64,000 nucleotides of DNA from Streptomyces lunaelactis (lineage in GTDB: Bacteria > Actinomycetota > Actinomycetes > Streptomycetales > Streptomycetaceae): assembly GCF_003054555.1 (NCBI RefSeq), contig NZ_CP026304.1, forward strand, positions 5,270,001-5,334,000, in the 5' to 3' direction. Shown piece by piece: positions 1 to 64,000 of the stretch. Position 1 is the first letter of the stretch. Each line of letters begins with the position of its first letter. Made by a program: the position numbers and the translations under genes. The notes under the pieces were generated by a model. It made no database searches, had not been told where the DNA came from, and saw only the letters and a list, made by a program, of their open reading frames with translations.

Positions 1-583
1 TGAACTCGGCAGTGAACTCGGCAGTGAACTCGGCGGTGAACTCCGGCGCCGGGCTGAACTCCTGCTGCGGTGTGAACTGTTGCGGTACGTGAGCCTCCGC
101 GCCCGTGTTCCAGGCGGTGGCGTCATACGTCCCGGTGCCGAAGGTGGGCGCGGCCCACTGCCCGGTCGTGTCGTACGCGAAGGTGGCCGCGGCGGTCTCG
201 TACTGGCCCGTCTGCGCGGTCTGGTTCCAGGCGCCCGCGTCCCACTGGCCGGTGGTGTCGTACTGACTCGCGTCGTATTGACCCGTTGTGTCGTACTGAC
301 CCTCGTGCTGACCCGAGTTGTACTGACCCGTCGTGTCGTACTGGCCGGAAGTGTCGTACTGCGGGAATTGCTGCGCCTGCTGCGGCTGTTGTACCTGCTG
401 CGCGGTGTAGACGTCGTAACCAGGGGTCTGGTGCGAGCCGGTGTCCCACTGGCTGGAGTCGTACTGACCGCTGTGGCCCGCCTCGTAGCTGCCCGGAAGG
501 GCGCCGAACAGCGGGTCGGAGTCGAAGCTGCCGGTGGCGTAGGCGTCGTGCCCGTACCCGGCGTGGGCGTGCTGGTCGTTCAC
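1..583 (-). CDS. Repeat-rich N-terminus of a probable secreted M23-family peptidase (3' end outside window)
   Basis: Only the first ~194 codons are present; the gene runs off the left edge. The GTG start at 583 follows a purine-rich GAGAGAAG. The visible part is a low-complexity Gln/Tyr/Asp/Thr region built from QYDTTGQ- and QWDT-like repeats, followed by a run of AEFT tetrapeptides encoded by a 12-bp tandem repeat at positions 1-36. No catalytic domain is visible. From memory, streptomycete proteins with this type of N-terminus next to a lipase and icmB end in a membrane segment and an M23 (LytM) peptidase domain. The peptidase call is therefore inferred from family and context. The 264-bp upstream gap to the lipase stop shows no regulatory RNA I can recognise. 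Confidence 0.6.
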   Translation of the reverse strand, partial: MNDQHAHAGYGHDAYATGSFDSDPLFGALPGSYEAGHSGQYDSSQWDTGSHQTPGYDVYTAQQVQQPQQAQQFPQYDTSGQYDTTGQYNSGQHEGQYDTTGQYDASQYDTTGQWDAGAWNQTAQTGQYETAAATFAYDTTGQWAAPTFGTGTYDATAWNTGAEAHVPQQFTPQQEFSPAPEFTAEFTAEFTAEF

Positions 584-847
584 CAACTTCTCTCTCGCCT
601 CGGCAGCAGGACCTGGGTTTCCGGTTCCGGGGCCCCGGAGAGCGGGGTCCCAGAGGGAAAGCAGTGGCGCGACTGTACCCGGCGGTATGCGACGGCGACA
701 ATCTTCGGCAGGTTTTAGGTAATCAGGAAACGGGCATTCGGCCGTCTTTCGGGGGACTGCGGGCAGAGCTTTGGCCCTACGTTCGAAAAGTGTTCGACGT
801 TTGGCAGCCTTGTCGGACGCGGAAAGGGAGCTGGTCCGTGCGCCGAA

Positions 848-1714
848 TCAGGCGACGGAGACGGCTCCCGAGGTGCCTGCCGCCGGTTCGCTCGAGTCGA
901 GCGCCTGCCGGATGCCGGCCGCGACGGCGGGGTGGACCGGCAGGGCGAGATGACCGATTCCGCTGACGCGCACGTTCTGCGCGAGGAGATCCGGGTGGTC
1001 GATACAGGCCGTTTCGACCGGGGCCATCAGCTGGTCGAGGTCGCTCCAGAAGCTCACGAACCGGGTACGGCACCCGGGTGCGGGCTTGCGCAGCTCCTCG
1101 ATCACCGTGGAGCCGGGGCGCATCTGGCGGACTATGGGGTGCGCGCCGGCGAGGGGGGCGACGGTGGTGCCGGAGTGCGGGGTGCCGAGCGTGACCAGGG
1201 TGCGCACCCGCTGGTCACCGCCGAGGCACTGCACGTAGTAGCGGGCGATCAGACCCCCGAGGCTGTGCCCGACGATGTCGACCTCGTGGTGCCCCGTACG
1301 GGCGCAGATCTCCTCGATGTGCCGGCCGAGCAGCTCGGCGGCGGCGCGGACGTCGCAGGTCAGAGGGGAGTAGTTGAGGCACTCGACCTGGCGCCGGCCG
1401 TGCCGCGCGAGGGAGCGGCGGAGCAGGACGAAGACGGAGCGGTTGTCGACGAAGCCGTGCAGCAGGACGGCGGGCGGGTGGGACGGGCCTCCTCCGGTCG
1501 GAAGGGGCGCGGCCTGGGGCGGCAGCTCGACGCTTCTGGGCTTGGGGCCGGGGTCGCGGCGCTCGGGGGCGAGGCCGGAGGGGTACAGGAGCAGATGTCC
1601 GGCGAGGATCGCCAGCTCCAGGGTGGTGGCGCGCAGCAGCGCTGCCGTGAGTTGCAGGTGTCGCACGGGGCGCAGACACAGGGGAAAGAAGGGCAGAAAC
1701 TTCGTGACCTTCAA
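848..1714 (-). CDS. Alpha/beta-hydrolase, triacylglycerol lipase-like
   Basis: A 288-residue alpha/beta-hydrolase of the lipase (PGAP1/LipA-like) group. The nucleophile elbow GHSLGG is at residues 149-154 (Ser151). An oxyanion-type LLHGF lies near 84-88, a late acid lies in SDLDQ (~223-227), and a catalytic His is likely in GIGHLAL (~His255). A hydrophobic N-terminal stretch (~20-45) suggests a signal anchor, so it probably acts at the membrane or outside the cell. I chose the TTG start at 1714 because AGGAGG lies 6 nt upstream; the open frame continues further upstream without a better site. It is divergent from icmB. The exact lipid substrate cannot be read from the sequence. Confidence 0.8.
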   Translation of the reverse strand: MKVTKFLPFFPLCLRPVRHLQLTAALLRATTLELAILAGHLLLYPSGLAPERRDPGPKPRSVELPPQAAPLPTGGGPSHPPAVLLHGFVDNRSVFVLLRRSLARHGRRQVECLNYSPLTCDVRAAAELLGRHIEEICARTGHHEVDIVGHSLGGLIARYYVQCLGGDQRVRTLVTLGTPHSGTTVAPLAGAHPIVRQMRPGSTVIEELRKPAPGCRTRFVSFWSDLDQLMAPVETACIDHPDLLAQNVRVSGIGHLALPVHPAVAAGIRQALDSSEPAAGTSGAVSVA

Positions 1715-2024
1715 GGCCGACCTCCTGAAACGGCACGCCGGAGGACGGCTCCGTCCCCCGTGTGCCCTCATGGGGCGCCACAGTCGCTGCACCGTGCCGC
1801 GCGGCTGACGGCACGGTGCTGCGACTTTCCTGTAGCGGCTCCCTTGCGGCGGTCCCCGTGCGGCTTGTATGCCGCGTGATGCGGGTACGACGCTTGGCGA
1901 ACATGTCCCACGTGTGATTTCCCCCTCGCTATCCACCGTGAAACGGCGGGTTGCGGGATGCTGGAGATAACGTTCGTTCACTTTCCCGGACCATGGTCGG
2001 TGCGGGACCCGTGTGGAGGCAGTG
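1715..2024. other. Divergent intergenic region, lipase / icmB
   Basis: 310 bp without a gene. It must carry the promoters of the leftward lipase and the rightward icmB. The icmB side ends in a strong GGAGG at 2015-2019, five bases before the ATG. I see no convincing sigma-70 hexamers, palindrome or structured leader. Confidence 0.5.
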
Positions 2025-2432
2025 ATGGGTGTGACTGGTCCGATCCGCGTGGTGGTGGCCAAGCCTGGCCTCGACGGCCACGACCGCGGGGCCAAGGTGA
2101 TCGCGCGGGCGCTGCGCGACGCGGGCATGGAGGTCATTTACACCGGTCTCCACCAGACGCCCGAGCAGATCGTGGATACGGCGATCCAGGAGGACGCCGA
2201 CGCGATCGGCCTCTCGATTCTCTCCGGCGCGCACAACACGCTGTTCGCGAAGGTGATCGAGCTGCTGAAGGAGCGGGACGCGGAGGACATCAAGGTGTTC
2301 GGCGGCGGCATCATCCCGGAGGCGGACATCGCTCCGCTGAAGGAGAAGGGCGTGGCGGAGATCTTCACCCCGGGCGCGACGACGACGTCGATCGTGTCCT
2401 GGGTCAACGCAAACGTCCGCCAGCCCGCGTAA
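2025..2432 (+). CDS. icmB: Isobutyryl-CoA mutase small (cobalamin-binding) subunit
   Basis: A 135-residue stand-alone B12-binding domain. The DxHxxG motif (Asp17-Gly-His19-Asp-Arg-Gly22) provides the lower axial His for base-off cobalamin. The SILSGAHN and FGGGIIP segments that contact the nucleotide tail follow. In this family it pairs with a large IcmA subunit to interconvert isobutyryl-CoA and n-butyryl-CoA, linking valine catabolism to polyketide precursors; no icmA is in this window. The start is the ATG at 2025, five bases after GGAGG; an in-frame GTG at 2013 lies upstream of that ribosome site and is less likely. The sequence closely matches my recollection of the S. coelicolor protein. 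Confidence 0.9.
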
Positions 2433-2764
2433 GGCCTCCGGCGGGGGGTGGGTTCTTGTCCGGTGCGGGTCGCCTCCGGCGGGTGCGGTCCCTGTGCGTC
2501 GGGGCACGGGTATTGGGTCTTGTCCGGTGCGGGTTCCGGTGCCCCTCCGGGCTCGACTCCTCGGGGTCGGCGGCGTACAGGTCACTTGTCGCGTGACCCG
2601 GGTCTTGCCGCCAATCCCCTCCGGGCCGACCCTGCACGGCCCCTCCCGCCGGGACGGGACAAGGCCACCCGCCTCGGGCCCCCGGTTCGCCGGTGGAAAC
2701 CACCCACCGGACAGCAACCACCAACGCCCCCGGCCCACGGCAACCACATGACCGGGTGAGTCCG
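2433..2764. repeat. Gene-free region with 16-bp direct repeat
   Basis: 332 bp between the convergent icmB and DUF5691 genes. CTTGTCCGGTGCGGGT occurs twice, at 2455-2470 and 2519-2534. GC-rich inverted segments (for example CTCCGGCGGG- and CCGGCCC-type runs) could end transcription from both sides. Codon-like ORFs here have no recognisable product. Confidence 0.5.
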
Positions 2765-4357
2765 CTACCTCAGTTCAACCGCCATCGTCGCCCGCAACCT
2801 CAGCGTTGATACCAAGCGCTGGAACGCCTCCGACCAGTAACCCCCCGCCCCCGGCGACGCCCCCTCCGTCTCGGGCGGTGTCGTCGTAAGGATCTCCAGG
2901 CGGCTCGCCTCGCCCGGGTTCAGGCAGCGTTCCGCCAGGCCCATCACCCCGCTGAAGCTCCAGGGGTAGCTGCCCGCGTCCCGCGCGATGTCGAGTGCGT
3001 CGACCACCGCACGGCCCAGCGGTTCCGCCCACGGCACCGCGCAGACGCCCAGCAGCTGGAACGCCTCCGACAGTCCGTGCGCCGCGATGAACTCCGCGAC
3101 CCAGCCCGCCCGTTCCCCCTCGGGCAGCGTCGCGAGCAGCTTCGCCCGCTCTGCGAGGGACGTCGTGCCGGGACTCGTCTCCGGCGGCGTGCCCGGTGCG
3201 CCGAGGAGGGCGCGGGACCACTCCGCGTCCCGCTGCCGCACCGCCGCCCGGCACCACGCCGCGTGCAGCTCGTCGCCCCAGCCGTCGGCGACGGGCAGCG
3301 CCACGATCTCCGCGGCCGTACGCCCGCCGAACCGTCCCGGCCAGGTGGACAGCGGGGCCGCCTCCACCAACTGGCCCAGCCACCAGGACCGTTCGCCCCG
3401 GCCCGACGGCGGATTCGGCATCACCCCGTCGCGCTGCATGTCCGCATCGCACTCGTGCGGAGCCTCCACGCCTATGCCTGTAGTGCCCTCGCCGCGGTCC
3501 AGGCTGACGCAGGACGCCGCCCGCGCCGCCATCCGCCCGGCCAGCGCGGAGTGCGGCAGCGCGGAGAGCAGCTCGGCCGCCGTGGCGCGGACATTGCGGC
3601 TGCGGTCGGACAGGGCCTGTTCCAGGAAGGGCTCGTCCGCGTCGGTCAGTCCCGTACGCAGGGAGTCCAGGAACATCAGCCGGTCCTCGGCACGCTCTGT
3701 GGACCACGTCGCGGCCAGCAGCGCCAGTGCCGTACCCGCGTCGCGCTCCCGTACGGCGGCCAGCAGCGCGACCCGCTCGGCGAACAGCCCTTCGTCCCAG
3801 AGTCGTTGGACGGCCTCGGGGTCGCCCACGTCCGGCAGGGTGGCACTGCCGGACGCGCCCCGCAGCGCGAACTTCCACTCCGGGTTCAGCCGGGCCAGCC
3901 ACAAGCCGCGCGGCCCGGCGAAGGTGAGGGCCTGCGGCCGCAGGTCCGTACGCGCGCGGGCGGCGTCCAGCAGCGCGGGCAGTACGGACGGCGGCGCCTG
4001 GTACTCGTGCGCGTTGGCGGCGGCGAGCCACTGGGGCAGCAGCTCGGTCAGATCGGGAGCCGTACCGCGCCGCCCCCCGGCGGACGGGGCGGACCGGTCT
4101 GTCAGCAGCTGGGCCAGCCGGCGCCGGGCGGGCGCGGGCAGTTGCGGGCGGGCGTCGTGCGGTGCGGGTTCGGGACGGGCGGCGGCGGGTGCGGGCAGCA
4201 GTCCCGCTCTGCGCCGTACGGTGTGGAGCGCCGCGGCGTCCAGCAGCGCGGTCGGCGCGTCCTTGCCCGGGGTGACGGCTTCGGGCGGCGGCGTGCGGCG
4301 GTCGGTGCCGAGAAGGGCCGAGGTGACGAGCTCTTCCCACAGTGAGGTGCTGGTCAT
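2765..4357 (-). CDS. DUF5691 family protein of the SWIM/MoxR/VWA system
   Basis: A 530-residue protein, Ala/Arg-rich and apparently helical. It opens with WEELVTSALLGTDRR, typical of DUF5691 proteins, and the middle (~residues 190-270) looks like HEAT-type helical pairs (RNVRATAAELLSALP). It has no catalytic motif I can name. GGAGG precedes the ATG at 4357, 15 bp after the stop of the SWIM zinc-finger gene, so the two form one operon. The pair diverges from the MoxR/DUF5682/VWA operon. The context suggests a scaffold or substrate-recognition part of an ATPase-VWA complex, but that is inference; the molecular role is unknown. Confidence 0.75.
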   Translation of the reverse strand: MTSTSLWEELVTSALLGTDRRTPPPEAVTPGKDAPTALLDAAALHTVRRRAGLLPAPAAARPEPAPHDARPQLPAPARRRLAQLLTDRSAPSAGGRRGTAPDLTELLPQWLAAANAHEYQAPPSVLPALLDAARARTDLRPQALTFAGPRGLWLARLNPEWKFALRGASGSATLPDVGDPEAVQRLWDEGLFAERVALLAAVRERDAGTALALLAATWSTERAEDRLMFLDSLRTGLTDADEPFLEQALSDRSRNVRATAAELLSALPHSALAGRMAARAASCVSLDRGEGTTGIGVEAPHECDADMQRDGVMPNPPSGRGERSWWLGQLVEAAPLSTWPGRFGGRTAAEIVALPVADGWGDELHAAWCRAAVRQRDAEWSRALLGAPGTPPETSPGTTSLAERAKLLATLPEGERAGWVAEFIAAHGLSEAFQLLGVCAVPWAEPLGRAVVDALDIARDAGSYPWSFSGVMGLAERCLNPGEASRLEILTTTPPETEGASPGAGGYWSEAFQRLVSTLRLRATMAVELR

Positions 4358-4372
4358 GGAGCCTCCGTACGT

Positions 4373-5749
4373 TCAGATGAGAGGGACCGTCTCGGCCGCG
4401 TGCTTCGACCAGGCGGCGAGCGGCGTGAAGCCCTGGTGCCCGCACTCGCCGAAGACGGTGACCGGATCGCCGCCGGAGAGCGCCGCGAGCTTCCACAGCC
4501 CGGGGCGGGAGAGCGCGGCCGGTGCGATGGGCAGCGCGGACTCGCCCTCGACGTCGGCCAGTTGCCACCCTTCGCCGGCCTGGGGGTGCCTCCCGGGCGA
4601 AGCTCCGGGGGACGGTATGACGCCGCTGAGCGTCACCGGCCAGGAGTCCAGCCAGGGGTCATCCCGCAGGGCCCGTCCGTACGCCTCGACGGCCGCCGCG
4701 GCCGGCCCGCCCGGCGGCGGTGACCCGATCGGGACCGGCGGGCCGAACTGCTCACCCAGATCCGCCCGCAGCTGCCCTGCCCCCGCGTACGGCGTGAGCT
4801 CGGCGTCGATCATCAGCCCCACCGGGAGCGCCTGCTGCGGGGAGCGGCCCGCCGCACCGAAGGAGAGCAGCAGGGCAGTGCGCCCCGACTCCTGCCCGTA
4901 CAGCCAGATACGGCGTGTGGTGATCTTGCTGTCCGACGAGTCGTACTGGGCGAGGATCAGCCAGTGGTCCCGGACCGGTGGGCCCTCGGCGGGTGAGGTG
5001 AGGCCGACTCGGGTCCGGACCGTCGCGGCCAGCGGCTCCGGCAGTCTCTCGATGCCCAGCCAGGCCGCGTCCAGCAGATGGATCAGCGCGCACTCCTCCA
5101 GCAGCCGCACCGGCCAGCCGGGCCCGGACCCCGGTATCGCGCCCAACTCCCTCACCCGGCCGGCCAGGCCCGGCGCCTGGGCGTCGACCATGCGCGCCGC
5201 GGTCTCCTCCCAGAGTCCGTAGCCGGACTGCTCGGCCGATGCCAGGCCGCCGCGCAGCAGATCCGCCATCCGCTGTTCAAGTTCCGTCGCGCCCGCGGCG
5301 ATTCGGGCCGCCCGGCGCTCGGCACGCCGCCTGGCCGCCTCGGGATCGCCGGCCTTCGCGGGCTGCTCCGCGCCCGCGTCGCTCTGTTCCTTGTCGGTGG
5401 CGCGTTTCTTGCGCCCTTCCAGCCACTCCCCGGCCCAGTCCGGCGTCGTGGAGTCCGCTACGGCCTCCTCGTCCGCCGCCCAGAGCAGCAGCAGTCCCAG
5501 CGCGTGCTTGCACGGGAACTTCCGGCTCGGGCAACTGCACTTGTAGGCCGGGCCCGTGGTGTCGACGACTGTCTGGTACGGCTTGCTGCCGCTGCCCTTG
5601 CACAGGCCCCAGACGGCCCCCGAGCCGCTGCTGCCCGCGCCGGACCACGGCCCGGCCGTACCGAGTCGGTTTCCCGCTTTGCGTGACGCGTCGTCAGGAG
5701 CCAGAGCCAGCACCTGTTCCGACGTCCAGCGCACCCCCTGCTGATTCAT
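4373..5749 (-). CDS. SWIM zinc-finger protein (YehQ-like)
   Basis: A 458-residue protein with a SWIM zinc finger, CxCx6CxH: Cys71, Cys73, Cys80 and His82. The rest is helical, and a Lys/Arg-rich segment follows at ~110-150. SWIM domains bind nucleic acid or protein. The protein resembles E. coli YehQ, which sits with YehL (AAA), YehM (DUF5682) and YehP (VWA). I place the start at the ATG at 5749. The -10-like TAGCGT at 5762-5757 ends about seven bases before it and no ribosome site is present, so the transcript is probably leaderless; an in-frame TTG at 5779 would lie upstream of that promoter. It is first in an operon with DUF5691. Confidence 0.8.
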   Translation of the reverse strand: MNQQGVRWTSEQVLALAPDDASRKAGNRLGTAGPWSGAGSSGSGAVWGLCKGSGSKPYQTVVDTTGPAYKCSCPSRKFPCKHALGLLLLWAADEEAVADSTTPDWAGEWLEGRKKRATDKEQSDAGAEQPAKAGDPEAARRRAERRAARIAAGATELEQRMADLLRGGLASAEQSGYGLWEETAARMVDAQAPGLAGRVRELGAIPGSGPGWPVRLLEECALIHLLDAAWLGIERLPEPLAATVRTRVGLTSPAEGPPVRDHWLILAQYDSSDSKITTRRIWLYGQESGRTALLLSFGAAGRSPQQALPVGLMIDAELTPYAGAGQLRADLGEQFGPPVPIGSPPPGGPAAAAVEAYGRALRDDPWLDSWPVTLSGVIPSPGASPGRHPQAGEGWQLADVEGESALPIAPAALSRPGLWKLAALSGGDPVTVFGECGHQGFTPLAAWSKHAAETVPLI

Positions 5750-5756
5750 ACCCGAG

Positions 5757-5779
5757 ACGCTACGGGGCACCACTGACAA
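5757..5779 (-). promoter_or_regulatory. RecA-NDp-like (PafBC-type) DNA-damage promoter of the SWIM operon
   Basis: Read on the minus strand, this is TTGTCAGTG, eight bases, then TAGCGT. It fits the mycobacterial LexA-independent damage promoter TTGTCRGTG-N8-TAnnnT exactly. The -10 is placed so that transcription starts at or next to the ATG at 5749. The match is seen in the sequence; PafBC control is inferred from the mycobacterial precedent. Confidence 0.75.
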
Positions 5780-5816
5780 TCGGTTCTGACCTGCGGCGAC
5801 GGCCGATTGTCAGTGG
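5770..5816. repeat. 14-bp perfect inverted repeat in the divergent promoter region
   Basis: Left arm CCACTGACAATCGG (5770-5783) and right arm CCGATTGTCAGTGG (5803-5816) are exact reverse complements with a 19-bp spacer. Each arm holds one TTGTCAGTG element pointing outward, toward the SWIM gene and the MoxR gene respectively. Confidence 0.85.
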
Positions 5817-5829
5817 CATGGTGCACGGT
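5807..5829 (+). promoter_or_regulatory. Second RecA-NDp-like element, MoxR side (imperfect -10)
   Basis: TTGTCAGTG at 5807-5815 is followed by eight bases and CACGGT at 5824-5829, which keeps the A and last T of TAnnnT but has C for the first T. It lies 38 bp before the MoxR ATG, which has its own GGAGGGGG ribosome site. It may be a weaker or bidirectional damage promoter. Confidence 0.5.
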
Positions 5830-5867
5830 GGATCCCACAACGGGTCGAACGATCTGGAGGGGGATCC

Positions 5868-6980
5868 ATGACCGTGTCCGAAACCGGCACAGCCACCGGC
5901 GCCGAGGCTCTGCGGCCGCACGCCGAGGATGCTTTCGCCGAGGAGCTCAAAGCGCTCGCCGCGGCCGACGACCGGCCGCGGCCGGTCAGATGGCGGTTGT
6001 CGCCGTGGGCCGTCGCCACCTATCTGCTCGGCGGCACGCTGCCCGACGGGACCGTCATCACGCCCAAGTACGTGGGGCCGCGCCGGATCGTCGAGGTCGC
6101 CGTCACGACGCTCGCCACCGACCGGGCGCTGCTGCTCCTCGGCGTGCCGGGCACCGCCAAGACCTGGGTGTCCGAGCATCTCGCCGCGGCCGTCAGCGGC
6201 GACTCCACGCTACTGGTGCAGGGCACCGCGGGCACGCCGGAGGAAGCCATTCGCTACGGCTGGAACTACGCGCAGCTGCTGGCCCACGGCCCCAGCCGGG
6301 ACGCGCTGGTGCCCAGCCCCGTCATGCGCGCGATGTCGGAGGGCATGACCGCGAGGGTCGAGGAGCTGACCCGTATCCCCGCGGACGTACAGGACTCGTT
6401 GATCACGATCCTGTCCGAGAAGATCCTGCCCGTCCCGGAGTTGGGGCAGGAGGTGCAGGCGGTCCGCGGGTTCAATCTCATCGCCACGGCCAATGACCGC
6501 GACCGCGGGGTCAACGACCTCTCCAGTGCGCTGCGGCGCCGGTTCAACACGGTGGTGCTGCCGCTGCCCGCGACGCCGGAGGCCGAGGTCGACATCGTGT
6601 CGCGGCGCGTCGACCAGATAGGGCGCTCGCTCGATCTGCCGGCCGTGCCGGAGGGGCTCGAGGAGATCCGCCGCGTGGTCACCGTCTTCCGGGAGCTGCG
6701 GGACGGGGTCTCGACGGACGGCCGTACCAAGCTCAAGTCGCCCTCGGGGACGCTCTCCACGGCCGAGGCGATCTCCGTGGTCACCGGCGGTCTCGCGCTC
6801 GCCGCGCACTTCGGGGACGGCGTGCTGCGGTCCGGCGACGTGGCGGCCGGCATCCTCGGCGCGGTCGTGCGCGACCCGGCGGCGGACCGGGTCATCTGGC
6901 AGGAGTACCTGGAGACGGTGGTCCGCGAGCGCGACGGCTGGAAGGACTTCTACCGCGCCTGCCGCGAGGTGAGCGTATGA
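5868..6980 (+). CDS. MoxR-type AAA+ ATPase (YehL-like)
   Basis: A 370-residue AAA+ ATPase. Walker A is GVPGTAKT (residues 92-99, Lys98), the Walker B region is around VEELTR (164-169), sensor 1 is Asn209 in ATAND, and an Arg-rich ALRRRF follows at ~221-226. MoxR ATPases work with VWA proteins as chaperone or remodelling machines that mature or activate a partner. Here the partners are the downstream DUF5682 and VWA proteins, translationally coupled in order. It corresponds to YehL of E. coli. The ATG at 5868 has GGAGGGGG upstream. It ends in an ATGA overlap with the next gene. The substrate is unknown. Confidence 0.85.
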   Translation: MTVSETGTATGAEALRPHAEDAFAEELKALAAADDRPRPVRWRLSPWAVATYLLGGTLPDGTVITPKYVGPRRIVEVAVTTLATDRALLLLGVPGTAKTWVSEHLAAAVSGDSTLLVQGTAGTPEEAIRYGWNYAQLLAHGPSRDALVPSPVMRAMSEGMTARVEELTRIPADVQDSLITILSEKILPVPELGQEVQAVRGFNLIATANDRDRGVNDLSSALRRRFNTVVLPLPATPEAEVDIVSRRVDQIGRSLDLPAVPEGLEEIRRVVTVFRELRDGVSTDGRTKLKSPSGTLSTAEAISVVTGGLALAAHFGDGVLRSGDVAAGILGAVVRDPAADRVIWQEYLETVVRERDGWKDFYRACREVSV

Positions 6981-9655
6981 CCGGCCCTCTGCTGCTCGGG
7001 GTGCGCCACCACGGTCCGGGCTCGGCACGCGCGGTGCGGGCCGCGCTGGATGCGGCCGTGCCTCCGGCGGTGCTGATCGAGGGACCGCCGGAGGGGGACG
7101 CCCTGCTGGCGCTCGCGGCGGACGAGCAGATGCGCCCGCCGGTCGCGCTGCTGGCGCACGCGGTGGACGACCCGGGGCGGGCGGCGTTCTGGCCGCTGGC
7201 CGAGTTCTCCCCGGAGTGGGTGGCGATCCGCTGGGCGCTGGAACGCGGGGTCCCGGTGCGGTTCATCGACCTCCCGGCGGCGCATTCGCTGGCGCTGGCC
7301 GCGGCGGAGGAGGCCGCGGAGGAGGCCGCGGAGGAGGAGGCCGCGGCGGCGGGTCTGCCTGCAGCGGAGGCTCCCGGCCTGCCCGCCGGGGCGGGGCCCC
7401 TCCGGGACCGGGCACCCGGCGGTGCCGACGCAGGAGCGGCTGACCCCGAGTGGGACGCCGTGCCGGGTCCGGGCGCGCCCGGGTCGGAGTCCGCCGGAGC
7501 CCTGCCGGTCGCGGGCCGGGCACCTGCTGGTGCTGACCTTGGAGCGGCTGACCCCGAGTGGGATGCCGTGCCTCGAGGCGCGACGCACGGAACGGGCCCG
7601 CGAGCGGGCCACGGCCCGGTCACGGCGGCGGAGCCGGCCGATGGCCCCCCGGCCGGGGGCGGGGAGCCGGGCCCGCCCGATGAGCGCGGGCTGCGGATTG
7701 ATCCCATCGCCGTGCTGGCCGGGACCGCCGGGTACGACGATCCCGAGCGGTGGTGGGAGGACGTCGTCGAACACCGCGGGACGGGGGACGACAGCGGCGA
7801 TCCCCGGGCGGCCTTCCTGGCGCTCGGGGAAGCCATGGCCGCGCTGCGCGAGACCTACGGACACGGCGGGCACGAACGCGATCTCGCGCGCGAAGCCCAT
7901 ATGAGGCTCCAACTGCGGGCCGCGCGGCGTGAGTTCGGGGACAGCGTCGCCGTTGTCTGCGGTGCCTGGCATCTGCCCGCGCTCGAGGAGAGGACCACCG
8001 TCGCTGCCGACAAGGCTCTCCTCAAGGGGCTGCCCAAAGTCAAGACCGAGATGACCTGGGTGCCCTGGACGTACCGAAGGCTCGGCCGGCACAGCGGCTA
8101 CGGCGCCGGGATCGACTCGCCCGGTTGGTACGGGCACCTCTTCGGCGCGCCCGACCGGCCCATCGAGCGGTGGATGACCAAAGTCGCGAGGCTGCTGCGC
8201 GACGAGGACCGACTGGTCTCGTCCGCCCATGTCATCGAGGCCGTACGGCTCGCCGAGACGCTCGCCGCCATGCGCGGGCGGCCGCTCGCCGGGCTGACCG
8301 AGACGACCGATGCGATACGGGCCGTGATGTGCGAGGGCTCCGATGTGCCGCTCGACCTCGTCCGGGACCGGCTCATCGTCGGGGATGTGCTCGGTGAGGT
8401 GCCGGACGCCGCGCCCGCCGTGCCGCTGCAGCGCGACCTGACCCGGCTCCAGCGCGGCCTGCGCCTCAAGGCGGAGGCGCTGGAGCGGGAGCTGGAGCTG
8501 GATCTGCGCAAGGAGACCGACGCGGCGAAGAGCAGGCTGCTGCACCGGCTGCGGCTGCTCTCGATCGGCTGGGGCGAGCCGGTCACGGGACGGGGGAGCA
8601 CCGGCACCTTCCGGGAGAGCTGGCGGCTGCGCTGGGAGCCGGAGCTCTTCGTGAAGCTCGCGGAGGCCGGAGTGTGGGGCACCACGGTGCTCTCCGCCGC
8701 CACTGCGAAGGCCGAGTCGAATGCCGTGTCGACCACCGCCCTCGCCGATGTCACCGCGCTCGCCGAGCAGTGCCTTCTGGCCGAACTGCCCGACGCGCTG
8801 CCGGTGGTGATGAGGGCGCTGGCCGACCGGGCCGCGCTGGACGCGGACGTAGGCCATCTCGCCCAGGCGCTGCCCGCGCTGGCGCGCTCCCTGCGGTACG
8901 GGGACGTGCGGTCGACCGACACGGCCGCGCTGGGCGAGGTCGCGGCCGGGCTCGCCGAGCGGATCTGCGTCGGCCTGCCGCCCGCGTGCACGGGACTCGA
9001 CGCGGACGGCGCTGCCGGGATGCGGGGCCATCTGGACGGGGTGCACACCGCGATCGGGCTGCTGCCGAAGGCCCCGGAGCTGAGCGGGCGTTGGGGCTCG
9101 GTACTGCACCGGCTCGCGGTCCGCGACACCGTGCCCGGGGTCATACGCGGCCGGGCGGCCCGGCTGCTGCTGGACGACGGGCGCCTCGAGGAGGACGAGG
9201 CCGCGCGGCTCATGGGCCTCGCGCTCTCGGTCGGCACCCCGCCCGCCGAAGCGGCCGCCTGGATCGAGGGCTTCGTCGGCGGCGCGTCCGGGGGCGGAAT
9301 GCTCCTGGTTCACGACGAGCGACTGCTCTCACTCGTCGACGCCTGGCTGACCGGTGTGCCGGCGGACGCGTTCACCGACGTGCTGCCGCTGCTGCGCCGC
9401 ACCTTCTCGGCGTACGAACCGGGTGTGCGCCGCACGCTGGGCGAGCTGGTCCGGCGCGGACCCGCGTCGGCTGCTGGTTCCGCGCACGCCGAGTCCACGG
9501 CGCCCGGCTTCGGTGCGGGTCTCGACGGGCCGCGGGCGGACGCGGTGCTGCCGGTGCTGCACCTGCTCCTCGGAACAGGCGTGCCCGGAACTGACGCGCC
9601 CGGAATTGACGTACCCGGTATCGACGACAACGACCTTGTGGGGATGGCCCGATGA
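6977..9655 (+). CDS. DUF5682 family protein (YehM-like)
   Basis: An 892-residue protein whose start, GVRHHGPGSARAV, is the hallmark of DUF5682. A conserved block with SVAVVCGAWHLPAL, around residues 315-330, and a long C-terminal helical region are also present. Between ~105 and 240 lies a low-complexity Ala/Glu/Pro/Gly insert with an imperfect duplication of the module AADPEWDAVP. The ATG overlaps the MoxR stop by 4 bp and its own stop overlaps the VWA start by 4 bp, indicating tight co-translation. E. coli YehM is the comparable protein. It may be the effector or a target of the ATPase, but no catalytic residues have been assigned that I can name. Confidence 0.78.
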   Translation: MTGPLLLGVRHHGPGSARAVRAALDAAVPPAVLIEGPPEGDALLALAADEQMRPPVALLAHAVDDPGRAAFWPLAEFSPEWVAIRWALERGVPVRFIDLPAAHSLALAAAEEAAEEAAEEEAAAAGLPAAEAPGLPAGAGPLRDRAPGGADAGAADPEWDAVPGPGAPGSESAGALPVAGRAPAGADLGAADPEWDAVPRGATHGTGPRAGHGPVTAAEPADGPPAGGGEPGPPDERGLRIDPIAVLAGTAGYDDPERWWEDVVEHRGTGDDSGDPRAAFLALGEAMAALRETYGHGGHERDLAREAHMRLQLRAARREFGDSVAVVCGAWHLPALEERTTVAADKALLKGLPKVKTEMTWVPWTYRRLGRHSGYGAGIDSPGWYGHLFGAPDRPIERWMTKVARLLRDEDRLVSSAHVIEAVRLAETLAAMRGRPLAGLTETTDAIRAVMCEGSDVPLDLVRDRLIVGDVLGEVPDAAPAVPLQRDLTRLQRGLRLKAEALERELELDLRKETDAAKSRLLHRLRLLSIGWGEPVTGRGSTGTFRESWRLRWEPELFVKLAEAGVWGTTVLSAATAKAESNAVSTTALADVTALAEQCLLAELPDALPVVMRALADRAALDADVGHLAQALPALARSLRYGDVRSTDTAALGEVAAGLAERICVGLPPACTGLDADGAAGMRGHLDGVHTAIGLLPKAPELSGRWGSVLHRLAVRDTVPGVIRGRAARLLLDDGRLEEDEAARLMGLALSVGTPPAEAAAWIEGFVGGASGGGMLLVHDERLLSLVDAWLTGVPADAFTDVLPLLRRTFSAYEPGVRRTLGELVRRGPASAAGSAHAESTAPGFGAGLDGPRADAVLPVLHLLLGTGVPGTDAPGIDVPGIDDNDLVGMAR
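7430..7580 (+). repeat. Internal duplication in the DUF5682 gene
   Basis: The ~30-bp stretch beginning GAGCGGCTGACCCCGAGTGG occurs near 7433 and again near 7541. It encodes two AADPEWDAVP modules in a Gly/Ala/Pro-rich linker. It looks like a slippage-prone in-frame insert rather than part of the folded core. Confidence 0.7.
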
Positions 9656-10821
9656 AGGAGACCGCGTACGACGAGCGGCTGCGGCGGTGGCGGCTCGTGC
9701 TCGGTGGGGAGTCCGGGGGAGGTACCGGCTGCGCGCTCGCCGGTACGGACGTGGCGATGGACGGCGCCCTGACCGCGCTCTACGGCGCCGACAAGGGCGC
9801 CGGCAACCGCGGCGGCGGCAATCGTTCGGCCGGGCTCGGCGCTTCCGCGCCGTCCGTCGCGCGCTGGCTCGGCGACATCCGTACGTACTTCCCCAGCTCC
9901 GTCGTCCAGGTCATGCAGCGTGACGCGATCGACCGGCTCGGCCTGTCCGCACTGCTGCTGGAGCCGGAGATGCTGGAGGCCGTCGAGGCGGACGTCCATC
10001 TCGTCGGCACCCTGCTCTCCCTCAACAAGGCGATGCCCGAGACGACCAAGGAGACGGCCAGGGCTGTCGTACGCAAGGTCGTCGACGATCTCGAGAAGCG
10101 GCTCGCGACCCGCACCAGGTCCACCCTCACCGGGGCGCTCGACCGGTCCGCGAAGATCAACCGGCCGCGCCACCGGGACATCGACTGGGACCGCACCATC
10201 CGGGCCAACCTCAAGAACTACCTGCCGGAGTTCAACACGGTCGTGCCCGAACGGCTCGTCGGATACGGACGCGCGTCCCAGTCCGTGAAGAAGGACGTGG
10301 TGCTCTGCATCGACCAGTCGGGTTCGATGGCGGCCTCCGTCGTGTACGCCTCCGTCTTCGGCGCGGTCCTGGCGTCCATGCGCTCCATCGCCACCCGCCT
10401 CGTCGTCTTCGACACCGCGGTCGTCGACCTCACCGACCAGCTCGACGACCCGGTGGACGTCCTCTTCGGCACTCAGCTCGGCGGCGGCACCGACATCAAC
10501 AGGGCGCTCGCGTACTGCCAGTCGCAGATCACCCGCCCCGCCGACACCGTCGTCGTACTGATCAGCGATCTCTACGAGGGCGGCATACGGGACGAAATGC
10601 TCAAGCGGGTCGCGGCGATGAAGGCGTCCGGTGTGCAGTTCGTCGCACTGCTGGCACTGTCCGACGAAGGAACGCCCGCGTACGACCGCGAGCACGCGGC
10701 GGCTCTGGCGGCGCTGGGCGCACCGGCCTTCGCCTGTACGCCGGACCTCTTCCCGGATGTCATGGCGGCCGCGATCGAGAAAAGGCCACTGCCCATACCG
10801 GACATGGCGACTCATCAGTAA
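9652..10821 (+). CDS. VWA domain protein with intact MIDAS (YehP-like)
   Basis: A 389-residue protein with a helical N-terminal half and a C-terminal von Willebrand A domain. All MIDAS elements are present: DQSGS (Asp221, Ser223, Ser225), Thr280 in GGGTD, and Asp306 in ISDLYEGG, so metal-dependent ligand binding is expected. There is no signal peptide, so it is cytoplasmic. It is the third gene of the MoxR operon, coupled by ATGA to DUF5682, and matches YehP. VWA partners of MoxR ATPases usually act as adaptors that bring the ATPase to its substrate. Confidence 0.85.
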   Translation: MKETAYDERLRRWRLVLGGESGGGTGCALAGTDVAMDGALTALYGADKGAGNRGGGNRSAGLGASAPSVARWLGDIRTYFPSSVVQVMQRDAIDRLGLSALLLEPEMLEAVEADVHLVGTLLSLNKAMPETTKETARAVVRKVVDDLEKRLATRTRSTLTGALDRSAKINRPRHRDIDWDRTIRANLKNYLPEFNTVVPERLVGYGRASQSVKKDVVLCIDQSGSMAASVVYASVFGAVLASMRSIATRLVVFDTAVVDLTDQLDDPVDVLFGTQLGGGTDINRALAYCQSQITRPADTVVVLISDLYEGGIRDEMLKRVAAMKASGVQFVALLALSDEGTPAYDREHAAALAALGAPAFACTPDLFPDVMAAAIEKRPLPIPDMATHQ

Positions 10822-10915
10822 CAGGGGGCTTGCGTCCACCCGGGAGGCTCGTGCGAGCATCGTCCCGATCCCCGCGGAAGGTCCGCTTCCGCCGACCGGG
10901 AAGGCTCATCCCACC

Positions 10916-11767
10916 GTGACCGTCGCAGCTGCTCGTTCTGCTGCCGTTCTGTGCGCACTGCGCCGGGCGGCTGGCGGGCGGCGTGCGCTGCAGGTGGTGC
11001 TGTTCCTCGGGGGTCTGCTGACGCTCGGTCTGCTCTACGGCGGTCAGGCGCACGCCTCCGAGTCGTCGGAGCCTCCGGTATCGGCCGATGCCCGAGTCAG
11101 CACGGATGCCGGCCCCGACGCCGACGCGAGCGTTACGCCGTCGAGCCGGCCCGCGCCCGCGAAGGAACTGCGGCGCGTGGCACGGGACTCCGCGGACTCC
11201 GTGCGTACGGTGACCCAGCCCGTCACGGAGACCGTCCGGCATGTCCGGCCGCTCGCCGAGGGGCTGACCGGGCCCCTGATCGACGCGCTCCCCGCACCAC
11301 TCCCCACACCACTCCCCACACCGCCGGCGCCTCCCGGCGGCGACGCGGATCAGGGCGGTACTCCGCAGCCTTCCGTGGACCTGCCCGTGGCCAACCCCGC
11401 GGACCTGCCCACGGCCACGAGCTCCATCACGGGCGTCGGTTTGGCGGACAGTGGATCCGCCGCCCTCGCGGCGACCTGGTCGTCCAGCCCCTACGGGGGT
11501 GCGGTCGACCACCAGAGTGCCGTCGCGCGTCACGCGCCGACGACCGCGCCCACACCGGCGCCCGCGCCCCTCCCCGGCAAGCCCTGCGACTCCACGCCGG
11601 GCGCGCTGCAGCAGTCCAACGAGACGCACACACCGCGTGCGGGAGACCAGCACGCGGCGACGAGTGCGTACGGCACGCGTTTCGCGCTCGTACCCGGAGC
11701 GGGCTCCGCGGCGGCCGAAGCGCCGATCCGCGAACGACCCCGCGACATCCTCGAATTCCCCGGCTAG
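10916..11767 (+). CDS. Secreted or membrane-anchored Pro/Ala-rich protein, unknown function
   Basis: A 283-residue protein starting at GTG 10916, with GGAAGG upstream. The N-terminus has a hydrophobic stretch (~25-45, VVLFLGGLLTLGLL) ending in GGQAHAS, consistent with a signal peptide. The rest is disordered and rich in Pro, Thr, Ala and Ser, with PTPLPTP-type repeats. A short VRPLAEG segment (~residue 107) resembles the VRPFAGG repeats of the next gene, suggesting a related surface function. No known domain is visible. Confidence 0.6.
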   Translation: MTVAAARSAAVLCALRRAAGGRRALQVVLFLGGLLTLGLLYGGQAHASESSEPPVSADARVSTDAGPDADASVTPSSRPAPAKELRRVARDSADSVRTVTQPVTETVRHVRPLAEGLTGPLIDALPAPLPTPLPTPPAPPGGDADQGGTPQPSVDLPVANPADLPTATSSITGVGLADSGSAALAATWSSSPYGGAVDHQSAVARHAPTTAPTPAPAPLPGKPCDSTPGALQQSNETHTPRAGDQHAATSAYGTRFALVPGAGSAAAEAPIRERPRDILEFPG

Positions 11768-11874
11768 GGCAGTCCTTTCCCCGCTCAAGACCTGCCGCGC
11801 GGGGGCGGGACAGGTCTGCCCGCCAACCGGACAGTTCCGGACAGCCGAACGAATTTGAAGGATTTGACGCAAGC

Positions 11875-12798
11875 ATGCACAAGAACATTCGCCGTTCCAT
11901 AGCCGTCGCCGCCACGGCCACCGGAATGTGGGCCCTCGGTACGGCCGCGGCCGCCGCCGACGAGCTCCCCGTCTCCGTACCGCTCTCCACCCCCGACGAG
12001 GCGTCCGACGCCGTCGAGGACGTCAAGACCGTCGACCTCGGCACCGTCAAGGACGTCGACGTGGTCAAGGACGTCCAGGGCGCGGCCGCCGGGGCGACCG
12101 CCCAGGCCAAGGGCGCCGCGCAGGGTGAGCTCCCGTCGTACGACCTGCCGACGACCCCGAACGTGGCCGATGTGGCCGGCGTCCAGGGCGAGATCGACTA
12201 CCTCTTCGGCCCGCTCTCCGCCTTCGCGCCGGACCTGGAGCAGGTGCCGGGCCAGGCTCAGGCCGGAGTCCAGGGTGCGCTCGGCACCGCGGGCCCGGTC
12301 GTCGACGAGACCACCGCCGCCGTGCTGCCGCCCATCGCGGGCACCGCCGTCGACGCGGTCCTCCCCGTCGCCGGTCAGGCGGTCGGCGACGCCGGCTTCC
12401 TCGCGCAGGGTGTCGTCGGCGATGTGACGCCGTTCGCGGGCGGTGTCGTGTCCGAGGTCCAGCCGTTCGCCGGTGGGGTCGTCTCCGAGGTCGGCCCGTT
12501 CGCGGGCGGCGTCCAGGGCGCCGTCCGGCCGTTCGTCGACACCGTCGTCGACCAGGTCCGCCCGGTCGCGCAGGGCGTCGGCGGCAGCGCGGGCACCCTC
12601 GCGCAGGGTGTCGTCGGCGAGGTCCGGCCCTTCACCGGCGGTGTGGTGTCCGACGTCCGTCCGTTCGGGCAGGACGTGACGGGCACCGTCACCGCCGATG
12701 TGCACCCGCTCGCGGGCAACGCCGTCGGCGGTGTCCAGGGCGTCGCCCACGCGGTGACCCCGAGCTACGCGCCGGCTTACCCGTCGTACGGCATCTGA
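11875..12798 (+). CDS. Secreted Val/Gly-rich repeat protein, unknown function
   Basis: A 307-residue protein with a classic signal peptide (HKNIRRS n-region, Ala-rich core, likely cleavage before ADELP). The C-terminal half is built of ~11-residue repeats of the form VxPFAGGVVSE, encoded by partly conserved 33-bp units at about 12420-12700. The mature part is otherwise Val/Asp-rich and has no Cys. Such repeats suggest a cell-surface structural or hydrophobic-layer protein, but the sequence shows no chaplin or rodlin domain. GAAGGA precedes the ATG at 11875. It forms a pair with the previous gene. Confidence 0.65.
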   Translation: MHKNIRRSIAVAATATGMWALGTAAAAADELPVSVPLSTPDEASDAVEDVKTVDLGTVKDVDVVKDVQGAAAGATAQAKGAAQGELPSYDLPTTPNVADVAGVQGEIDYLFGPLSAFAPDLEQVPGQAQAGVQGALGTAGPVVDETTAAVLPPIAGTAVDAVLPVAGQAVGDAGFLAQGVVGDVTPFAGGVVSEVQPFAGGVVSEVGPFAGGVQGAVRPFVDTVVDQVRPVAQGVGGSAGTLAQGVVGEVRPFTGGVVSDVRPFGQDVTGTVTADVHPLAGNAVGGVQGVAHAVTPSYAPAYPSYGI

Positions 12799-12826
12799 TT
12801 CCGGCGCAGGGCATCTGATTCCGGCG
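12790..12826 (+). repeat. 17-bp direct repeat at the 3' end of the repeat-protein gene
   Basis: GGCATCTGATTCCGGCG occurs at 12790-12806 and 12810-12826. The first copy carries the last codons and TGA stop of the preceding gene, so the second is a duplicated gene end. Confidence 0.8.
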
Positions 12827-12836
12827 TGAGCCGATC

Positions 12837-12872
12837 ACCGGGCGGTCCTCATTGGGGTGGGGGCCGCCCGGT
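12837..12872 (+). terminator. Hairpin terminator before sucC
   Basis: ACCGGGCGG (12837-12845) pairs perfectly with CCGCCCGGT (12864-12872) and extends inward with one G-U and two G-C pairs. There is no U-tract, as usual in streptomycetes. Confidence 0.6.
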
Positions 12873-12892
12873 CCCGTACCCGGTCCGTCCGT

Positions 12893-12942
12893 ACACCGTC
12901 CGAACGCAACAGACTCAACACCGTCCGAACGCAACAGACTCA
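12893..12942 (+). repeat. Perfect 25-bp tandem duplication upstream of sucC
   Basis: Two identical adjacent 25-bp units (12893-12917 and 12918-12942) that begin ACACCGTCCGAACG and end ACAGACTCA. They lie ~240 bp before sucC in a 380-bp gene-free region (12799-13178) and are non-coding. Confidence 0.9.
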
Positions 12943-12981
12943 CGGCCCGTGTCCACTTCCGACGCGGCCACGCGTGCGATC

Positions 12982-12997
12982 TGTGACAGGTATCACC
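12982..12997 (+). promoter_or_regulatory. Possible Crp-type operator upstream of sucC
   Basis: TGTGACAGGTATCACC fits the TGTGA-N6-TCAC pattern of Crp/FNR-type sites. The flanking ATCTGTGA recurs at 13002-13009. Streptomycetes have a Crp protein, but binding here is only inferred. Confidence 0.35.
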
Positions 12998-13178
12998 GCC
13001 CATCTGTGATCTGCGATTTAGGGACCCAGCGCCCACGGGGATAACCTGCGGGACGGACATGCCGCGTGCTCGGACACCGTGTACGCCTCCCTCAGTGACA
13101 GCGCAGTCACGTTTGCCCTTCGCGGCACGCCCAGGCAGAAAACGAACCGCGAGACCACTGAAATAGGGACGGACGCGC

Positions 13179-14360
13179 GTGGACCTGTTCGAGTACCAGG
13201 CGAGGGACCTCTTCGCCAAGCACGGTGTACCGGTGCTGGCCGGTGAAGTCATTGACACGCCTGAGACGGCGCGCGAGGCCACAGAGCGGCTGGGTGGCAA
13301 GTCGGTCGTCAAGGCGCAGGTGAAGGTCGGCGGCCGCGGCAAGGCCGGCGGCATCAAGCTGGCGGCCACCCCGGACGAGGCCGTCGCCCGCGCGACGGAC
13401 ATCCTCGGCATGGACATCAAGGGCCACACGGTCCACAAGGTGATGATCGCCGAGACCGCGCCCGAGATCGCCGAGGAGTACTACGTCTCGTACCTCCTCG
13501 ACCGCACCAACCGCACCTTCCTCGCCATGGCGTCCGTCCAGGGCGGCGTGGAGATCGAGGTCGTCGCGGAGGAGAACCCCGAGGCCCTCGCGAAGGTCCC
13601 GGTCGACGCCAACGAGGGCGTCAGCATCGAGAAGGCCCGCGAGATCGTCGCCCAGGCGAAGTTCCCGGCCGAGGTCGCCGAGCAGGTCGCCGAGATCCTC
13701 GTGACCCTGTGGAAGACCTTCATCGACGAGGACGCGCTCCTCGTCGAGGTCAACCCGCTGGCCAAGGTCGCCGACGGCCGTGTCATCGCCCTCGACGGCA
13801 AGGTCTCGCTCGACGAGAACGCCGACTTCCGCCAGCCGGAGCACGAGGCACTCGAGGACAAGGCCGCAGCCAACCCGCTCGAGGCTGCCGCCAAGGCCAA
13901 GAACCTCAACTACGTCAAGCTCGACGGCGAGGTCGGCATCATCGGCAACGGCGCGGGTCTGGTCATGTCGACCCTCGACGTCGTCGCCTACGCCGGTGAG
14001 AACCACGGCAACGTCAAGCCCGCCAACTTCCTCGACATCGGTGGCGGCGCCTCCGCCGAGGTCATGGCGAACGGCCTCGAGATCATCCTCGGCGACCCGG
14101 ACGTCAAGTCCGTCTTCGTCAACGTCTTCGGTGGCATCACCGCGTGTGACGAGGTCGCCAACGGCATCGTCCAGGCCCTGGCGCTCCTCAAGTCCAAGGG
14201 CGAGGACGTCAACAAGCCGCTGGTCGTGCGCCTCGACGGCAACAACGCGGAGCTGGGTCGCAAGATCCTTTCCGACGCCAACCACCCGCTCGTGCAGCGC
14301 GTGGACACCATGGACGGCGCGGCCGACAAGGCCGCCGAGCTCGCTGCGGCTGCGAAGTAA
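13179..14360 (+). CDS. sucC: Succinyl-CoA synthetase (ADP/GDP-forming) beta subunit
   Basis: A 393-residue beta subunit of succinyl-CoA synthetase of the TCA cycle: succinyl-CoA + NDP + Pi gives succinate + CoA + NTP. It has an N-terminal ATP-grasp domain ([31 protein letters not shown] near 47-60; LLVEVNPL near 188-195) and the C-terminal CoA-ligase domain with NIFGG-like NVFGGI around 313-318. Length is normal. The start is GTG 13179 with GGGACGGA upstream. sucD follows after 21 bp, so they form an operon. sdhAB, icd and mdh of the same cycle also lie in this window. Confidence 0.97.
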
Positions 14361-14381
14361 GGGACGAGGGACTCCAACACC

Positions 14382-15266
14382 ATGGCTATCTTCCTCACCA
14401 AGGACAGCAAGGTCATCGTCCAGGGCATGACCGGCGCCACCGGCATGAAGCACACCAAGCTCATGCTCGCCGACGGCACCGACATCGTCGGCGGCGTGAA
14501 CCCGCGCAAGGCCGGCACGTCCGTCGACTTCGACGGCACCGAGGTCCCGGTCTTCGGCTCCGTCAAGGAGGCGATGGAGAAGACGGGTGCCGACGTGTCC
14601 GTCCTCTTCGTGCCGCCGGCCTTCGCGAAGGCCGCCGTCGTCGAGGCGATCGACGCGGAGATCTCTCTCGCGGTCGTCATCACCGAGGGCATCGCGGTCC
14701 ACGACTCGGCCGCCTTCTGGGCGTACGCGAGCAGCAAGGGCAACAAGACGCGGATCATCGGTCCGAACTGCCCCGGCCTGATCACCCCCGGCCAGTCCAA
14801 CGCCGGCATCATCCCGGGCGACATCACCAAGCCCGGCCGCATCGGTCTCGTGTCCAAGTCCGGCACGCTGACCTACCAGATGATGTACGAGCTCCGTGAC
14901 ATCGGCTTCTCCTCGGCCGTCGGCATCGGTGGCGACCCGGTCATCGGTACGACGCACATCGACGCCCTCGCGGCGTTCGAGGCGGACCCCGACACCGACC
15001 TGATCGTGATGATCGGCGAGATCGGCGGCGACGCCGAGGAGCGTGCGGCCGACTACATCGCCAAGAACGTGACCAAGCCGGTCGTCGGCTACGTCGCGGG
15101 CTTCACGGCGCCCGAGGGCAAGACCATGGGCCACGCCGGCGCCATCGTCTCCGGCTCCTTGGGCACCGCCCAGGCGAAGAAGGAGGCCCTTGAGGCCGCG
15201 GGCGTCAAGGTCGGCAAGACGCCGACCGAGACGGCCAAGCTGGCGCGCGCGATCCTCGCCGGCTGA
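14382..15266 (+). CDS. sucD: Succinyl-CoA synthetase alpha subunit
   Basis: A 294-residue alpha subunit. A Rossmann CoA-binding domain ([13 protein letters not shown] near 13-25; GPNCPG at 127-132) is followed by the ligase domain with the phosphorylated His251 in GHAGAIVSG. It forms a heteromer with SucC and carries the phospho-His intermediate. The two-gene operon ends in a strong hairpin just downstream. Confidence 0.97.
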
Positions 15267-15284
15267 CCTTCGCAGTACGCAGCT

Positions 15285-15313
15285 GGGCCCGCACCCCTCG
15301 GGGGTGCGGGCCC
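15285..15313 (+). terminator. Terminator of sucCD
   Basis: Perfect 13-bp stem, GGGCCCGCACCCC (15285-15297) and GGGGTGCGGGCCC (15301-15313), with a three-base loop. It also faces the convergent gene ending at 15340. Confidence 0.85.
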
Positions 15314-15339
15314 ACTCGCATGCTCGGCTGCTTCTTTGC

Positions 15340-16692
15340 TCAGCCGGTCTGCGGGACGAGTCGTTCGGGACCGTTCGTCAGTCGGGAACGGAGCTGCTGG
15401 CGCAGCTGCTTGTCGCGGTGGGTCAGCGCCTGCGGTCCGCTGTGCACGGGAACGCCGCCGACAGGACGGCCCGGCGCGAGCGGCGGCTCGTACCGTGTCG
15501 GCGCTTTGACCAGAGTGAAGGCCGTGGCGCTCACGATCAGCGTGGTGACGGTGATGGCCGCACGCGTCCAGAACCGGGCGCGCCGCTCACTGCCCGACCG
15601 TACGGCCGGGGCGGGAGTCATGGGCGGCGCAGGACCCTCGCGTGCCAGAGCCGTGAGCCGATCGTGCAGCACGGCCGTCTCGCCCAGCTCGGGCAGCTTC
15701 TCGGCGATGGCGGCGCGTGCGTGCAGCACCCGGTTCGCGGTGGCCGGGGTGCTCGCCTCGGTCTCGGCGGCAGTCTCGGGCAGGTCGAGACCGAGGCCGT
15801 CGTAGAGCAGCAGCGTGCGGCGGTACGGCGGGGGCAGTTCGAGCAGGGCGTCGAGCAGCGCGCGTCCGCCGGGACCCGGCACGGACTGCGCGTCGGGCTT
15901 GCTGTGGGCCCGGCGCAGCCGGTGCCAGGGGGACATGGCGTACTCGTACGCGGCGGCGCGCACCCAGCCGGCGGGGTCCCGGTCGACGGCCACCTCGGGC
16001 CAGTGCTGCCAGGCGAGGTGGAAGGCGCGCTCGACCGATTCGTACGAGAGCTTGCGGCGGCCGGTGAGCAGGAAGGTCTGGCGTACGAGGGCGGGCGCGG
16101 CATACGAGTACAGGGCGTCGAAGGCCTCGTCGGGGGTGAGCACGTCGGCTCGGGCGGGGCGGGGCGCCTCCTGCCGGGGGGCATGGGCGGAGGCGGTCGC
16201 CGTCCGGGATGTCGGGCCGGCGGCTTCTGCCGAGGCCGTCGCACTGCCGGCGAGCGCCGGGACCAGCAGCTGGGGCTCGTGGCGTGCGGGGAGCAGCGTC
16301 GGTGGCTTGGCCGCGCGTTTGACGGCGGGCCTGGGCCGGGTCTTCGCGGCGGACTGCGCGGACTGTTTGGTATGAGCATGGTGTGGCTGGGCCTGTGCGG
16401 GGGCTTGTGCTTGGGGTGCGGGTGCCGGCTCGGCGGCAGGGGCCGCGGCAGTGGCGGACGCCTCCTCGCGTTGTTCCGCCTCGAAGCCCGCCAGCAGCTG
16501 GGCGTACACGTCGCGCCTGTGCCCCCGCGGGTTCGTACGGCCGGTCTCCCAGGCTCTCAGCGTCGCCCGCGTGACGCCGACCGCCGTCGCGACCTGCTCC
16601 TCGGTCAGTGAATTCGCCTCGCGCAGCCTGCGCCGTTCTTTGGGGGAGGGCAGTGGGGTGCCGGAAGCGGAGCCTCCGGTGCTCTGAGTCAT
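15340..16692 (-). CDS. Three-part regulator: XRE-type HTH, ECF-sigma-like region, C-terminal membrane segment
   Basis: A 450-residue protein. Residues ~18-65 form a helix-turn-helix (LTEEQVATAVGVTRATL, WETGR) and ~70-180 a Pro/Ala-rich linker. Residues ~190-265 resemble sigma-70 region 2 (SYAAPALVRQTFLLTGRR, AFHLAW) and ~280-350 resemble region 4 (LLELPPPYRRTLLLYDGLG). A single membrane helix follows (~375-395, AAITVTTLIVSATAF). The start ATG at 16692 has GGGGAG upstream. The combination suggests a membrane-tethered regulator rather than a free sigma factor. The DNA target and signal are unknown. It is divergent from the DUF6350 gene. Confidence 0.7.
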   Translation of the reverse strand: MTQSTGGSASGTPLPSPKERRRLREANSLTEEQVATAVGVTRATLRAWETGRTNPRGHRRDVYAQLLAGFEAEQREEASATAAAPAAEPAPAPQAQAPAQAQPHHAHTKQSAQSAAKTRPRPAVKRAAKPPTLLPARHEPQLLVPALAGSATASAEAAGPTSRTATASAHAPRQEAPRPARADVLTPDEAFDALYSYAAPALVRQTFLLTGRRKLSYESVERAFHLAWQHWPEVAVDRDPAGWVRAAAYEYAMSPWHRLRRAHSKPDAQSVPGPGGRALLDALLELPPPYRRTLLLYDGLGLDLPETAAETEASTPATANRVLHARAAIAEKLPELGETAVLHDRLTALAREGPAPPMTPAPAVRSGSERRARFWTRAAITVTTLIVSATAFTLVKAPTRYEPPLAPGRPVGGVPVHSGPQALTHRDKQLRQQLRSRLTNGPERLVPQTG

Positions 16693-16808
16693 GAGGGGCT
16701 CCCCGCAGCAGTGCACTCGGCGAAAAAGTACATAAACGTATATTGAGCGACACAGCGGCCATTCGCCTGTTACGCGAATTAAGCGCGTGTCGTTGGCAGC
16801 ATGGCCGC

Positions 16809-18446
16809 GTGACCCACATGACCGATCACAGCCCTGATCGCAGCCCGGATCGCAGTCCTCGCGGTATTTCGACGGAGCAGGCCCCGGCCGTGGTGCAGGG
16901 CGGCCGGGCGGCCGCGCTGGTGGCGTCCTGCGTGCGCGGGGCGACCGCGGCGGGGCTCGGGCTCGGTGCGCTCGCCGTCGTGGTGATGGTGATGTGGATC
17001 AGCTCTCCCTATCCGGACAGTGGTCCGGGCGGGGCGCTGCACGTCGCGGCGGGCCTGTGGCTGCTGGCGCACGGCACCGAACTCGTACGGACCGACACGC
17101 TCTCCGGGGACCCGGCGCCCATCGGGGTGGTACCGCTGCTGCTCGTCGCGCTGCCTGCCCTGCTGGCGCACCGGGCCGCGCGGGACGCCCGGGAGCCGGA
17201 CGAAGGACGGCCGCGGCCGTCCCCGCGAGGTGCGCTGTGGGCTGTGACCGCGGGATATCTGCTGGTCGGCGGGGCGGCGATGGTCTATGCGGCGGGGGGT
17301 CCGCTGGCCCCGGATCCGCTGAGCGCGCTCTTCCATCTGCCCGTGGTGACCGTGGCCGCGGCGGCGGCCGGGGTGTGGACGGCGAGCGGGCGTCCGCTCG
17401 GGCCGCTGCCGCACTGGCTGCCCGAGCGCGTACGGGTGGAACTCGCCCGCACCCGCCTGGCTGTCGCCGCCCGGTCCGCGGCCGCGGGGGCGCTGGCGTT
17501 GCTGGGCGGCGGCGCGCTGCTGGTAGCCGTGTCGCTGGTGTGGCACGCGGACGCGGCGCAGGACTCGTTCCTGCACCTGGCGGAGGTGTGGTCGGGCCGT
17601 CTCGCGGTGCTGCTGCTGGGACTTGCGCTGGTGCCGAACGCCGCGGTCTGGGGCGCGGCGTACGGCCTCGGGCCCGGCTTCGCGCTCGGTACGGGCGCGA
17701 CGGCCTCGCCGCTCGCGCTGGCCGGGGATCCGGCAATGCCGTACTTCCCGCTGCTCGCGGCGGTCCCTGGGGAGGGCCCGGGGACCTGGTGGAACTGGGT
17801 GGCGGTGGTGGTGCCCGTGGCGGCGGGTGTGGTGATCGCGTGGTTCACGGTACGGGTGGCGGCGCCGCGGCACGGAGAGCGGGCGGCCGCGTGGGGCTGC
17901 CGCGAGACCGCCCTGGCGGCGCTGCTGGGGGCGGCGGGCTGCGGCCTCCTGACGGCGCTGCTCGCGGCCGCGGCGGGCGGCCCGATGGGCACGGGGCGAT
18001 TGGCGGTGTTCGGCCCGGTGTGGTGGCTGGCCGGGGCGGCGGCACTGGCGTGGACGGCGGGAATCGCGGTGCCGGCGGCGGTGGGGGTACGGGCGTGGCG
18101 ACTGCGGGGCCGTGGGGGCGGGGCGGAGGCTGCGGTGGTCCCGGCTCCGGTTCCGGCTCCGATTCTGCCTGCGGCTTCCGTATCGGCCTCGGCCTCGGCT
18201 TCGGCTTCGGTGCACGAGGCGGAGCCGGAGGCGGCTTCGGCGTACGACTTCCTGCCGACCGGTTCGTGGGGTGAGCGGGAAGCGCGGCTGGCGGCGCTGA
18301 AGGAGGGGTCGGGAGGGCTGATGGCTGAGTTCCCGCCGGAGCCGTTGCCGGAGCCGGAGCGGTTGCCGATGCCGATGCCGGAGCCGGCGGAGGCGCCCGG
18401 GCCAGGGGAGGAGCGGGAGGAACCGGGAGCGTCATCGGCGCCGTGA
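16809..18446 (+). CDS. DUF6350 integral membrane protein (PerM/cell-division-associated family)
   Basis: A protein of ~545 residues with 9-10 predicted membrane helices between ~20 and 430 and a long acidic, Pro/Glu/Ala-rich cytoplasmic tail. The first helix region [17 protein letters not shown] and the overall pattern are those of DUF6350 proteins, often called cell division membrane protein in actinobacteria. No catalytic residues are known. The start is uncertain: GTG 16809 and ATG 16818 are in frame, and neither has a clear ribosome site, so the message may be leaderless. It precedes the purN region, as in other streptomycetes. Confidence 0.7.
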
Positions 18447-18470
18447 GGGGCGTGCCTCACGCACGCCCCT
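18446..18470. terminator. Bidirectional terminator
   Basis: AGGGGCGTGC (18446-18455) and GCACGCCCCT (18461-18470) form a perfect 10-bp stem between the convergent DUF6350 and membrane-protein genes. Confidence 0.8.
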
Positions 18471-18476
18471 TCCCGG

Positions 18477-19286
18477 CTACTCCTTGACGCCCAGCACTCC
18501 GCGAAGCGGCTCCGGCAGCAGGTCGTTGCAGGCCAGTTGGCCCGACTTCGTCAGGGAGTCGTTCACGCACGTGTAGTACTCGCGGTAGACCAGCTGTGCC
18601 GTGAAGGACGCCGCCACGATCACCAGCGCGATGGTGGCCATCACCAGACCGCTCACCGCCGCCGTGATCTGCGGCTTCCCCGGCGGCACGGGCGGCGCCG
18701 GCGGTGTGGCGGACGACACGTCCGCCGCGGACGTACGACGGCTCTGCGGCTTCGCGCGCAGGGAGCTGATGCTCCAGTACAGGGCCAGCGCGCCCAGCAG
18801 CAGCGCGATCTCCGGGAAGTCGAACAGCGCGAAGAAGAACGCCCACATGCCCGAGAGCAGCGCATACCGCGCGCGGCGCTGGGCCGGGTCCGTCGGGTCC
18901 CACTTCAGGCCGCCGGGACCACCGCCCTCGGGGCCCTTCTGGCCGCCGCCGTTCTGGCTGTTCTGGCTGTCCTGGCCATTCTGGCCACCGGGGCGCCCGC
19001 CGAAGCCGCCGCCCGACGAACGGCCCGGCTGGCGGCTGCTCCACTGGCTGCCCCAGCCGGAGTGGCCGGAGCGGCGGCCCTCGTCCGGCGAATCGGAGGA
19101 CCCGGAGCCGGGGCCGGAGGACCCGGAGGAGGAGTCGTCCGGGGAGCCGTCGTCGTTCGCGGGGCGGCGCGGCTGCCAGGGCTGGTCCGGCCTGCCCTCC
19201 GGCGGCGGCGCGAAGGGGTTGTTGTCGTCCGTGGACTGGCGCTCCCGCGGCAACAGGAGGTCCGTACGGCGGCGTCGGTCCGGCAT
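18477..19286 (-). CDS. Membrane protein with long disordered N-terminus
   Basis: A 269-residue protein. Residues 1-~125 are disordered and rich in Gly/Ser/Asn/Gln/Arg, with GGQNGQ-like repeats. Two membrane helices follow (~142-165, ALLSGMWAFFFALFDFPEIALLLGALAL, and ~210-235, AVSGLVMATIALVIVAASF). A short C-terminal extracellular tail contains Cys (YYTCVNDSLTKSGQLACNDLL), which could form a disulfide. GGGGAAG lies before the ATG at 19286. No family function is known. It is divergent from purN. Confidence 0.65.
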   Translation of the reverse strand: MPDRRRRTDLLLPRERQSTDDNNPFAPPPEGRPDQPWQPRRPANDDGSPDDSSSGSSGPGSGSSDSPDEGRRSGHSGWGSQWSSRQPGRSSGGGFGGRPGGQNGQDSQNSQNGGGQKGPEGGGPGGLKWDPTDPAQRRARYALLSGMWAFFFALFDFPEIALLLGALALYWSISSLRAKPQSRRTSAADVSSATPPAPPVPPGKPQITAAVSGLVMATIALVIVAASFTAQLVYREYYTCVNDSLTKSGQLACNDLLPEPLRGVLGVKE

Positions 19287-19550
19287 CTGGTGAACGTCTT
19301 CCCCTCAGACCCAGCGCACTTGGGGTCTTGTGTCGTCGTGCCCGTCAGGGGACGGGTCCTGTCCCTGACGCTACCTCCCGGCCACGCCCCCGTCCCGTGG
19401 GGGCCGTTCTGTGTGCCGGTATCGTTGCTGACGGTCGGCCCCTTCGTAGAGTTCCCCGTATCGGGGGGCGCGATTCGTTCGTAGGACCACACAAAGCCAA
19501 ACCGCACGCCGCACAGCACCGCCCGAAGCAACGCGAGAAAGAGACCCGCC

Positions 19551-20195
19551 GTGGCCTCCCCGCCCCCCTCCGCCCGACCGGCCCGCCTCGTGGTCCTGGT
19601 CTCCGGCTCCGGTACGAATCTCCAGGCCCTGATCGACGCGATCGCCGACGACCCGCAGGGGTTCGGCGCCCGCATCGTCGCCGTCGGGGCCGACCGGGAC
19701 GGGATCGCGGGGCTCGAGCGCGCGGAGCGTGCCGGGCTGCCCACCTTCGTGTGCAGGGTCAAGGACCACGAGACGCGCGAAGCGTGGGACCTCGCACTCG
19801 CCGAGGCCACCGCCGTGTACGAACCGGATCTCGTCGTCTCGGCGGGCTTTATGAAGATCGTGGGGAAGGAATTCCTCGCCCGGTTCGGCGGGCGCTGCGT
19901 CAATACGCATCCCGCCCTGCTGCCCAGCTTCCCCGGGGCCCACGGAGTGCGCGACGCGCTCGCGTACGGCGCGAAGGTCACCGGGTGCACCGTCCACTTC
20001 GTCGACGACGGCGTCGACACCGGCCCGATCATCGCGCAGGGCGTGGTCGAGGTCCGGGACGAGGACTACGAGGACGGTGGCGACGCTCTTCACGAGCGCA
20101 TCAAGGAAATCGAGCGACGGCTGCTCGTCGAGGTCGTGGGGCGTCTGGCCCGTACCGGCTATCGCATTGAGGGACGAAAGGTAGTTTTCCCGTGA
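19551..20195 (+). CDS. purN: Phosphoribosylglycinamide formyltransferase
   Basis: A 214-residue GAR transformylase that transfers the formyl group of 10-formyl-THF to GAR in purine synthesis. It has the N-terminal [10 protein letters not shown] loop (phosphate binding) and the catalytic Asn-His-Asp set in [12 protein letters not shown] and [10 protein letters not shown]. Start GTG 19551 has GAAAGAGA upstream. Its stop overlaps the purH GTG by 4 bp, so the two are co-translated. The folate supply enzymes glyA and folD are also in this window. Confidence 0.96.
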
Positions 20196-21757
20196 CTGTT
20201 GAGGCTGCGAAGCGGGCCATCCGGCGAGCGCTGGTCAGTGTTTATGACAAGACGGGTCTTGAGGACCTTGCCCGTGGGCTGCACGAGGCGGGCGTGGAGC
20301 TGGTCTCCACCGGCTCGACCGCCGCGAAGATCGCCGCTGCCGGGGTGCCGGTCACCAAGGTCGAGGAGCTCACCGGCTTCCCCGAGTGCCTCGACGGGCG
20401 GGTCAAGACGCTGCACCCGCGCGTGCACGCCGGGATCCTCGCCGACCTGCGCCTCGACGCGCACCGTGAGCAGCTCGCTGAGCTGGGCGTGGAGCCGTTC
20501 GAGCTGGTGATCGTGAACCTGTACCCGTTCCGGGAGACGGTCGCCTCCGGCGCCACCCCCGACGAGTGCGTCGAGCAGATCGACATCGGCGGCCCCTCGA
20601 TGGTCCGCGCCGCCGCCAAGAACCACCCCTCCGTCGCGGTCGTCACCAGCCCCGCGCGGTACGCGGACGTGCTCGCCGCCGCCAAGGAGGGCGGCTTCGA
20701 CCTCGCCGCCCGCAAGCGGCTGGCCGCGGAGGCGTTCCAGCACACCGCCGCGTACGACGTCGCCGTCGCCTCCTGGTTCACCAATGTGTACGCCCCCGAG
20801 GAGGGCGCGGTCCTCCCCGAGTTCCTCGCGGGGGCCTGGGACCGGAAGGCCACCCTCCGCTACGGCGAGAACCCGCACCAGGCCGCCGCGCTGTACGTGG
20901 ACGGCCGGCCGGGCGGACTCGCCAACGCCGAGCAGCTGCACGGCAAGGAGATGTCCTTCAACAACTACGTGGACACCGAGGCCGCCCGCCGCGCCTCCTT
21001 CGAGCACGAGGCGCCCTGCGTCGCGATCATCAAGCACGCCAACCCGTGCGGCATCGCGGTCGGCGCGGATGTCGCCGAGGCACACCGCAAGGCGCACGCC
21101 TGCGACCCGCTCTCCGCGTTCGGCGGCGTCATCGCCGTCAACCGCCCGGTCAGCGTGGCGATGGCCGAGCAGGTCGCGGAGATCTTCACCGAGGTCATCG
21201 CGGCCCCGGCGTACGAGGACGGGGCGCTCGAGGTCCTCGCCCGCAAGAAGAACATCCGCGTTCTGAAGGTCGACGGCACCCCGCTCCAGCCCGGCGACCT
21301 CAAGCCGGTCTCGGGCGGCGCGCTGCTCCAGCAGTCCGACGCGTTCCAGGCCGAGGGCGACGACCCCGCGAACTGGACGCTGGCCACGGGCGAGGCGCTG
21401 TCCGCCGACGGGCTCGCCGACCTCGCCTTCGCCTGGCGCGCCTGTCGCGCGGTCAAGTCCAACGCGATCCTGCTCGCCAAGGGCGGCGCGTCCGTGGGCG
21501 TCGGCATGGGCCAGGTCAACCGCGTCGACTCCGCGAAGCTCGCGGTCGAGCGGGCGGGCGCGGAGCGCGCGCAGGGTTCGTTCGCCGCGTCGGACGCGTT
21601 CTTCCCGTTCCCGGACGGCCTGGAGATCCTGGTCGCGGCGGGCGTCAAGGCTGTGGTGCAGCCGGGCGGTTCGGTGCGGGACGAGCTGGTGATCGAGGCG
21701 GCGAAGAAGGCGGGCGTGACGATGTACTTCACGGGTACGCGGCACTTCTTCCACTGA
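20192..21757 (+). CDS. purH: Bifunctional AICAR transformylase / IMP cyclohydrolase
   Basis: A 521-residue enzyme of the last two steps to IMP. The N-terminal MGS-like cyclohydrolase domain is ~1-200 ([26 protein letters not shown]). The C-terminal AICARFT domain carries catalytic Lys281-His282 in KHANPCG and the SFNNY motif near 255. Length is normal. The GTG start at 20192 overlaps the purN stop (GTGA). Two strong hairpins follow the gene. Confidence 0.97.
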
Positions 21758-21779
21758 CGCCGGGGCCGTATGGCCCGAG

Positions 21780-21806
21780 GGCCGCGCACCCACCGGGTGC
21801 GCGGCC
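21780..21806 (+). terminator. purNH terminator
   Basis: GGCCGCGCACCC (21780-21791) and GGGTGCGCGGCC (21795-21806) form a perfect 12-bp stem with a three-base loop. Confidence 0.85.
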
Positions 21807-21841
21807 ATCGCGACGCGGGCGTGAATGCGCCGCTGAACGGC

Positions 21842-21883
21842 CGAAGGCCGCAACCCCGCCGACCGGCGGGGTTGCGGCCTTCG
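21842..21883. terminator. Unusually long bidirectional hairpin
   Basis: A 19-bp perfect stem with a GACC loop: arms 21842-21860 (CGAAGGCCGCAACCCCGCC) and 21865-21883. It ends the leftward membrane-protein gene (stop at 21915) and backs up the purH terminator. Confidence 0.9.
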
Positions 21884-21914
21884 TGCACGTGTGTGGTGCG
21901 CGCGGTCAAGTGCC

Positions 21915-22553
21915 TCAGTAGCGCGGGCGGTTGAACCAGGCGGATGCCTGCGAGTTCACCATCGAGGCGAGGATGATGCCGCCGATGGCGAGGCTGATGA
22001 TGCCGCCGGGCACGCCGGTGGACTCGCCGGACGCGAAGTTGAAGAGGGACCCGACAAGCATAAGCGAGGCGTACACGATCGTGGTGACACGAATGGCAGT
22101 GCCGCCGTTGGAGAACTTCACTCCGAGGAAGATCGCCAGACCCGCGAAGGCGAGCAGGATGAAGACCAGGATGAAGCCGAGACCGGCCAGGCCGTCCGCG
22201 GTGTCCGAGTCGACCGCGTCCGACGCGGCCGCGATGCCGATGCCCGCGATGAGTCCGATGAGGACCTGCAGACCACCGATGATGAACAGCAGGACGCGGG
22301 CCGCGGTCATCAGACCGGGCATCTTCGTCGGCATGGCGTTGTTGCCCGGGTAGCCGGGGTACTGCGGTGCACCCTGCTGCGGGTAGCCGTAACCCTGCTG
22401 CGGAACGCCCTGCGGCGGCTGCTGGGGGTAGCCGTAACCGGGCGGCTGGCCCTGGGGCTGGCCGTAGCCCGGCTGACCGCCCTGCGGCTGGCCGTAGCCC
22501 GGCTGACCGCTCTGCTGCTGGCCGTATGGATTGTTCGGGTCGCCGAAGCTCAT
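21915..22553 (-). CDS. Four-helix membrane protein with Gln/Pro/Gly/Tyr-rich N-terminus
   Basis: A 212-residue protein. The first ~85 residues are repeats of GQPGYGQPQ type ([15 protein letters not shown]...). About four membrane helices follow (from [21 protein letters not shown] to [14 protein letters not shown]). Proline/glycine/tyrosine-rich heads of this kind are common on actinobacterial membrane proteins and may mediate condensate or partner contacts; no function is known. GGAGGATCC precedes the ATG at 22553. It is divergent from folD. Confidence 0.7.
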
Positions 22554-22786
22554 GGCGGGGATCCTCCGTTGGAAAGTGCGGGGACGACGCGGTCCGCGCG
22601 GAGGAATGTCACAACGATCAGCGGTTTGCCCCCCGGCACTGCCCGCGGCACTGCAGCGCCTCATCGTCGTATTACCGTCGACTTTTTGTCCAGTCGGTAT
22701 CCGTAGGAGTTGTGCGAGTGCAACCTCACGTTCCACTCGGCGGCCCGAATTGGAACCGGGGCGGGTCCATCCGCGAGGATGGGTCC

Positions 22787-23653
22787 ATGACCGCCCACAT
22801 TCTCGATGGCAAGGCCACCGCAGCCGCGATCAAGACCGACCTGACCGCCCGCGTGGCGGCCCTCAAGGAGCGGGGCATCACCCCCGGTCTCGGAACCCTT
22901 CTCGTGGGGGACGACCCGGGCAGCCGCTGGTACGTCAACGGCAAGCACCGCGACTGCGCGCAGGTCGGTATCGCCTCGATCCAGCGTGAACTGCCCGACA
23001 CCGCCACGCAGGAGGAGATCGAGGCGGTTGTACGGGAGCTCAACGACGACCCCGAGTGCACGGGCTACATCGTCCAACTCCCGCTCCCCAAGGGCATCGA
23101 CACCAACCGCGTGCTGGAGCTGATGGACCCGGTCAAGGACGCGGACGGGCTGCACCCGATGAGCCTCGGGCGGCTGGTGCTGGGCATCGAGGGGCCGCTG
23201 CCGTGCACCCCGAACGGCATCATCCAGCTGCTCCGTCACCACGGAGTCGAGATCAAGGGCGCGGACATCGTGGTCCTGGGCCGGGGCATCACCGTGGGGC
23301 GATCCCTGCCGCTGCTGCTGACCCGCAAGTCCGAGAACGCGACGGTGACGCAGTGCCACACCGGCACGCGTGATCTGTCCATGCACCTGCGCCAGGCCGA
23401 CATCATCGTGTCGGCGGCCGGCGTGCAGCACATCATCAAGCCCGAGGATGTCAAGCCGGGGGCCGCGGTCCTCGACGTCGGCGTCAGCCGTGACGCGGAA
23501 GGCAAGGTCGCCGGGGACGTCCACCCGGGCGTCGCGGAGGTCGCGGGCTGGATCTCGCCGAACCCGGGCGGCGTCGGCCCGATGACCCGCGCTCAGCTGC
23601 TGGTCAACGTAGTCGAAGCGGCCGAACGCGCCGCGGTCGCTGCCGCGGGCTGA
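22787..23653 (+). CDS. folD: Bifunctional methylene-THF dehydrogenase / methenyl-THF cyclohydrolase
   Basis: A 288-residue enzyme that interconverts 5,10-methylene-THF and 10-formyl-THF with NADP. The catalytic Tyr49 and Lys53 are in [21 protein letters not shown] is near 95-103, and the signature [12 protein letters not shown] is near the C-terminus. It supplies 10-formyl-THF to PurN and PurH upstream and uses one-carbon units made by GlyA. ATG 22787 is preceded by GAGGAT. The DUF3017 gene follows after 18 bp. Confidence 0.96.
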
Positions 23654-23671
23654 CGGGGAAGGGCTGAGCCG

Positions 23672-24547
23672 ATGGGTGTACGCACGAACGACGAGCCGAA
23701 CGCAGGACCCGGCGGGGGTACGGGCGCGGACCCGAAGACGCCCCGCCCGGACGGGCCGGACGGCGCGGCCACGGAGGGCACGACCGCCTCGGGCGCGGGT
23801 GCCGGAACCCCGGACGACGACGCCTGCGTGGCTGACGCTGCCTACGAGACCGAGCCGACGGTCGCCGCCGAGGGCGCGACCGGCCGGGACACCGTCGGCC
23901 GGGACACCGTCGGCCAGGCGGGGGCCGACGCCGCCGCCGCCGCGTCCGGTGCGGACGCCGCCGGGGCACCTGGTCCGGACACGCCTGCCGCGCCCGGTCC
24001 CAACGCGCCGGGCACGTCCGCACCCGACGCCGCCGCCACGGACACCGCCGCACCCCACGTCACCGCACCCGACGAGGCCGCCGCTGCCGTGCTCGCCGAG
24101 GCCGTCCGCCCCCGGGCCGGCGTCGGTGAGCCCGCCACCGCCGCCAAGAAGCCAACCCGGCGGCCCCCCTCCCTCACCCGCGACACCGCCCGGCCCGAGG
24201 GCGGTGGGCGTGCAGCGCCCGGGGACGCTTCCGCGCCTGCCAGGCAGTGGCCGCTGCTCACCGTGCTCGCCCTCGCCGGGCTCGGCGTGATCGTCGTCGG
24301 CACCGACGCCTTCGCCGACGCCTTCCGCGTCGGCACGATCCTCCTCGGCGTCGCCCTGATCACCGGCGCTGTCATGCGCCGCGTCCTGCCCTCCGTCGGC
24401 ATGCTCGCGGTGCGCTCACGCTTCACCGACATGGTCACGTACGGACTGCTCGGCATCCTCATCGTGCTGCTCGCGCTCGTGACACAGCCGAAGCCGTGGC
24501 TGGACATCCCGTTCCTCGAGGACGCCGTCCACTTCACCGTCCGTTAG
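23672..24547 (+). CDS. DUF3017 membrane protein with long Ala/Pro-rich N-terminus
   Basis: A 291-residue protein. Residues 1-~185 are low complexity (Ala/Pro/Asp/Gly). The C-terminal ~100 residues are the DUF3017 unit with three membrane helices (WPLLTVLALAGLGVIVVG, VGTILLGVALITGAVM, GLLGILIVLLALV). It follows folD in most streptomycetes I recall, but its role is unknown. The strong purine-rich GGGGAAGGG before the ATG suggests joint expression with folD. Confidence 0.8.
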   Translation: MGVRTNDEPNAGPGGGTGADPKTPRPDGPDGAATEGTTASGAGAGTPDDDACVADAAYETEPTVAAEGATGRDTVGRDTVGQAGADAAAAASGADAAGAPGPDTPAAPGPNAPGTSAPDAAATDTAAPHVTAPDEAAAAVLAEAVRPRAGVGEPATAAKKPTRRPPSLTRDTARPEGGGRAAPGDASAPARQWPLLTVLALAGLGVIVVGTDAFADAFRVGTILLGVALITGAVMRRVLPSVGMLAVRSRFTDMVTYGLLGILIVLLALVTQPKPWLDIPFLEDAVHFTVR

Positions 24548-24597
24548 CCACGGCCACCGCCACCGCCGTCCACCCACGAAACTGTCCCGACGTCGAG

Positions 24598-24615
24598 TAT
24601 CTTGACGACGAGATA
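24598..24615 (+). promoter_or_regulatory. Imperfect palindrome upstream of icd
   Basis: TATCTTGACGACGAGATA has perfect TATCT/AGATA arms. It lies ~90 bp before the isocitrate dehydrogenase start. A similar TCTT-ACGT-AAGA palindrome precedes mdh (27502-27515). It may be a shared operator. Confidence 0.4.
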
Positions 24616-24704
24616 AATCGAAGGAGGTCCGCGACCACGCCATCACCGGCATCCACCGGCATCGTCGCCGACCCAGCCGAAGCGCGAGAGGGATGTTCCA
24701 CCTC

Positions 24705-25925
24705 ATGGCCAAGATCAAGGTAGCCAACCCCGTCGTCGAGCTCGACGGCGACGAGATGACCCGCATCATCTGGTCCTTCATCAAGGACAAGCTGATCCTT
24801 CCGTACCTCGATGTCGAGCTGAAGTACTTCGACCTGGGCATGGAGCACCGCGACGCCACCAACGACCAGGTGACCGTCGACGCCGCCAACGCCATCAAGG
24901 AGCACGGCGTCGGCGTCAAGTGCGCCACGATCACGCCGGACGAGGCGCGGGTCGAGGAGTTCAACCTCAAGGCGATGTACCGCTCGCCGAACGGCACCAT
25001 CCGCAACATCCTCGGCGGCGTCATCTTCCGTGAGCCGATCATCATGGAGAACGTGCCGCGGCTCGTCCCGGGCTGGACCAAGCCGATCGTCGTCGGCCGT
25101 CACGCCTTCGGCGACCAGTACCGCGCCACCGACCTGAAGGTCCCCGGACCGGGCACCCTCACCATGACCTTCACCCCGAAGGACGGCTCCGAGCCGATCG
25201 AGCTCGAGGTCCACGAGTTCCCGGGCGCCGGTGTCGCGCTCGGCATGTACAACCACGACGCGTCGATCCGCGACTTCGCGCGCGCGTCGTTCCGGTACGG
25301 CCTGGCCCGTGAGTACCCGGTCTACATGTCGACGAAGAACACGATCCTCAAGAAGTACGACGGTCGCTTCAAGGACATCTTCCAGGAGATCTTCGACGCC
25401 GAGTTCAAGGCGGACTTCGACGCCAAGGGCCTCACCTACGAGCACCGCCTGATCGACGACATGGTCGCCTCGGCGCTCAAGTGGGAGGGCGGCTACGTCT
25501 GGGCCTGCAAGAACTACGACGGCGACGTCCAGTCCGACATCGTCGCGCAGGGCTTCGGTTCGCTCGGCCTGATGACGTCCGTACTGATGTCCCCCGACGG
25601 CAAGACCGTCGAGGCCGAGGCGGCGCACGGCACGGTCACCCGCCACTACCGCCGGCATCAGCAGGGCAGGGCGACGTCGACCAACCCGATCGCGTCGATC
25701 TTCGCCTGGACCCGTGGTCTCGCCCACCGCGGCAAGCTGGACAACACCCCCGAGGTCACCAGGTTCGCCGAGACGCTCGAGCAGGTCTGCGTCGAGACCG
25801 TCGAGGGCGGCCAGATGACCAAGGACCTGGCGCTGCTCATCTCCAAGGACGCCCCGTGGCTGACCACGGAGCAGTTTCTGGACGTGCTCGACGCCAACCT
25901 GCAGAAGAAGATGGCGTCCGCCTGA
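24705..25925 (+). CDS. icd: NADP-dependent isocitrate dehydrogenase, dimeric eukaryote-like type
   Basis: A 406-residue enzyme that decarboxylates isocitrate to 2-oxoglutarate with NADP. It starts [20 protein letters not shown] and has the isocitrate-binding and metal-binding blocks typical of the homodimeric class ([45 protein letters not shown]). From memory, S. coelicolor uses a monomeric ~740-residue enzyme for this step, so the dimeric type here is a lineage difference. The ATG at 24705 is preferred (GAGAGGG upstream); an earlier in-frame ATG at 24693 abuts that site. Confidence 0.93.
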
Positions 25926-25950
25926 GCGCCGGCCGGCGCCCGTTCTCACC

Positions 25951-25978
25951 AGCGGCACCAGCGGCACCAGCGGCAGCA
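25951..25978 (+). repeat. Short 9-bp tandem repeat after icd
   Basis: AGCGGCACC is repeated 2.5 times just downstream of the icd stop. It is non-coding and followed by the terminator. Confidence 0.7.
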
Positions 25979-25993
25979 GTGGTAGCAAGGGCA

Positions 25994-26033
25994 ACGGCGC
26001 CTGTCCTCTCCCCCGAGGGAGGACGGGCGCCGT
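25994..26033 (+). terminator. icd terminator
   Basis: A long GC-rich hairpin with nearly perfect arms of ~17 bases (ACGGCGCC..., ...GGCGCCGT) that close a CCGA-type loop around 26013. Confidence 0.75.
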
Positions 26034-26340
26034 CGTGTGTCAAGAGTCATGGACGCGCCAACTGCGTTCAAGGGACGACTGGTGCCTGTGGCATGGAAGT
26101 GACCATTCCGGCACGGTGTGATCGTTGGGCTACGGATGCCAGACTGAGGCGGCAGACAGGGCGCGCAAGGAGCGCGCCACCTGTCCCGAATGCTCCCGTG
26201 CACGCCGAAAAGAGGAACTGACAGCCCACCCCAGTGCATCCCACTGGGTAGTCCGGAACACGGACGCCCGAGGGTGCACGGCCGGGAGTCAGTACAACAC
26301 GGGGCAATTCAGGCACATTCGGGGGGACAAGGGGGAGGCA
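26034..26340 (+). other. Upstream region of the HTH-DUF2690 gene
   Basis: 307 bp without a supported gene. It contains a hairpin-like GCGCGCAAGGAGCGCGC at ~26160 and ends in GGGGGAGG directly before the next ATG. I see no clear promoter hexamers or known operator. Confidence 0.4.
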
Positions 26341-27426
26341 ATGCCTCGTTGGAAGGTACTACCGGACGAGCTGGACCCACAGGTCCGGGAGTTCACCAGT
26401 CAGCTGCGCCGGCTCGTCGACCGCAGCGGGCTGAATCTGAGCGCGGTCGCGGACCGCACCGGCTACAGCAAGACGTCCTGGGAGCGGTATCTGAACGGGC
26501 GGCTGCTCGCGCCCAAGGGGGCGATCGTCGCGCTGGCCGAGGTGACCGGTACGAACACCGGCCACTTGACCACGATGTGGGAGCTGGCGGAGCGCGCCTG
26601 GAGCCGTTCCGAGATGCGGCACGACATGACCATGGAAGCGATACGGATATCCCAGGCGCGGGCGGCGCTCGGAGAGTTCGGGCCCGCCCCGGCGGGCACC
26701 GCGAACGGCCGCTCGGCCGGCCGGACGGCCGCCCCGGCTGAGCCGGTTGCCCCGGAGGCCGGGGCTTTCGGCTCCGGCAGCTTCGGCTCCGGCGGCTCTG
26801 ACAGGTCCGATGCGCGGCGCCCCGCGTTCGTACCGCAACAGCCCGGCCCCGGCCATCAGGCACCACCGATGTCACCGCCGGCCGCGCCGTCGGGCCCCCG
26901 CCCCACCCCGTCTCCCGGCCAGGGGCGCGGAAAGCGCAAGGTCACCATGTTCCTGGCCGGTCTCGTCGGCGCGCTGTTGGTGATCGCCGCGGCCGTCCTC
27001 CTCACCGATCTCGGCGGGGACGGCGACGGCAAGCCCGCCGCCAGGACGCCGTCCGCCGCACCGGCCACCAGCAGCCCGCCGCTGCCGGCCGGCGTGAAGT
27101 GCAGCGGCAAGGCCTGCACGGGCCAGGACCCGGAAGCCATGGGCTGCGGCGGCGAGTTCGCCAAGACGGTCTCCAGAGTGACCGTCGGCAAGGCCCTGGT
27201 GGAGGTCCGCTACAGCAAGACGTGCCAGGCGGCCTGGGCCCGTATCACTCAGGCGGCGCCCGGTGACACCGTGCAGATAAGCGTGGGCGGAAAGGGCGCG
27301 CAGGAGGGGCTGGTGAACGCGGACAACGACGCGTACACCCCCATGACCGCGGTGGCGACGCAGACCGGGGCGAAGGCCTGCGCGACGCTGAGGACGGGGA
27401 CCACGGGCTGCACCGCGCAGCAGTGA
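26341..27426 (+). CDS. Membrane-anchored XRE-family HTH protein with DUF2690 C-terminus
   Basis: A 361-residue protein. An N-terminal XRE-like helix-turn-helix (~15-75, LRRLVDRSGLNLSAVADRTG, SWERYLNGR) precedes a low-complexity linker to ~195. One membrane helix (~203-222, MFLAGLVGALLVIAAAVLL) follows, then an extracytoplasmic DUF2690 domain with conserved Cys and a GQDPEAMGC motif. The layout suggests a sensor that couples envelope signals to DNA binding. GGGGGAGG precedes ATG 26341. Targets are unknown. Confidence 0.78.
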   Translation: MPRWKVLPDELDPQVREFTSQLRRLVDRSGLNLSAVADRTGYSKTSWERYLNGRLLAPKGAIVALAEVTGTNTGHLTTMWELAERAWSRSEMRHDMTMEAIRISQARAALGEFGPAPAGTANGRSAGRTAAPAEPVAPEAGAFGSGSFGSGGSDRSDARRPAFVPQQPGPGHQAPPMSPPAAPSGPRPTPSPGQGRGKRKVTMFLAGLVGALLVIAAAVLLTDLGGDGDGKPAARTPSAAPATSSPPLPAGVKCSGKACTGQDPEAMGCGGEFAKTVSRVTVGKALVEVRYSKTCQAAWARITQAAPGDTVQISVGGKGAQEGLVNADNDAYTPMTAVATQTGAKACATLRTGTTGCTAQQ

Positions 27427-27485
27427 TCGCGGCCGTGAGCCGCGCCACAAGGGGGCGGGGGAGTGCCGGGTCCCGGGTCGGATAG

Positions 27486-28580
<1,095 letters not shown>

Positions 28581-28600
28581 TCCGCCTTCCCTCGTACGAC

Positions 28601-28632
28601 AGAACGCCCCCGGCACGCTCCGGGGGCGTTCT
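28601..28632 (+). terminator. mdh terminator
   Basis: AGAACGCCCCCGG (28601-28613) and CCGGGGGCGTTCT (28620-28632) form a perfect 13-bp stem with a six-base loop. Confidence 0.9.
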
Positions 28633-28779
28633 CCGTGCAGTGGGTTCTCGGCTTGCCCTGGGTCAGCGGACGCTGTCCCACAAGGCCGGAGTACGCCTGC
28701 CCCACCGCGGCGCAGTGATGCGGGCCACTTTGAGACAGATCATGCGCATGCTTTCCGAACCCCTGGGCAGCAGACCCGT

Positions 28780-28799
28780 TCGCTGGTTGGTACCAGCGA
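28780..28799 (+). promoter_or_regulatory. Palindromic operator candidate of the betaine operon
   Basis: TCGCTGGT and ACCAGCGA are perfect 8-bp arms around TGGT, 33 bp before the first start codon of the choline/betaine operon. Position and symmetry suggest a repressor site; no regulator gene is adjacent. Confidence 0.55.
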
Positions 28800-28832
28800 G
28801 GAACATAACGGGAACGGAAGGCGAAACGCGAC

Positions 28833-30326
28833 GTGTCGGCACAACAGACCATCCACGTGGGCGGAGAGTGGCGATCAGCCGCGTCCGGCGCCACGCGCGA
28901 GATCATCGACCCCGCTGACGCGACCGTGTTCGCCCTCGTGGCGGAGGGTGGGACCGAGGACACCGACGCCGCGGTCGCCGCCGCGCGCAGGGCGTTCGAC
29001 GAGGGGGAGTGGCCGCGCACACCGGTCGCCGAGCGGGCAGCGCTGCTGCGGCGGGTCGCGGACCTGTTGCAGCGGAACCGGGAAGCGCTGGGGGCGCTGG
29101 AGAGCCGGGACGCCGGAAAGACGCTCGAAGAGGGCCGCGTTGACGTGGACTGCGTCGCCGACGCCTTCCGGTACTTCGCCGACCTCGTCATGAACGAGAG
29201 CGGCGGCCGCGTCGTCGACGCCGGATCCGACGAGATACACAGCGTGGTGGTGCATGAGCCCGTCGGCGTCTGTGCGCTGATCACCCCATGGAACTATCCG
29301 CTCCTGCAGGCAAGCTGGAAGATTGCCCCGGCACTGGCCGCGGGCAATACTTTTGTGGTCAAGCCGAGTGAGATCACCCCGCTGACGACCGTCGAGCTGA
29401 TCCACCTGCTGGAGGAGGCCGGACTGCCGGACGGCGTCGCCAACATCGTGACCGGCGCGGGCGACCCCGTCGGAGCCAGGCTCGCCGAGCACCCCGATGT
29501 GGATCTGGTCTCCTTCACCGGCGGGCTGTCCAGCGGTACGAAGGTGATGCGCGCCGCCGCCGACAGCGTCAAGAAGGTCGCCCTGGAACTCGGCGGCAAG
29601 AACCCCAACGTCGTCTTCGCGGATGCGTGCGAAAGCGATGAGGACTTTGACACCGCCGTCGACCAGGCGCTGAATGCCGCCTTCATCCACAGCGGGCAGG
29701 TCTGCTCCGCCGGATCCCGGCTCATCGTCGAGGAGTCCCTGCGCGAGCGCTTCGTCGGCGAACTCGCCCGCCGCGCCGAGAAGATCCGCCTCGGGCGCGG
29801 CACCGACGACGGCGTCGAGTGCGGTCCCCTCGTTTCGCCGCAGCAGCTCGCCAAGACCGAGGAGTACGTCGCCTCCGCGCTGGCGGAGGGCGCCGTGCTG
29901 CGCGCCGGCGGCCGGCGGCCCGAAGGCGAGGGGTACGAGGGGTACTTCTACCGGCCCACCGTCCTCGACCAGTGCCACCGTGAGATGCGCGTCGTACGCG
30001 AAGAGGTCTTCGGGCCCGTCCTGACCGTCGAGACCTTCCGTACGGAGGACGAGGCCGTCGCGCTCGCCAACGACACCGAGTACGGGCTGGCGGGCGCGGT
30101 GTGGACCGCCGACCCCGGACGGGCGCGGCGCGTCGCCGGGCGGCTGCGGCACGGGACCGTCTGGATCAACGACTTCCACCCGTATCTGCCCCAGGCCGAA
30201 TGGGGCGGATTCGGAAAGAGCGGCATCGGGCGCGAGCTGGGTCCCGCCGGGCTCGCCGAGTACCGAGAGGCCAAGCACATCTACCAGAACCTCGCCCCCC
30301 GCCCCGTGCGCTGGTTCGCAGGCTGA
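28833..30326 (+). CDS. betB: Betaine-aldehyde dehydrogenase-like aldehyde dehydrogenase
   Basis: A 497-residue ALDH-superfamily enzyme. The NAD-binding [12 protein letters not shown] loop, general-base Glu in LELGGKNP and nucleophile Cys in [10 protein letters not shown] are all present. With the GMC choline oxidase-like gene after 33 bp and the betaine ABC genes, it most likely oxidises betaine aldehyde to glycine betaine. The call rests partly on context, because ALDH specificity is hard to read. GTG start 28833 follows GGAACGGAAGG. First gene of the osmoprotectant operon. Confidence 0.88.
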
Positions 30327-30359
30327 GTCACCGAGTAGCGGAGTAGGAGAACGAAACAC

Positions 30360-31895
30360 ATGACTACGTACGACTATGTCGTCGTCGGGGGCGGCACCGC
30401 CGGGTCGGTCATCGCCTCCCGGCTCACCGAGAACCCGGACGTCACCGTAGCCGTCATCGAGGGCGGGCCGAGCGATGTCGACCGCCCCGAAGTCCTCACC
30501 CTGCGGCGCTGGATGGGGCTGCTCGGCGGCGAGCTCGACTACGACTACCCCACCACCGAGCAGCCACGCGGCAACTCCCACATCCGGCACAGCCGGGCCC
30601 GGGTGCTCGGCGGCTGCTCCTCGCACAACACCCTGATCGCCTTCCGGCCGCTGCCGTCCGACTGGGACGAGTGGGCGGCGGCCGGCGCCGAGGGCTGGGA
30701 CGCGGCCGCGATGGACCCGTACTTCGAGCGGCTGCGGAACAACATCGTGCCGGTCGACGAGGCGGACCGTAACGCCATCGCCCGCGACTTCGTCGACGCG
30801 GCGCAGACCGCCCTGGACGTCCCGCGGGTCGACGGCTTCAACAAGAAGCCCTTCCACGAGGGCGTCGGCTTCTTCGACCTCGCGTACCACCCGGAGAACA
30901 ACAAGCGCTCGTCCGCGTCCGTCGCGTATCTGCACCCCTTCCTGGACCGCCCGAACCTGCACATCGCCCTGGAGACCTGGGCGTACCGGCTGGAGCTGGA
31001 CGGCGCGCGGGCGACGGGCGTACGCGTCCGTACCAAGGACGGCGAGGAGCGCCTCGTCGAGGCGCGGCGCGAAGTCCTGGTCTGCGCGGGAGCGGTGGAC
31101 ACCCCGCGGCTGCTGCTGCACTCCGGCATCGGGCCGCGCGCCGACCTGGAAGAGCTCGGCATTCCTGTCGCACACGATCTGTCGGGCGTCGGCGAGAACC
31201 TGCTCGACCACCCGGAGTCGGTGATCGTCTGGGAGACGCACGGTCCGATCCCCGAGAACTCGGCGATGGACAGCGACGCGGGTCTCTTCGTACGACGGGA
31301 CCCGGAGTCCGCCGGGCCCGATCTCATGTTCCACTTCTACCAAATACCGTTCACCGACAACCCTGAGCGCCTCGGCTACGAGCGGCCCGCGCACGGGGTG
31401 TCGATGACGCCGAACATCCCCAAGCCGCGCAGCCGCGGCAGGCTGTATCTGACCAGTGCGGATCCGGATGTGAAGCCTGCGTTGGACTTCCGTTACTTCA
31501 CGGACGAGAACGACTACGACGGCCGTACGCTCGTCGACGGGATCAAGCTCGCCCGCGAGATAGCCACGGCCGCACCGCTGGCCGGCTGGCTGAAGCGGGA
31601 GGTCTGCCCGGGGCCCGATGTCACATCCGACGAGGCCATCGGCGAGTACGCGCGCAAGGTCGCGCACACGGTGTACCACCCCGCCGGCACCTGCCGCATG
31701 GGCGCACCCGCCGATGAACTCGCCGTCGTCTCCCCGGACCTGAGGATCCGGGGACTCGACGGCATCCGCATTGCCGACGCGTCCGTATTCCCGACGATGC
31801 CCGCCGTGAACCCGATGATCGGGGTCCTGATGGTGGGAGAGAAGTGCGCGGAGCTGCTAGCAGCGACGTCCGACGAGAGGAGTGGGGTCCGTTGA
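30360..31895 (+). CDS. GMC-family choline oxidase/dehydrogenase
   Basis: A 511-residue FAD enzyme of the glucose-methanol-choline family. It has the ADP-binding [15 protein letters not shown], the GGCSSHN flavin region, catalytic His in HPAGTCRMG and the partner Asn in NPMIGV, as in choline oxidase. It would convert choline to betaine aldehyde for the preceding ALDH. Whether it uses oxygen (CodA-like) or a respiratory acceptor (BetA-like) is not clear; the length and the soluble character favour the oxidase type. GTAGGAG precedes the ATG. Its stop overlaps the next TTG start. Confidence 0.85.
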
Positions 31896-33004
31896 AGTCC
31901 GAAACCGTGGATGTGACCAAGAAGGCCGTGGACGTGACCGAGAAGGCCGCTGACGACGGTGCGACGCCGCCCGTCTTCTCCGTAACCGACCTGTGGAAGG
32001 TGTTCGGCCCGAAGGCCGGGCGCGTCCCCGGCGACGCCGAACTCGGCGCGCTCAGCCCGGCCGAGCTGCGGGAACGCACCGGCTGCACCGCCGCCGTACG
32101 CGATGTCTCCTTCGACGTACGCAAGGGCGAGGTCTTCGTCGTCATGGGCCTCTCCGGCTCCGGCAAGTCGACGCTCGTACGCTGCCTGACCCGGCTGATC
32201 GAGCCGACGTCCGGATCGATCGTCATCGACGGCGAGGACGTGCTGTCCATGGACACGGCGCGGCTGCGCGAACTGCGCCGCCACCGGGCGTCGATGGTCT
32301 TCCAGCACTTCGGCCTGCTGCCGCACCGCTCGGTGCTCGACAACGTCGCGTACGGGCTGGAGATCCAGGGCCTGGGCAAGGCGGCGCGGCGGTCCAGGGC
32401 GGCCGAGATCGTAGCGAAGGTGGGGCTCGAAGGGCTGGAGCACCGCCGCCCGGGACAGCTGTCCGGTGGACAGCAGCAGCGCGTCGGGCTGGCGCGGGCG
32501 CTGGCCGTCGACCCGGAAGTGCTGCTCTTCGACGAGCCGTTCAGCGCGCTGGACCCGTTGATCCGGCGCGATATGCAGGAGGAGGTCATCCGGCTGCACC
32601 GCGAGGAGGGCCGGACGATGATCTTCATCACCCACGATCTGAACGAGGCGCTGAAGCTGGGCGACCGCATCGCGCTGATGCGGGACGGCCGGATCGTGCA
32701 GCTGGGCACGCCGGAGGAGATCGTGGGCGCGCCCGCGGACGACTATGTACGGGACTTCGTCCGCGATGTGCCGCGCGAGCAGGTGATGACCGTACGGACC
32801 GCGCTGCGCCCGGCGGTCGGCGACGAGGCGGAGTCCGGCCCGTCGATCGCTCCCGGAGCGACGGTCTTCGAGGCGATCGAGGCGGTGGCCCGGACAGGGT
32901 CACCGGCTCGCGTCATGGAGGCCGGCCGCTGCGTGGGCGTGGTGGACCACGCGGCGCTGCTTGCAGTGGTCGCGGGTGTACGGGTCGGGGAGGTGGCGGC
33001 GTGA
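31892..33004 (+). CDS. proV: Glycine betaine/proline ABC transporter ATP-binding protein
   Basis: A 370-residue ATPase of the ProV/OpuAA class. Walker A is GLSGSGKST, the signature is LSGGQQQRV and Walker B is [12 protein letters not shown] ~90-residue C-terminal extension resembles a degenerate CBS region that senses ionic strength in relatives. The TTG start at 31892 overlaps the previous stop (TTGA) and has GAGAGGAG nine bases upstream, so coupling is likely. The first ~25 residues contain two VDVT-K/E-KA units. It energises uptake of betaine made or found outside. Confidence 0.9.
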
Positions 33005-33030
33005 TGTGCGTTCTTCCGCCGGACCCGAAC

Positions 33031-33080
33031 AATCCAGCCTCGCCGGCGTCTGAGGCGCGGGGTCCGGGGCGGAGCCCCGG
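33031..33080 (+). repeat. Dispersed intergenic repeat, copy A
   Basis: A ~50-bp element reading CCAGCCTCGCCGGCGTCTGA followed by GGCGCGGGGTCCGGGGCGG and a GGGGC-GGAGCCCC hairpin. The same element is found at 36801-36865 and 47136-47200 in the opposite orientation. Here it sits inside the betaine operon between the ATPase and permease genes. Confidence 0.85.
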
Positions 33081-33098
33081 TTACGGGGAGGGGTGCGC

Positions 33099-35069
33099 GT
33101 GACCGCCACCGTCACTGTCAGCAAGCCCACCGACGCCGCGCCCACCGCGGGCAGATGGCGGCTCCTGTTGACGCATCCCGGCAAGCGCAAGGTCCTCGGG
33201 CTCGCCCTCGCCGCCCTCGTCCTGATACCTCTCGGCATCGCCCTGTGGGGGAGCGGCAGTTGGCCCGCCGGGCTGACCGTCGACGTCTCCGGGCCCCTCG
33301 ACGACGCCAACGAGTGGGTCATCGACAACCGCGACACCCACCCCCTCTTCCTCTACTTCCTGCTCCACTTCTCCAACACCGCCACCGACGCCGTCGACGG
33401 GGTCTACCAGTTCCTGGACGCCATGGGCTGGCTCGGCGTACTCGTCGCCGGTGTGCTGTTCGCCTGGCGGGCCGCAGGCCTCGGGCGGCGCGGGGTCAAG
33501 GTCGCCGCGACAGCTTTCGGGGCGTTCGCCCTGTGCGGGCTGCTCGGGATGTGGGACGCCACGCTGCTCACCATCGCGCTGATGGTCGTCGCGGTGGCCG
33601 TCGCCGCGCTGCTCGGGGTGCTGATCGGGCTCGCCGCCGGGCTGTCCGACCGGGTCGACCGGGCGCTGCGGCCCGTGCTGGACACCATGCAGGTGCTGCC
33701 CGCCTTCGCGTACCTGCTGCCGTTCGTGCTGGTCTTCGGCACCGGCACGCCCGCCGCGCTCTTCTGCACGGTGATCTACGCGGCTCCGCCGATGGCCCGC
33801 CTCACGGCGCTCGGTCTGCGCGGCGCCGACCCCGCCGTGCTCGAAGCCTCCGCCTCGCTCGGCGCGAGCGGCTGGCAGCGGCTGCGGACCGCGCGGCTGC
33901 CGCTCGCCCGCAAGCAGATGCTCCTCGGCCTCAACCAGACGATCATGATGGCGCTCTCGATGGTCGTCATCGCGGCCCTCGTCGGCGCCGGCGGCCTCGG
34001 CGAGGCGGTCTACTCCGCGCTCTCCACCGTCGACGTCGGCAAGGCGCTCGCCGCGGGTATCCCGATCGTGCTGATCGCGGTCTGGCTGGACCGTACGACC
34101 GCGGCGGCCGGCGACCGTATCGGCGAGAGCAACCCCGGCGGCGGACCGCTGCACGGCCGGTCGGCGTGGGCGCTGGTGTCGGCGGGCGTCGTGGCCGCCG
34201 CGCTGGCGGGCCTCGCCATCGGCAGGACATGGCCGGACAGCTGGACGTACGACATCTCCACGCCCGTCAACAAGGCGCAGGAGTGGATCACCGAGAACCT
34301 CACCTTCACGGAGGTCTGGTCCCGCGAGTTCACGCTCTGGATCCTCAACCCCCTGCGCGACCTGCTGATCTGGCTGCCCTGGTGGTCGGTGCTGCTGCTC
34401 GTCGCGGCGGTGGCCTGGCTGGTCGGCACCTGGGCGACCGCGCTGACCGCCACGCTCTCGATGGCGGCGATCGGGGTACTCGGGGTCTGGGCGAAATCCC
34501 TGGACACGCTCTCCCAGGTGCTCGCGGCGCTCGTCCTCACGCTGGCGCTCGGCGTGCTCGCGGGCATCTTCTGCGCGCGGGCCGGGCGGCTCGAACGCTG
34601 GCTGCGGCCCGTACTCGACGCGATGCAGACGATGCCGCAGTTCGTGTACCTCATCCCGGTGGTCGCGCTGTTCGGCGTCACCCGCGCCTCGGCGATCATC
34701 GCGGCCGTCGTCTACGCCCTTCCCGCCGTCGTACGCATCACCACTCAGGGCCTGCGCGAGGTCGACCCGGCGGCGCTGGAGGCCGCCCGGTCGCTGGGTG
34801 CCTCGACGCGTCAGCAACTCCTCCAGGTGCAGCTGCCGCTGGCCCGCCCGGCGCTCCAGCTCGCCGTCAACCAGGGCGTCGTACTCGTACTCGCCGTGGT
34901 CGTCGTCGGCGGCCTGGTCGGCGGGGGCGCGCTCGGCTACGACGTCGTGAAGGGCCTCTCCCGGGGCGATATGGGCGTCGGGATGACGGCCGGAGTCGCC
35001 ATCGTCTGCCTCGGTCTCGTACTGGACCGGATCACCCAGCCAGCCCGCCGCAAGTCAACGTCCCACTGA
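33099..35069 (+). CDS. proW: Duplicated-permease subunit of the glycine betaine ABC transporter
   Basis: A 656-residue protein made of two consecutive ProW-type permease halves, ~1-340 and ~350-656. Each half has its own DDANEWVIDN/NKAQEWITENL entry segment, five to six membrane helices and an EAA loop (LEASASLGASGWQRL; LEAARSLGASTRQQL). The EAA loops contact the ATPase. One chain thus supplies both transmembrane subunits. GTG 33099 is preferred over GTG 33093, as GGGGAGGG lies six bases before it. It lies between the ATPase and the binding lipoprotein. Confidence 0.9.
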   Translation: MTATVTVSKPTDAAPTAGRWRLLLTHPGKRKVLGLALAALVLIPLGIALWGSGSWPAGLTVDVSGPLDDANEWVIDNRDTHPLFLYFLLHFSNTATDAVDGVYQFLDAMGWLGVLVAGVLFAWRAAGLGRRGVKVAATAFGAFALCGLLGMWDATLLTIALMVVAVAVAALLGVLIGLAAGLSDRVDRALRPVLDTMQVLPAFAYLLPFVLVFGTGTPAALFCTVIYAAPPMARLTALGLRGADPAVLEASASLGASGWQRLRTARLPLARKQMLLGLNQTIMMALSMVVIAALVGAGGLGEAVYSALSTVDVGKALAAGIPIVLIAVWLDRTTAAAGDRIGESNPGGGPLHGRSAWALVSAGVVAAALAGLAIGRTWPDSWTYDISTPVNKAQEWITENLTFTEVWSREFTLWILNPLRDLLIWLPWWSVLLLVAAVAWLVGTWATALTATLSMAAIGVLGVWAKSLDTLSQVLAALVLTLALGVLAGIFCARAGRLERWLRPVLDAMQTMPQFVYLIPVVALFGVTRASAIIAAVVYALPAVVRITTQGLREVDPAALEAARSLGASTRQQLLQVQLPLARPALQLAVNQGVVLVLAVVVVGGLVGGGALGYDVVKGLSRGDMGVGMTAGVAIVCLGLVLDRITQPARRKSTSH

Positions 35070-35096
35070 ACCCGTCCTTCCATACACAGGAGCACC

Positions 35097-36050
35097 ATGC
35101 GCACCCTCCGTATAACCACCGCTGTCATCAGCGCCCTCGGCGTCATCGGCCTCAGCGCGTGCGGCGCTGCCGACACCGGAAAGAAGGACGAGGCCGGCGG
35201 CGACAAGACCGTGCGGCTGACCGTCCCCTCCTGGGTCGGCGCCCAGGCCAACACGGCCGTCGCCGGCTACATCCTGAAGAAGGAGCTGGGCTACACCGTC
35301 AAGACCCAGCAGATGGGCGAGGTCCTCGCCTGGGACGCGCTCTCCAAGGGCGACATCGACGCGATCATGGAGGACTGGGGTCACCCCAAGGAGGAGACGC
35401 AGTACGTCACGACGAAGAAGACCGTCGTCAAGGCGGGCGACCTCGGTGTCACCGGGCACATCGGCTGGTACGTGCCGAAGTACTACGCGGACAAGAACCC
35501 CGACGTCCTGGACGCCAAGAACCTCAACAAGTACGCCAAGGACTTCAAGACCGCGGAGAGCGGTGACAAGGGCGAGATCCTCGAGGGCTCCCCGGACTAT
35601 GTCACCAACGACGACGCGATCATCAAGAACCTGAAGCTGGACCTGAAGACCAACTACTCGGGCTCCGAGGCCGCGCAGATCACGGCGATCAAGAAGTACG
35701 CCAAGGAGAAGAAGCCCTTCCTGACGTACTGGTGGACCCCGCAGTGGCTGAACGCCCAGGTCGACATGGTCGAGGTCAAGCTGCCGGAGTACAAGGAGGG
35801 TTGTGACGCGGACCCGAAGAAGGTTGCCTGCGCGTACCCGAACACGCCGCTGCAGAAGTTCCTCAACGCGGACTTCGCGAAGGACGGCGGCGAGGCGGCC
35901 GAGTTCCTGAAGAACTTCAAGTGGACGACCGAGCAGCAGAACGAGGTCGCGCTGATGATCGCCGGCGAGAAGATGTCGCCGGAGGCGGCGGCCGAGAAGT
36001 GGGTCAACGCGAACGAGTCGACGTGGAAGGCGTGGCTTCCCAAGAAGTAG
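35097..36050 (+). CDS. proX: Glycine betaine-binding lipoprotein
   Basis: A 317-residue substrate-binding protein (OpuAC domain). The signal peptide ends in lipobox LSAC (Cys22), so it is membrane-tethered outside the cell. Aromatic-rich stretches typical of a quaternary-amine cage are present (VPSWVGAQAN near 44-53, MEDWGHP, GWYVPKYY, YWWTPQW). AGGAGC precedes the ATG. It is last in the five-gene operon of choline oxidation and betaine uptake. Confidence 0.92.
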   Translation: MRTLRITTAVISALGVIGLSACGAADTGKKDEAGGDKTVRLTVPSWVGAQANTAVAGYILKKELGYTVKTQQMGEVLAWDALSKGDIDAIMEDWGHPKEETQYVTTKKTVVKAGDLGVTGHIGWYVPKYYADKNPDVLDAKNLNKYAKDFKTAESGDKGEILEGSPDYVTNDDAIIKNLKLDLKTNYSGSEAAQITAIKKYAKEKKPFLTYWWTPQWLNAQVDMVEVKLPEYKEGCDADPKKVACAYPNTPLQKFLNADFAKDGGEAAEFLKNFKWTTEQQNEVALMIAGEKMSPEAAAEKWVNANESTWKAWLPKK

Positions 36051-36233
36051 TTCGCAGCCGCCCAGCACCTCTGAAGTGCCTCAACTCGCTTGATGGAGTA
36101 CGGCCCTGAGGCCGAGGATCCGTACCTGTTCCTCGGATCCGGCAAGCAGGATCTCTCCGTGCTCGTCCCGCGTGACGCGGACGGCATCGCCGATGCCGTC
36201 CGCGCCGCGTTGTCCACGGTTCTGAATGCGCGG
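36051..36233 (-). other. Gap with a 38-codon start-less reading frame
   Basis: On the minus strand, directly after the CMD gene stop, a frame reads ...DAVRVTRDEHGEILLAG and ends SEEQVRILGLRAVLHQAS at ~36085. It has no start codon and overlaps a 12-bp hairpin. It could be the decayed end of a gene, or chance in GC-rich DNA. Confidence 0.25.
36177..36203. terminator. Terminator between the betaine operon and CMD gene
   Basis: GCGGACGGCATC (36177-36188) and GATGCCGTCCGC (36192-36203) form a perfect 12-bp stem with a three-base loop, between convergent genes. Confidence 0.75.
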
Positions 36234-36743
36234 TCAGTGCTTGTACTGGCCCGGCGTGTAGTGGCCGGGCACCAGCCGGGCGGTCACGCCGAAGCGGTTC
36301 CAGGCGTTGATGACCGTGATCGCCGCGATCAGATGCGCGAGCTCGGTGTCGTCGAAGTGCTTCGCGGCCTTCTCGTACACCTCGTCCGGGACGAAGCCGT
36401 CGGTCAGTACGGTGACGGCCTCCGTCAGCGCGATCGCCGCGATCTCCCTCTCCGTGTAGAAGTGCTGCGACTCCTCCCAGGCGCTGAGCTGGACGATCCG
36501 CTCCACCGACTCGCCCGCCGCGAGAGCGTCCTTGGTGTGCATGTCGAGGCAGAAGGCGCAGTGGTTGATCTGCGAGGCACGGATCTTCACCAGCTCGAGG
36601 AGGACCGGGTCGACGCCCTGCCGGGCGGCCGCGTCCAGCTTGACCATGGCCTTGTAGACCTCGGGGGCGAGCTTCGCCCACTGCAGGCGGGCGGTGTGCT
36701 CGGGGGCGCAGGAGTGCGTCTCGGGCGTCTCGGTCGTCGTCAT
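36234..36743 (-). CDS. AhpD-like carboxymuconolactone decarboxylase-family protein
   Basis: A 169-residue protein of the AhpD/CMD fold. The redox motif CAFCLDMHT (CxxCxxxH, ~residues 65-73) is that of alkylhydroperoxidase-type thiol peroxidases. It probably detoxifies peroxides in the cytoplasm, though partners are not in the window. The ATG at 36743 lies seven bases after a -10-like TAGATT on the minus strand and lacks a ribosome site, so the message is probably leaderless. A hexanucleotide repeat lies where the -35 should be. Confidence 0.82.
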   Translation of the reverse strand: MTTTETPETHSCAPEHTARLQWAKLAPEVYKAMVKLDAAARQGVDPVLLELVKIRASQINHCAFCLDMHTKDALAAGESVERIVQLSAWEESQHFYTEREIAAIALTEAVTVLTDGFVPDEVYEKAAKHFDDTELAHLIAAITVINAWNRFGVTARLVPGHYTPGQYKH

Positions 36744-36750
36744 GGCTACG

Positions 36751-36756
36751 AATCTA
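36751..36756 (-). promoter_or_regulatory. -10 element of a leaderless promoter
   Basis: TAGATT on the minus strand, with seven bases between it and the CMD ATG. The region 17-18 bp further upstream is the GGGTGC repeat rather than a TTGACA-like -35. Confidence 0.55.
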
Positions 36757-36764
36757 GTGCGGGC

Positions 36765-36794
36765 GGGTGCGGGTGCGGGTGCGGGTTCGGGTGC
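36765..36794 (+). repeat. Hexanucleotide microsatellite (GGGTGC)5 in the CMD promoter
   Basis: Five GGGTGC units, one with a single change (GGGTTC). They cover the -35 area of the leftward CMD gene. Copy-number change would alter promoter spacing. Confidence 0.8.
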
Positions 36795-36800
36795 AAGGGC

Positions 36801-36865
36801 CCGGGCCCCAGGCGCTGGGGCGCTGCCCCAGATCCCGCGCCTCAATCGCCGGCGGGGTTTGATGT
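36801..36865 (-). repeat. Dispersed intergenic repeat, copy B
   Basis: On the minus strand, ...CCCCGCCGGCGATTGAGGCG... is followed by a GC-rich hairpin (CTGGGGC...GCCCCAG). It is the same element as at 33031 and 47136. The stop codon and last residues of the DMT transporter gene lie in it. Confidence 0.8.
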
Positions 36866-37768
36866 GCCGGCGGGTGACGTCGACGGTGGCTCACCGAACC
36901 GGGCCAGGGCGAGCGCACCCGCCACCGCCACCGCGAAGCCGACCACCGCCAGCCACGCCAGTCCCTCGCGGGTCCGGTCGCCCAGCCACACCACGCCCAC
37001 CAGCGCCGGGCCGATCGTCTCGCCGAGCACCATGCCGGCCGTGGCCGTCGTCACCGAGCCGCGCTGCAGGGCGGAGGTGAGCAGCAGGAACGCCGCGCCG
37101 CCCCCGAGCAGCAGCGCGTACAGTGCCGGATTGGTGAGGACCTCGGGGAGGGCGACCGAGTCGATCAGACGGACCGAGACCTCGACCACCCCGAAGCCGA
37201 ACCCCGCGCCGAGACCGAGCACCAGGGCGCGCGCCTTGTCGGGGAGGCGGCCCGCGACCGCGCCGGCGAGGAGCACGGCGACCGCGACGCCGAGCATCGA
37301 CCAGCGCAGCGCGTCCGAACCCGGGCGGTCGCCCTCCTCGCCGGAGGCGAGGCCCAGCATCGCCAGACCCGCGCAGACCACGGCCACCGCGCCCCATTCG
37401 ATGCCGCTCAGGCGCACGTCGAGGAGACGGGCAGCGACCACGGCCGTCACCGCGAGGCTGGCGGCGAGCGCCGCCCCGACCGCGTAGATGGGGAGGGAGC
37501 GCAGGGCGATGATCTGGAGGACGAAGCCCAGGCCGTCCAGGGCGAGTCCGACGATGTAGCGCCACTGACGCAGCGCCCGGATCAGCAGCGCGGGATCGAC
37601 ACCGGAGCCGGTGCCGGGTTCCGCAGCGCGCGCGGCGATGGCCTGGAGGACGGAGGCCGTGCCGTAGCAGACCGCGGAGCCGAAGGCGCAGATCATCCCA
37701 AAGAGCACAAAGAGACTGTAGATGAGGAGGGTTGGTGGACCGGGCTTACGGGCGCGCGGGGCGGCCAT
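36842..37768 (-). CDS. DMT/EamA-like ten-helix membrane transporter
   Basis: A protein of up to 308 residues with ~9-10 membrane helices and two EamA-like halves, resembling small drug/metabolite exporters. No substrate can be read. The C-terminal TSPAGTSNPAGD and the TGA stop come from the dispersed repeat at 36801-36865. The start is uncertain: ATG 37768 has no ribosome site and overlaps TAGATG. In-frame ATG 37696 (MICAFG) would begin exactly at the first membrane helix. It is divergent from the YgiB-like lipoprotein gene. Confidence 0.7.
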   Translation of the reverse strand: MAAPRARKPGPPTLLIYSLFVLFGMICAFGSAVCYGTASVLQAIAARAAEPGTGSGVDPALLIRALRQWRYIVGLALDGLGFVLQIIALRSLPIYAVGAALAASLAVTAVVAARLLDVRLSGIEWGAVAVVCAGLAMLGLASGEEGDRPGSDALRWSMLGVAVAVLLAGAVAGRLPDKARALVLGLGAGFGFGVVEVSVRLIDSVALPEVLTNPALYALLLGGGAAFLLLTSALQRGSVTTATAGMVLGETIGPALVGVVWLGDRTREGLAWLAVVGFAVAVAGALALARFGEPPSTSPAGTSNPAGD

Positions 37769-37817
37769 CTAGTGTGTGCGGGGCTCAATGGCTTGATTCG
37801 AACGGGGAGACCGGCTG

Positions 37818-38093
37818 ATGGCGGGACGAAGGCTGAGGTCGAGCACAGTGGTGCTCGGTGGCATGGGGTTGCTCGCGGCGACGCTTACATCCTGCAGTTC
37901 GGAGCCGGACGAGCGCTGTGTCGACCCGGTGACGTACGAGACCCTGCCCAGCTACGAGTGCGACGACAGCAGCGGCAGCGGCCGGTACTACTACGGCGGC
38001 AGCAGCCGTAGCGGCAAGATCTCCGGCGGAAGTTTCGACAAGTCGGCTGTCGAGACCGGTGGCTTCGGCAGCTCCGGCTCCGGCGGCGGCTGA
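37818..38093 (+). CDS. Small YgiB-like lipoprotein
   Basis: A 91-residue protein. The signal peptide ends in lipobox LTSC, giving a lipidated Cys26. The short mature part has two Cys (RCVDP, YECDD), a Tyr/Gly-rich stretch and an end GGFGSSGSGGG. This tail resembles the Gly-Gly-Phe-Gly end of E. coli YgiB (DUF1190), whose gene also precedes a glutathionylspermidine synthase-like gene (ygiC). GGGGAG lies upstream of the ATG. The next gene starts 8 bp after the stop. Confidence 0.7.
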   Translation: MAGRRLRSSTVVLGGMGLLAATLTSCSSEPDERCVDPVTYETLPSYECDDSSGSGRYYYGGSSRSGKISGGSFDKSAVETGGFGSSGSGGG

Positions 38094-38101
38094 GTCGCCT
38101 G

Positions 38102-39283
38102 ATGAAGCGCCACACCACAGAACCCCGGCCCGGCTGGCAGCAGACCGTCGAGGAACAGGGGTGCATCTACCCCCTGACCCGTTATCCGGACGGCTCGTTG
38201 CGCCCGTACTGGGACGAGAGTGCGTACTACTCCTTCTCGCTGCCCGAGGTCGAGGCGCTGGAGGACGTCGTCGAGGAGCTGCACGCGATGTGCTTGGTCG
38301 CGGCCGGGCACATCGTTGCCCACGACCGCTTCGCGGACCTCGGCATCACGGACACGCGGCTGGCCGGCCTGATCGCCGAGTCCTGGCGGCGACGGGCCGA
38401 ACTGCCCTCCCTCTACGGGCGGTTCGATCTGCGATACGACGGCACGGGCCCGGCCAAGATGCTGGAGTACAACGCCGACACCCCCACCTCCCTGGTCGAG
38501 GCCGCGAGCCCGCAGTGGTTCTGGATGGAGGACCGCTTTCCCGGCGCCGACCAGTGGAACTCCCTCCATGAACGCCTCGTCGACGCCTGGAAGCGCCAGG
38601 CACCGCTCCTTCCGCCCGGGCCGCTGCACTTCGTCCACTCCGACGGGGACGAGCTGGGCGAGGACCTGATGACCGTCGCCTATCTGCGTGAGACGGCCGA
38701 GCAGGCGGGCCTCGCCACCGAGGCGCTGTCCGTCGAACAGATCGGCTGGGACCGGCTGTCCGGCCGCTTCGTCGACGACCGGCTGCGGTTCATACGCAGC
38801 TGCTTCAAGCTCTATCCGTGGGAGTGGCTGGCCACCGACCGCTTCGGTCCCCACGTCCTGGACACCCTGGACAACGGCGGCGGCACCGGCACCACCTGCT
38901 GGATCGAGCCCGCCTGGAAGATGCTGCTCTCCAACAAGGCGCTGCTGGCGATCCTCTGGGAGCTCAACCCGGGCCACCCGAATCTGCTCCCCGCCTACCT
39001 CGACGGCCCGCGCGAACTCGCCTCGGAGCGGGGATACGTGGCCAAGCCGCTGCTCGGCCGCGAGGGTGCGGGGGTCACGATCCATGAGCCGGGCTGCCCG
39101 CCCGTACTGCGGGAAGAGCCGTGCTGCTACCAGGAGTTGGCGCCGCTGCCCGACTTCGACGGCAACCGTGTGGTGCTCGGTGCCTGGGTCGTCGAGGACG
39201 AGGCGGCGGGGCTCGGCATCCGGGAATCGGCGGGGCTGGTCACGGACGAGTACGCCCGCTTCCTGCCCCACGTCATCCTCTAG
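38102..39283 (+). CDS. Glutathionylspermidine synthase-like ATP-grasp protein (YgiC-like)
   Basis: A 393-residue protein of the GSP_synth family. It begins RPGWQQTVEEQGCIYP and has the ATP-grasp blocks YDGTGPAKMLEYNADTPTSL, KALLAILWELNPGHPNLLPA and YVAKPLLGREGAGV. The family joins an amine or peptide to a carboxylate with ATP. E. coli Gss makes glutathionylspermidine, but the YgiC subgroup has no amidase half and no proven substrate, and actinobacteria lack glutathione, so a different product is expected. It is coupled to the small lipoprotein. Confidence 0.85.
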   Translation: MKRHTTEPRPGWQQTVEEQGCIYPLTRYPDGSLRPYWDESAYYSFSLPEVEALEDVVEELHAMCLVAAGHIVAHDRFADLGITDTRLAGLIAESWRRRAELPSLYGRFDLRYDGTGPAKMLEYNADTPTSLVEAASPQWFWMEDRFPGADQWNSLHERLVDAWKRQAPLLPPGPLHFVHSDGDELGEDLMTVAYLRETAEQAGLATEALSVEQIGWDRLSGRFVDDRLRFIRSCFKLYPWEWLATDRFGPHVLDTLDNGGGTGTTCWIEPAWKMLLSNKALLAILWELNPGHPNLLPAYLDGPRELASERGYVAKPLLGREGAGVTIHEPGCPPVLREEPCCYQELAPLPDFDGNRVVLGAWVVEDEAAGLGIRESAGLVTDEYARFLPHVIL

Positions 39284-39310
39284 GCCTCCCGCCCGGTCCG
39301 TACGGGCAGC

Positions 39311-40516
39311 TCAGCCCTCCAGTACGCCCCGGAGCTGGTCCAGGCCCCAGTCCAGGTCCTCCTTGCTGATCACCAGCGGCGGGGCGATGCGGATCGTGGA
39401 GCCGTGGGTGTCCTTGACCAGGACCCCGCGGTCCATCAGCTTCTCGGAGATCTCCCTCCCGGTGCCGTGGCTCGGCACGATGTCGACGCCCGCCCACAGC
39501 CCGCGCCCGCGCACTGCCTCCACCGAGCCGCCGCCCGTCAACAGGCCGAGCTCATGGTGGAGATGGTCACCCAGCTCGGTGGCGCGCTGCTGGAACTCAC
39601 CGGTGCGCAGCATCGCGATCACCTCCAGGGCCACCGCGCAGGCCAGCGGATTGCCGCCGAACGTCGAGCCGTGCTCACCGGGCCGGTAGACGCCGAGCAC
39701 CTCGGCGGAGGAGACCACCGCCGACACCGGCACGACACCGCCGCCCAGCGCCTTGCCCAGCACGTACATGTCCGGCACGACGTTCTCGTGCTCGCAGGCG
39801 AAGGTCCGGCCGGTCCGCCCGAGGCCCGACTGGATCTCGTCCGCGATGAACAGGACGTTCCGCTCGCGGGTCAGCTGCCGTACGCCCGGGAGATAGCCCG
39901 GCGGCGGCACCAGCACCCCGGCCTCGCCCTGGATCGGCTCCAGCAGCACGGCCACGGTGTTCGGTGTCATCGCCGCTTCGAGCGCGGTCAGGTCGCCGTA
40001 CGGAACGATCTCGAAGCCCGGCGTATACGGGCCGAAGTCCGCCCGCGCCTCGTGATCCGTCGAGAAGCTGATGATCGTGGTCGTCCGGCCGTGGAAGTTG
40101 TTCCCCGCGACGATGATCTTCGCCCGGCCGTCCTTCACGCCCTTGACCTGGTAGCCCCACTTCCGGGCGGTCTTCACGGCGGTCTCCACCGCCTCCGCCC
40201 CGGTGTTCATCGGCAGCACCATCTCCATGCCGCACAGCTCGGCGAGCTGCGTACAGAAGTCCGCGAACCTGTCGTGGTGGAAGGCACGGGAGGTGAGCGT
40301 GACTCTGTCCAGCTGCGCCTTGGCGGCGTCGATGAGCCGGCGGTTGCCGTGACCGAAGTTGAGCGCCGAGTACCCGGCGAGCATGTCGAGGTAGCGGCGC
40401 CCCTCGACATCGGTCATCCAGGCGCCCTCCGCCGAGGCGATGACCACGGGCAGAGGGTGGTAGTTGTGCGCGGTGTGCGCCTCCGCGGAGGCAATGGCAC
40501 TCTCCGATGTGGACAC
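39311..40516 (-). CDS. rocD: Ornithine aminotransferase
   Basis: A 401-residue class-III PLP aminotransferase. It has GYSALNFGHGNRRL near the N-terminus, NTGAEAVETAVKTAR, FIADEIQSGLGRTG and the PLP Lys in LGKALGGG. It moves the delta-amino group of ornithine to 2-oxoglutarate, giving glutamate semialdehyde for proline/glutamate formation. Start GTG 40516 follows GGAGAT. It is divergent from glyA and transcribed toward the YgiC-like gene. Confidence 0.92.
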   Translation of the reverse strand: MSTSESAIASAEAHTAHNYHPLPVVIASAEGAWMTDVEGRRYLDMLAGYSALNFGHGNRRLIDAAKAQLDRVTLTSRAFHHDRFADFCTQLAELCGMEMVLPMNTGAEAVETAVKTARKWGYQVKGVKDGRAKIIVAGNNFHGRTTTIISFSTDHEARADFGPYTPGFEIVPYGDLTALEAAMTPNTVAVLLEPIQGEAGVLVPPPGYLPGVRQLTRERNVLFIADEIQSGLGRTGRTFACEHENVVPDMYVLGKALGGGVVPVSAVVSSAEVLGVYRPGEHGSTFGGNPLACAVALEVIAMLRTGEFQQRATELGDHLHHELGLLTGGGSVEAVRGRGLWAGVDIVPSHGTGREISEKLMDRGVLVKDTHGSTIRIAPPLVISKEDLDWGLDQLRGVLEG

Positions 40517-40640
40517 GGGATCTCCGTTCAGTAGAGACAAGCCATCCGGTGTGGGGCGGGGTGGTGCCCCTGTTTCTATCGTCGCTCGCATGGTGGACTA
40601 AGAAACCTTGCCGTGCGTCGTGGCCGCTAGGCTGGGTATT

Positions 40641-40730
40641 ACGCACGGCGACTGGCGTACGGGGAAGTGACCTCGAGGAAGCCGCGCGCGGAAGATCACA
40701 CGAGGTGCCGCCCGCCTGGGTACTCCGGGA
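40641..40730 (+). promoter_or_regulatory. ZTP (pfl) riboswitch in the glyA leader
   Basis: The leader has the two conserved parts of the pfl/ZTP aptamer in the right order: ACGGCGACTGGCG (40645-40657) with a CGGGG...CCTCG hairpin and GAGGAAGCCG, then CCGCCCGCCTGGGTA (40708-40722). ZTP is the purine-synthesis alarmone that signals shortage of 10-formyl-THF, and glyA is a known target class. A hairpin GGTCCC...GGGACC downstream (~40753-40777) may be the expression platform. Its fit to the covariance model was not computed. Confidence 0.75.
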
Positions 40731-40830
40731 CACACCCCCATGGGTGCGGCCCGGTCCCCTGCCTCCGGCGAGGGACCCCGAGTCGCACCCCGGGACCACG
40801 ACCGAGCGACGGATCGCCCCGGAGGACACC

Positions 40831-42099
40831 ATGACCCTTCCCCTGCCGCACCCCGCACTCTCCGCCACCGACCCGGAACTGGCCGCCCTCGTCGGCGCCG
40901 AGGAACAGCTCCAGGCGGAGACGCTCCGCATGATCCCCAGCGAGAACTACGTCTCCCGGGCCGTACTGGAGGCTTCCGGCACGGTCCTGCAGAACAAGTA
41001 CAGCGAGGGCTACGCCGGCCGCCGCTACTACGAGGGCCAGCAGAACATCGACCAGGTCGAGCTGCTCGCCATCGCCCGTGCCAAGGCCCTCTTCGGCGTC
41101 GAGCACGCCAACGTCCAGCCCTACTCCGGCTCCCCGGCCAACCTCGCCGTCTATCTCGCCTTCGCCGAGCCCGGCGACACTGTGATGGGCATGGCCCTGC
41201 CGATGGGCGGCCACCTCACCCACGGCTGGGGCGTCTCCGCCACCGGAAGGTGGTTCCGCGGCGTCCAGTACGGCGTACGCCAGGACACGGGCCTCACCGA
41301 CTTCGACGAGGTGCGCGAACTCGCCCTCAAGGAGCGCCCGAAGGTCATCTTCTGCGGCGGCACCGCGCTGCCCCGCACCATCGACTTCGCGGCCTTCGCG
41401 GAGATCGCCCGCGAGTCCGGCGCCGTCCTGGTCGCCGATGTTGCCCATATCGCGGGTCTGATCGCGGGCGGCGCCCATCCCTCCCCCGTGCCGCACGCCG
41501 ACGTGATCTCCACGACCACCCACAAGACCCTGCGCGGGCCCCGCGGCGCGATGCTGATGTCCCGCGAGGAGCACGCCAAGGCCATCGACAAAGCGGTGTT
41601 CCCCGGTCTCCAGGGCGGCCCGCACAACCAGACCACGGCTGCCATCGCGGTCGCCCTCCACGAGGCGGCCCAGCCCTCCTTCCGCAGCTACGCGGCGTCG
41701 GTCGTCGCCAACGCCAAGGTGCTCGCCGAGGAGCTGCTCGCCCGCGGCTTCGACCTGGTCTCCGGCGGCACCGACAACCACCTGATCCTGATGGACCTCA
41801 CCCCCAAGAACGTGCCCGGCAAGGTGGCGGCGAAGGCCCTCGACCGGGCCGGGATCGTCGTCAACTACAACACCGTCCCGTACGACCCGAGGAAGCCCTT
41901 CGACCCCTCCGGCGTCCGCATCGGCACCCCTTCCCTCACCTCTCGTGGTCTCGGTACGGAGCACATGGCCGCCGTCGCCGACTGGATCGACCGTGGTGTC
42001 AGTGCGGCCGGCGCGGGCGACGAGGAGGCGCTGGCCGCGATTCGCGCCGAGGTCGCGGAGCTGATGGCCGAGTACCCCGCGCCGGGGCTGTCCGCGTAG
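40831..42099 (+). CDS. glyA: Serine hydroxymethyltransferase
   Basis: A 422-residue PLP enzyme that converts serine + THF to glycine + 5,10-methylene-THF. It has LRMIPSENYVS, QPYSGSPANLAVY, VADVAHIAGLI and the PLP Lys in STTTHKTLRGPRG. GGAGGACACC precedes ATG 40831. The 314-bp region between it and rocD holds the ZTP riboswitch, which fits its role in one-carbon supply for purN/purH/folD in the same window. Confidence 0.95.
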   Translation: MTLPLPHPALSATDPELAALVGAEEQLQAETLRMIPSENYVSRAVLEASGTVLQNKYSEGYAGRRYYEGQQNIDQVELLAIARAKALFGVEHANVQPYSGSPANLAVYLAFAEPGDTVMGMALPMGGHLTHGWGVSATGRWFRGVQYGVRQDTGLTDFDEVRELALKERPKVIFCGGTALPRTIDFAAFAEIARESGAVLVADVAHIAGLIAGGAHPSPVPHADVISTTTHKTLRGPRGAMLMSREEHAKAIDKAVFPGLQGGPHNQTTAAIAVALHEAAQPSFRSYAASVVANAKVLAEELLARGFDLVSGGTDNHLILMDLTPKNVPGKVAAKALDRAGIVVNYNTVPYDPRKPFDPSGVRIGTPSLTSRGLGTEHMAAVADWIDRGVSAAGAGDEEALAAIRAEVAELMAEYPAPGLSA

Positions 42100-42149
42100 T
42101 GCGGTGATCAGCCGGGGCCGGCCGGCTGCCGGTGTCCTCGAGCCCCTCC

Positions 42150-42350
42150 GGGCCTGGGATCAGCCGTCGAGGAGCTGCTGACGCGGCGCCCTCGGCCTGG
42201 TCCGTACACCCGGTCCGGGCGCCAGGGCTGCCGCCCGGCGAGCGCCGGCAGCCGCACCGCCGTCCGCACTGTGTTCCTCGTCTCATTGACCACGATCCAC
42301 AACAGCCAGGGCCTGAACGCCGTCCCGAGTTCGGTTCCACACCTGAGAGA
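42150..42350 (-). pseudogene. Relic of an ECF sigma factor gene
   Basis: On the minus strand, a frame reads [19 protein letters not shown], then RTAVR, from ~42340 to ~42262. This is the conserved region-2 start of many ECF sigma factors (usual form FRPWLLRIVANETRN). Beyond it the reading breaks into unrelated low-complexity residues ([17 protein letters not shown]), and upstream there is no start, as the trpS start region replaces the gene's 5' end. It is a truncated, decayed fragment between glyA and trpS. Confidence 0.55.
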
Positions 42351-42359
42351 ATGTTGAGC

Positions 42360-43373
42360 ATGGCCTCTGACCGACCCCGCGCGCTCTCCGGCATCCAGCC
42401 CACCGCAGGCTCGTTCCACCTAGGGAACTACCTCGGTGCGATCCGTCAGTACGTGGCGCTGCAAGAGACCCACGACGCGTTCTACATGGTCGTGGATCTG
42501 CATGCGATCACCGTGCCGCAGGACCCCGCCGAGCTGCGCGCCAATACCCGGCTCGCCGCGGCCCAGCTGCTCGCCGCCGGTCTCGACCCCGAGCGCTGCA
42601 CCCTCTTCATCCAGAGTCACGTCCCCGAGCACGCCCAGCTCGGCTGGATCATGAACTGCCTCACCGGGTTCGGTGAGGCCTCCCGGATGACGCAGTTCAA
42701 GGACAAGTCCGCGAAGCAGGGCACCGACCGAGCCACCGTCGGTCTCTTCACATATCCGATTCTGCAGGTCGCGGACATCCTGCTCTACCAGGCCAACGCC
42801 GTCCCGGTCGGCGAGGACCAGCGCCAGCACATCGAGCTCACGCGCGACCTCGCCGAGCGTTTCAACACCCGCTTCGGCGACACCTTCACCATCCCGGCGC
42901 CGCACATCGTCAAGGAGGTCGCGAAGATCTACGACCTCCAGGACCCGACGATCAAGATGAGCAAGTCGGCTTCGACGCCCAAGGGCCTGATCAACCTGCT
43001 CGACGAGCCGAAGACGACGGCCAAGAAGATCAAGAGCGCGGTCACGGACACCGACACCGTGATCCGCTTCGACCCGGTGAACAAGCCGGGCGTGTCGAAT
43101 CTCCTCACCATCCAGTCCACCCTCACCGGCAAGAGCGTGGCCGAGCTGGAGGCGGAGTACGAGGGCAGGATGTACGGCGCGCTGAAGACCGATCTGGCGG
43201 ACATCATGGTCGATTTCGTCACACCGTTCCGGAGCCGTACGCAGGAATATCTGGACGACCCCGAGACGCTGGACTCGATCCTGGCCAAGGGCGCGGAGAA
43301 GGCACGTGCGGTCGCCGCCGAGACCCTGGCCGCCACGTACGACCGGGTGGGGTTCCTCCCCGCGAAGCACTGA
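42360..43373 (+). CDS. trpS: Tryptophanyl-tRNA synthetase
   Basis: A 337-residue class-I synthetase. The HIGH-type motif lies in [13 protein letters not shown] (~15-27), and the KMSKS loop is exact (IKMSKSAS, near 200). [15 protein letters not shown] is the conserved core. ATG 42360 is preferred because GAGAGA lies nine bases upstream; an in-frame ATG at 42351 abuts that site. From position it matches the constitutive streptomycete enzyme, not the indolmycin-resistant paralog, but that is by synteny only. Confidence 0.95.
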
Positions 43374-43419
43374 CCGAGCAGTGACCAAGCACTGACCAAG
43401 CACTCTGGCCACAAAGACG

Positions 43420-43446
43420 GTGCAGCCGCCACACTGGCGGCTGCAC
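43420..43446 (+). terminator. trpS terminator
   Basis: GTGCAGCCGCC (43420-43430) and GGCGGCTGCAC (43436-43446) form a perfect 11-bp stem with an ACACT loop. Confidence 0.8.
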
Positions 43447-43478
43447 ACACCTGCAGACCGACGATTGAGGAGAACGAC

Positions 43479-44060
43479 GTGGGGACCGTAACGCTCGGCG
43501 TTTCGATCGCGGTCCCGGAGCCCTACGGCAGCCTGCTCCAGGAGCGGCGCGCGGGCTTCGGGGATCCCGCCGCGCACGGCATTCCCACGCACGTCACCCT
43601 CCTCCCGCCCACCGAGGTCGACGCCGGCGCGCTGCCCGTGATCGAGGCGCATCTCGCCGACGTCGCGAGGGCCGTCCGCCCGTTCCCGATGCGGCTCTCC
43701 GGCACCGGGACGTTCCGTCCGTTCTCGCCCGTCGTCTTCGTCCAGGTCGTCGAGGGCGCGGCGGCCTGCACCTGGCTGCAGAAGCGGGTCCGCGACGCGT
43801 CCGGGCCGCTGGTGCGTGAGCTGCAGTTCTCGTACCACCCGCACGTCACCGTGGCGCACGGCATCGCCGAGGAGGCGATGGACCGCGCGTACGAGGAGCT
43901 CTCCGCGTACGAGGCGGCCTGGACCTGCGCCTCCTTCGCGCTCTACGAGCAGGGCGCGGACGGCGTGTGGCGCAAGCTCAACACGTACGCCTTCGGTGGT
44001 GGCATCGCGGCCGTTCCCGCCCAGGGCGCCCCGGTCGACGAGCCGGCCACCACCATCTGA
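43479..44060 (+). CDS. 2H phosphoesterase / 2'-5' RNA ligase-like protein
   Basis: A 193-residue protein with the two HxT-type motifs of the 2H superfamily: THVTLL (~37-42) and HPHVTVAH (~118-125). Such proteins hydrolyse or ligate 2',5'- or cyclic phosphate ends of RNA or nucleotides. The substrate is unknown here. GAGGAG precedes GTG 43479. It follows trpS, separated by a hairpin. Confidence 0.85.
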   Translation: MGTVTLGVSIAVPEPYGSLLQERRAGFGDPAAHGIPTHVTLLPPTEVDAGALPVIEAHLADVARAVRPFPMRLSGTGTFRPFSPVVFVQVVEGAAACTWLQKRVRDASGPLVRELQFSYHPHVTVAHGIAEEAMDRAYEELSAYEAAWTCASFALYEQGADGVWRKLNTYAFGGGIAAVPAQGAPVDEPATTI

Positions 44061-44078
44061 CCGCCGGCGGTCCTGCCG

Positions 44079-44834
44079 TCAGTCGGGCAGCCGCCGGAAG
44101 ACCGGCCGCGGCACATGCCGCAGCGCCGACATCACAAAGCGCAGCGCCCCCGGCACCCACACGGTCTCCGACCTGCGCCGCAGCCCCTGCTCGATGGCCG
44201 TGGCGACCGCCTCGGGGGTGGTGGCCAGCGGCGCCTCGGCCAGCCCCGCCGTCATCTTCGTGCGGACGAATCCGGGGCGTACGACCATGACGTGCACGCC
44301 CGTCCCGTGCAGCGCGTCCCCCAGCCCCTGCGCGAAGGCGTCCAGGCCCGCCTTGCTGGAGCCGTAGATGAAGTTGGCGCGGCGGGCCCGCTCGCCCGCG
44401 ACCGACGAGAGCACCACGATCGAGCCGTGGCCCTGGGCCTGCAGCGCGCCCGCACACACCAGCGAGGCCGAGACGGCTCCGGTGTAGTTGGTCTGCGCGA
44501 CCCGGACCGCCGCAAGGGGCTCGGCCTCGTCGTTCGCCTGGTCGCCGAGGACGCCGAAGGCGAGCAGCACCATGTCGATGTCGCCCTCCGCGAAGATCTT
44601 GCCGAGGACCTGCTCGTGCGCGGTCGGGTCGAGGGCGTCGAAGGCGACGGTGTGCACGTCCGCGCCGAGGGTGCGCAGCTCGGCCGCGGCGTTCTCCAGG
44701 GCGCGCGACGGCCGTCCGGCCAGCCAGACCGTACGGGCACGGCGGGCGATGAGCCTGCGGGCGGTCGCCAGGCCGATCTCCGACGTACCGCCGAGGACGA
44801 GCAGGGACTGCGGGGTGCCGAAGGCGTCCTTCAT
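44079..44834 (-). CDS. dprE2: Decaprenylphospho-2'-keto-arabinose reductase
   Basis: A 251-residue SDR enzyme. The NAD-binding motif is LVLGGTSEIGLA (near 12-23) and the catalytic set is SSVAG and YGSSK. It closely resembles DprE2, which reduces decaprenylphosphoryl-2-keto-ribose to the arabinose donor DPA. GGAGCA precedes the ATG at 44834. dprE1 lies upstream on the same strand, but a 162-bp MITE-like element separates them. Confidence 0.88.
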   Translation of the reverse strand: MKDAFGTPQSLLVLGGTSEIGLATARRLIARRARTVWLAGRPSRALENAAAELRTLGADVHTVAFDALDPTAHEQVLGKIFAEGDIDMVLLAFGVLGDQANDEAEPLAAVRVAQTNYTGAVSASLVCAGALQAQGHGSIVVLSSVAGERARRANFIYGSSKAGLDAFAQGLGDALHGTGVHVMVVRPGFVRTKMTAGLAEAPLATTPEAVATAIEQGLRRRSETVWVPGALRFVMSALRHVPRPVFRRLPD

Positions 44835-44865
44835 CGAACAGTGCTCCTTGGGGTCGTGGACGGTC

Positions 44866-45027
44866 AGGGGGTGTCTTTTGGATCAGGCCGGATGAGTGAG
44901 CGGGGTCTGGTGCGTGCGATCGCAAGGCGGAGGAGGGAGGCATGGCGGAGCCATGCCGACCGACGACAACGCGGCGAGCGTGCGTGCCAGGGCATGCGAG
45001 CCCGGCAAGATCTGAAAGACACCCCCT
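44866..45027. mobile_element. MITE-like element between dprE1 and dprE2
   Basis: A 162-bp element with terminal inverted repeats: AGGGGGTGTCTTTTGGATC at the left end matches the complement of the right end (GATCTGAAAGACACCCCCT) at 17 of 19 positions. It has an internal palindrome GGCATGGCGGAGCCATGCC (~44939-44957) and no ORF of note. I see no target duplication. The right end contains the dprE1 stop codon. The sequence resembles MITEs I recall from several streptomycete genomes. Confidence 0.8.
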
Positions 45028-46435
45028 ATAGGGCGAGACGGCGGGAGAGGTCGGAGGTGAAGACCCCGCGGGGATCCAGACCGGCCCGCAGGGAGCGGAA
45101 TTCGGACAGGCGCGGGTACATCGCGGCGAGGAGTTCCGGGCGCAGCCGGGAGTCCTTCGCGAGACAGACCCGGCCGCCGGCCGACGCGACCTCCTCGTCC
45201 AGCTCGTCCAGGAAGGCGGCCAGGCCCGGCAGCCCGGCCGGGATGTCCAGCGCGAGTGTCCAGCCGGGCATCGGGAAGGACAGCCACCCCGGGTCGCTCT
45301 CGCCGAACCGCTTCAGGACCGCCAGGAACGAGGGGCAGCCGCGCCGCGAGATGCGCCGCACGATCCGGCGCAGGACCTCCTCGTGTCCGTACCCGACGAC
45401 GAACTGGTACTGCACGAAGCCGCCCCGCCCGTAGATCCGGTTCCAGTGCGGGACGCCGTCCAGGGGGTGGAAGTAGGTCGAGATCCTCTGCAGCTCGCCG
45501 GTCCGTGAGCGCGGCGCCCTGCGGTACCAGAGCTCGTTGAAGAGCCCGACCGTGGTGCGTCCGAGCAGGCCCTCCGGTACGAAGCCGGGGGCGGCGGGAA
45601 GCTGTCCCGGGCGGAAGTCGAGGGGGGTGCGACGGGACCGGCGGGCGCGCGGAGGCAGCGCGTCCAGCGGGGCGTGCTCCGCCCGGGTGAGGACCGCGCG
45701 TCCCAGCGCACGGCCGCGCGCGAGAAGGTCGATCCAGGCGACCGAGTACCGGTACCGGTGGTCGGTCGCGCTGAGCCGGGCCATCAAGTCGTCGAGGTCG
45801 GTGGCCCGTTCGGTGTCGACGGACATCAGGGAGGTCTCGACGGGGTGGAGCCGAACAGTCGCCGAGAGGATCACCCCGGTCAGCCCCATGCCGCCCGCCG
45901 TCGCGTCGAAGAGGTCCGTGCCGGGGACGACGTGAAGGATCTCGCCGTCGGCGGTGAGCAGTTCGAGCGACCGCACATGGCGCGAGAAGGAGCCGTGGGC
46001 ATGGTGGTTCTTGCCGTGGATGTCGGCGCCGATCGCGCCGCCGACCGTGACATAGCGGGTCCCGGGCGTCACCGGCACGAACCAGCCGAGCGGCAGCAGC
46101 ACCTCCATCAGCCGGTGCAGGCTCACGCCCGCGTCGCACACGACGAGGCCCGCCTCCGCGTCGATGGTGCGGATGCGGCCCAGGGCGGTCATGTCCAGTA
46201 CGGATCCGCCCGCGTTCTGCGCCGCGTCACCGTACGCCCGGCCGAGCCCGCGTGCGATCCCGCCGCGCGCACCCCATCCCCGTACCGCTGCGGCCACTTC
46301 CCCGGGGGTGCGGGGGCGCAGCAGGCGGGCGGTCGTCGGAGCGGTCCGGCCCCAGCCGGTGACGGACACGAACTCGGCGGCTTCGACGGCCCCAGCGGCT
46401 TCGGCAGCCTCGGCGGTACGGGTATCGGCGGACAT
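45026..46435 (-). CDS. dprE1: Decaprenylphosphoryl-beta-D-ribose 2'-oxidase
   Basis: A 469-residue FAD enzyme (FAD_binding_4 and ALO domains). ARGLGRAYGDAAQN and GGAIGADIHGKNHH mark the flavin site, and PMPGWTLALDIP lies near 388-399. In mycobacteria DprE1 epimerises decaprenylphosphoryl-ribose together with DprE2. The benzothiazinone-reactive Cys of mycobacteria (in PGWNICVDF) is Ala395 here (codon 45251-45253). ATG 46435 has a weak GGA upstream. The TAG stop lies in the terminal repeat of the MITE. It is divergent from the PAP2-UbiA-GtrA operon. Confidence 0.9.
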   Translation of the reverse strand: MSADTRTAEAAEAAGAVEAAEFVSVTGWGRTAPTTARLLRPRTPGEVAAAVRGWGARGGIARGLGRAYGDAAQNAGGSVLDMTALGRIRTIDAEAGLVVCDAGVSLHRLMEVLLPLGWFVPVTPGTRYVTVGGAIGADIHGKNHHAHGSFSRHVRSLELLTADGEILHVVPGTDLFDATAGGMGLTGVILSATVRLHPVETSLMSVDTERATDLDDLMARLSATDHRYRYSVAWIDLLARGRALGRAVLTRAEHAPLDALPPRARRSRRTPLDFRPGQLPAAPGFVPEGLLGRTTVGLFNELWYRRAPRSRTGELQRISTYFHPLDGVPHWNRIYGRGGFVQYQFVVGYGHEEVLRRIVRRISRRGCPSFLAVLKRFGESDPGWLSFPMPGWTLALDIPAGLPGLAAFLDELDEEVASAGGRVCLAKDSRLRPELLAAMYPRLSEFRSLRAGLDPRGVFTSDLSRRLAL

Positions 46436-46592
46436 AGTCCTGACCGTATCGCCGCTTATTCCCTCATTGACCAGTACCTCACCGGACTCGCCGAAATGGG
46501 TGATTAAACGAGTGTCATCAAAGAATGTCGCGAAAGTCGGCCGATCGCCGAGAAGAGTCGCCCCTGGCTCATGAGAGGGGTGGCAAGGACAG

Positions 46593-47213
46593 ATGAGATA
46601 CGTCGACTGCGCGGCCGCCGACCGCCGGCTGATGGCGGCGTTGCGCGACTGCGGAAGCGAGCCACGCGTGGCCGCGGCCGCCCGCGCGCTCTCCTTCACC
46701 GGCGAGCACGGCGCGCTCTGGCTGGCCGCCGGGCTCGTGGGCGCGGTGGCCGACCGGGAGCGGCGCGGGGCCTGGTTGCGCGCCACCGCGCTGGTGGGCG
46801 CGGCGCATCTGGCGAGCATGGGCGTCAAGCGGCTGGTACGCCGCCCGCGGCCCGAACTCCCTGCGCGTGAGCCACTCGTCCGTACCGTGGGACGCCACTC
46901 CTTCCCCAGCTCGCACGCCACCTCGGCGGCCGCTGCCGCCGTCGCCTTCGGCGCGCTGCGCCCCGCCGCCCGCCATCTCGCGCCGCCGCTCGCCGCCGCG
47001 ATGTGCGTGTCGCGGCTGGTTGTGGGCGTCCACTATCCGACGGACGTCGCGGCGGGCGCGGTGCTCGGGGGACTGGCCGCGCGGCTGGGGGTGCGGTGGA
47101 TGACGCGCTCGCCGGCCGGGCCCGCGCCCGTGCGGGTCCTCGCCGGGGCTCCGCCCCAAACCCCGCTCCTCAATCGCCGGAGGGGCTGGATGTGCGGAGG
47201 CGCGAATGACTGA
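46593..47213 (+). CDS. PAP2-family phosphatase, probable decaprenylphosphoryl-5-phosphoribose phosphatase
   Basis: A 206-residue membrane phosphatase. The three PAP2 motifs are present: KRLVRRPRP (~75-83), PSSHATSA (~105-112) and SRLVVGVHYPTDV (~138-150). In mycobacteria the homolog (Rv3807c) removes phosphate from DPPR to give DPR, the DprE1 substrate. The last ~35 residues (VLAGAPPQTPLLNRRRGW...) are encoded by a dispersed intergenic repeat, so the original C-terminus has been extended. The stop overlaps the UbiA start. Confidence 0.82.
   Translation: MRYVDCAAADRRLMAALRDCGSEPRVAAAARALSFTGEHGALWLAAGLVGAVADRERRGAWLRATALVGAAHLASMGVKRLVRRPRPELPAREPLVRTVGRHSFPSSHATSAAAAAVAFGALRPAARHLAPPLAAAMCVSRLVVGVHYPTDVAAGAVLGGLAARLGVRWMTRSPAGPAPVRVLAGAPPQTPLLNRRRGWMCGGAND
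47136..47200 (-). repeat. Dispersed intergenic repeat, copy C (coding)
   Basis: On the minus strand, CCCCTCCGGCGATTGAGGAG is followed by CGGGGTTTGGGGCGGAGCCC. It matches copies A and B closely. Here it is read as the C-terminus of the PAP2 protein. Confidence 0.85.
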
Positions 47214-48156
47214 GCGCGGCACCGCGCTGCTGGAGCGGCCCGAGCGGCCGGAGCGGCCCGCGCCACCCCGTGCCGTGAGCCTGCCCGTCGGCCTGATCAG
47301 AACCGCCCGGCCCCGCCAATGGATCAAGAACGTCCTCGTCGTGGCCGCCCCGGCCGCCGCCGGCCAACTGGGCTCGCGGCACACCGCCGTCCAACTGGCC
47401 CTCGTCTTCACCCTGTTCACAGCTGCCGCCGCGGCCGTCTATCTGATCAACGACGCACGCGACGCCGACGCCGACCGCGCCCACCCGGTCAAATGCCGCA
47501 GGCCGGTCGCCGCCGGGGACGTCCCCGTGAGCGTCGCGTACACGGCCGGCGCTCTGCTCGCCGCCGCCGCGATCACGGGCGCCGCCACCCTGTGCAATGC
47601 CATGACCGGCGCACTGCTCACCGCGTATCTCTCGATGCAACTCGCGTACTGCGTCTGGCTCAAGCATGTCCTCGTCGTCGACCTGGCCGTCGTCACCACC
47701 GGATTCCTGCTGCGCGCGATGATCGGCGGGGTCGCGCTGGGCATCCCGCTGTCCCGGTGGTTCCTGATCACCACCGGCTTCGGCGCGCTCTTCATGGTGG
47801 CGGCCAAGCGGTACTCGGAGGCCGTACAGATGGAGGGCAGCGAGGGCGTGACCCGGGTGCTGCTCAACGCGTACACGACCGGCTATCTGCGCTTCGTCTG
47901 GCAGCTCGCGGCCGGTGTCGCCGTGCTCGCCTACTGCCTGTGGGCCCTGGAGAGCGGTGGCGTGGCGGGCCAGGCGCTGCTGCCCTGGCGGCAGTTGTCG
48001 GTGATCGCGTTCATCCTGGCGGTGCTGCGGTACGCGGTCTTCGCCGACCGGGGCACGGCCGGCGCGCCCGAGGACGTCGTGCTGCGCGACCGCCCGCTCG
48101 CCGTCATCGGGCTGGTGTGGGCGGCGATGTACGGTCTCGCGGTCGCCGACCTGTGA
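47206..48156 (+). CDS. Decaprenyl-phosphate phosphoribosyltransferase (UbiA family)
   Basis: A 316-residue prenyltransferase with 8-9 helices. The Asp-rich motif YLINDARDADADRAHP (near 80-95) binds Mg and PRPP; RPRQWIKNVLV precedes it. The mycobacterial homolog (Rv3806c/UbiA) moves phosphoribose from PRPP to decaprenyl phosphate, the first step to the arabinose donor. ATG 47206 overlaps the PAP2 gene by 8 bp and its end overlaps the GtrA start by 4 bp. Confidence 0.88.
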   Translation: MTERGTALLERPERPERPAPPRAVSLPVGLIRTARPRQWIKNVLVVAAPAAAGQLGSRHTAVQLALVFTLFTAAAAAVYLINDARDADADRAHPVKCRRPVAAGDVPVSVAYTAGALLAAAAITGAATLCNAMTGALLTAYLSMQLAYCVWLKHVLVVDLAVVTTGFLLRAMIGGVALGIPLSRWFLITTGFGALFMVAAKRYSEAVQMEGSEGVTRVLLNAYTTGYLRFVWQLAAGVAVLAYCLWALESGGVAGQALLPWRQLSVIAFILAVLRYAVFADRGTAGAPEDVVLRDRPLAVIGLVWAAMYGLAVADL

Positions 48157-48656
48157 GCGGCCTGCGCGGGCTCAGGGGCCCGCGCGGGCTCAGGGGCCCG
48201 CGCGGGTTCCGCCCGGCCCGGCGCCGCCCGGCCGAGCGTGTGAAGAGGCCCGAACTGGCCTCGTTCGTCCTGGTCGGGGGCTGTGCGTACGCCGTCGATC
48301 TCGCCCTCTTCAGCCGGCTGCGCGGCCCCCTCGGCATGGACCCGCTCACCGCCAAGGCCCTCTCCTTCCTCGCCGGGTGCACCGTCGCGTACCTGGGCAA
48401 CGCGCTCGGGACGTACCGGCGCAGAAGCGTCGGCCTGCGGGAGTACGCCGTCTTCTTCGGCGTCAATCTGGCGGGCGCGGGTGTGCAGTTGCTCTGCCTC
48501 GCCGTCTCGCACTACGTCCTCGGCTTCCAGTCGGCCGGGGCGGACACGGTCTCCGGGCTCGGCGTCGGCATGCTCCTCGCCACCTGCCTGCGATTCTGGG
48601 GGACCCGGACGCTGGTATTCGGTGTGGAGGGTAGGCGTACGAAATGGACTGGCTGA
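48153..48656 (+). CDS. GtrA-family membrane protein
   Basis: A 167-residue protein with four membrane helices (from ~40, FVLVGGCAYAVDLALF). GtrA proteins act in transfer of polyprenyl-linked sugars across the membrane; the mycobacterial Rv3789 lies next to dprE1. The GTG start at 48153 overlaps the UbiA stop (GTGA). An alternative GTG at 48240 starts nearer the first helix. The N-terminal extension is two RGLRGP units made by an 18-bp tandem repeat. Confidence 0.75.
   Translation: MSGLRGLRGPRGLRGPRGFRPARRRPAERVKRPELASFVLVGGCAYAVDLALFSRLRGPLGMDPLTAKALSFLAGCTVAYLGNALGTYRRRSVGLREYAVFFGVNLAGAGVQLLCLAVSHYVLGFQSAGADTVSGLGVGMLLATCLRFWGTRTLVFGVEGRRTKWTG
48164..48206 (+). repeat. 18-bp in-frame tandem repeat in gtrA
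   Basis: GCGCGGGCTCAGGGGCCC at 48164-48181 and 48182-48199, with a partial third copy to 48206. It encodes six-residue units, Arg-Gly-Leu-Arg-Gly-Pro type, before the first membrane helix. Confidence 0.85.
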
Positions 48657-49597
48657 CCAGGCTCCCCGTCATCGGCCCACTCGTCGCCAGGCTGATGCGC
48701 ACCCACGCCTGGCGGTCCTACGAGACGCTCGACCGGGTGCACTGGACGCGGCTCGCCGCCGCGATCACCTTCATCAGCTTCCTCGCGCTGTTCCCGCTGA
48801 TCACGGTAGCCGCGGCGATCGGCGCCGCGCTGGTCGACCAGAAACAGCTGGACAAGCTGGAGAACAAGATCAGCGAGCAGGTGCCCGGCATCTCCGATCA
48901 GCTCGACATCAACTCCCTGGTCGCGAACGCGGGCACGGTCGGGCTCGTCGCGGGCGCGCTGCTGCTGTTCACCGGCATCGGCTGGATCACGTCGATGAGG
49001 GACTGTCTGCGCGCCGTCTGGGAGCTGGACGACGAGGACCAGGGCAACCCGGTCGTCCGCAGGCTCAAGGACGCGGGTGTACTGCTCGGGCTCGGCGCGA
49101 CCGCGCTCGCCTCGCTCGCCGCGTCCGCGCTCGGCTCCACCGCGGTGGGCTGGAGTGCGGACCGGCTGGGCATCGACGACAGCGGAACCAGTGGCGTCAT
49201 GCTGCGGGTCGCGGCCCTCGCGATCGCCGTCGCCGCCGCCTTCCTGCTTCTGCTGTACCTGCTGACGCTGCTGCCGGGCGTGCATCCGCCGCGTCGCCGC
49301 CTGGTGGTGGCGGTGCTGATCGGCGCGGTCGGCTTCGAGCTGCTCAAGCTGCTGCTCGGCGGCTATATGAGGGACGTCGCGGCGAAGAGCATGTACGGGG
49401 CGTTCGGCGTCCCGGTCGCACTGCTGCTGTGGATCAACTTCACCGCGAAGCTGCTGCTGTTCTGCGCGGCCTGGACGGCGACGCCGAGCGAGGAGCCGTC
49501 GAGCGAGGAGCCGTTGAGCGCCGGGCGAGCCGAGGAAGCCGGCCCGCCCGGTGACCGGACAGGACCTAGCGGCGGCGAAGCGGCCAGCGGCGGTTGA
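48644..49597 (+). CDS. YihY/BrkB-family membrane protein
   Basis: A 317-residue protein with about six membrane helices. LAAAITFISFLALFPLITVAAAIG is the typical YihY opening, and MYGAFGVPVALLLWINF lies near the C-terminal end of the membrane part. The family's function is unclear (once annotated as RNase BN). It overlaps the GtrA gene by 13 bp, and its disordered acidic tail overlaps the convergent dac gene by 32 bp. Confidence 0.82.
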   Translation: MDWLTRLPVIGPLVARLMRTHAWRSYETLDRVHWTRLAAAITFISFLALFPLITVAAAIGAALVDQKQLDKLENKISEQVPGISDQLDINSLVANAGTVGLVAGALLLFTGIGWITSMRDCLRAVWELDDEDQGNPVVRRLKDAGVLLGLGATALASLAASALGSTAVGWSADRLGIDDSGTSGVMLRVAALAIAVAAAFLLLLYLLTLLPGVHPPRRRLVVAVLIGAVGFELLKLLLGGYMRDVAAKSMYGAFGVPVALLLWINFTAKLLLFCAAWTATPSEEPSSEEPLSAGRAEEAGPPGDRTGPSGGEAASGG

Positions 49598-50777
49598 CCA
49601 GGAACACCCCGGCCGCCAGGACCGCCAGCACCCCGCCCGTGACGGCGAGTGCGGTGCCCACGCCGCCCGAGCTCGCCTTCGAGGCGACGGTCTTCGCGGG
49701 AGCGCCGTTCTTGGCCGGCGCGGCGCCGTTGGCGGAAGGGGCGGCGGCCACGGACTTCGGCGCGACCAGCTCGCCGACCGGCTTGACCTTCCCGGCCGCC
49801 GCGAAGCCCCAGTCGAGCAGCCGGCCCGCTTCCTTGTAGACGGCCTGGCTCTCGTCGGATCCCGGGTTCATGACGGTGACGAGCAGCACTTTGCCGTTGC
49901 GCTCGGCGACACCGGTGAAGGTCGCGCCCGCGTGCGTGGTGTTGCCGTTCTTGACGCCCGCGATGCCCTGGTACGGGTCGATGCCGTAGTCGCCGGTCAG
50001 CAGGCGGTTGGTGTTCTGGATCTCGAACGTCTCGCGCGCCTTGCCCTTGACCTGCTCGCCGGGGAATTTGGCGCTCGCCGTGGAGCAGTACTCGCGGAAG
50101 TCCTTCTTCTGCATCCCGCTGCGGGCGATGAGGGTGAGGTCGTACGCGGAGGAGACCTGCCCGTTGGCGTCGTAACCGTCGGGCGACACGACGTGGGTGT
50201 CGAGCGCCTGCAGCTCGTCGGCGTGCGCCTGCATGTCCTGGACGGTCTTGGGTACGCCGCCGTTCATCTCGGACAGCACATGCACGGCGTCGTTGCCGGA
50301 GCGCAGGAAGACGCCGAGCCACAGGTCGTGGACGGAGTAGGTGTGGTCCTCCTTGACCCCGACCAGGCTGCTGCCCTCACCGACGTCCGCGAGCTCCTGC
50401 GGGGCCACCTTGTGGATCTCGGTCTTCGGCAGCCGGGGGAGCACGGTGTCCGCGAACAGCATCTTGAGGGTGGACGCCGGGGGCAGCCGCCAGTGGGCGT
50501 TGTGCGAGGCCAGTACGTCGCCGCTCTCCGCGTCCGCGACGATCCAGGACCGGCCGCTCACATCCTTGGGCAGGACGGGCGCGCCGGGGCCGAGGCTGAC
50601 CTGGGTGCCGGCCCTGCCGAGCTGGGCTCCGCCGACCGTGGACATGGACGCCGGGGGGTTCGGCTGTTTCTTGTCCGGTTTGTCGTCATGCGTGTCCGCC
50701 GACGCGGGGGCGACGGCGAGAGTGGGCAACAACGCGGCGGCAGCGACCGTCAACGCGGTCTTCTTCAAAGCGGACAC
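49566..50777 (-). CDS. D-alanyl-D-alanine carboxypeptidase (PBP5-like, membrane-anchored)
   Basis: A 403-residue serine peptidase of the S11 family that trims the terminal D-Ala of peptidoglycan stem peptides. The signal peptide ends PASAD; SxxK is Ser102-Thr-Leu-Lys105; the SxN motif is in FLRSGNDAV; the third motif is KNG (VKNGNTTHAG) rather than KTG. A C-terminal helix with Arg-rich end (VFLVNRRWPLRRR) anchors it. GTG 50777 gives a normal signal peptide; an in-frame ATG at 50816 would add 13 residues across an AT-rich promoter-like stretch. The 3' end overlaps yihY. Confidence 0.88.
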   Translation of the reverse strand: MSALKKTALTVAAAALLPTLAVAPASADTHDDKPDKKQPNPPASMSTVGGAQLGRAGTQVSLGPGAPVLPKDVSGRSWIVADAESGDVLASHNAHWRLPPASTLKMLFADTVLPRLPKTEIHKVAPQELADVGEGSSLVGVKEDHTYSVHDLWLGVFLRSGNDAVHVLSEMNGGVPKTVQDMQAHADELQALDTHVVSPDGYDANGQVSSAYDLTLIARSGMQKKDFREYCSTASAKFPGEQVKGKARETFEIQNTNRLLTGDYGIDPYQGIAGVKNGNTTHAGATFTGVAERNGKVLLVTVMNPGSDESQAVYKEAGRLLDWGFAAAGKVKPVGELVAPKSVAAAPSANGAAPAKNGAPAKTVASKASSGGVGTALAVTGGVLAVLAAGVFLVNRRWPLRRR

Positions 50778-50898
50778 GATCGTGAACGTACAGGGCCTTG
50801 CAGAAAATATTCTCATCGGACCGATGACCCGCCGAGAGTGACGCCGGGACAGCCCACCCCGAGGAACCCGGCCGGAGGACGGCCGCGATACTGAGTCC

Positions 50899-51150
50899 AT
50901 GAAGCTCAGCCGCCCTGTCTCCTGGTTCCTGCTCGCATTCGGGGTGTGGAGCTGGTTCATCTGGATCACTTTCGTCAAGAACCTGTCGAAGGACGGCAGC
51001 GGACTGGCTTTCGACGATGCGGGTGACCCGACCTCGTACTTCTGGGTGCATCTGCTGCTCGCCATCACGTCGTTTCTCCTGGGGACGGTCGTCGGCGTTA
51101 TTGGGTTGCGCGGCATCCGCGCATTGCGTCGCGAAGCACTCGCGGAATAA
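50899..51150 (+). CDS. SCO4848-family small membrane protein
   Basis: An 83-residue protein with two membrane helices (WFLLAFGVWSWFIWITFV and LLLAITSFLLGTVVGVIG) joined by a charged loop. It matches the SCO4848 family named after the S. coelicolor gene. Function unknown. It is followed after 20 bp by a metallophosphoesterase gene. Confidence 0.8.
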   Translation: MKLSRPVSWFLLAFGVWSWFIWITFVKNLSKDGSGLAFDDAGDPTSYFWVHLLLAITSFLLGTVVGVIGLRGIRALRREALAE

Positions 51151-51170
51151 CGGAACAGGGGAGCGGTTCT

Positions 51171-52505
51171 GTGCTGGTGGTCGTCCTGCTCGTCGTGGTC
51201 GTGCTCGTCGCTCTGCTCGCCGGGGTGCACTGGTACGTATGGCGGCGCCTGGTCCGCGACACAACCGCACCCGGCGGTGCTGCCCGCCGGGCGGGCACCA
51301 CGGCGGTGTGGGTGCTTCCGCTGCTGTCGGTGGGGGCGCTGGTGTCGGGGCGGGCGGGTGCGCCGTTCCCGCTGGAGCGGGTGCTGGCCTGGCCGGGGTA
51401 TCTGTGGCTGGCGGTGCTGCTGTACCTGGTGCTGGCGCTGGTGGTGGGAGAGGCCGTCCGGCCGCTGCTGCGGCGCGTACTGGAGCGGCGTGCGGAGCCC
51501 GGGACGACGGGTGAGAAGACCACGCGCGTTCCCGAAAGCGGCGGACAAGCCCCCCGGACCCCTGAAGTGCCGCATGGCGACGGGGACACTGCCGCGGCCG
51601 GGGACACCGGCGCGATCCGTACGGCCGTCGGCGGGCAGGGCGAGGCGCCTGCGGACCGGCCCGAGCCCCCGCGGAGCGGTCCCTCGCGGCGGCTCTTCGT
51701 GTCCCGTGTCGTCGGGGGTGGCGCCGCCGCCGTAGCCCTCGGGACCGTCGGGTACGGGACCTACGGCGTGCTGCGCGGGCCGCGCGTCAAGCGGGTCACC
51801 GTGCCGCTCGCCAGACTTCCGCGTGCCGCCCACGGGTTCCGGATCGCCGTCGTCAGCGATATCCACCTCGGGCCGATCCTCGGGCGCGCCCACACCCGGC
51901 GGATCGTCGACTCGATCAACGCGACCTCGCCCGACCTCGTCGCCGTTGTCGGGGATCTCGTCGACGGCAGCGTCGCCGATCTCGGGTCCGCCGCCGAGCC
52001 GCTCGCGCAGCTGCGGTCCCGGCACGGGTCCTTCTTCGTCACCGGCAACCACGAGTACTTCTCCGGCGCGCAGGAGTGGGTCGACCACGTCCGCGAACTC
52101 GGGCTCCGCCCGCTGCGCAACGAGCGCGTCGAGATCGCCGGGTTCGACCTCGCCGGTGTCAACGACGTCGCCGGCGAGAGCGAGGGCGACGGCCCCGACT
52201 TCGCGAAGGCTCTCGGTGACCGTGACCGCGCGCGGGCCTCCGTACTGCTCGCGCATCAGCCCGTCGTCATCCACGACGCCGTCGAACAGGGCGTGGACCT
52301 GCAGCTCTCCGGCCACACCCACGGGGGTCAACTCTGGCCGGGAAACTATCTCGCGGAACTCGCCAATCCGACCGTCGCCGGGCTCGAACGCTACGGCGAC
52401 ACCCAGTTGTACGTGACACGGGGAGCCGGTGCCTGGGGCCCGCCCGTGCGGGTCGGCGCCCCCTCCGACATCACCGTCGTACAGCTCGCGTCCCGCCAGG
52501 CATAG
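51171..52505 (+). CDS. Membrane metallophosphoesterase (YkuE/YaeI-like)
   Basis: A 444-residue protein. Three membrane helices lie in the first ~110 residues, a disordered linker to ~165, a fourth Tat-like segment (RRLFVSRVVGGGAAAVALG) and then a calcineurin-like phosphoesterase domain. All metal motifs are present: SDIHLG, GDLVDG, GNHEY, HQP and GHTHGGQ. Relatives act on lipid-linked phosphates outside the membrane. GGGGAG precedes GTG 51171. It is probably co-transcribed with the SCO4848-like gene. Confidence 0.85.
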   Translation: MLVVVLLVVVVLVALLAGVHWYVWRRLVRDTTAPGGAARRAGTTAVWVLPLLSVGALVSGRAGAPFPLERVLAWPGYLWLAVLLYLVLALVVGEAVRPLLRRVLERRAEPGTTGEKTTRVPESGGQAPRTPEVPHGDGDTAAAGDTGAIRTAVGGQGEAPADRPEPPRSGPSRRLFVSRVVGGGAAAVALGTVGYGTYGVLRGPRVKRVTVPLARLPRAAHGFRIAVVSDIHLGPILGRAHTRRIVDSINATSPDLVAVVGDLVDGSVADLGSAAEPLAQLRSRHGSFFVTGNHEYFSGAQEWVDHVRELGLRPLRNERVEIAGFDLAGVNDVAGESEGDGPDFAKALGDRDRARASVLLAHQPVVIHDAVEQGVDLQLSGHTHGGQLWPGNYLAELANPTVAGLERYGDTQLYVTRGAGAWGPPVRVGAPSDITVVQLASRQA

Positions 52506-52567
52506 ACCTGGTACGGCTGGATCCGACCGCGGTCGTACGGGCCGGCCCGAGACGGAGTCGTACGGCC

Positions 52568-54106
52568 CTACGGCGTGAGCGTGCGGGCCGCGGCCGGGAG
52601 CGCGACCGTCACCGCGAGGCCCTCGCCCGGCGCCGTCTGCACCGTCACGGCGCCGCCGTGCGAGGCGACCACCGCCTGCACGATCGCCATGCCGAGCCCG
52701 CTGCCGACGGGTTGAGCACTGTGCGCGCCGGAGCTCGCACCGCTGCTCGCGCGGAAGAAGCGGTCGAAGATCCGGTCGGCGTCCTCGCGGTCCATGCCCG
52801 GCCCCTCGTCCGCGACCCGCAGCCGCACCTGGCCCCCGGCCGGCCCGTCGCCGTTCTCCTCGCGCGCCAGCTCCACCCGTACCGGCGCGTCGGCAGGGGT
52901 GTGGGCGCGGATGTTGGCCAGCAGATTGCCGACGACCTGCCGCAGCCCCGACTCGTCGCCCTGGACGACCATCGCGCCCTCGGCCCGTACGGCGACCGGG
53001 CGGTGCGGCTGCTGCGCCCGCAGATCGTCCGCCGCGTCCCGCACCAGGCGGCTCAAGTCGACGGCGCAAAGCCGTAGTTGGGGATGCTGATCGAGTCGGG
53101 CCAGGGTGAGGAGTTCCTCGACGAGCCGTCCCATCCGGTCGGCCTCGGCGGTCATCCGGGCCAGCGCCCGGGTCCTTTCGGCGGGCTCGCGCAGCATCCC
53201 CTTGTCGTACAGCTGGAGATAGCCGCGGATCGCGGACAGGGGCGTACGCAGCTCGTGCGAGGCGTCCGCGACGAAGCGGCGCAGCTGGGCCGCGCTGTTC
53301 TCGCGGGTCTCGAAGGCCGATTCGACCTGGTGGAGCATGGAGTTGAGGGCGACCCGCAACTGCTCGATCTCGGTGACCGGATCGTGTCCGGCCGGCACCC
53401 GCCGGGTCAGATCGCCCTCCGCGATGGCGGATGCCGTCTCCACCATGTCCTCCAGCGGCCGCAGCCGGTGGCGGGTGCCGAGCATCGTGGCGACGGCGAG
53501 GAACGTCAACAGGATGGTGCCCAGCGCGAGATCCAGCTTCAGGGCCTTCTTCATGCCCGAGTGCACGGCACCGGTGTCGGTTGCCATCAGGACCATCGAG
53601 CCGTCGGCGAGGGTGGTGCCGACCACGCGGTACGGATCGGACCCGAGGCTCACATCGTCCGCCTCGGCGGACGCGGCGAGCGCCTCGGGATCGTCGACGG
53701 CGTCGGCCAGTTCGAGCTGCCGTCCGGTGGGAGGGACCTGCGCGAAGGCGATCGGCCTGTGGTCGGCGTCGAGGGCGACGAGGACCGTCGAAGAACGCGG
53801 GAGGCTGCCCGCTCCGGACGCGTCCGGCATGAACTGTTCGCGCAGCGCTCCGATGGCGCTCAGCGAGTCGATCTCCTTCTGGGTGAAGCCCGAGCGCCCC
53901 AGGGCGTTGCGGCTCATCAGCAGCTCGGCGTCGACGCGTTCGAGGAGGTAGTGCCGCATGCCCATCAGGCTGACCGCGGTGGCGGCGACGATGCCGAGGG
54001 CCAGCAGGCAGACGTTCACGATGGTCAGCTTGGCGCGCAGCGAGTGGATGCCGCGGCGGCAGCGCCTGGGCCCTGTGCGGGCGATCTTGCCGGGCAGGCG
54101 GATCAT
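52568..54106 (-). CDS. Sensor histidine kinase
   Basis: A 512-residue two-helix membrane kinase. Membrane segments are at ~28-50 and ~190-210, with an extracellular sensor domain of ~140 residues between. HAMP is ~210-265, the dimerisation box is SHELRTPLSAI (His284), then the N-box (VVGNLLANIRAH), DEGPGMD and GSGLGMAIV ATP boxes. The start ATG overlaps the response regulator stop by 4 bp (ATGA). The signal is unknown; the divergent MMPL exporter is a likely target. Confidence 0.93.
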   Translation of the reverse strand: MIRLPGKIARTGPRRCRRGIHSLRAKLTIVNVCLLALGIVAATAVSLMGMRHYLLERVDAELLMSRNALGRSGFTQKEIDSLSAIGALREQFMPDASGAGSLPRSSTVLVALDADHRPIAFAQVPPTGRQLELADAVDDPEALAASAEADDVSLGSDPYRVVGTTLADGSMVLMATDTGAVHSGMKKALKLDLALGTILLTFLAVATMLGTRHRLRPLEDMVETASAIAEGDLTRRVPAGHDPVTEIEQLRVALNSMLHQVESAFETRENSAAQLRRFVADASHELRTPLSAIRGYLQLYDKGMLREPAERTRALARMTAEADRMGRLVEELLTLARLDQHPQLRLCAVDLSRLVRDAADDLRAQQPHRPVAVRAEGAMVVQGDESGLRQVVGNLLANIRAHTPADAPVRVELAREENGDGPAGGQVRLRVADEGPGMDREDADRIFDRFFRASSGASSGAHSAQPVGSGLGMAIVQAVVASHGGAVTVQTAPGEGLAVTVALPAAARTLTP

Positions 54107-54789
54107 GCGATTCCGTATCCGACGCCCCGCCGGGTGGTGATCAGTGGCGGCCCGAGGGGTTCCAGCTTCCGGCGCAGATAGCTGATGTAGGTCTCGACGA
54201 CGGTCGACTCGGCCTGGTGCTCGTACTGCCAGACATGCCGCAGCAACTGCTCCTTGGGCACGATGCGCCCGCCGTTGCGCACGAGGAAACGCAGCAGCGC
54301 GTACTCGGTGGGCGTCAGCTGCACGGAACGGCCCGACCGGCACGCCGCGTATGTGGCGTCGTCCAGCTCCAGATCGCCGTACCGCAGCGGCGGCCGCACC
54401 GGCAGTACGTCGTCCGGCCTGGTCCGGCGCAGTACGGCGCGAATGCGGGCCACCACCTCGTCGACGTTGAAGGGCTTGGTGATGTAGTCGTCACCGAAGC
54501 CCAGCGCGCCCACGATCTCGGCCGGGGCGTCACGCGCGGTGAGGAAGACGACGGCCGTCTCGGGGTGTGCGGCGCGCAGTTCACACCCCAGCAGCCGCCC
54601 GTCGCCGTCCGGGAGCATCACATCGAGGAGCGCCACATCGGGGCGCGTCTGCCCGGCCAACTGCTGCGCCTGCCGGACGCTTCCGGCCGTAATCACCTCA
54701 AAACGGTGATAGCGGAGTGCGATGGCGAGGACGTCGGCGATGCTCGGCTCGTCCTCGACCACCAGCACGGTCGCTCCCTCGTGGTTCAT
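54103..54789 (-). CDS. OmpR-family response regulator
   Basis: A 228-residue regulator. The receiver domain has the acidic pair EDE (12-14), phospho-acceptor Asp56 in LLDVMLPDGDG and Lys105 in TKPF. The winged-helix DNA-binding domain (~130-228) has RSVQLTPTEYALLRFL and VVETYISYLRRKL. It is first in the operon with the histidine kinase and divergent from the MMPL transporter, with 150 bp between. Confidence 0.94.
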   Translation of the reverse strand: MNHEGATVLVVEDEPSIADVLAIALRYHRFEVITAGSVRQAQQLAGQTRPDVALLDVMLPDGDGRLLGCELRAAHPETAVVFLTARDAPAEIVGALGFGDDYITKPFNVDEVVARIRAVLRRTRPDDVLPVRPPLRYGDLELDDATYAACRSGRSVQLTPTEYALLRFLVRNGGRIVPKEQLLRHVWQYEHQAESTVVETYISYLRRKLEPLGPPLITTRRGVGYGIA

Positions 54790-54939
54790 GTCCCCAGTAT
54801 CGGCCGGTACGCCGCACGAGGGGCCGGTCGCTGTCTTGGAATTCCTTGAGAGTCATGGCCGCGACACGCCACCGGCCGCGTCCGCGGCTGATTCTGGAGG
54901 CCGGCCTGGGGGAGACGGATCGACGAAGGGGCAGGAATC

Positions 54940-57399
54940 GTGGCGGCATTGGCACGGTGGTGCTATCGGCACCGACTGGTGGTCCTGGTGCTGTGGGTGG
55001 GGGCACTGTTCGGCCTGGGGGCGGCGGGCAGCGCGGCGGGCACCAACTACTCGAACAGCTTCAGCCTCCCGGACACCGACTCCACACAGGCGTACGACCT
55101 GATGGTGAAGGCCTTCCCGCAGAGCTCCGGCGACCAGGACACGGTGGTGTGGCGGGTCTCGGAGGGTTCCGTACGCGACAGTTCGGTACGGGAGCGGATC
55201 GAGCCCGCGCTCAAGGAGATCGCGGGCATGAAGGGCGTCGGCGAGGTCGCGAGCCCGTACGCCGGGGACGCGGGCGCGGCACAGATCAGCAAGGACGGGC
55301 GGATCGCCTACGCCCAGGTGACCTTTGCCGAGCAGGCGAACGCCGTGCCGAAGGAGCTCGTCCAGGACGTCGTCGACACCGCGCAGGACGCGGAGCGCGG
55401 GGGTCTGCAGGTCGAGCTCGGCGGGCAGGCGATCACCCGCGTCCAGGAGCCGCCGACCGGCACGGCCGAGCTGGTCGGCATCGCGGCAGCGGCGGTCGTG
55501 CTCTTCCTGGCCTTCGGCTCGTTCTACGCCATGCTGCTGCCGATCGTTGTCGCGATCTTCGGTGTGGGCACCGGGATGCTGTCGACGTCGCTGCTGAGCC
55601 ATGCGACGGATGTGCCGGAAGTGGCGCCGCTGCTCGGCTCGTTGATCGGCCTGGGCGTCGGCATCGACTATGCGCTGTTCATCGTCACCCGGCACCGCAA
55701 GGGCATTCTGCGGGGCGCCGCACCGGAGGACGCGGCGGTCACGGCGCTGAACACCTCGGGGCGTGCCGTGCTCTTCGCGGGCGGCACGGTCTGCATCGCG
55801 CTCGCCGGCATGCTCGTGATGAACATGCGCTTCCTCGACGGTGTGGTGATCGCGACCTCGCTGACCGTCGTACTGAGCGTGCTGGCCGCGACCACGCTGC
55901 TGCCGTCGTTGCTCGGCGTCCTCGGTATGCGGGTGCTGAGCAGGCGGCAGCGGCGCAAGCTGGCCGCTGACGGCCCGGAGTCGGTGGAGTCGAACGGCGC
56001 CGCCGCCCGCTGGTCCGCGCAGGTGCAAAAGCGCCCCAAGTCGATCGCGCTGGTCGCGCTCGTGGTGATGGCGGCGCTCGCCATCCCCGTACTGACGCTG
56101 CGGCTCGGCGCGACCGACCAGGGCAATCACAAGGAGGACACCACCACCCGGCAGGCGTACGACCTGCTCGCCGAAGGCTTCGGGCCGGGCTTCAACGGGC
56201 CGCTGCAACTGGTCGCGCAGGACGCCGGACCCGCCGCCGTACGGGAGCTGGTGGAGGCGGTGCGGCAGACGGAGGGCGTCGCCCAGGTCGTCGCGTTGCC
56301 CTCGCCGCCGGACTCGGACATCGCGGTGATCCAGGTCGTACCGACCACGTCACCGCAGTCCGAGGATACGGACCGGCTCATCGACCGGCTTCGCGGCGAG
56401 GTGATCCCGCAGTCGGGTGAGGTGGTCCATGTCGGCGGAGTCACCGCGATCTTCAAGGACTTCGCGGAGGTGACCGGCGAGCGGCTGCCGTACTTCATCG
56501 GGACGATCATCGCGCTGGGCTTCCTGCTGCTGCTGATCGCCTTCAGGTCGCTGGTCGTTCCGCTGACGGCGGCGCTGATGAATCTGATCGCGGCCGCGGC
56601 CTCGTTCGGTGTGCTCGTCGCGATCTTCCAGTGGGGCTGGGGAGCGGAGGCGCTGGGCCTCGGCAAGGAGGGCCCGATCACCGCCTTCCTCCCGGTGATC
56701 ATGCTGTCGCTGCTCTTCGGGCTCTCCATGGACTACCAGGTCTTCCTGGTCAGCCGGATGCACGAGGAGTGGGTGCACACGAAGGACAACGCGCGGGCGG
56801 TACGGGTCGGTCTCGCCGAGACCAGCCGGGTCATCAACTGCGCGGCGCTCATCATGATCTGCGTCTTCAGCGCCTTCGTGCTGAGCGGCGACATGGAGGG
56901 CGCGATGGCGGGCATCGGCCTTGCGGCGGCTGTGGCGCTGGACGCGTTCATCCTGCGTACGGCGCTGGTGCCGGCGGCGATGCATCTGCTGGGGCGGTCC
57001 AACTGGTGGCTGCCGGCGGGTCTGGAGAAGCGGCTGCCGCATCTGGCGGTGGAGCCGCGGGAGGACGCGCCGGAGGCGGCGGCCGCGAATCAGGCGGCAG
57101 TGCCGGGCCCGCGGGCCGAGCCGCCGGCCAGGGGATCGGTGGTGCACGGCTTCGTCCGTACGGAGCTGGGCGAGCCGGTCGGGGATGCGGTGCTCACGCT
57201 CGTCTCGCCGGGCGGCCGCCAGGTCGACCGGGTGGAGTCGCTGGCTGACGGGTCGTACATCCTGTCCGCGCCGGCCGGGGGTGCGTATCTGCTGGCGGCG
57301 ACGGCGGGGATCCGCGACCCGTGGGTGAAGCACATCATGATCGGTGGTGATCCGCTGGTGCACGACGTGGTGCTGTCGGACGCGGGAGTGAGCCGCTGA
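54940..57399 (+). CDS. MMPL/RND-type transporter with C-terminal carboxypeptidase-regulatory-like domain
   Basis: An 819-residue transporter with 11-12 helices and two extracytoplasmic loops typical of MMPL proteins. GIDYALF and SMDYQVFLVSR are the Asp-Tyr proton-relay motifs. After the last helix, ~residues 725-810 form a beta-rich domain (RGSVVHGFVRTELGEPVGDAV, YILSAPAGGAYLLAA) like CarboxypepD_reg/Ig-like folds, which is unusual on MMPL. The export substrate (lipid or drug) is unknown. GTG 54940 follows GCAGGA. It faces the two-component operon. Confidence 0.85.
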   Translation: MAALARWCYRHRLVVLVLWVGALFGLGAAGSAAGTNYSNSFSLPDTDSTQAYDLMVKAFPQSSGDQDTVVWRVSEGSVRDSSVRERIEPALKEIAGMKGVGEVASPYAGDAGAAQISKDGRIAYAQVTFAEQANAVPKELVQDVVDTAQDAERGGLQVELGGQAITRVQEPPTGTAELVGIAAAAVVLFLAFGSFYAMLLPIVVAIFGVGTGMLSTSLLSHATDVPEVAPLLGSLIGLGVGIDYALFIVTRHRKGILRGAAPEDAAVTALNTSGRAVLFAGGTVCIALAGMLVMNMRFLDGVVIATSLTVVLSVLAATTLLPSLLGVLGMRVLSRRQRRKLAADGPESVESNGAAARWSAQVQKRPKSIALVALVVMAALAIPVLTLRLGATDQGNHKEDTTTRQAYDLLAEGFGPGFNGPLQLVAQDAGPAAVRELVEAVRQTEGVAQVVALPSPPDSDIAVIQVVPTTSPQSEDTDRLIDRLRGEVIPQSGEVVHVGGVTAIFKDFAEVTGERLPYFIGTIIALGFLLLLIAFRSLVVPLTAALMNLIAAAASFGVLVAIFQWGWGAEALGLGKEGPITAFLPVIMLSLLFGLSMDYQVFLVSRMHEEWVHTKDNARAVRVGLAETSRVINCAALIMICVFSAFVLSGDMEGAMAGIGLAAAVALDAFILRTALVPAAMHLLGRSNWWLPAGLEKRLPHLAVEPREDAPEAAAANQAAVPGPRAEPPARGSVVHGFVRTELGEPVGDAVLTLVSPGGRQVDRVESLADGSYILSAPAGGAYLLAATAGIRDPWVKHIMIGGDPLVHDVVLSDAGVSR

Positions 57400-57421
57400 G
57401 GGATCGATGAACGGGATCGTT

Positions 57422-57449
57422 GAACACCCCGGCTCCGGCTGGGGTGTTC
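57422..57449. terminator. Bidirectional terminator, MMPL / TetR
   Basis: GAACACCCC (57422-57430) and GGGGTGTTC (57441-57449), extended inward by a G-U and two G-C pairs, lie between convergent genes. Confidence 0.8.
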
Positions 57450-57450
57450 G

Positions 57451-58221
57451 TCATTCCCGGGACTCTCCGGACACTCCGGACTTTGTGGACTTTGTGAATG
57501 CGCCGGACTCCGCGGATCCGCCGGATTCACTTTTCGGCTTGCGCGTGATGGCGCCCGGCATGAACTCCTCCAGTACGTCATGCACCTGCCGCACAATCGG
57601 CCGCAGCACCCGGAAACGGGAGAGCGCGATCACCCGGGCCGCGATCGGCGCGGTCCGCTCGACGAGACGGCGGCTGCGCTCCGCACCCTCCGACCGGTCG
57701 TACACCCAGAAGAGCACAAGCCCCATCTGGTTGAGCCACATCAAGTGGGGGAGCAGTTCGGCCAGTTCGGGCGCGGTCTTGGTGTCCGAACCGGCGAGCG
57801 CCCGCTCGTGGATCGAGATCGCCGCCTCGCGTGCCGCGACCGAGTCGGGCGAGAAGGGGCTGAGCGGGCTCTCCGGGTCGGCGGCGTTCTTGAAGAACTG
57901 CGAGGCGAAGCGGTGGTACGGCTCCGCGATGTCCAGCCAGGTCAGCAGTACGCCCCGGATCCGCGCCGTCAGGTCCGGGTCGCCGTGCAGAACCGGCTGG
58001 ACCGCCGCCTCGTGCTCGGCGGCGATCCGGTCGTAGAAACCCTGGACGAGGTGTTCCTTGGAGGAGAAGTAGTAGTACGCGTTCCCTACCGATACCCCGG
58101 CCTCCTGGGCGATGGCCCGCATCGTCGTCTTGTCGAAACCGCGCTCCTGGAAGAGCCGGAGCGCGGTCTCGAGGATGAGCGTGCGGGTCTGCTCGCTCTT
58201 GGGGGCCTTCACTTCAGTCAC
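57451..58221 (-). CDS. TetR-family transcriptional regulator
   Basis: A 256-residue repressor-type protein. The N-terminal HTH spans ~10-60 (TTMRAIAQEAGVSVGNAYYY, FSSKEHLVQGFY), and the C-terminal ligand domain ends in a Ser/Gly/Lys-rich tail. GTG 58221 lies eight bases after TAGGCT with no ribosome site, so it may also have its own leaderless promoter. It is the last gene of a leftward three-gene group. The paired TTGAACATGTTCAA palindromes before the first gene are its probable operators. Confidence 0.9.
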   Translation of the reverse strand: MTEVKAPKSEQTRTLILETALRLFQERGFDKTTMRAIAQEAGVSVGNAYYYFSSKEHLVQGFYDRIAAEHEAAVQPVLHGDPDLTARIRGVLLTWLDIAEPYHRFASQFFKNAADPESPLSPFSPDSVAAREAAISIHERALAGSDTKTAPELAELLPHLMWLNQMGLVLFWVYDRSEGAERSRRLVERTAPIAARVIALSRFRVLRPIVRQVHDVLEEFMPGAITRKPKSESGGSAESGAFTKSTKSGVSGESRE

Positions 58222-58232
58222 GGTGTCCGAGC

Positions 58233-58640
58233 CTAACCGGGGACGGAGCACCGCTCGTCGCAGGGCGTACCGGCGGCCGCTCCCGACGCGGTCGCCTCGC
58301 GGTACTTGGCCGCCGCGAGCATCGTGACACGTACGAACGGCTGCCCGGCCGGGGTGGCGAGCCAGTGGGCCCTGGGCCGGTACTCGGCCAGTGCCCAGAG
58401 GCAGACGACCCAGGCGGCGGGCCCGGTGTAGATCTGGCCCCTGTCGCCGATGACGGTGATCTCCCGCAGGGTCCTGCTGTGGTCGAGGCGCGGGAACCTG
58501 CGCTTCGCCTCGTCGGACGCGGCGGGCACCAGGTCCAGCGGTACGAGCTGCCGTTGCCGCAGCAGCCAGCTCCGCAGATGGACACAGAGGGAGCACTGGG
58601 CGTCGTACAGGACGGTCAGTCCCCGGACCGGGGTGCTCAT
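58233..58640 (-). CDS. DUF393 (DCC) thiol-disulfide-like protein
   Basis: A 135-residue protein with the family signature LTVLYDAQCSLCVHL, where CSLC is a CxxC redox pair. RDG-like and LREITV regions follow. DUF393 proteins are thought to be thiol-disulfide oxidoreductases. The start is ATG 58640 or GTG 58649, the latter overlapping the preceding stop. It sits between the membrane protein and TetR genes. The C-terminus has an extra Cys pair (TPCDERCSVPG). Confidence 0.75.
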   Translation of the reverse strand: MSTPVRGLTVLYDAQCSLCVHLRSWLLRQRQLVPLDLVPAASDEAKRRFPRLDHSRTLREITVIGDRGQIYTGPAAWVVCLWALAEYRPRAHWLATPAGQPFVRVTMLAAAKYREATASGAAAGTPCDERCSVPG

Positions 58641-58645
58641 CGCGC

Positions 58646-59089
58646 TCACGCCCCGGCGGGACCGGCGGCGGGCGCGGCCCAGGGGCCCTGCCCGCCGGGG
58701 CCCGTCCAGCCCTGCGGCGGCACCGGCGGGATCTGCTCGCGCTCCATCACTCCGCGCCGGCGGATCTTGTTGAGGACATAGACGTTGCCGAGGTGCATCA
58801 CGCCGAGGACGAGCAGGACGACGCCGATCTTCACCGAGAGTGCCTCGAAGAGCCCGCGCGCGTCGGCGACGGCGTCGGCCGCCTTGAGGTAGAGGGCGAC
58901 GAAGCCCAGGTTCACCAGGTAGAAGCCGACCACCAGAAGGTGGTTGACGGCATCGGCGAGCTTCTCGTTCCCCTGCAGTACGTCGGCGAGGAAGATCCGT
59001 CCGTTCCGGCTGAGCGTGCGGGCCACCCAGATGGTGAGCGCGACGCTGATCAGCAGGTAGATGACATACGCGACGACAGTGAGGTCCAT
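58646..59089 (-). CDS. Small integral membrane protein of the TetR/DUF393 operon
   Basis: A 147-residue protein with three membrane helices (VVAYVIYLLISVALTIWVA, HLLVVGFYLVNLGFVALYL, IGVVLLVLGVMHLGNVYVL) and a Pro/Gly-rich tail. ATG 59089 follows GGGAGGGTGGGG. Function unknown; the operon with a CxxC DUF393 protein suggests a membrane redox role. Two operator palindromes lie upstream. Confidence 0.75.
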   Translation of the reverse strand: MDLTVVAYVIYLLISVALTIWVARTLSRNGRIFLADVLQGNEKLADAVNHLLVVGFYLVNLGFVALYLKAADAVADARGLFEALSVKIGVVLLVLGVMHLGNVYVLNKIRRRGVMEREQIPPVPPQGWTGPGGQGPWAAPAAGPAGA

Positions 59090-59102
59090 GCCCCACCCTC
59101 CC

Positions 59103-59116
59103 TTGAACATGTTCAA
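59103..59116. promoter_or_regulatory. Operator palindrome 1 (TTGAACATGTTCAA)
   Basis: A 14-bp perfect palindrome, 14 bp before the start codon of the operon. With the second copy it forms an 18-bp inverted pair (CTTGAACATGTTCAAAAG and its complement), 45 bp centre to centre. It is typical of TetR operators. Confidence 0.75.
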
Positions 59117-59147
59117 AAGCTGGTTGTCATGGACTGTAGACCTCCTT

Positions 59148-59161
59148 TTGAACATGTTCAA
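59148..59161. promoter_or_regulatory. Operator palindrome 2 (TTGAACATGTTCAA)
   Basis: An identical 14-bp palindrome, flanked by CTTT on the left as the first is by AAAG on the right. The 45-bp centre distance is close to four helical turns, so bound dimers would lie on one face. Confidence 0.75.
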
Positions 59162-59319
59162 GCGGTCTGGGGAATGCGCGGCGCCGAGGCCGGCCAGGGC
59201 CTGGGGCCGCGAGCGGGTCCCGACCGGGCCGGGCATCTGCCCTCGCTGGAGCGGCCCGACGAAACCACCGCGCTGCTCCTCGGCTTCCTCGCCGAGAACC
59301 CGCCTTACCCGTCCCCGCC

Positions 59320-61815
59320 TTACCCGTCCCGGCGTATCTGAGCGGTGATCGTGCGGTCGGTGATCCTCGTGTCGTCCGCCAGCAGGAACGCCTTAGAGAT
59401 GATCACCGACAACAGTCCGCCGTCCTCCTCGAAGGGCAGGAAGAGCCGCTCCCGGCTCTCGCCCGTCGCCGAACGGTCCACCACGACACAGAGATTGGCG
59501 TCGTTGGGCTCCATCAGGATGTTGCCCGAGCCGAGGTGGATCTTGTACGCACGGAGCTCGCCGCGCACCCGCAGGAAGCGGTCCGTCAGCTCCACGCGGT
59601 CCGCGATCCGGGTCCGCGGCAGCAGCCGGGCCAGCGACTCCCGCCGTATCCGCGCCGACTCGGTCAGCTCGCCGAACGCCCACCTCTTCCAGTAGCCGTC
59701 GTACGCGCGCTCCGCCCCGCGGTCCCGCCACTGCGGATCCGCACCGATCGACGCAACACCCACGAACAGGTCCGCGTCCCGCATCGCCTCCGTCAGCACC
59801 AGCGGCGGTACGTCGACGAGGTCGCCCCGCTCCCACGGCCCGCGCGCCCCGCGCCGCCGCTCGAAGCGGACCTGGTCCGTGGAGCAGAGCGACGCGAGCC
59901 CGCCATCCGCATCGCGCCGCTCGACCAGCTCGACATGGAACCTGGCGCGCCAGAACTCACCCTCGGACGTGGGGAGGTCACCGGCCCGGGGAAGCTCCCG
60001 CACCATCTCGGCCGCGTTTGCGTCGCCGTACCCCAGATGGCTGCCCGTCCAGCCGCGCTCCACCATCAGCGCCTTCGCCTGGGGGTAGCGCAGGATGTGA
60101 CCCGCGAACCGGTTGGAGTAGGTGCGGGTCGCCTCCTCGGCCCGGGTGAGCGGATAGACCTCGCGGAAGGCCTGCTTGAACGGCTGACGCAGCTCGCGGT
60201 CGGCGAGCTCCTCGCGCCAGGCGCCTGTCTCCTCGGCCTCCGCGCCCACCGGATGCCACAGCCGCAGCAGCGCCCCCTCCGTCACCGGGAGCGCCGTGCC
60301 GTCGGCCGCGGCCAGTGCCCAGCCGCCCGCCATGCGCTCCGGCAGGCCCGCGCTCCACCGCTCGCCGCCGTCGCGGCTCATCTCCCAGATCAGGGCGCGG
60401 GCCAGGGCGCCGGTCACCGGATGGTCGATGTAGTACTGCTCCCAGTCCCCGGTCGCCCAGCGGGTGCCCGCCATCAGATGCTCTTCGAGCCGCCAGCGCT
60501 CGACCGGCATCAGGGCACGCAACTGTTTCAACGCACCGCGAATATCGGTCAGTTGCTCGCCGAACTCCTCCCGGACCGCCTTCGGTGCGGACCTCAGCAC
60601 CCGGCCCTGCGGCCCCCGGAAGGAGAGCGTGGCCGCCGCGGAGGCGGTGATCGACAGCACCGCGGTGTAGTCGGCGAGCGGCTGCTCGCGGATGCCGCGC
60701 GCATCGAGGCCCACGGACGGCACGGCCCGTTCCCTGAGCATCGACGGGGTGATTCCAGCGCGTTCGGCGACAGCCTGCAGGGAGGCGGAGACGCCCTTGA
60801 CCACCGTGCGGTTGCGGATCTTGTGCTGCAGTCTGCCGAGCCAGTCGACGGCCGGCCCGCCCTGCGCACCGCCGAAGTCGCCGAGGACGGCGACCGCGGT
60901 CGTGGCCATCCTGCCGCTGCGGCAGTCACCGCCGGAACCGCCCGTCCCCGTGCCGGCGTTGAGCGCCACCGCGCCGACGGCCGGCACCACCCAGTCCGCC
61001 TCTACGTCCGCGGCGGCCCACAGCAGCCCGCGCAGCAGCCGGGTGTTGCCCTCCGCCGCGATCCCCGGCACGGTGTACCGGCCGACCCAGGTGGGCGCCG
61101 CCAACGGATGATGCTCCCGTTGCCCCGCCATCCCCTCCAGCAGCGCCCGCACCACGTCGGGACCGCCCTCCGCGCGGTTCACCAGCGTCGCCGCCTCCTT
61201 GCGCCACCGTTTGGTGGCGCGCACCTTGTCCTGGCGCATGCAGTGCCACAGGAGGTCGTTGACGCCAGGAGCGGCGAGCAGCGCGCCGTGGGCGGCTCGC
61301 ATCGCAGGTCCGTAGTCATCGAAGGCGTCGAGCAGTTCGTCCGACAGCCCGGTGGCGTCAGGCTCCGTCCCCGCCAGCTCGTCGAGCTGCTCCCGCATGC
61401 TCTCGGGCCGGCCCCCCGTGAAGAGCAGCCATCGGCGCAGCGATCGCACCAGCCCCCGGTCGTACTCCCCGGCCGTGCGGGCCGCCGCCAGCGCGGGTCC
61501 TACCAGCGGCACGAACGCCCCCAGCAGGGTGAGCAGATCGACCTGCGCACGCTTGCCCGCCAGCCGCCCGAGCAGCTCGTCGGCCTGCCGCGCATTCCAG
61601 TCGAGCCGCTGCGCCGCCGCCCAGTCGAGCACCCCCAGACTGACGTCGTCCACGCCGCCGTCGATGACGTACTGGTGGAACCAGAGCGCGGCCTCCCGCT
61701 GCTCCGGCTCCTCCAGCGACTCCAGCAGCTCCCGCACCGGCGGACCCTCGCCCGTGCGCTCCCGCCACCCCGCCTCGTACAGCCTGCTCTCCAGGCCGTC
61801 CGTCATCGCCGTCAT
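59320..61815 (-). CDS. DUF4132 protein (YehI/MolR-like) under a damage-type promoter
   Basis: An 831-residue protein. The N-terminal part is helical (HEAT-like, LWFHQYVIDGGVDDV...). The DUF4132 region is in the middle to C-terminal half (VERWRLEEHLMAGTRWATGD, then EQYYIDHPVTGALARALIWE, and KQAFREVYPLTRAEEATRTY). In E. coli the DUF4132 proteins YehI and MolR are encoded with YehL, YehM, YehP and YehQ; here it lies about 50 kb from those homologs. ATG 61815 has GGGGAGGGG upstream. Its promoter carries the same TTGTCAGTG element. The molecular function is unknown. Confidence 0.8.
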   Translation of the reverse strand: MTAMTDGLESRLYEAGWRERTGEGPPVRELLESLEEPEQREAALWFHQYVIDGGVDDVSLGVLDWAAAQRLDWNARQADELLGRLAGKRAQVDLLTLLGAFVPLVGPALAAARTAGEYDRGLVRSLRRWLLFTGGRPESMREQLDELAGTEPDATGLSDELLDAFDDYGPAMRAAHGALLAAPGVNDLLWHCMRQDKVRATKRWRKEAATLVNRAEGGPDVVRALLEGMAGQREHHPLAAPTWVGRYTVPGIAAEGNTRLLRGLLWAAADVEADWVVPAVGAVALNAGTGTGGSGGDCRSGRMATTAVAVLGDFGGAQGGPAVDWLGRLQHKIRNRTVVKGVSASLQAVAERAGITPSMLRERAVPSVGLDARGIREQPLADYTAVLSITASAAATLSFRGPQGRVLRSAPKAVREEFGEQLTDIRGALKQLRALMPVERWRLEEHLMAGTRWATGDWEQYYIDHPVTGALARALIWEMSRDGGERWSAGLPERMAGGWALAAADGTALPVTEGALLRLWHPVGAEAEETGAWREELADRELRQPFKQAFREVYPLTRAEEATRTYSNRFAGHILRYPQAKALMVERGWTGSHLGYGDANAAEMVRELPRAGDLPTSEGEFWRARFHVELVERRDADGGLASLCSTDQVRFERRRGARGPWERGDLVDVPPLVLTEAMRDADLFVGVASIGADPQWRDRGAERAYDGYWKRWAFGELTESARIRRESLARLLPRTRIADRVELTDRFLRVRGELRAYKIHLGSGNILMEPNDANLCVVVDRSATGESRERLFLPFEEDGGLLSVIISKAFLLADDTRITDRTITAQIRRDG

Positions 61816-61846
61816 CGTGCCGGTCCCCTCCCCGAGCCTCCTCCCG

Positions 61847-61869
61847 ACGTTACGGCGCGCCACTGACAA
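61847..61869 (-). promoter_or_regulatory. RecA-NDp-like (PafBC-type) DNA-damage promoter of DUF4132
   Basis: On the minus strand, TTGTCAGTG, eight bases (GCGCGCCG), then TAACGT: an exact match to TTGTCRGTG-N8-TAnnnT. The transcript would begin ~25 bases before the ATG and include its ribosome site. It is the same element as at 5757-5779. Confidence 0.75.
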
Positions 61870-61946
61870 CGGCCCGGGCGGCCCCGGCGCCGCGAGCAGT
61901 GGGGCGCCACCCGGGCCGCCGTCTCGCTCGAGTGCTGGAGGAGACC

Positions 61947-62123
61947 GTGGACGGCGAGGACGCCGGCCGCGCCTACGAGCGCGCCGTCGAGGCGTTCGGG
62001 CGCAACGGCTTCCTGGTGCTGGTGGGGGACCGGCAGATCGAGGAGCTGGACGAGGAGCTCGAGCTCGGCAGCGCCACCGAGGTCACCTGTGAGCGCTACA
62101 TGCTGCTGAGCGACCGCGCGTAG
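61947..62123 (+). CDS. Small conserved-type protein with replaced C-terminus
   Basis: A ~58-residue protein (GTG 61947 after GGAGGAG; GTG 61932 or 61899 are in-frame alternatives). GRAYERAVEAFGRNGFLVLV and the acidic IEELDEELELG resemble small streptomycete proteins that I recall as ending EVTFLRLVPLVGG. Here the end reads EVTCERYMLLSDRA, encoded within the 28 bp that overlap the 3' end of the convergent membrane gene. It looks like a deletion fusion. Function unknown. Confidence 0.5.
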   Translation: MDGEDAGRAYERAVEAFGRNGFLVLVGDRQIEELDEELELGSATEVTCERYMLLSDRA

Positions 62124-62635
62124 TTGATCTGGCCCATGACCTGCTGGAAGGTGTGCGGACCGTGTGCCGGGATCATCGTCGAGTGGTGCTTGCCGCCACT
62201 GGTCACCGTGACCTGGATGAATCCCGTGGTCTTCTTCTCCTTCATCAGGAGGAAGAGCAGACCCAGCAGGCAGAAGAGGAAGAAGACGATCGCCAGAACG
62301 ATGGCGTGCGTCGGGATCTTCTCCTCGGTGTGCGACATGTCGGTGGCGTTCCACACCGAACCCCGCAGCGGGAGCGTGCCGGCGGGCGTCACGATCGAGT
62401 CGCCCATGACGGTGATGTCACCGATCGACACCAGCGGCGCGCCGCCCATCGAAGCCAGCGCACCGGCCGCCGGGATGGGGAGAGCCGACTGCGTCTCGCT
62501 GTACTGGGAGCCCTGGTTGGGGTAGCCGTACCCGGGAGCCGGATTCGGATTCGGGTAGCCGTACGCCGGCGTCCCCGGGGGCTGTGTCGGCCCCCACTTG
62601 TACTCACCGTCCGCGTACGGATTCGGCTCGCTCAT
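62096..62635 (-). CDS. Single-pass membrane protein with Pro/Tyr/Gly-rich N-terminus
   Basis: A 179-residue protein. The first ~60 residues are PGTPAYGYPNPNPAPGYGYP-like repeats. A beta-rich stretch follows (LVSIGDITVMGDSIVTPAGT), then one membrane helix (~116-138, AIVLAIVFFLFCLLGLLFLLM). A cytoplasmic tail ends in GPHTFQQVMGQINYARSL, common in actinobacterial proteins of this type. ATG 62635 has GGGGAC upstream. Function unknown. Confidence 0.7.
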   Translation of the reverse strand: MSEPNPYADGEYKWGPTQPPGTPAYGYPNPNPAPGYGYPNQGSQYSETQSALPIPAAGALASMGGAPLVSIGDITVMGDSIVTPAGTLPLRGSVWNATDMSHTEEKIPTHAIVLAIVFFLFCLLGLLFLLMKEKKTTGFIQVTVTSGGKHHSTMIPAHGPHTFQQVMGQINYARSLSSM

Positions 62636-62746
62636 GCTCTCGTCCCCGCTTTCCTGCTGCCTCATGTCAGACGCACCTGATCCTGCCAGGTATCGCCCCG
62701 ACGGGTGAACCCGTGAGCGAACCTGTGGACGAACTGGTACAGCGAA

Positions 62747-62780
62747 GGGCCCCGCCGCTCGGAAAGGAGAGACGGGGCCC
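62747..62780 (-). terminator. Candidate sdh operon terminator
   Basis: GGGCCCCG (62747-62754) and CGGGGCCC (62773-62780) can pair, 27 bp after the sdhB stop on the minus strand. The loop is long (18 bases), so it is only moderately convincing. Confidence 0.45.
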
Positions 62781-62806
62781 CAGTGCGTGTCCTGGTGCCA
62801 GGTGGA

Positions 62807-63574
62807 TCAGAAGCGACGCGTGATCAGCGCGCGCTTCACTTCCTGGATCGCCTTGGTGACCTCGATACCGCGCGGGCAGGCGTCCGTGCAGTTGAACGTC
62901 GTGCGGCAACGCCACACGCCGTCCTTGTCGTTGAGGATCTCCAGGCGCTGCTCCCCGGCCTCGTCACGCGAGTCGAAGATGAAGCGGTGCGCGTTGACGA
63001 TCGCCGCCGGGCCGAAGTACTGCCCGTCGTTCCAGAACACCGGGCACGAGGACGTGCACGCGGCGCACAGGATGCACTTGGTGGTGTCGTCGAAGCGCTC
63101 GCGGTCCTCGGCGGTCTGCAGACGCTCACGCGTCGGCTCGTTGCCGTTCGTGATGAGGAAGGGCATCACATCGCGGAACGCCTGGAAGAACGGCTCCATG
63201 TCCACGACCAGGTCCTTGAGGACCGTCAGGCCCTTGATGGCCTCGACCGTGATCGGCTTCTCCGGGTTGAGGTCCTTGATCAGCGTCTTGCAGGCGAGCC
63301 TGTTCCTGCCGTTGATCCGCATCGCGTCGGAGCCGCAGATGCCGTGCGCGCAGGAGCGCCGGAAGGTGAGCGAGCCGTCGAGCTCCCACTTGATCTTGTG
63401 GAGACCGTCGAGCACACGCTCCTTGGGGTCGATCTCGATCTGGAAGTCCTGCCACTGGGCCTCGTCGGAGACCTCGGGGTTGAAGCGGCGGATCCGGAAG
63501 GTGACCGTGATGTACGGGGAGTCGGCGAAGCCGGCCTCGGCCTTGTCCACCTTGTCCAGGGTCGGGGTAGCCAT
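62807..63574 (-). CDS. sdhB: Succinate dehydrogenase iron-sulfur subunit
   Basis: A 255-residue iron-sulfur subunit of complex II. The N-terminal plant-type ferredoxin domain has the 2Fe-2S Cys in RRSCAHGICGSDAM and the later LACK. The C-terminal domain has CxxCxxC sets for 4Fe-4S and 3Fe-4S clusters (CILCAACTSSCPV; CTDACPRGIEVT). It passes electrons from SdhA FAD to the quinone site. The ATG overlaps the sdhA stop by one base. Confidence 0.97.
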   Translation of the reverse strand: MATPTLDKVDKAEAGFADSPYITVTFRIRRFNPEVSDEAQWQDFQIEIDPKERVLDGLHKIKWELDGSLTFRRSCAHGICGSDAMRINGRNRLACKTLIKDLNPEKPITVEAIKGLTVLKDLVVDMEPFFQAFRDVMPFLITNGNEPTRERLQTAEDRERFDDTTKCILCAACTSSCPVFWNDGQYFGPAAIVNAHRFIFDSRDEAGEQRLEILNDKDGVWRCRTTFNCTDACPRGIEVTKAIQEVKRALITRRF

Positions 63575-64000
63575 CAGTACTTACGCTCCATCGGCTGGTA
63601 GCGGGTCTGGACGACCGGCTTGTAGTCGAGCCTGATCGACTCGCTGCCGTCGTCGCCCACCTCGCGGTACGCCATGGTGTGGCGCATGAAGTTGACGTCG
63701 TCGCGGTTCGGGAAGTCCTCGCGGTAGTGACCGCCGCGGGACTCCTTGCGCGCCAGGGCGGAGGTGGCCATGACCTCGGCCAGGTCGAGCAGGTTGCCCA
63801 GCTCGATGGCCTCGAGCAGGTCGGTGTTGAACCGCTTGCCCTTGTCCTGGATGGACACGTTCTTGTACCGCGCGCGCAGTTCGGCGATCTTCTCGACCGC
63901 GGTCTTGATCGTCTGCTCGGTGCGGAACACCATGACGTTGGCGTCCATGCACTCCTGCAGCTCCAGGCGCAGCGCGGCGACCCGCTCCTTGCCCGTGGAG
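63574..64000 (-). CDS. sdhA: Succinate dehydrogenase flavoprotein subunit (C-terminal end only)
   Basis: The last ~141 codons of SdhA, running off the right edge. The visible part is the C-terminal helical domain (LQECMDANVMVFRTEQTIK, the conserved ALARKESRGGHYREDFPNRDD and YKPVVQTRYQPMERKY). The FAD-binding half is not in the window. It oxidises succinate to fumarate and shares an operon with sdhB, as TGATG overlaps show; sdhC and sdhD presumably lie further upstream. Confidence 0.95.
   Translation of the reverse strand, partial: STGKERVAALRLELQECMDANVMVFRTEQTIKTAVEKIAELRARYKNVSIQDKGKRFNTDLLEAIELGNLLDLAEVMATSALARKESRGGHYREDFPNRDDVNFMRHTMAYREVGDDGSESIRLDYKPVVQTRYQPMERKY

Follow-up and report, generated by a model that had tools for sequence, protein, structure and literature searches.

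The divergent genes for a SWIM zinc-finger protein and a MoxR-type ATPase in Streptomyces lunaelactis are separated by an intergenic region that contains a perfect inverted repeat. This arrangement raises the question of whether the repeat is a single operator or a pair of promoters, and to which signal the genes on either side would respond. The region was analyzed within a window of 64,000 nucleotides (G000:C1:5270001-5334000), the whole stretch of DNA studied, to which all coordinates refer.

Gene Content of the SWIM/MoxR Locus

The intergenic region is flanked by two genes on the minus strand and three genes on the plus strand.

4373..5749, minus strand: SWIM zinc-finger protein, 458 aa (Pfam SWIM, 6.7e-06)
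2765..4357, minus strand: DUF5691 protein, 530 aa, the next gene after SWIM (Pfam DUF5691, 9.5e-177)
5868..6980, plus strand: MoxR-type AAA+ ATPase, 370 aa (Pfam AAA_5)
6977..9655, plus strand: DUF5682 protein, 892 aa, YehM-like (Pfam DUF5682, 5.8e-293)
9652..10821, plus strand: VWA_CoxE protein, 389 aa, YehP-like (Pfam VWA_CoxE, 8.6e-61)

A 615-aa frame downstream of the VWA gene had no Pfam match and was left out of the operon. The cluster had been described as a YehLMPQ-like system and was compared with Escherichia coli. MoxR, DUF5682, and VWA_CoxE stand in YehLMPQ-type order, with identities of 38% between MoxR and YehL, 24-41% between the DUF5682 protein and YehM (in two stretches), and 37% between the VWA_CoxE protein and YehP. 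The SWIM protein and YehQ both have the Pfam SWIM domain; their pairwise alignment was not beyond chance. The E. coli yehF-yehH-yehI-yehK-yehL-yehM-yehP-yehQ cluster (NC_000913) has MoxR, DUF5682, VWA_CoxE, and a SWIM protein in common with the Streptomyces locus, with DUF4132 (YehI) nearby. In contrast to the E. coli cluster, the Streptomyces genes are divergent, their SWIM protein cannot be aligned to YehQ, DUF5691 gave no match there, and the DUF4132 gene lies ∼56 kb away under its own box.

A PADLOC search for defense systems gave no match for any of the six proteins submitted, and a known defense system was dropped as a candidate. The vWA-MoxR ternary conflict systems, which in the excerpt of PMC7159879 consist of MoxR, vWA, and a third protein and occur in Actinobacteria, resemble the cluster in this composition and in host phylum. 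In the Streptomyces cluster, however, the third protein is DUF5682, VMAP or iSTAND matches were not found in Pfam, and the bpMoxR model scored 23.7 on the cluster MoxR, below its cut-off of 27. By analogy with other MoxR-VWA pairs (excerpt of PMC7159879), the MoxR, VWA, and SWIM proteins would be expected to perform ATP-driven remodeling of a protein target. That this might take place on damaged DNA through the SWIM domain is a guess.

Two Probable Promoters in the Inverted Repeat

Five elements were located between the SWIM and MoxR genes.

5770..5783, no strand: left arm of the 14-bp inverted repeat, CCACTGACAATCGG (sequence check)
5803..5816, no strand: right arm of the 14-bp inverted repeat, CCGATTGTCAGTGG (sequence check)
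5757..5779, minus strand: SWIM-side RecA-NDp-type promoter, TTGTCAGTG-GTGCCCCG-TAGCGT (exact motif; conserved in the genus)
5807..5829, plus strand: MoxR-side promoter, TTGTCAGTG-GCATGGTG-CACGGT, with a CAnnnT-type -10 (box conserved in the genus; CAnnnT common at spacer 8)
5786..5794, minus strand: element E, GCAGGTCAG, upstream of the SWIM-side box by 6 nt, with 12 nt between it and the MoxR-side box

The first-pass annotation had reported a perfect 14-bp inverted repeat in this region, which is correct to the base; no extension of the arms is possible. The RecA-NDp consensus of mycobacteria is TTGTCRGTG-N8-TAnnnT. On the SWIM side, the TTGTCRGTG box, the 8-nt spacer, and the TAnnnT -10 are all present, and the exact fit claimed for TTGTCAGTG-N8-TAGCGT was confirmed. 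The -10 had further been said to run straight into the start codon, and indeed 7 nt lie between TAGCGT and the SWIM ATG at 5749 (minus strand). The SWIM mRNA is therefore expected to be leaderless. On the MoxR side, the box and the 8-nt spacer are present, but the -10 is CACGGT and does not match the published TAnnnT. It is followed by a 38-nt leader and the MoxR ATG at 5868 (plus strand).

The use of different -10 sequences was tallied for 100 listed sites out of 186 in the genome (28 TTGTCAGTG and 72 TTGTCGGTG). Among the 28 TTGTCAGTG sites, a spacer of 8 was followed by TAnnnT in 8 cases, CAnnnT in 7, and GAnnnT in 4, and no -10 pattern was found more than once at any of the other spacers between 0 and 13. 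The 72 TTGTCGGTG sites showed no clear excess at spacer 8 (TA 1, CA 2, GA 2), so that in this genome mainly the A form counts. dinB, polA, and ligA lie behind CAnnnT at spacer 8, and their start codons follow after 7 nt. Because it is about as frequent as TAnnnT at this spacer, CAnnnT looks like an accepted -10 of the RecA-NDp class in this genome, which rehabilitates the MoxR side. The earlier assignment, which had placed the motif on the SWIM side, can be corrected accordingly: judged by its sequence, the MoxR side is likewise a promoter of the RecA-NDp type, with a CAnnnT -10.

Distribution of the Motif in the Genome and the Genus

In the genome (8.57 Mb), 24 exact TTGTCRGTG-N8-TAnnnT sites were found, compared with 0.19 expected from the base composition of the window. 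The variable base of TTGTCNGTG-N8-TAnnnT was A in 23 of these sites and G in 1. With up to one mismatch, there were 96 sites (24 exact and 72 with one mismatch) versus 19 for the reversed pattern, and 90 of the 96 loci were inspected (24 exact, 66 of the 72 one-mismatch). recA lies behind an exact site, with its start 7 nt past the -10. Exact sites also precede the genes for uracil-DNA glycosylase (ung), methylguanine methyltransferase, an AlkZ-like glycosylase, dnaX, and a DinG/YoaA-type helicase, as well as genes without an evident repair role (PhoH, PrsW protease, ABC transporters, an ECF-type sigma factor, and ribosomal protein S6). The genes downstream of three exact sites (L003, L004, and L007) had no family match, and at a fourth (L014) no downstream gene was found by the script. 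A start codon 6-9 nt past the -10 was present in 11 of the 24 exact loci. One-mismatch sites precede ligA, dinB, polA, gyrA, uvrB, dnaE, radA, dnaQ, ruvC, and genes for an Lhr-like helicase, an exonuclease/polymerase, and a UvrD/PcrA-like helicase; most of these proteins are truncated by the end of the locus, and many of the family matches fall under the curated cut-off. Other one-mismatch sites fall within genes and look like chance occurrences.

A genome scan for the motif before repair genes had been proposed as a check of the first-pass annotation, which a lack of enrichment would have refuted; the annotation withstood this check. In the scan, recA, repair genes, and the SWIM and MoxR operons were found to share the motif, and the reading of the region as a DNA-damage promoter type is supported at the level of sequence. 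The motif was in excess in all 14 genus genomes counted, with 10-40 exact sites each and 341 in total versus 3 for the reversed pattern.

Several individual sites were noted. An exact RecA-NDp-type promoter (L001:1501-1523; G000:C1:315209) lies 8 nt before an HD and DEAD-box helicase gene that looks like cas3, which makes a damage-induced CRISPR effector possible. Further exact sites precede genes for a GmrSD_N protein (L008), a protein with a weak VWA match below the cut-off (L023), the PrsW protease (L011), and the ECF-type sigma factor (L018). Two genomes of family f17, G153 and G135, contain 119 and 63 exact sites; many of the sites listed for G135 have one common spacer, which suggests a repeat carrying the motif.

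Candidate Regulator

Eight WYL-domain matches were found in the genome. Two of the WYL proteins are neighbors and match PafB and PafC chains in the solved structures 7p5x and 9fnd, with best E values to solved-structure chains of 1.2e-55 (PafB) and 1.2e-53 (PafC), and the same two proteins match the PafB and PafC halves, respectively, of the fused PafBC 6sj9. On the basis of these matches, PafB and PafC are encoded in the genome. According to the excerpt of PMC11804915, PafBC is triggered by single-stranded DNA and redirects the housekeeping RNA polymerase. This mode of action would presumably apply in Streptomyces as well, and the SWIM and MoxR operons are predicted to be PafBC-dependent and damage-induced.

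Conservation and Operon Arrangement

The SWIM-side promoter was conserved at 12/12 positions in all 80 named Streptomyces loci, which are the best 80 of 549 SWIM relatives, all Streptomyces and without S. venezuelae. The first in-frame start in these loci was an ATG at +7 in 69 and at +6 in 2, and an in-frame codon at +1 came first in 9. In another genus set, the SWIM-side promoter was exact in 26 of 27 loci (that of the window included) and had one mismatch in the remaining locus; this set comprises 30 genus loci minus L065, L067, and L068, for which the N terminus was unaligned.

A MoxR-side box with a CAnnnT -10 was present in all 108 Streptomyces loci examined. In 75 of these it is paired with a SWIM box within 200 bp and has a TGGTGCA spacer; in the other 33 a CAnnnT box lies upstream of MoxR, and its first base varies in 5. 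The SWIM and MoxR starts are 448-849 bp apart in 30 of the 33 unpaired loci. In these loci (e.g. L041 and L202) several hundred extra bp separate the SWIM and MoxR promoters, and a small gene is apparent in some. The MoxR-side spacer TGGTG-CA, unlike the SWIM-side spacer, is invariant in 53 named paired loci; three genus loci depart from it.

Outside the genus, 41 genomes had a SWIM match, of which 40 were taken (all except G014), and 34 loci remained after removal of L103-L108, which had no SWIM hit. At 6-8 nt upstream of the SWIM start, 18 of the 34 loci have a box-like promoter with a score of at least 10/12. The score was 12/12 in 3 loci and 8-9 in 12, and no SWIM-side box was found at the expected place in 4 (L076, L080, L088, and L096). 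On the opposite strand of the same 34 regions, a score of 10 was reached anywhere in 2. The SWIM, MoxR, DUF5682, and VWA genes were co-directional in all 9 loci examined outside the genus, and DUF5691 follows SWIM in 7 of the 9. From this arrangement we infer that an ancestral operon was split and one half inverted in the Streptomyces line, each half with a box.

Three other explanations of the region were weighed against these data. A perfect 14-bp inverted repeat with an extra conserved element, E, between its arms could form one operator of a dedicated dimeric regulator, the RecA-NDp likeness being incidental. This is very improbable given that the gap between the boxes ranges from 25 to 187 bp across the 75-locus set, that the box is still found upstream of MoxR in the 30 loci with distant starts, that each box retains its N8 spacer and -10, and that outside the genus a box-like promoter occurs before SWIM alone. 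The palindromic operator was rejected on the grounds that the gap varies and that the two boxes are separable in relatives; the inverted repeat is two separate promoters back to back at varying distance. It is also unlikely, although less so, that the SWIM side is the sole PafBC promoter and that the MoxR-side CACGGT box is used otherwise or is a nonproductive PafBC site. The departure of CACGGT from TAnnnT would fit this explanation, as would the invariance of the MoxR spacer in the 53 named paired loci, which the SWIM spacer does not share. Against it stand the similar counts of CAnnnT and TAnnnT behind TTGTCAGTG at spacer 8 (7 and 8 of 28) and the occurrence of CAnnnT before dinB, polA, and ligA, 7 nt from their start codons. 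Finally, the two operons might belong to the LexA/SOS regulon, and repair genes are indeed found among the other motif-bearing genes. The SOS box has the form GAAC-N4-GTTC, however, and its best match in 5750-5867 reaches only 6/8 positions. LexA control was set aside because the intergenic region contains no good SOS box, and we consider it very improbable. Two RecA-NDp-type promoters, one for each operon, remain the preferred explanation.

Spacing between the Two Boxes

The paired pattern was found in 255 of 392 genus genomes, and the reversed pattern in none among the rows listed. In the 150 matches listed out of these 255 genomes, the gap was 25-28 (14 matches), 36-38 (83), 47-51 (33), 60-62 (18), or 71-72 bp (2), with no other values. 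When distinct gaps were counted once, the best period was 11.5 bp (p = 0.0002, 5,000 random draws). For the 75-locus set, the test was restricted to the 73 gaps below 80 bp, which excludes the two of 171 and 187 bp; it gave 11.4 as the best period, with p = 0.0005, the lowest value that 2,000 draws can yield. The 75-locus set and the 150-genome list overlap in genomes and are not independent. Two distances measured from the MoxR box, one to the ribosome site and one to the start, served as controls and gave p values of 0.98 and 1.0 on distinct values (103 of 108 loci). Counted per locus, however, the box-to-ribosome-site distance clusters at 25-28 and 36-38 nt, ∼11 bp apart. The per-locus R was 0.93 for the gap, 0.69 at 11.4 for the box-to-ribosome-site distance, and 0.39 for the box-to-start distance; for the 74 paired loci, the box-to-ribosome-site distance gave an R of 0.76 at 11.0. 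Because this distance clusters too, although no phasing is expected for it, the control is not clean.

The history of the gap was followed on a quick tree of 77 SWIM proteins, representing those of the 108 loci with a script-readable SWIM protein; 19 of its 72 inner branches are weak. Among paired loci, at least 13 changes of gap class were found; when only well-supported branches are considered, each of four gap classes still requires 3-4 changes. The changes land on the grid, except one to the 187-bp gap. The number of class changes on the tree was 18, compared with a shuffled mean of 40.9. Tandem similarity within the spacers showed a weak excess at lags of 10-13 (8.0 versus 7.1 of 12 in the longest class), and a 10-of-12 tandem copy was found in none of the 26 longer spacers.

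Judging from these distances, selection of the gap for helical phase is probable but unproven. The wider proposal is that the two PafBC promoters and E form one unit that is kept in helical register in vivo, where insertions and deletions would survive as whole turns of ∼11.4-11.8 bp. We had regarded this as evenly balanced and now place it slightly below that, because the box-to-ribosome-site control also clusters. Alternatively, the stepped gap may be unselected and reflect a few ancestral lengths or the stepwise duplication of an 11-12-bp unit, an explanation that is less likely but deserves serious consideration. Close relatives share gap classes, as the low number of changes relative to the shuffled tree indicates, so that shared ancestry accounts for part of the pattern; the weak tandem excess and the similar clustering of the box-to-ribosome-site distance in the 74 paired loci are in line with it. 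It is harder to reconcile with repeated class changes (at least 13, fewer by well-supported branches), all but one of them on the grid, with the lack of 10-of-12 tandem copies in the longer spacers, and with control distances that are aperiodic on distinct values.

Element E

GCAGGTCRG with at most one mismatch was present in 71 of the 75 paired intergenic regions, whereas mononucleotide-shuffled regions gave a mean of 2.8 and a maximum of 7. E points at one box at a distance of 5-6 nt (66/70) or 17 nt (4/70), and the other box is 11-12, 22-23, 34-35, 45-46, or 57 nt away (70 loci). The direction of E changed at least twice on the quick tree; such changes would result if the spacer were flipped between the inverted boxes, which is speculation.

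E was initially favored as an element of the SWIM/MoxR locus only. This was overturned by matches of the composite GCAGGTCRG-N3..8-NTGTCRGTG in 87 of 101 genus genomes, with 1 to 7 occurrences per genome and 2 in this one; the pattern is loose and catches some non-promoter sites, and its reversed control gave 9 matches among the rows listed. The genes behind the composite encode an Lhr-like helicase, a pentapeptide-repeat protein, a protein with a weak ketosteroid-isomerase-type match, SWIM, and family-less proteins. GCAGGTCRG-N5/6-TTGTCAGTG was also seen at several promoters of other Streptomyces genomes (L307 and L289-L306). In this genome, E at a spacing of 5-6 with at least 7/9 positions occurred at 5 of 70 promoters, compared with 0-2 elsewhere on the same strand and at most 3 on the other strand, and the case for E as a general part of PafBC promoters is weak here. 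The own-genome promoters were kept by judgment, 52 and 70 of 90 loci in two separate analyses of E.

A Second Site before a DUF4132 Gene

Apart from the SWIM-side promoter, the window contains one exact motif site.

61847..61869, minus strand: further exact RecA-NDp-type promoter, the second in the window, 31 nt upstream of the DUF4132 gene (motif scan)
59320..61815, minus strand: DUF4132/DUF7737 protein, 831 aa, relative of E. coli YehI (family match, YehI comparison)

The DUF4132 protein is 25% identical to YehI over about 300 residues. In E. coli, yehK is the one gene between the DUF4132 gene yehI and yehL. A study of expression in repair-deficient E. coli (PMC2447237) matched for yehI; the search terms are absent from the excerpt of its main text. 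A DUF4132 match was found in 13 of the 31 genus genomes searched. Of the 30 DUF4132 loci fetched, 10 have a box, and 9 of these 10 are among the 11 genus loci; a box anywhere in the locus was counted, at whatever distance and before whatever gene. These observations suggest, as a lead only, that the DUF4132 gene and the SWIM/MoxR cluster might be scattered parts of one co-regulated system. Elsewhere in Streptomyces, some loci (e.g. L185 and L182) have a small gene of ∼130 aa with a leaderless box before DUF4132; the copy in L185 had no Pfam match.

Discussion

Taken as a whole, the intergenic region is best explained as a bidirectional DNA-damage promoter. We consider this explanation likely, with induction, PafBC binding, contact between complexes, and the role of the proteins as its predicted parts. 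One RecA-NDp-type promoter would drive SWIM-DUF5691 as a leaderless mRNA and the other MoxR-DUF5682-VWA. Upon DNA damage, PafBC on single-stranded DNA would assist RNA polymerase carrying the housekeeping sigma factor at both promoters, and all five proteins of the MoxR/VWA system would increase alongside recA and further repair genes. The two boxes and E would tend to sit on a fixed helix face relative to each other, and contact would probably be made by the complexes at the two promoters or by a protein that binds E. The cluster proteins may then have a role in recovery from damage.

The predicted system shares with the mycobacterial RecA-NDp/PafBC regulon the motif, a leaderless start 7 nt from the -10, targets that include recA and repair genes, and PafB/PafC. 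It differs in its Streptomyces host, in back-to-back promoters with stepped spacing, in the CAnnnT -10 class, and in new target genes. Within Streptomyces, RecA-NDp promoters are known for recA and SCO6735, the latter being UV-inducible (excerpt of PMC5087735). These are of the same type and from the same genus as the SWIM/MoxR promoters, but they are single promoters of single genes, and the excerpt of PMC5087735 contains no genome-wide set or pairing. A 2022 study of S. venezuelae reported that an initial search suggested that the Mycobacterium smegmatis PafBC motif is not conserved, and left open whether a LexA-independent damage response exists in Streptomyces (excerpt of PMC9380542). Our counts speak against nonconservation of the motif for the genus genomes counted; S. 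venezuelae is not among the named loci. Among the open-access matches listed, none was, by title and start of the abstract, a paper on a MoxR/SWIM/VWA system in DNA damage.

Because the motif marks a repair-gene set in the genome studied and all 14 genus genomes counted have it in excess, the existence of a LexA-independent response in Streptomyces is now testable. The YehLMPQ-like system, for which the literature search gave no description of a role, would gain a physiological setting, and the gap classes provide a spacing series for promoter biophysics. If the helical register is true, the locus would serve as a natural ruler of helical phasing made by evolution, and direct contact of PafBC-RNA polymerase complexes, or of an E-binding protein, would follow at both promoters of a damage-induced MoxR/VWA machine.
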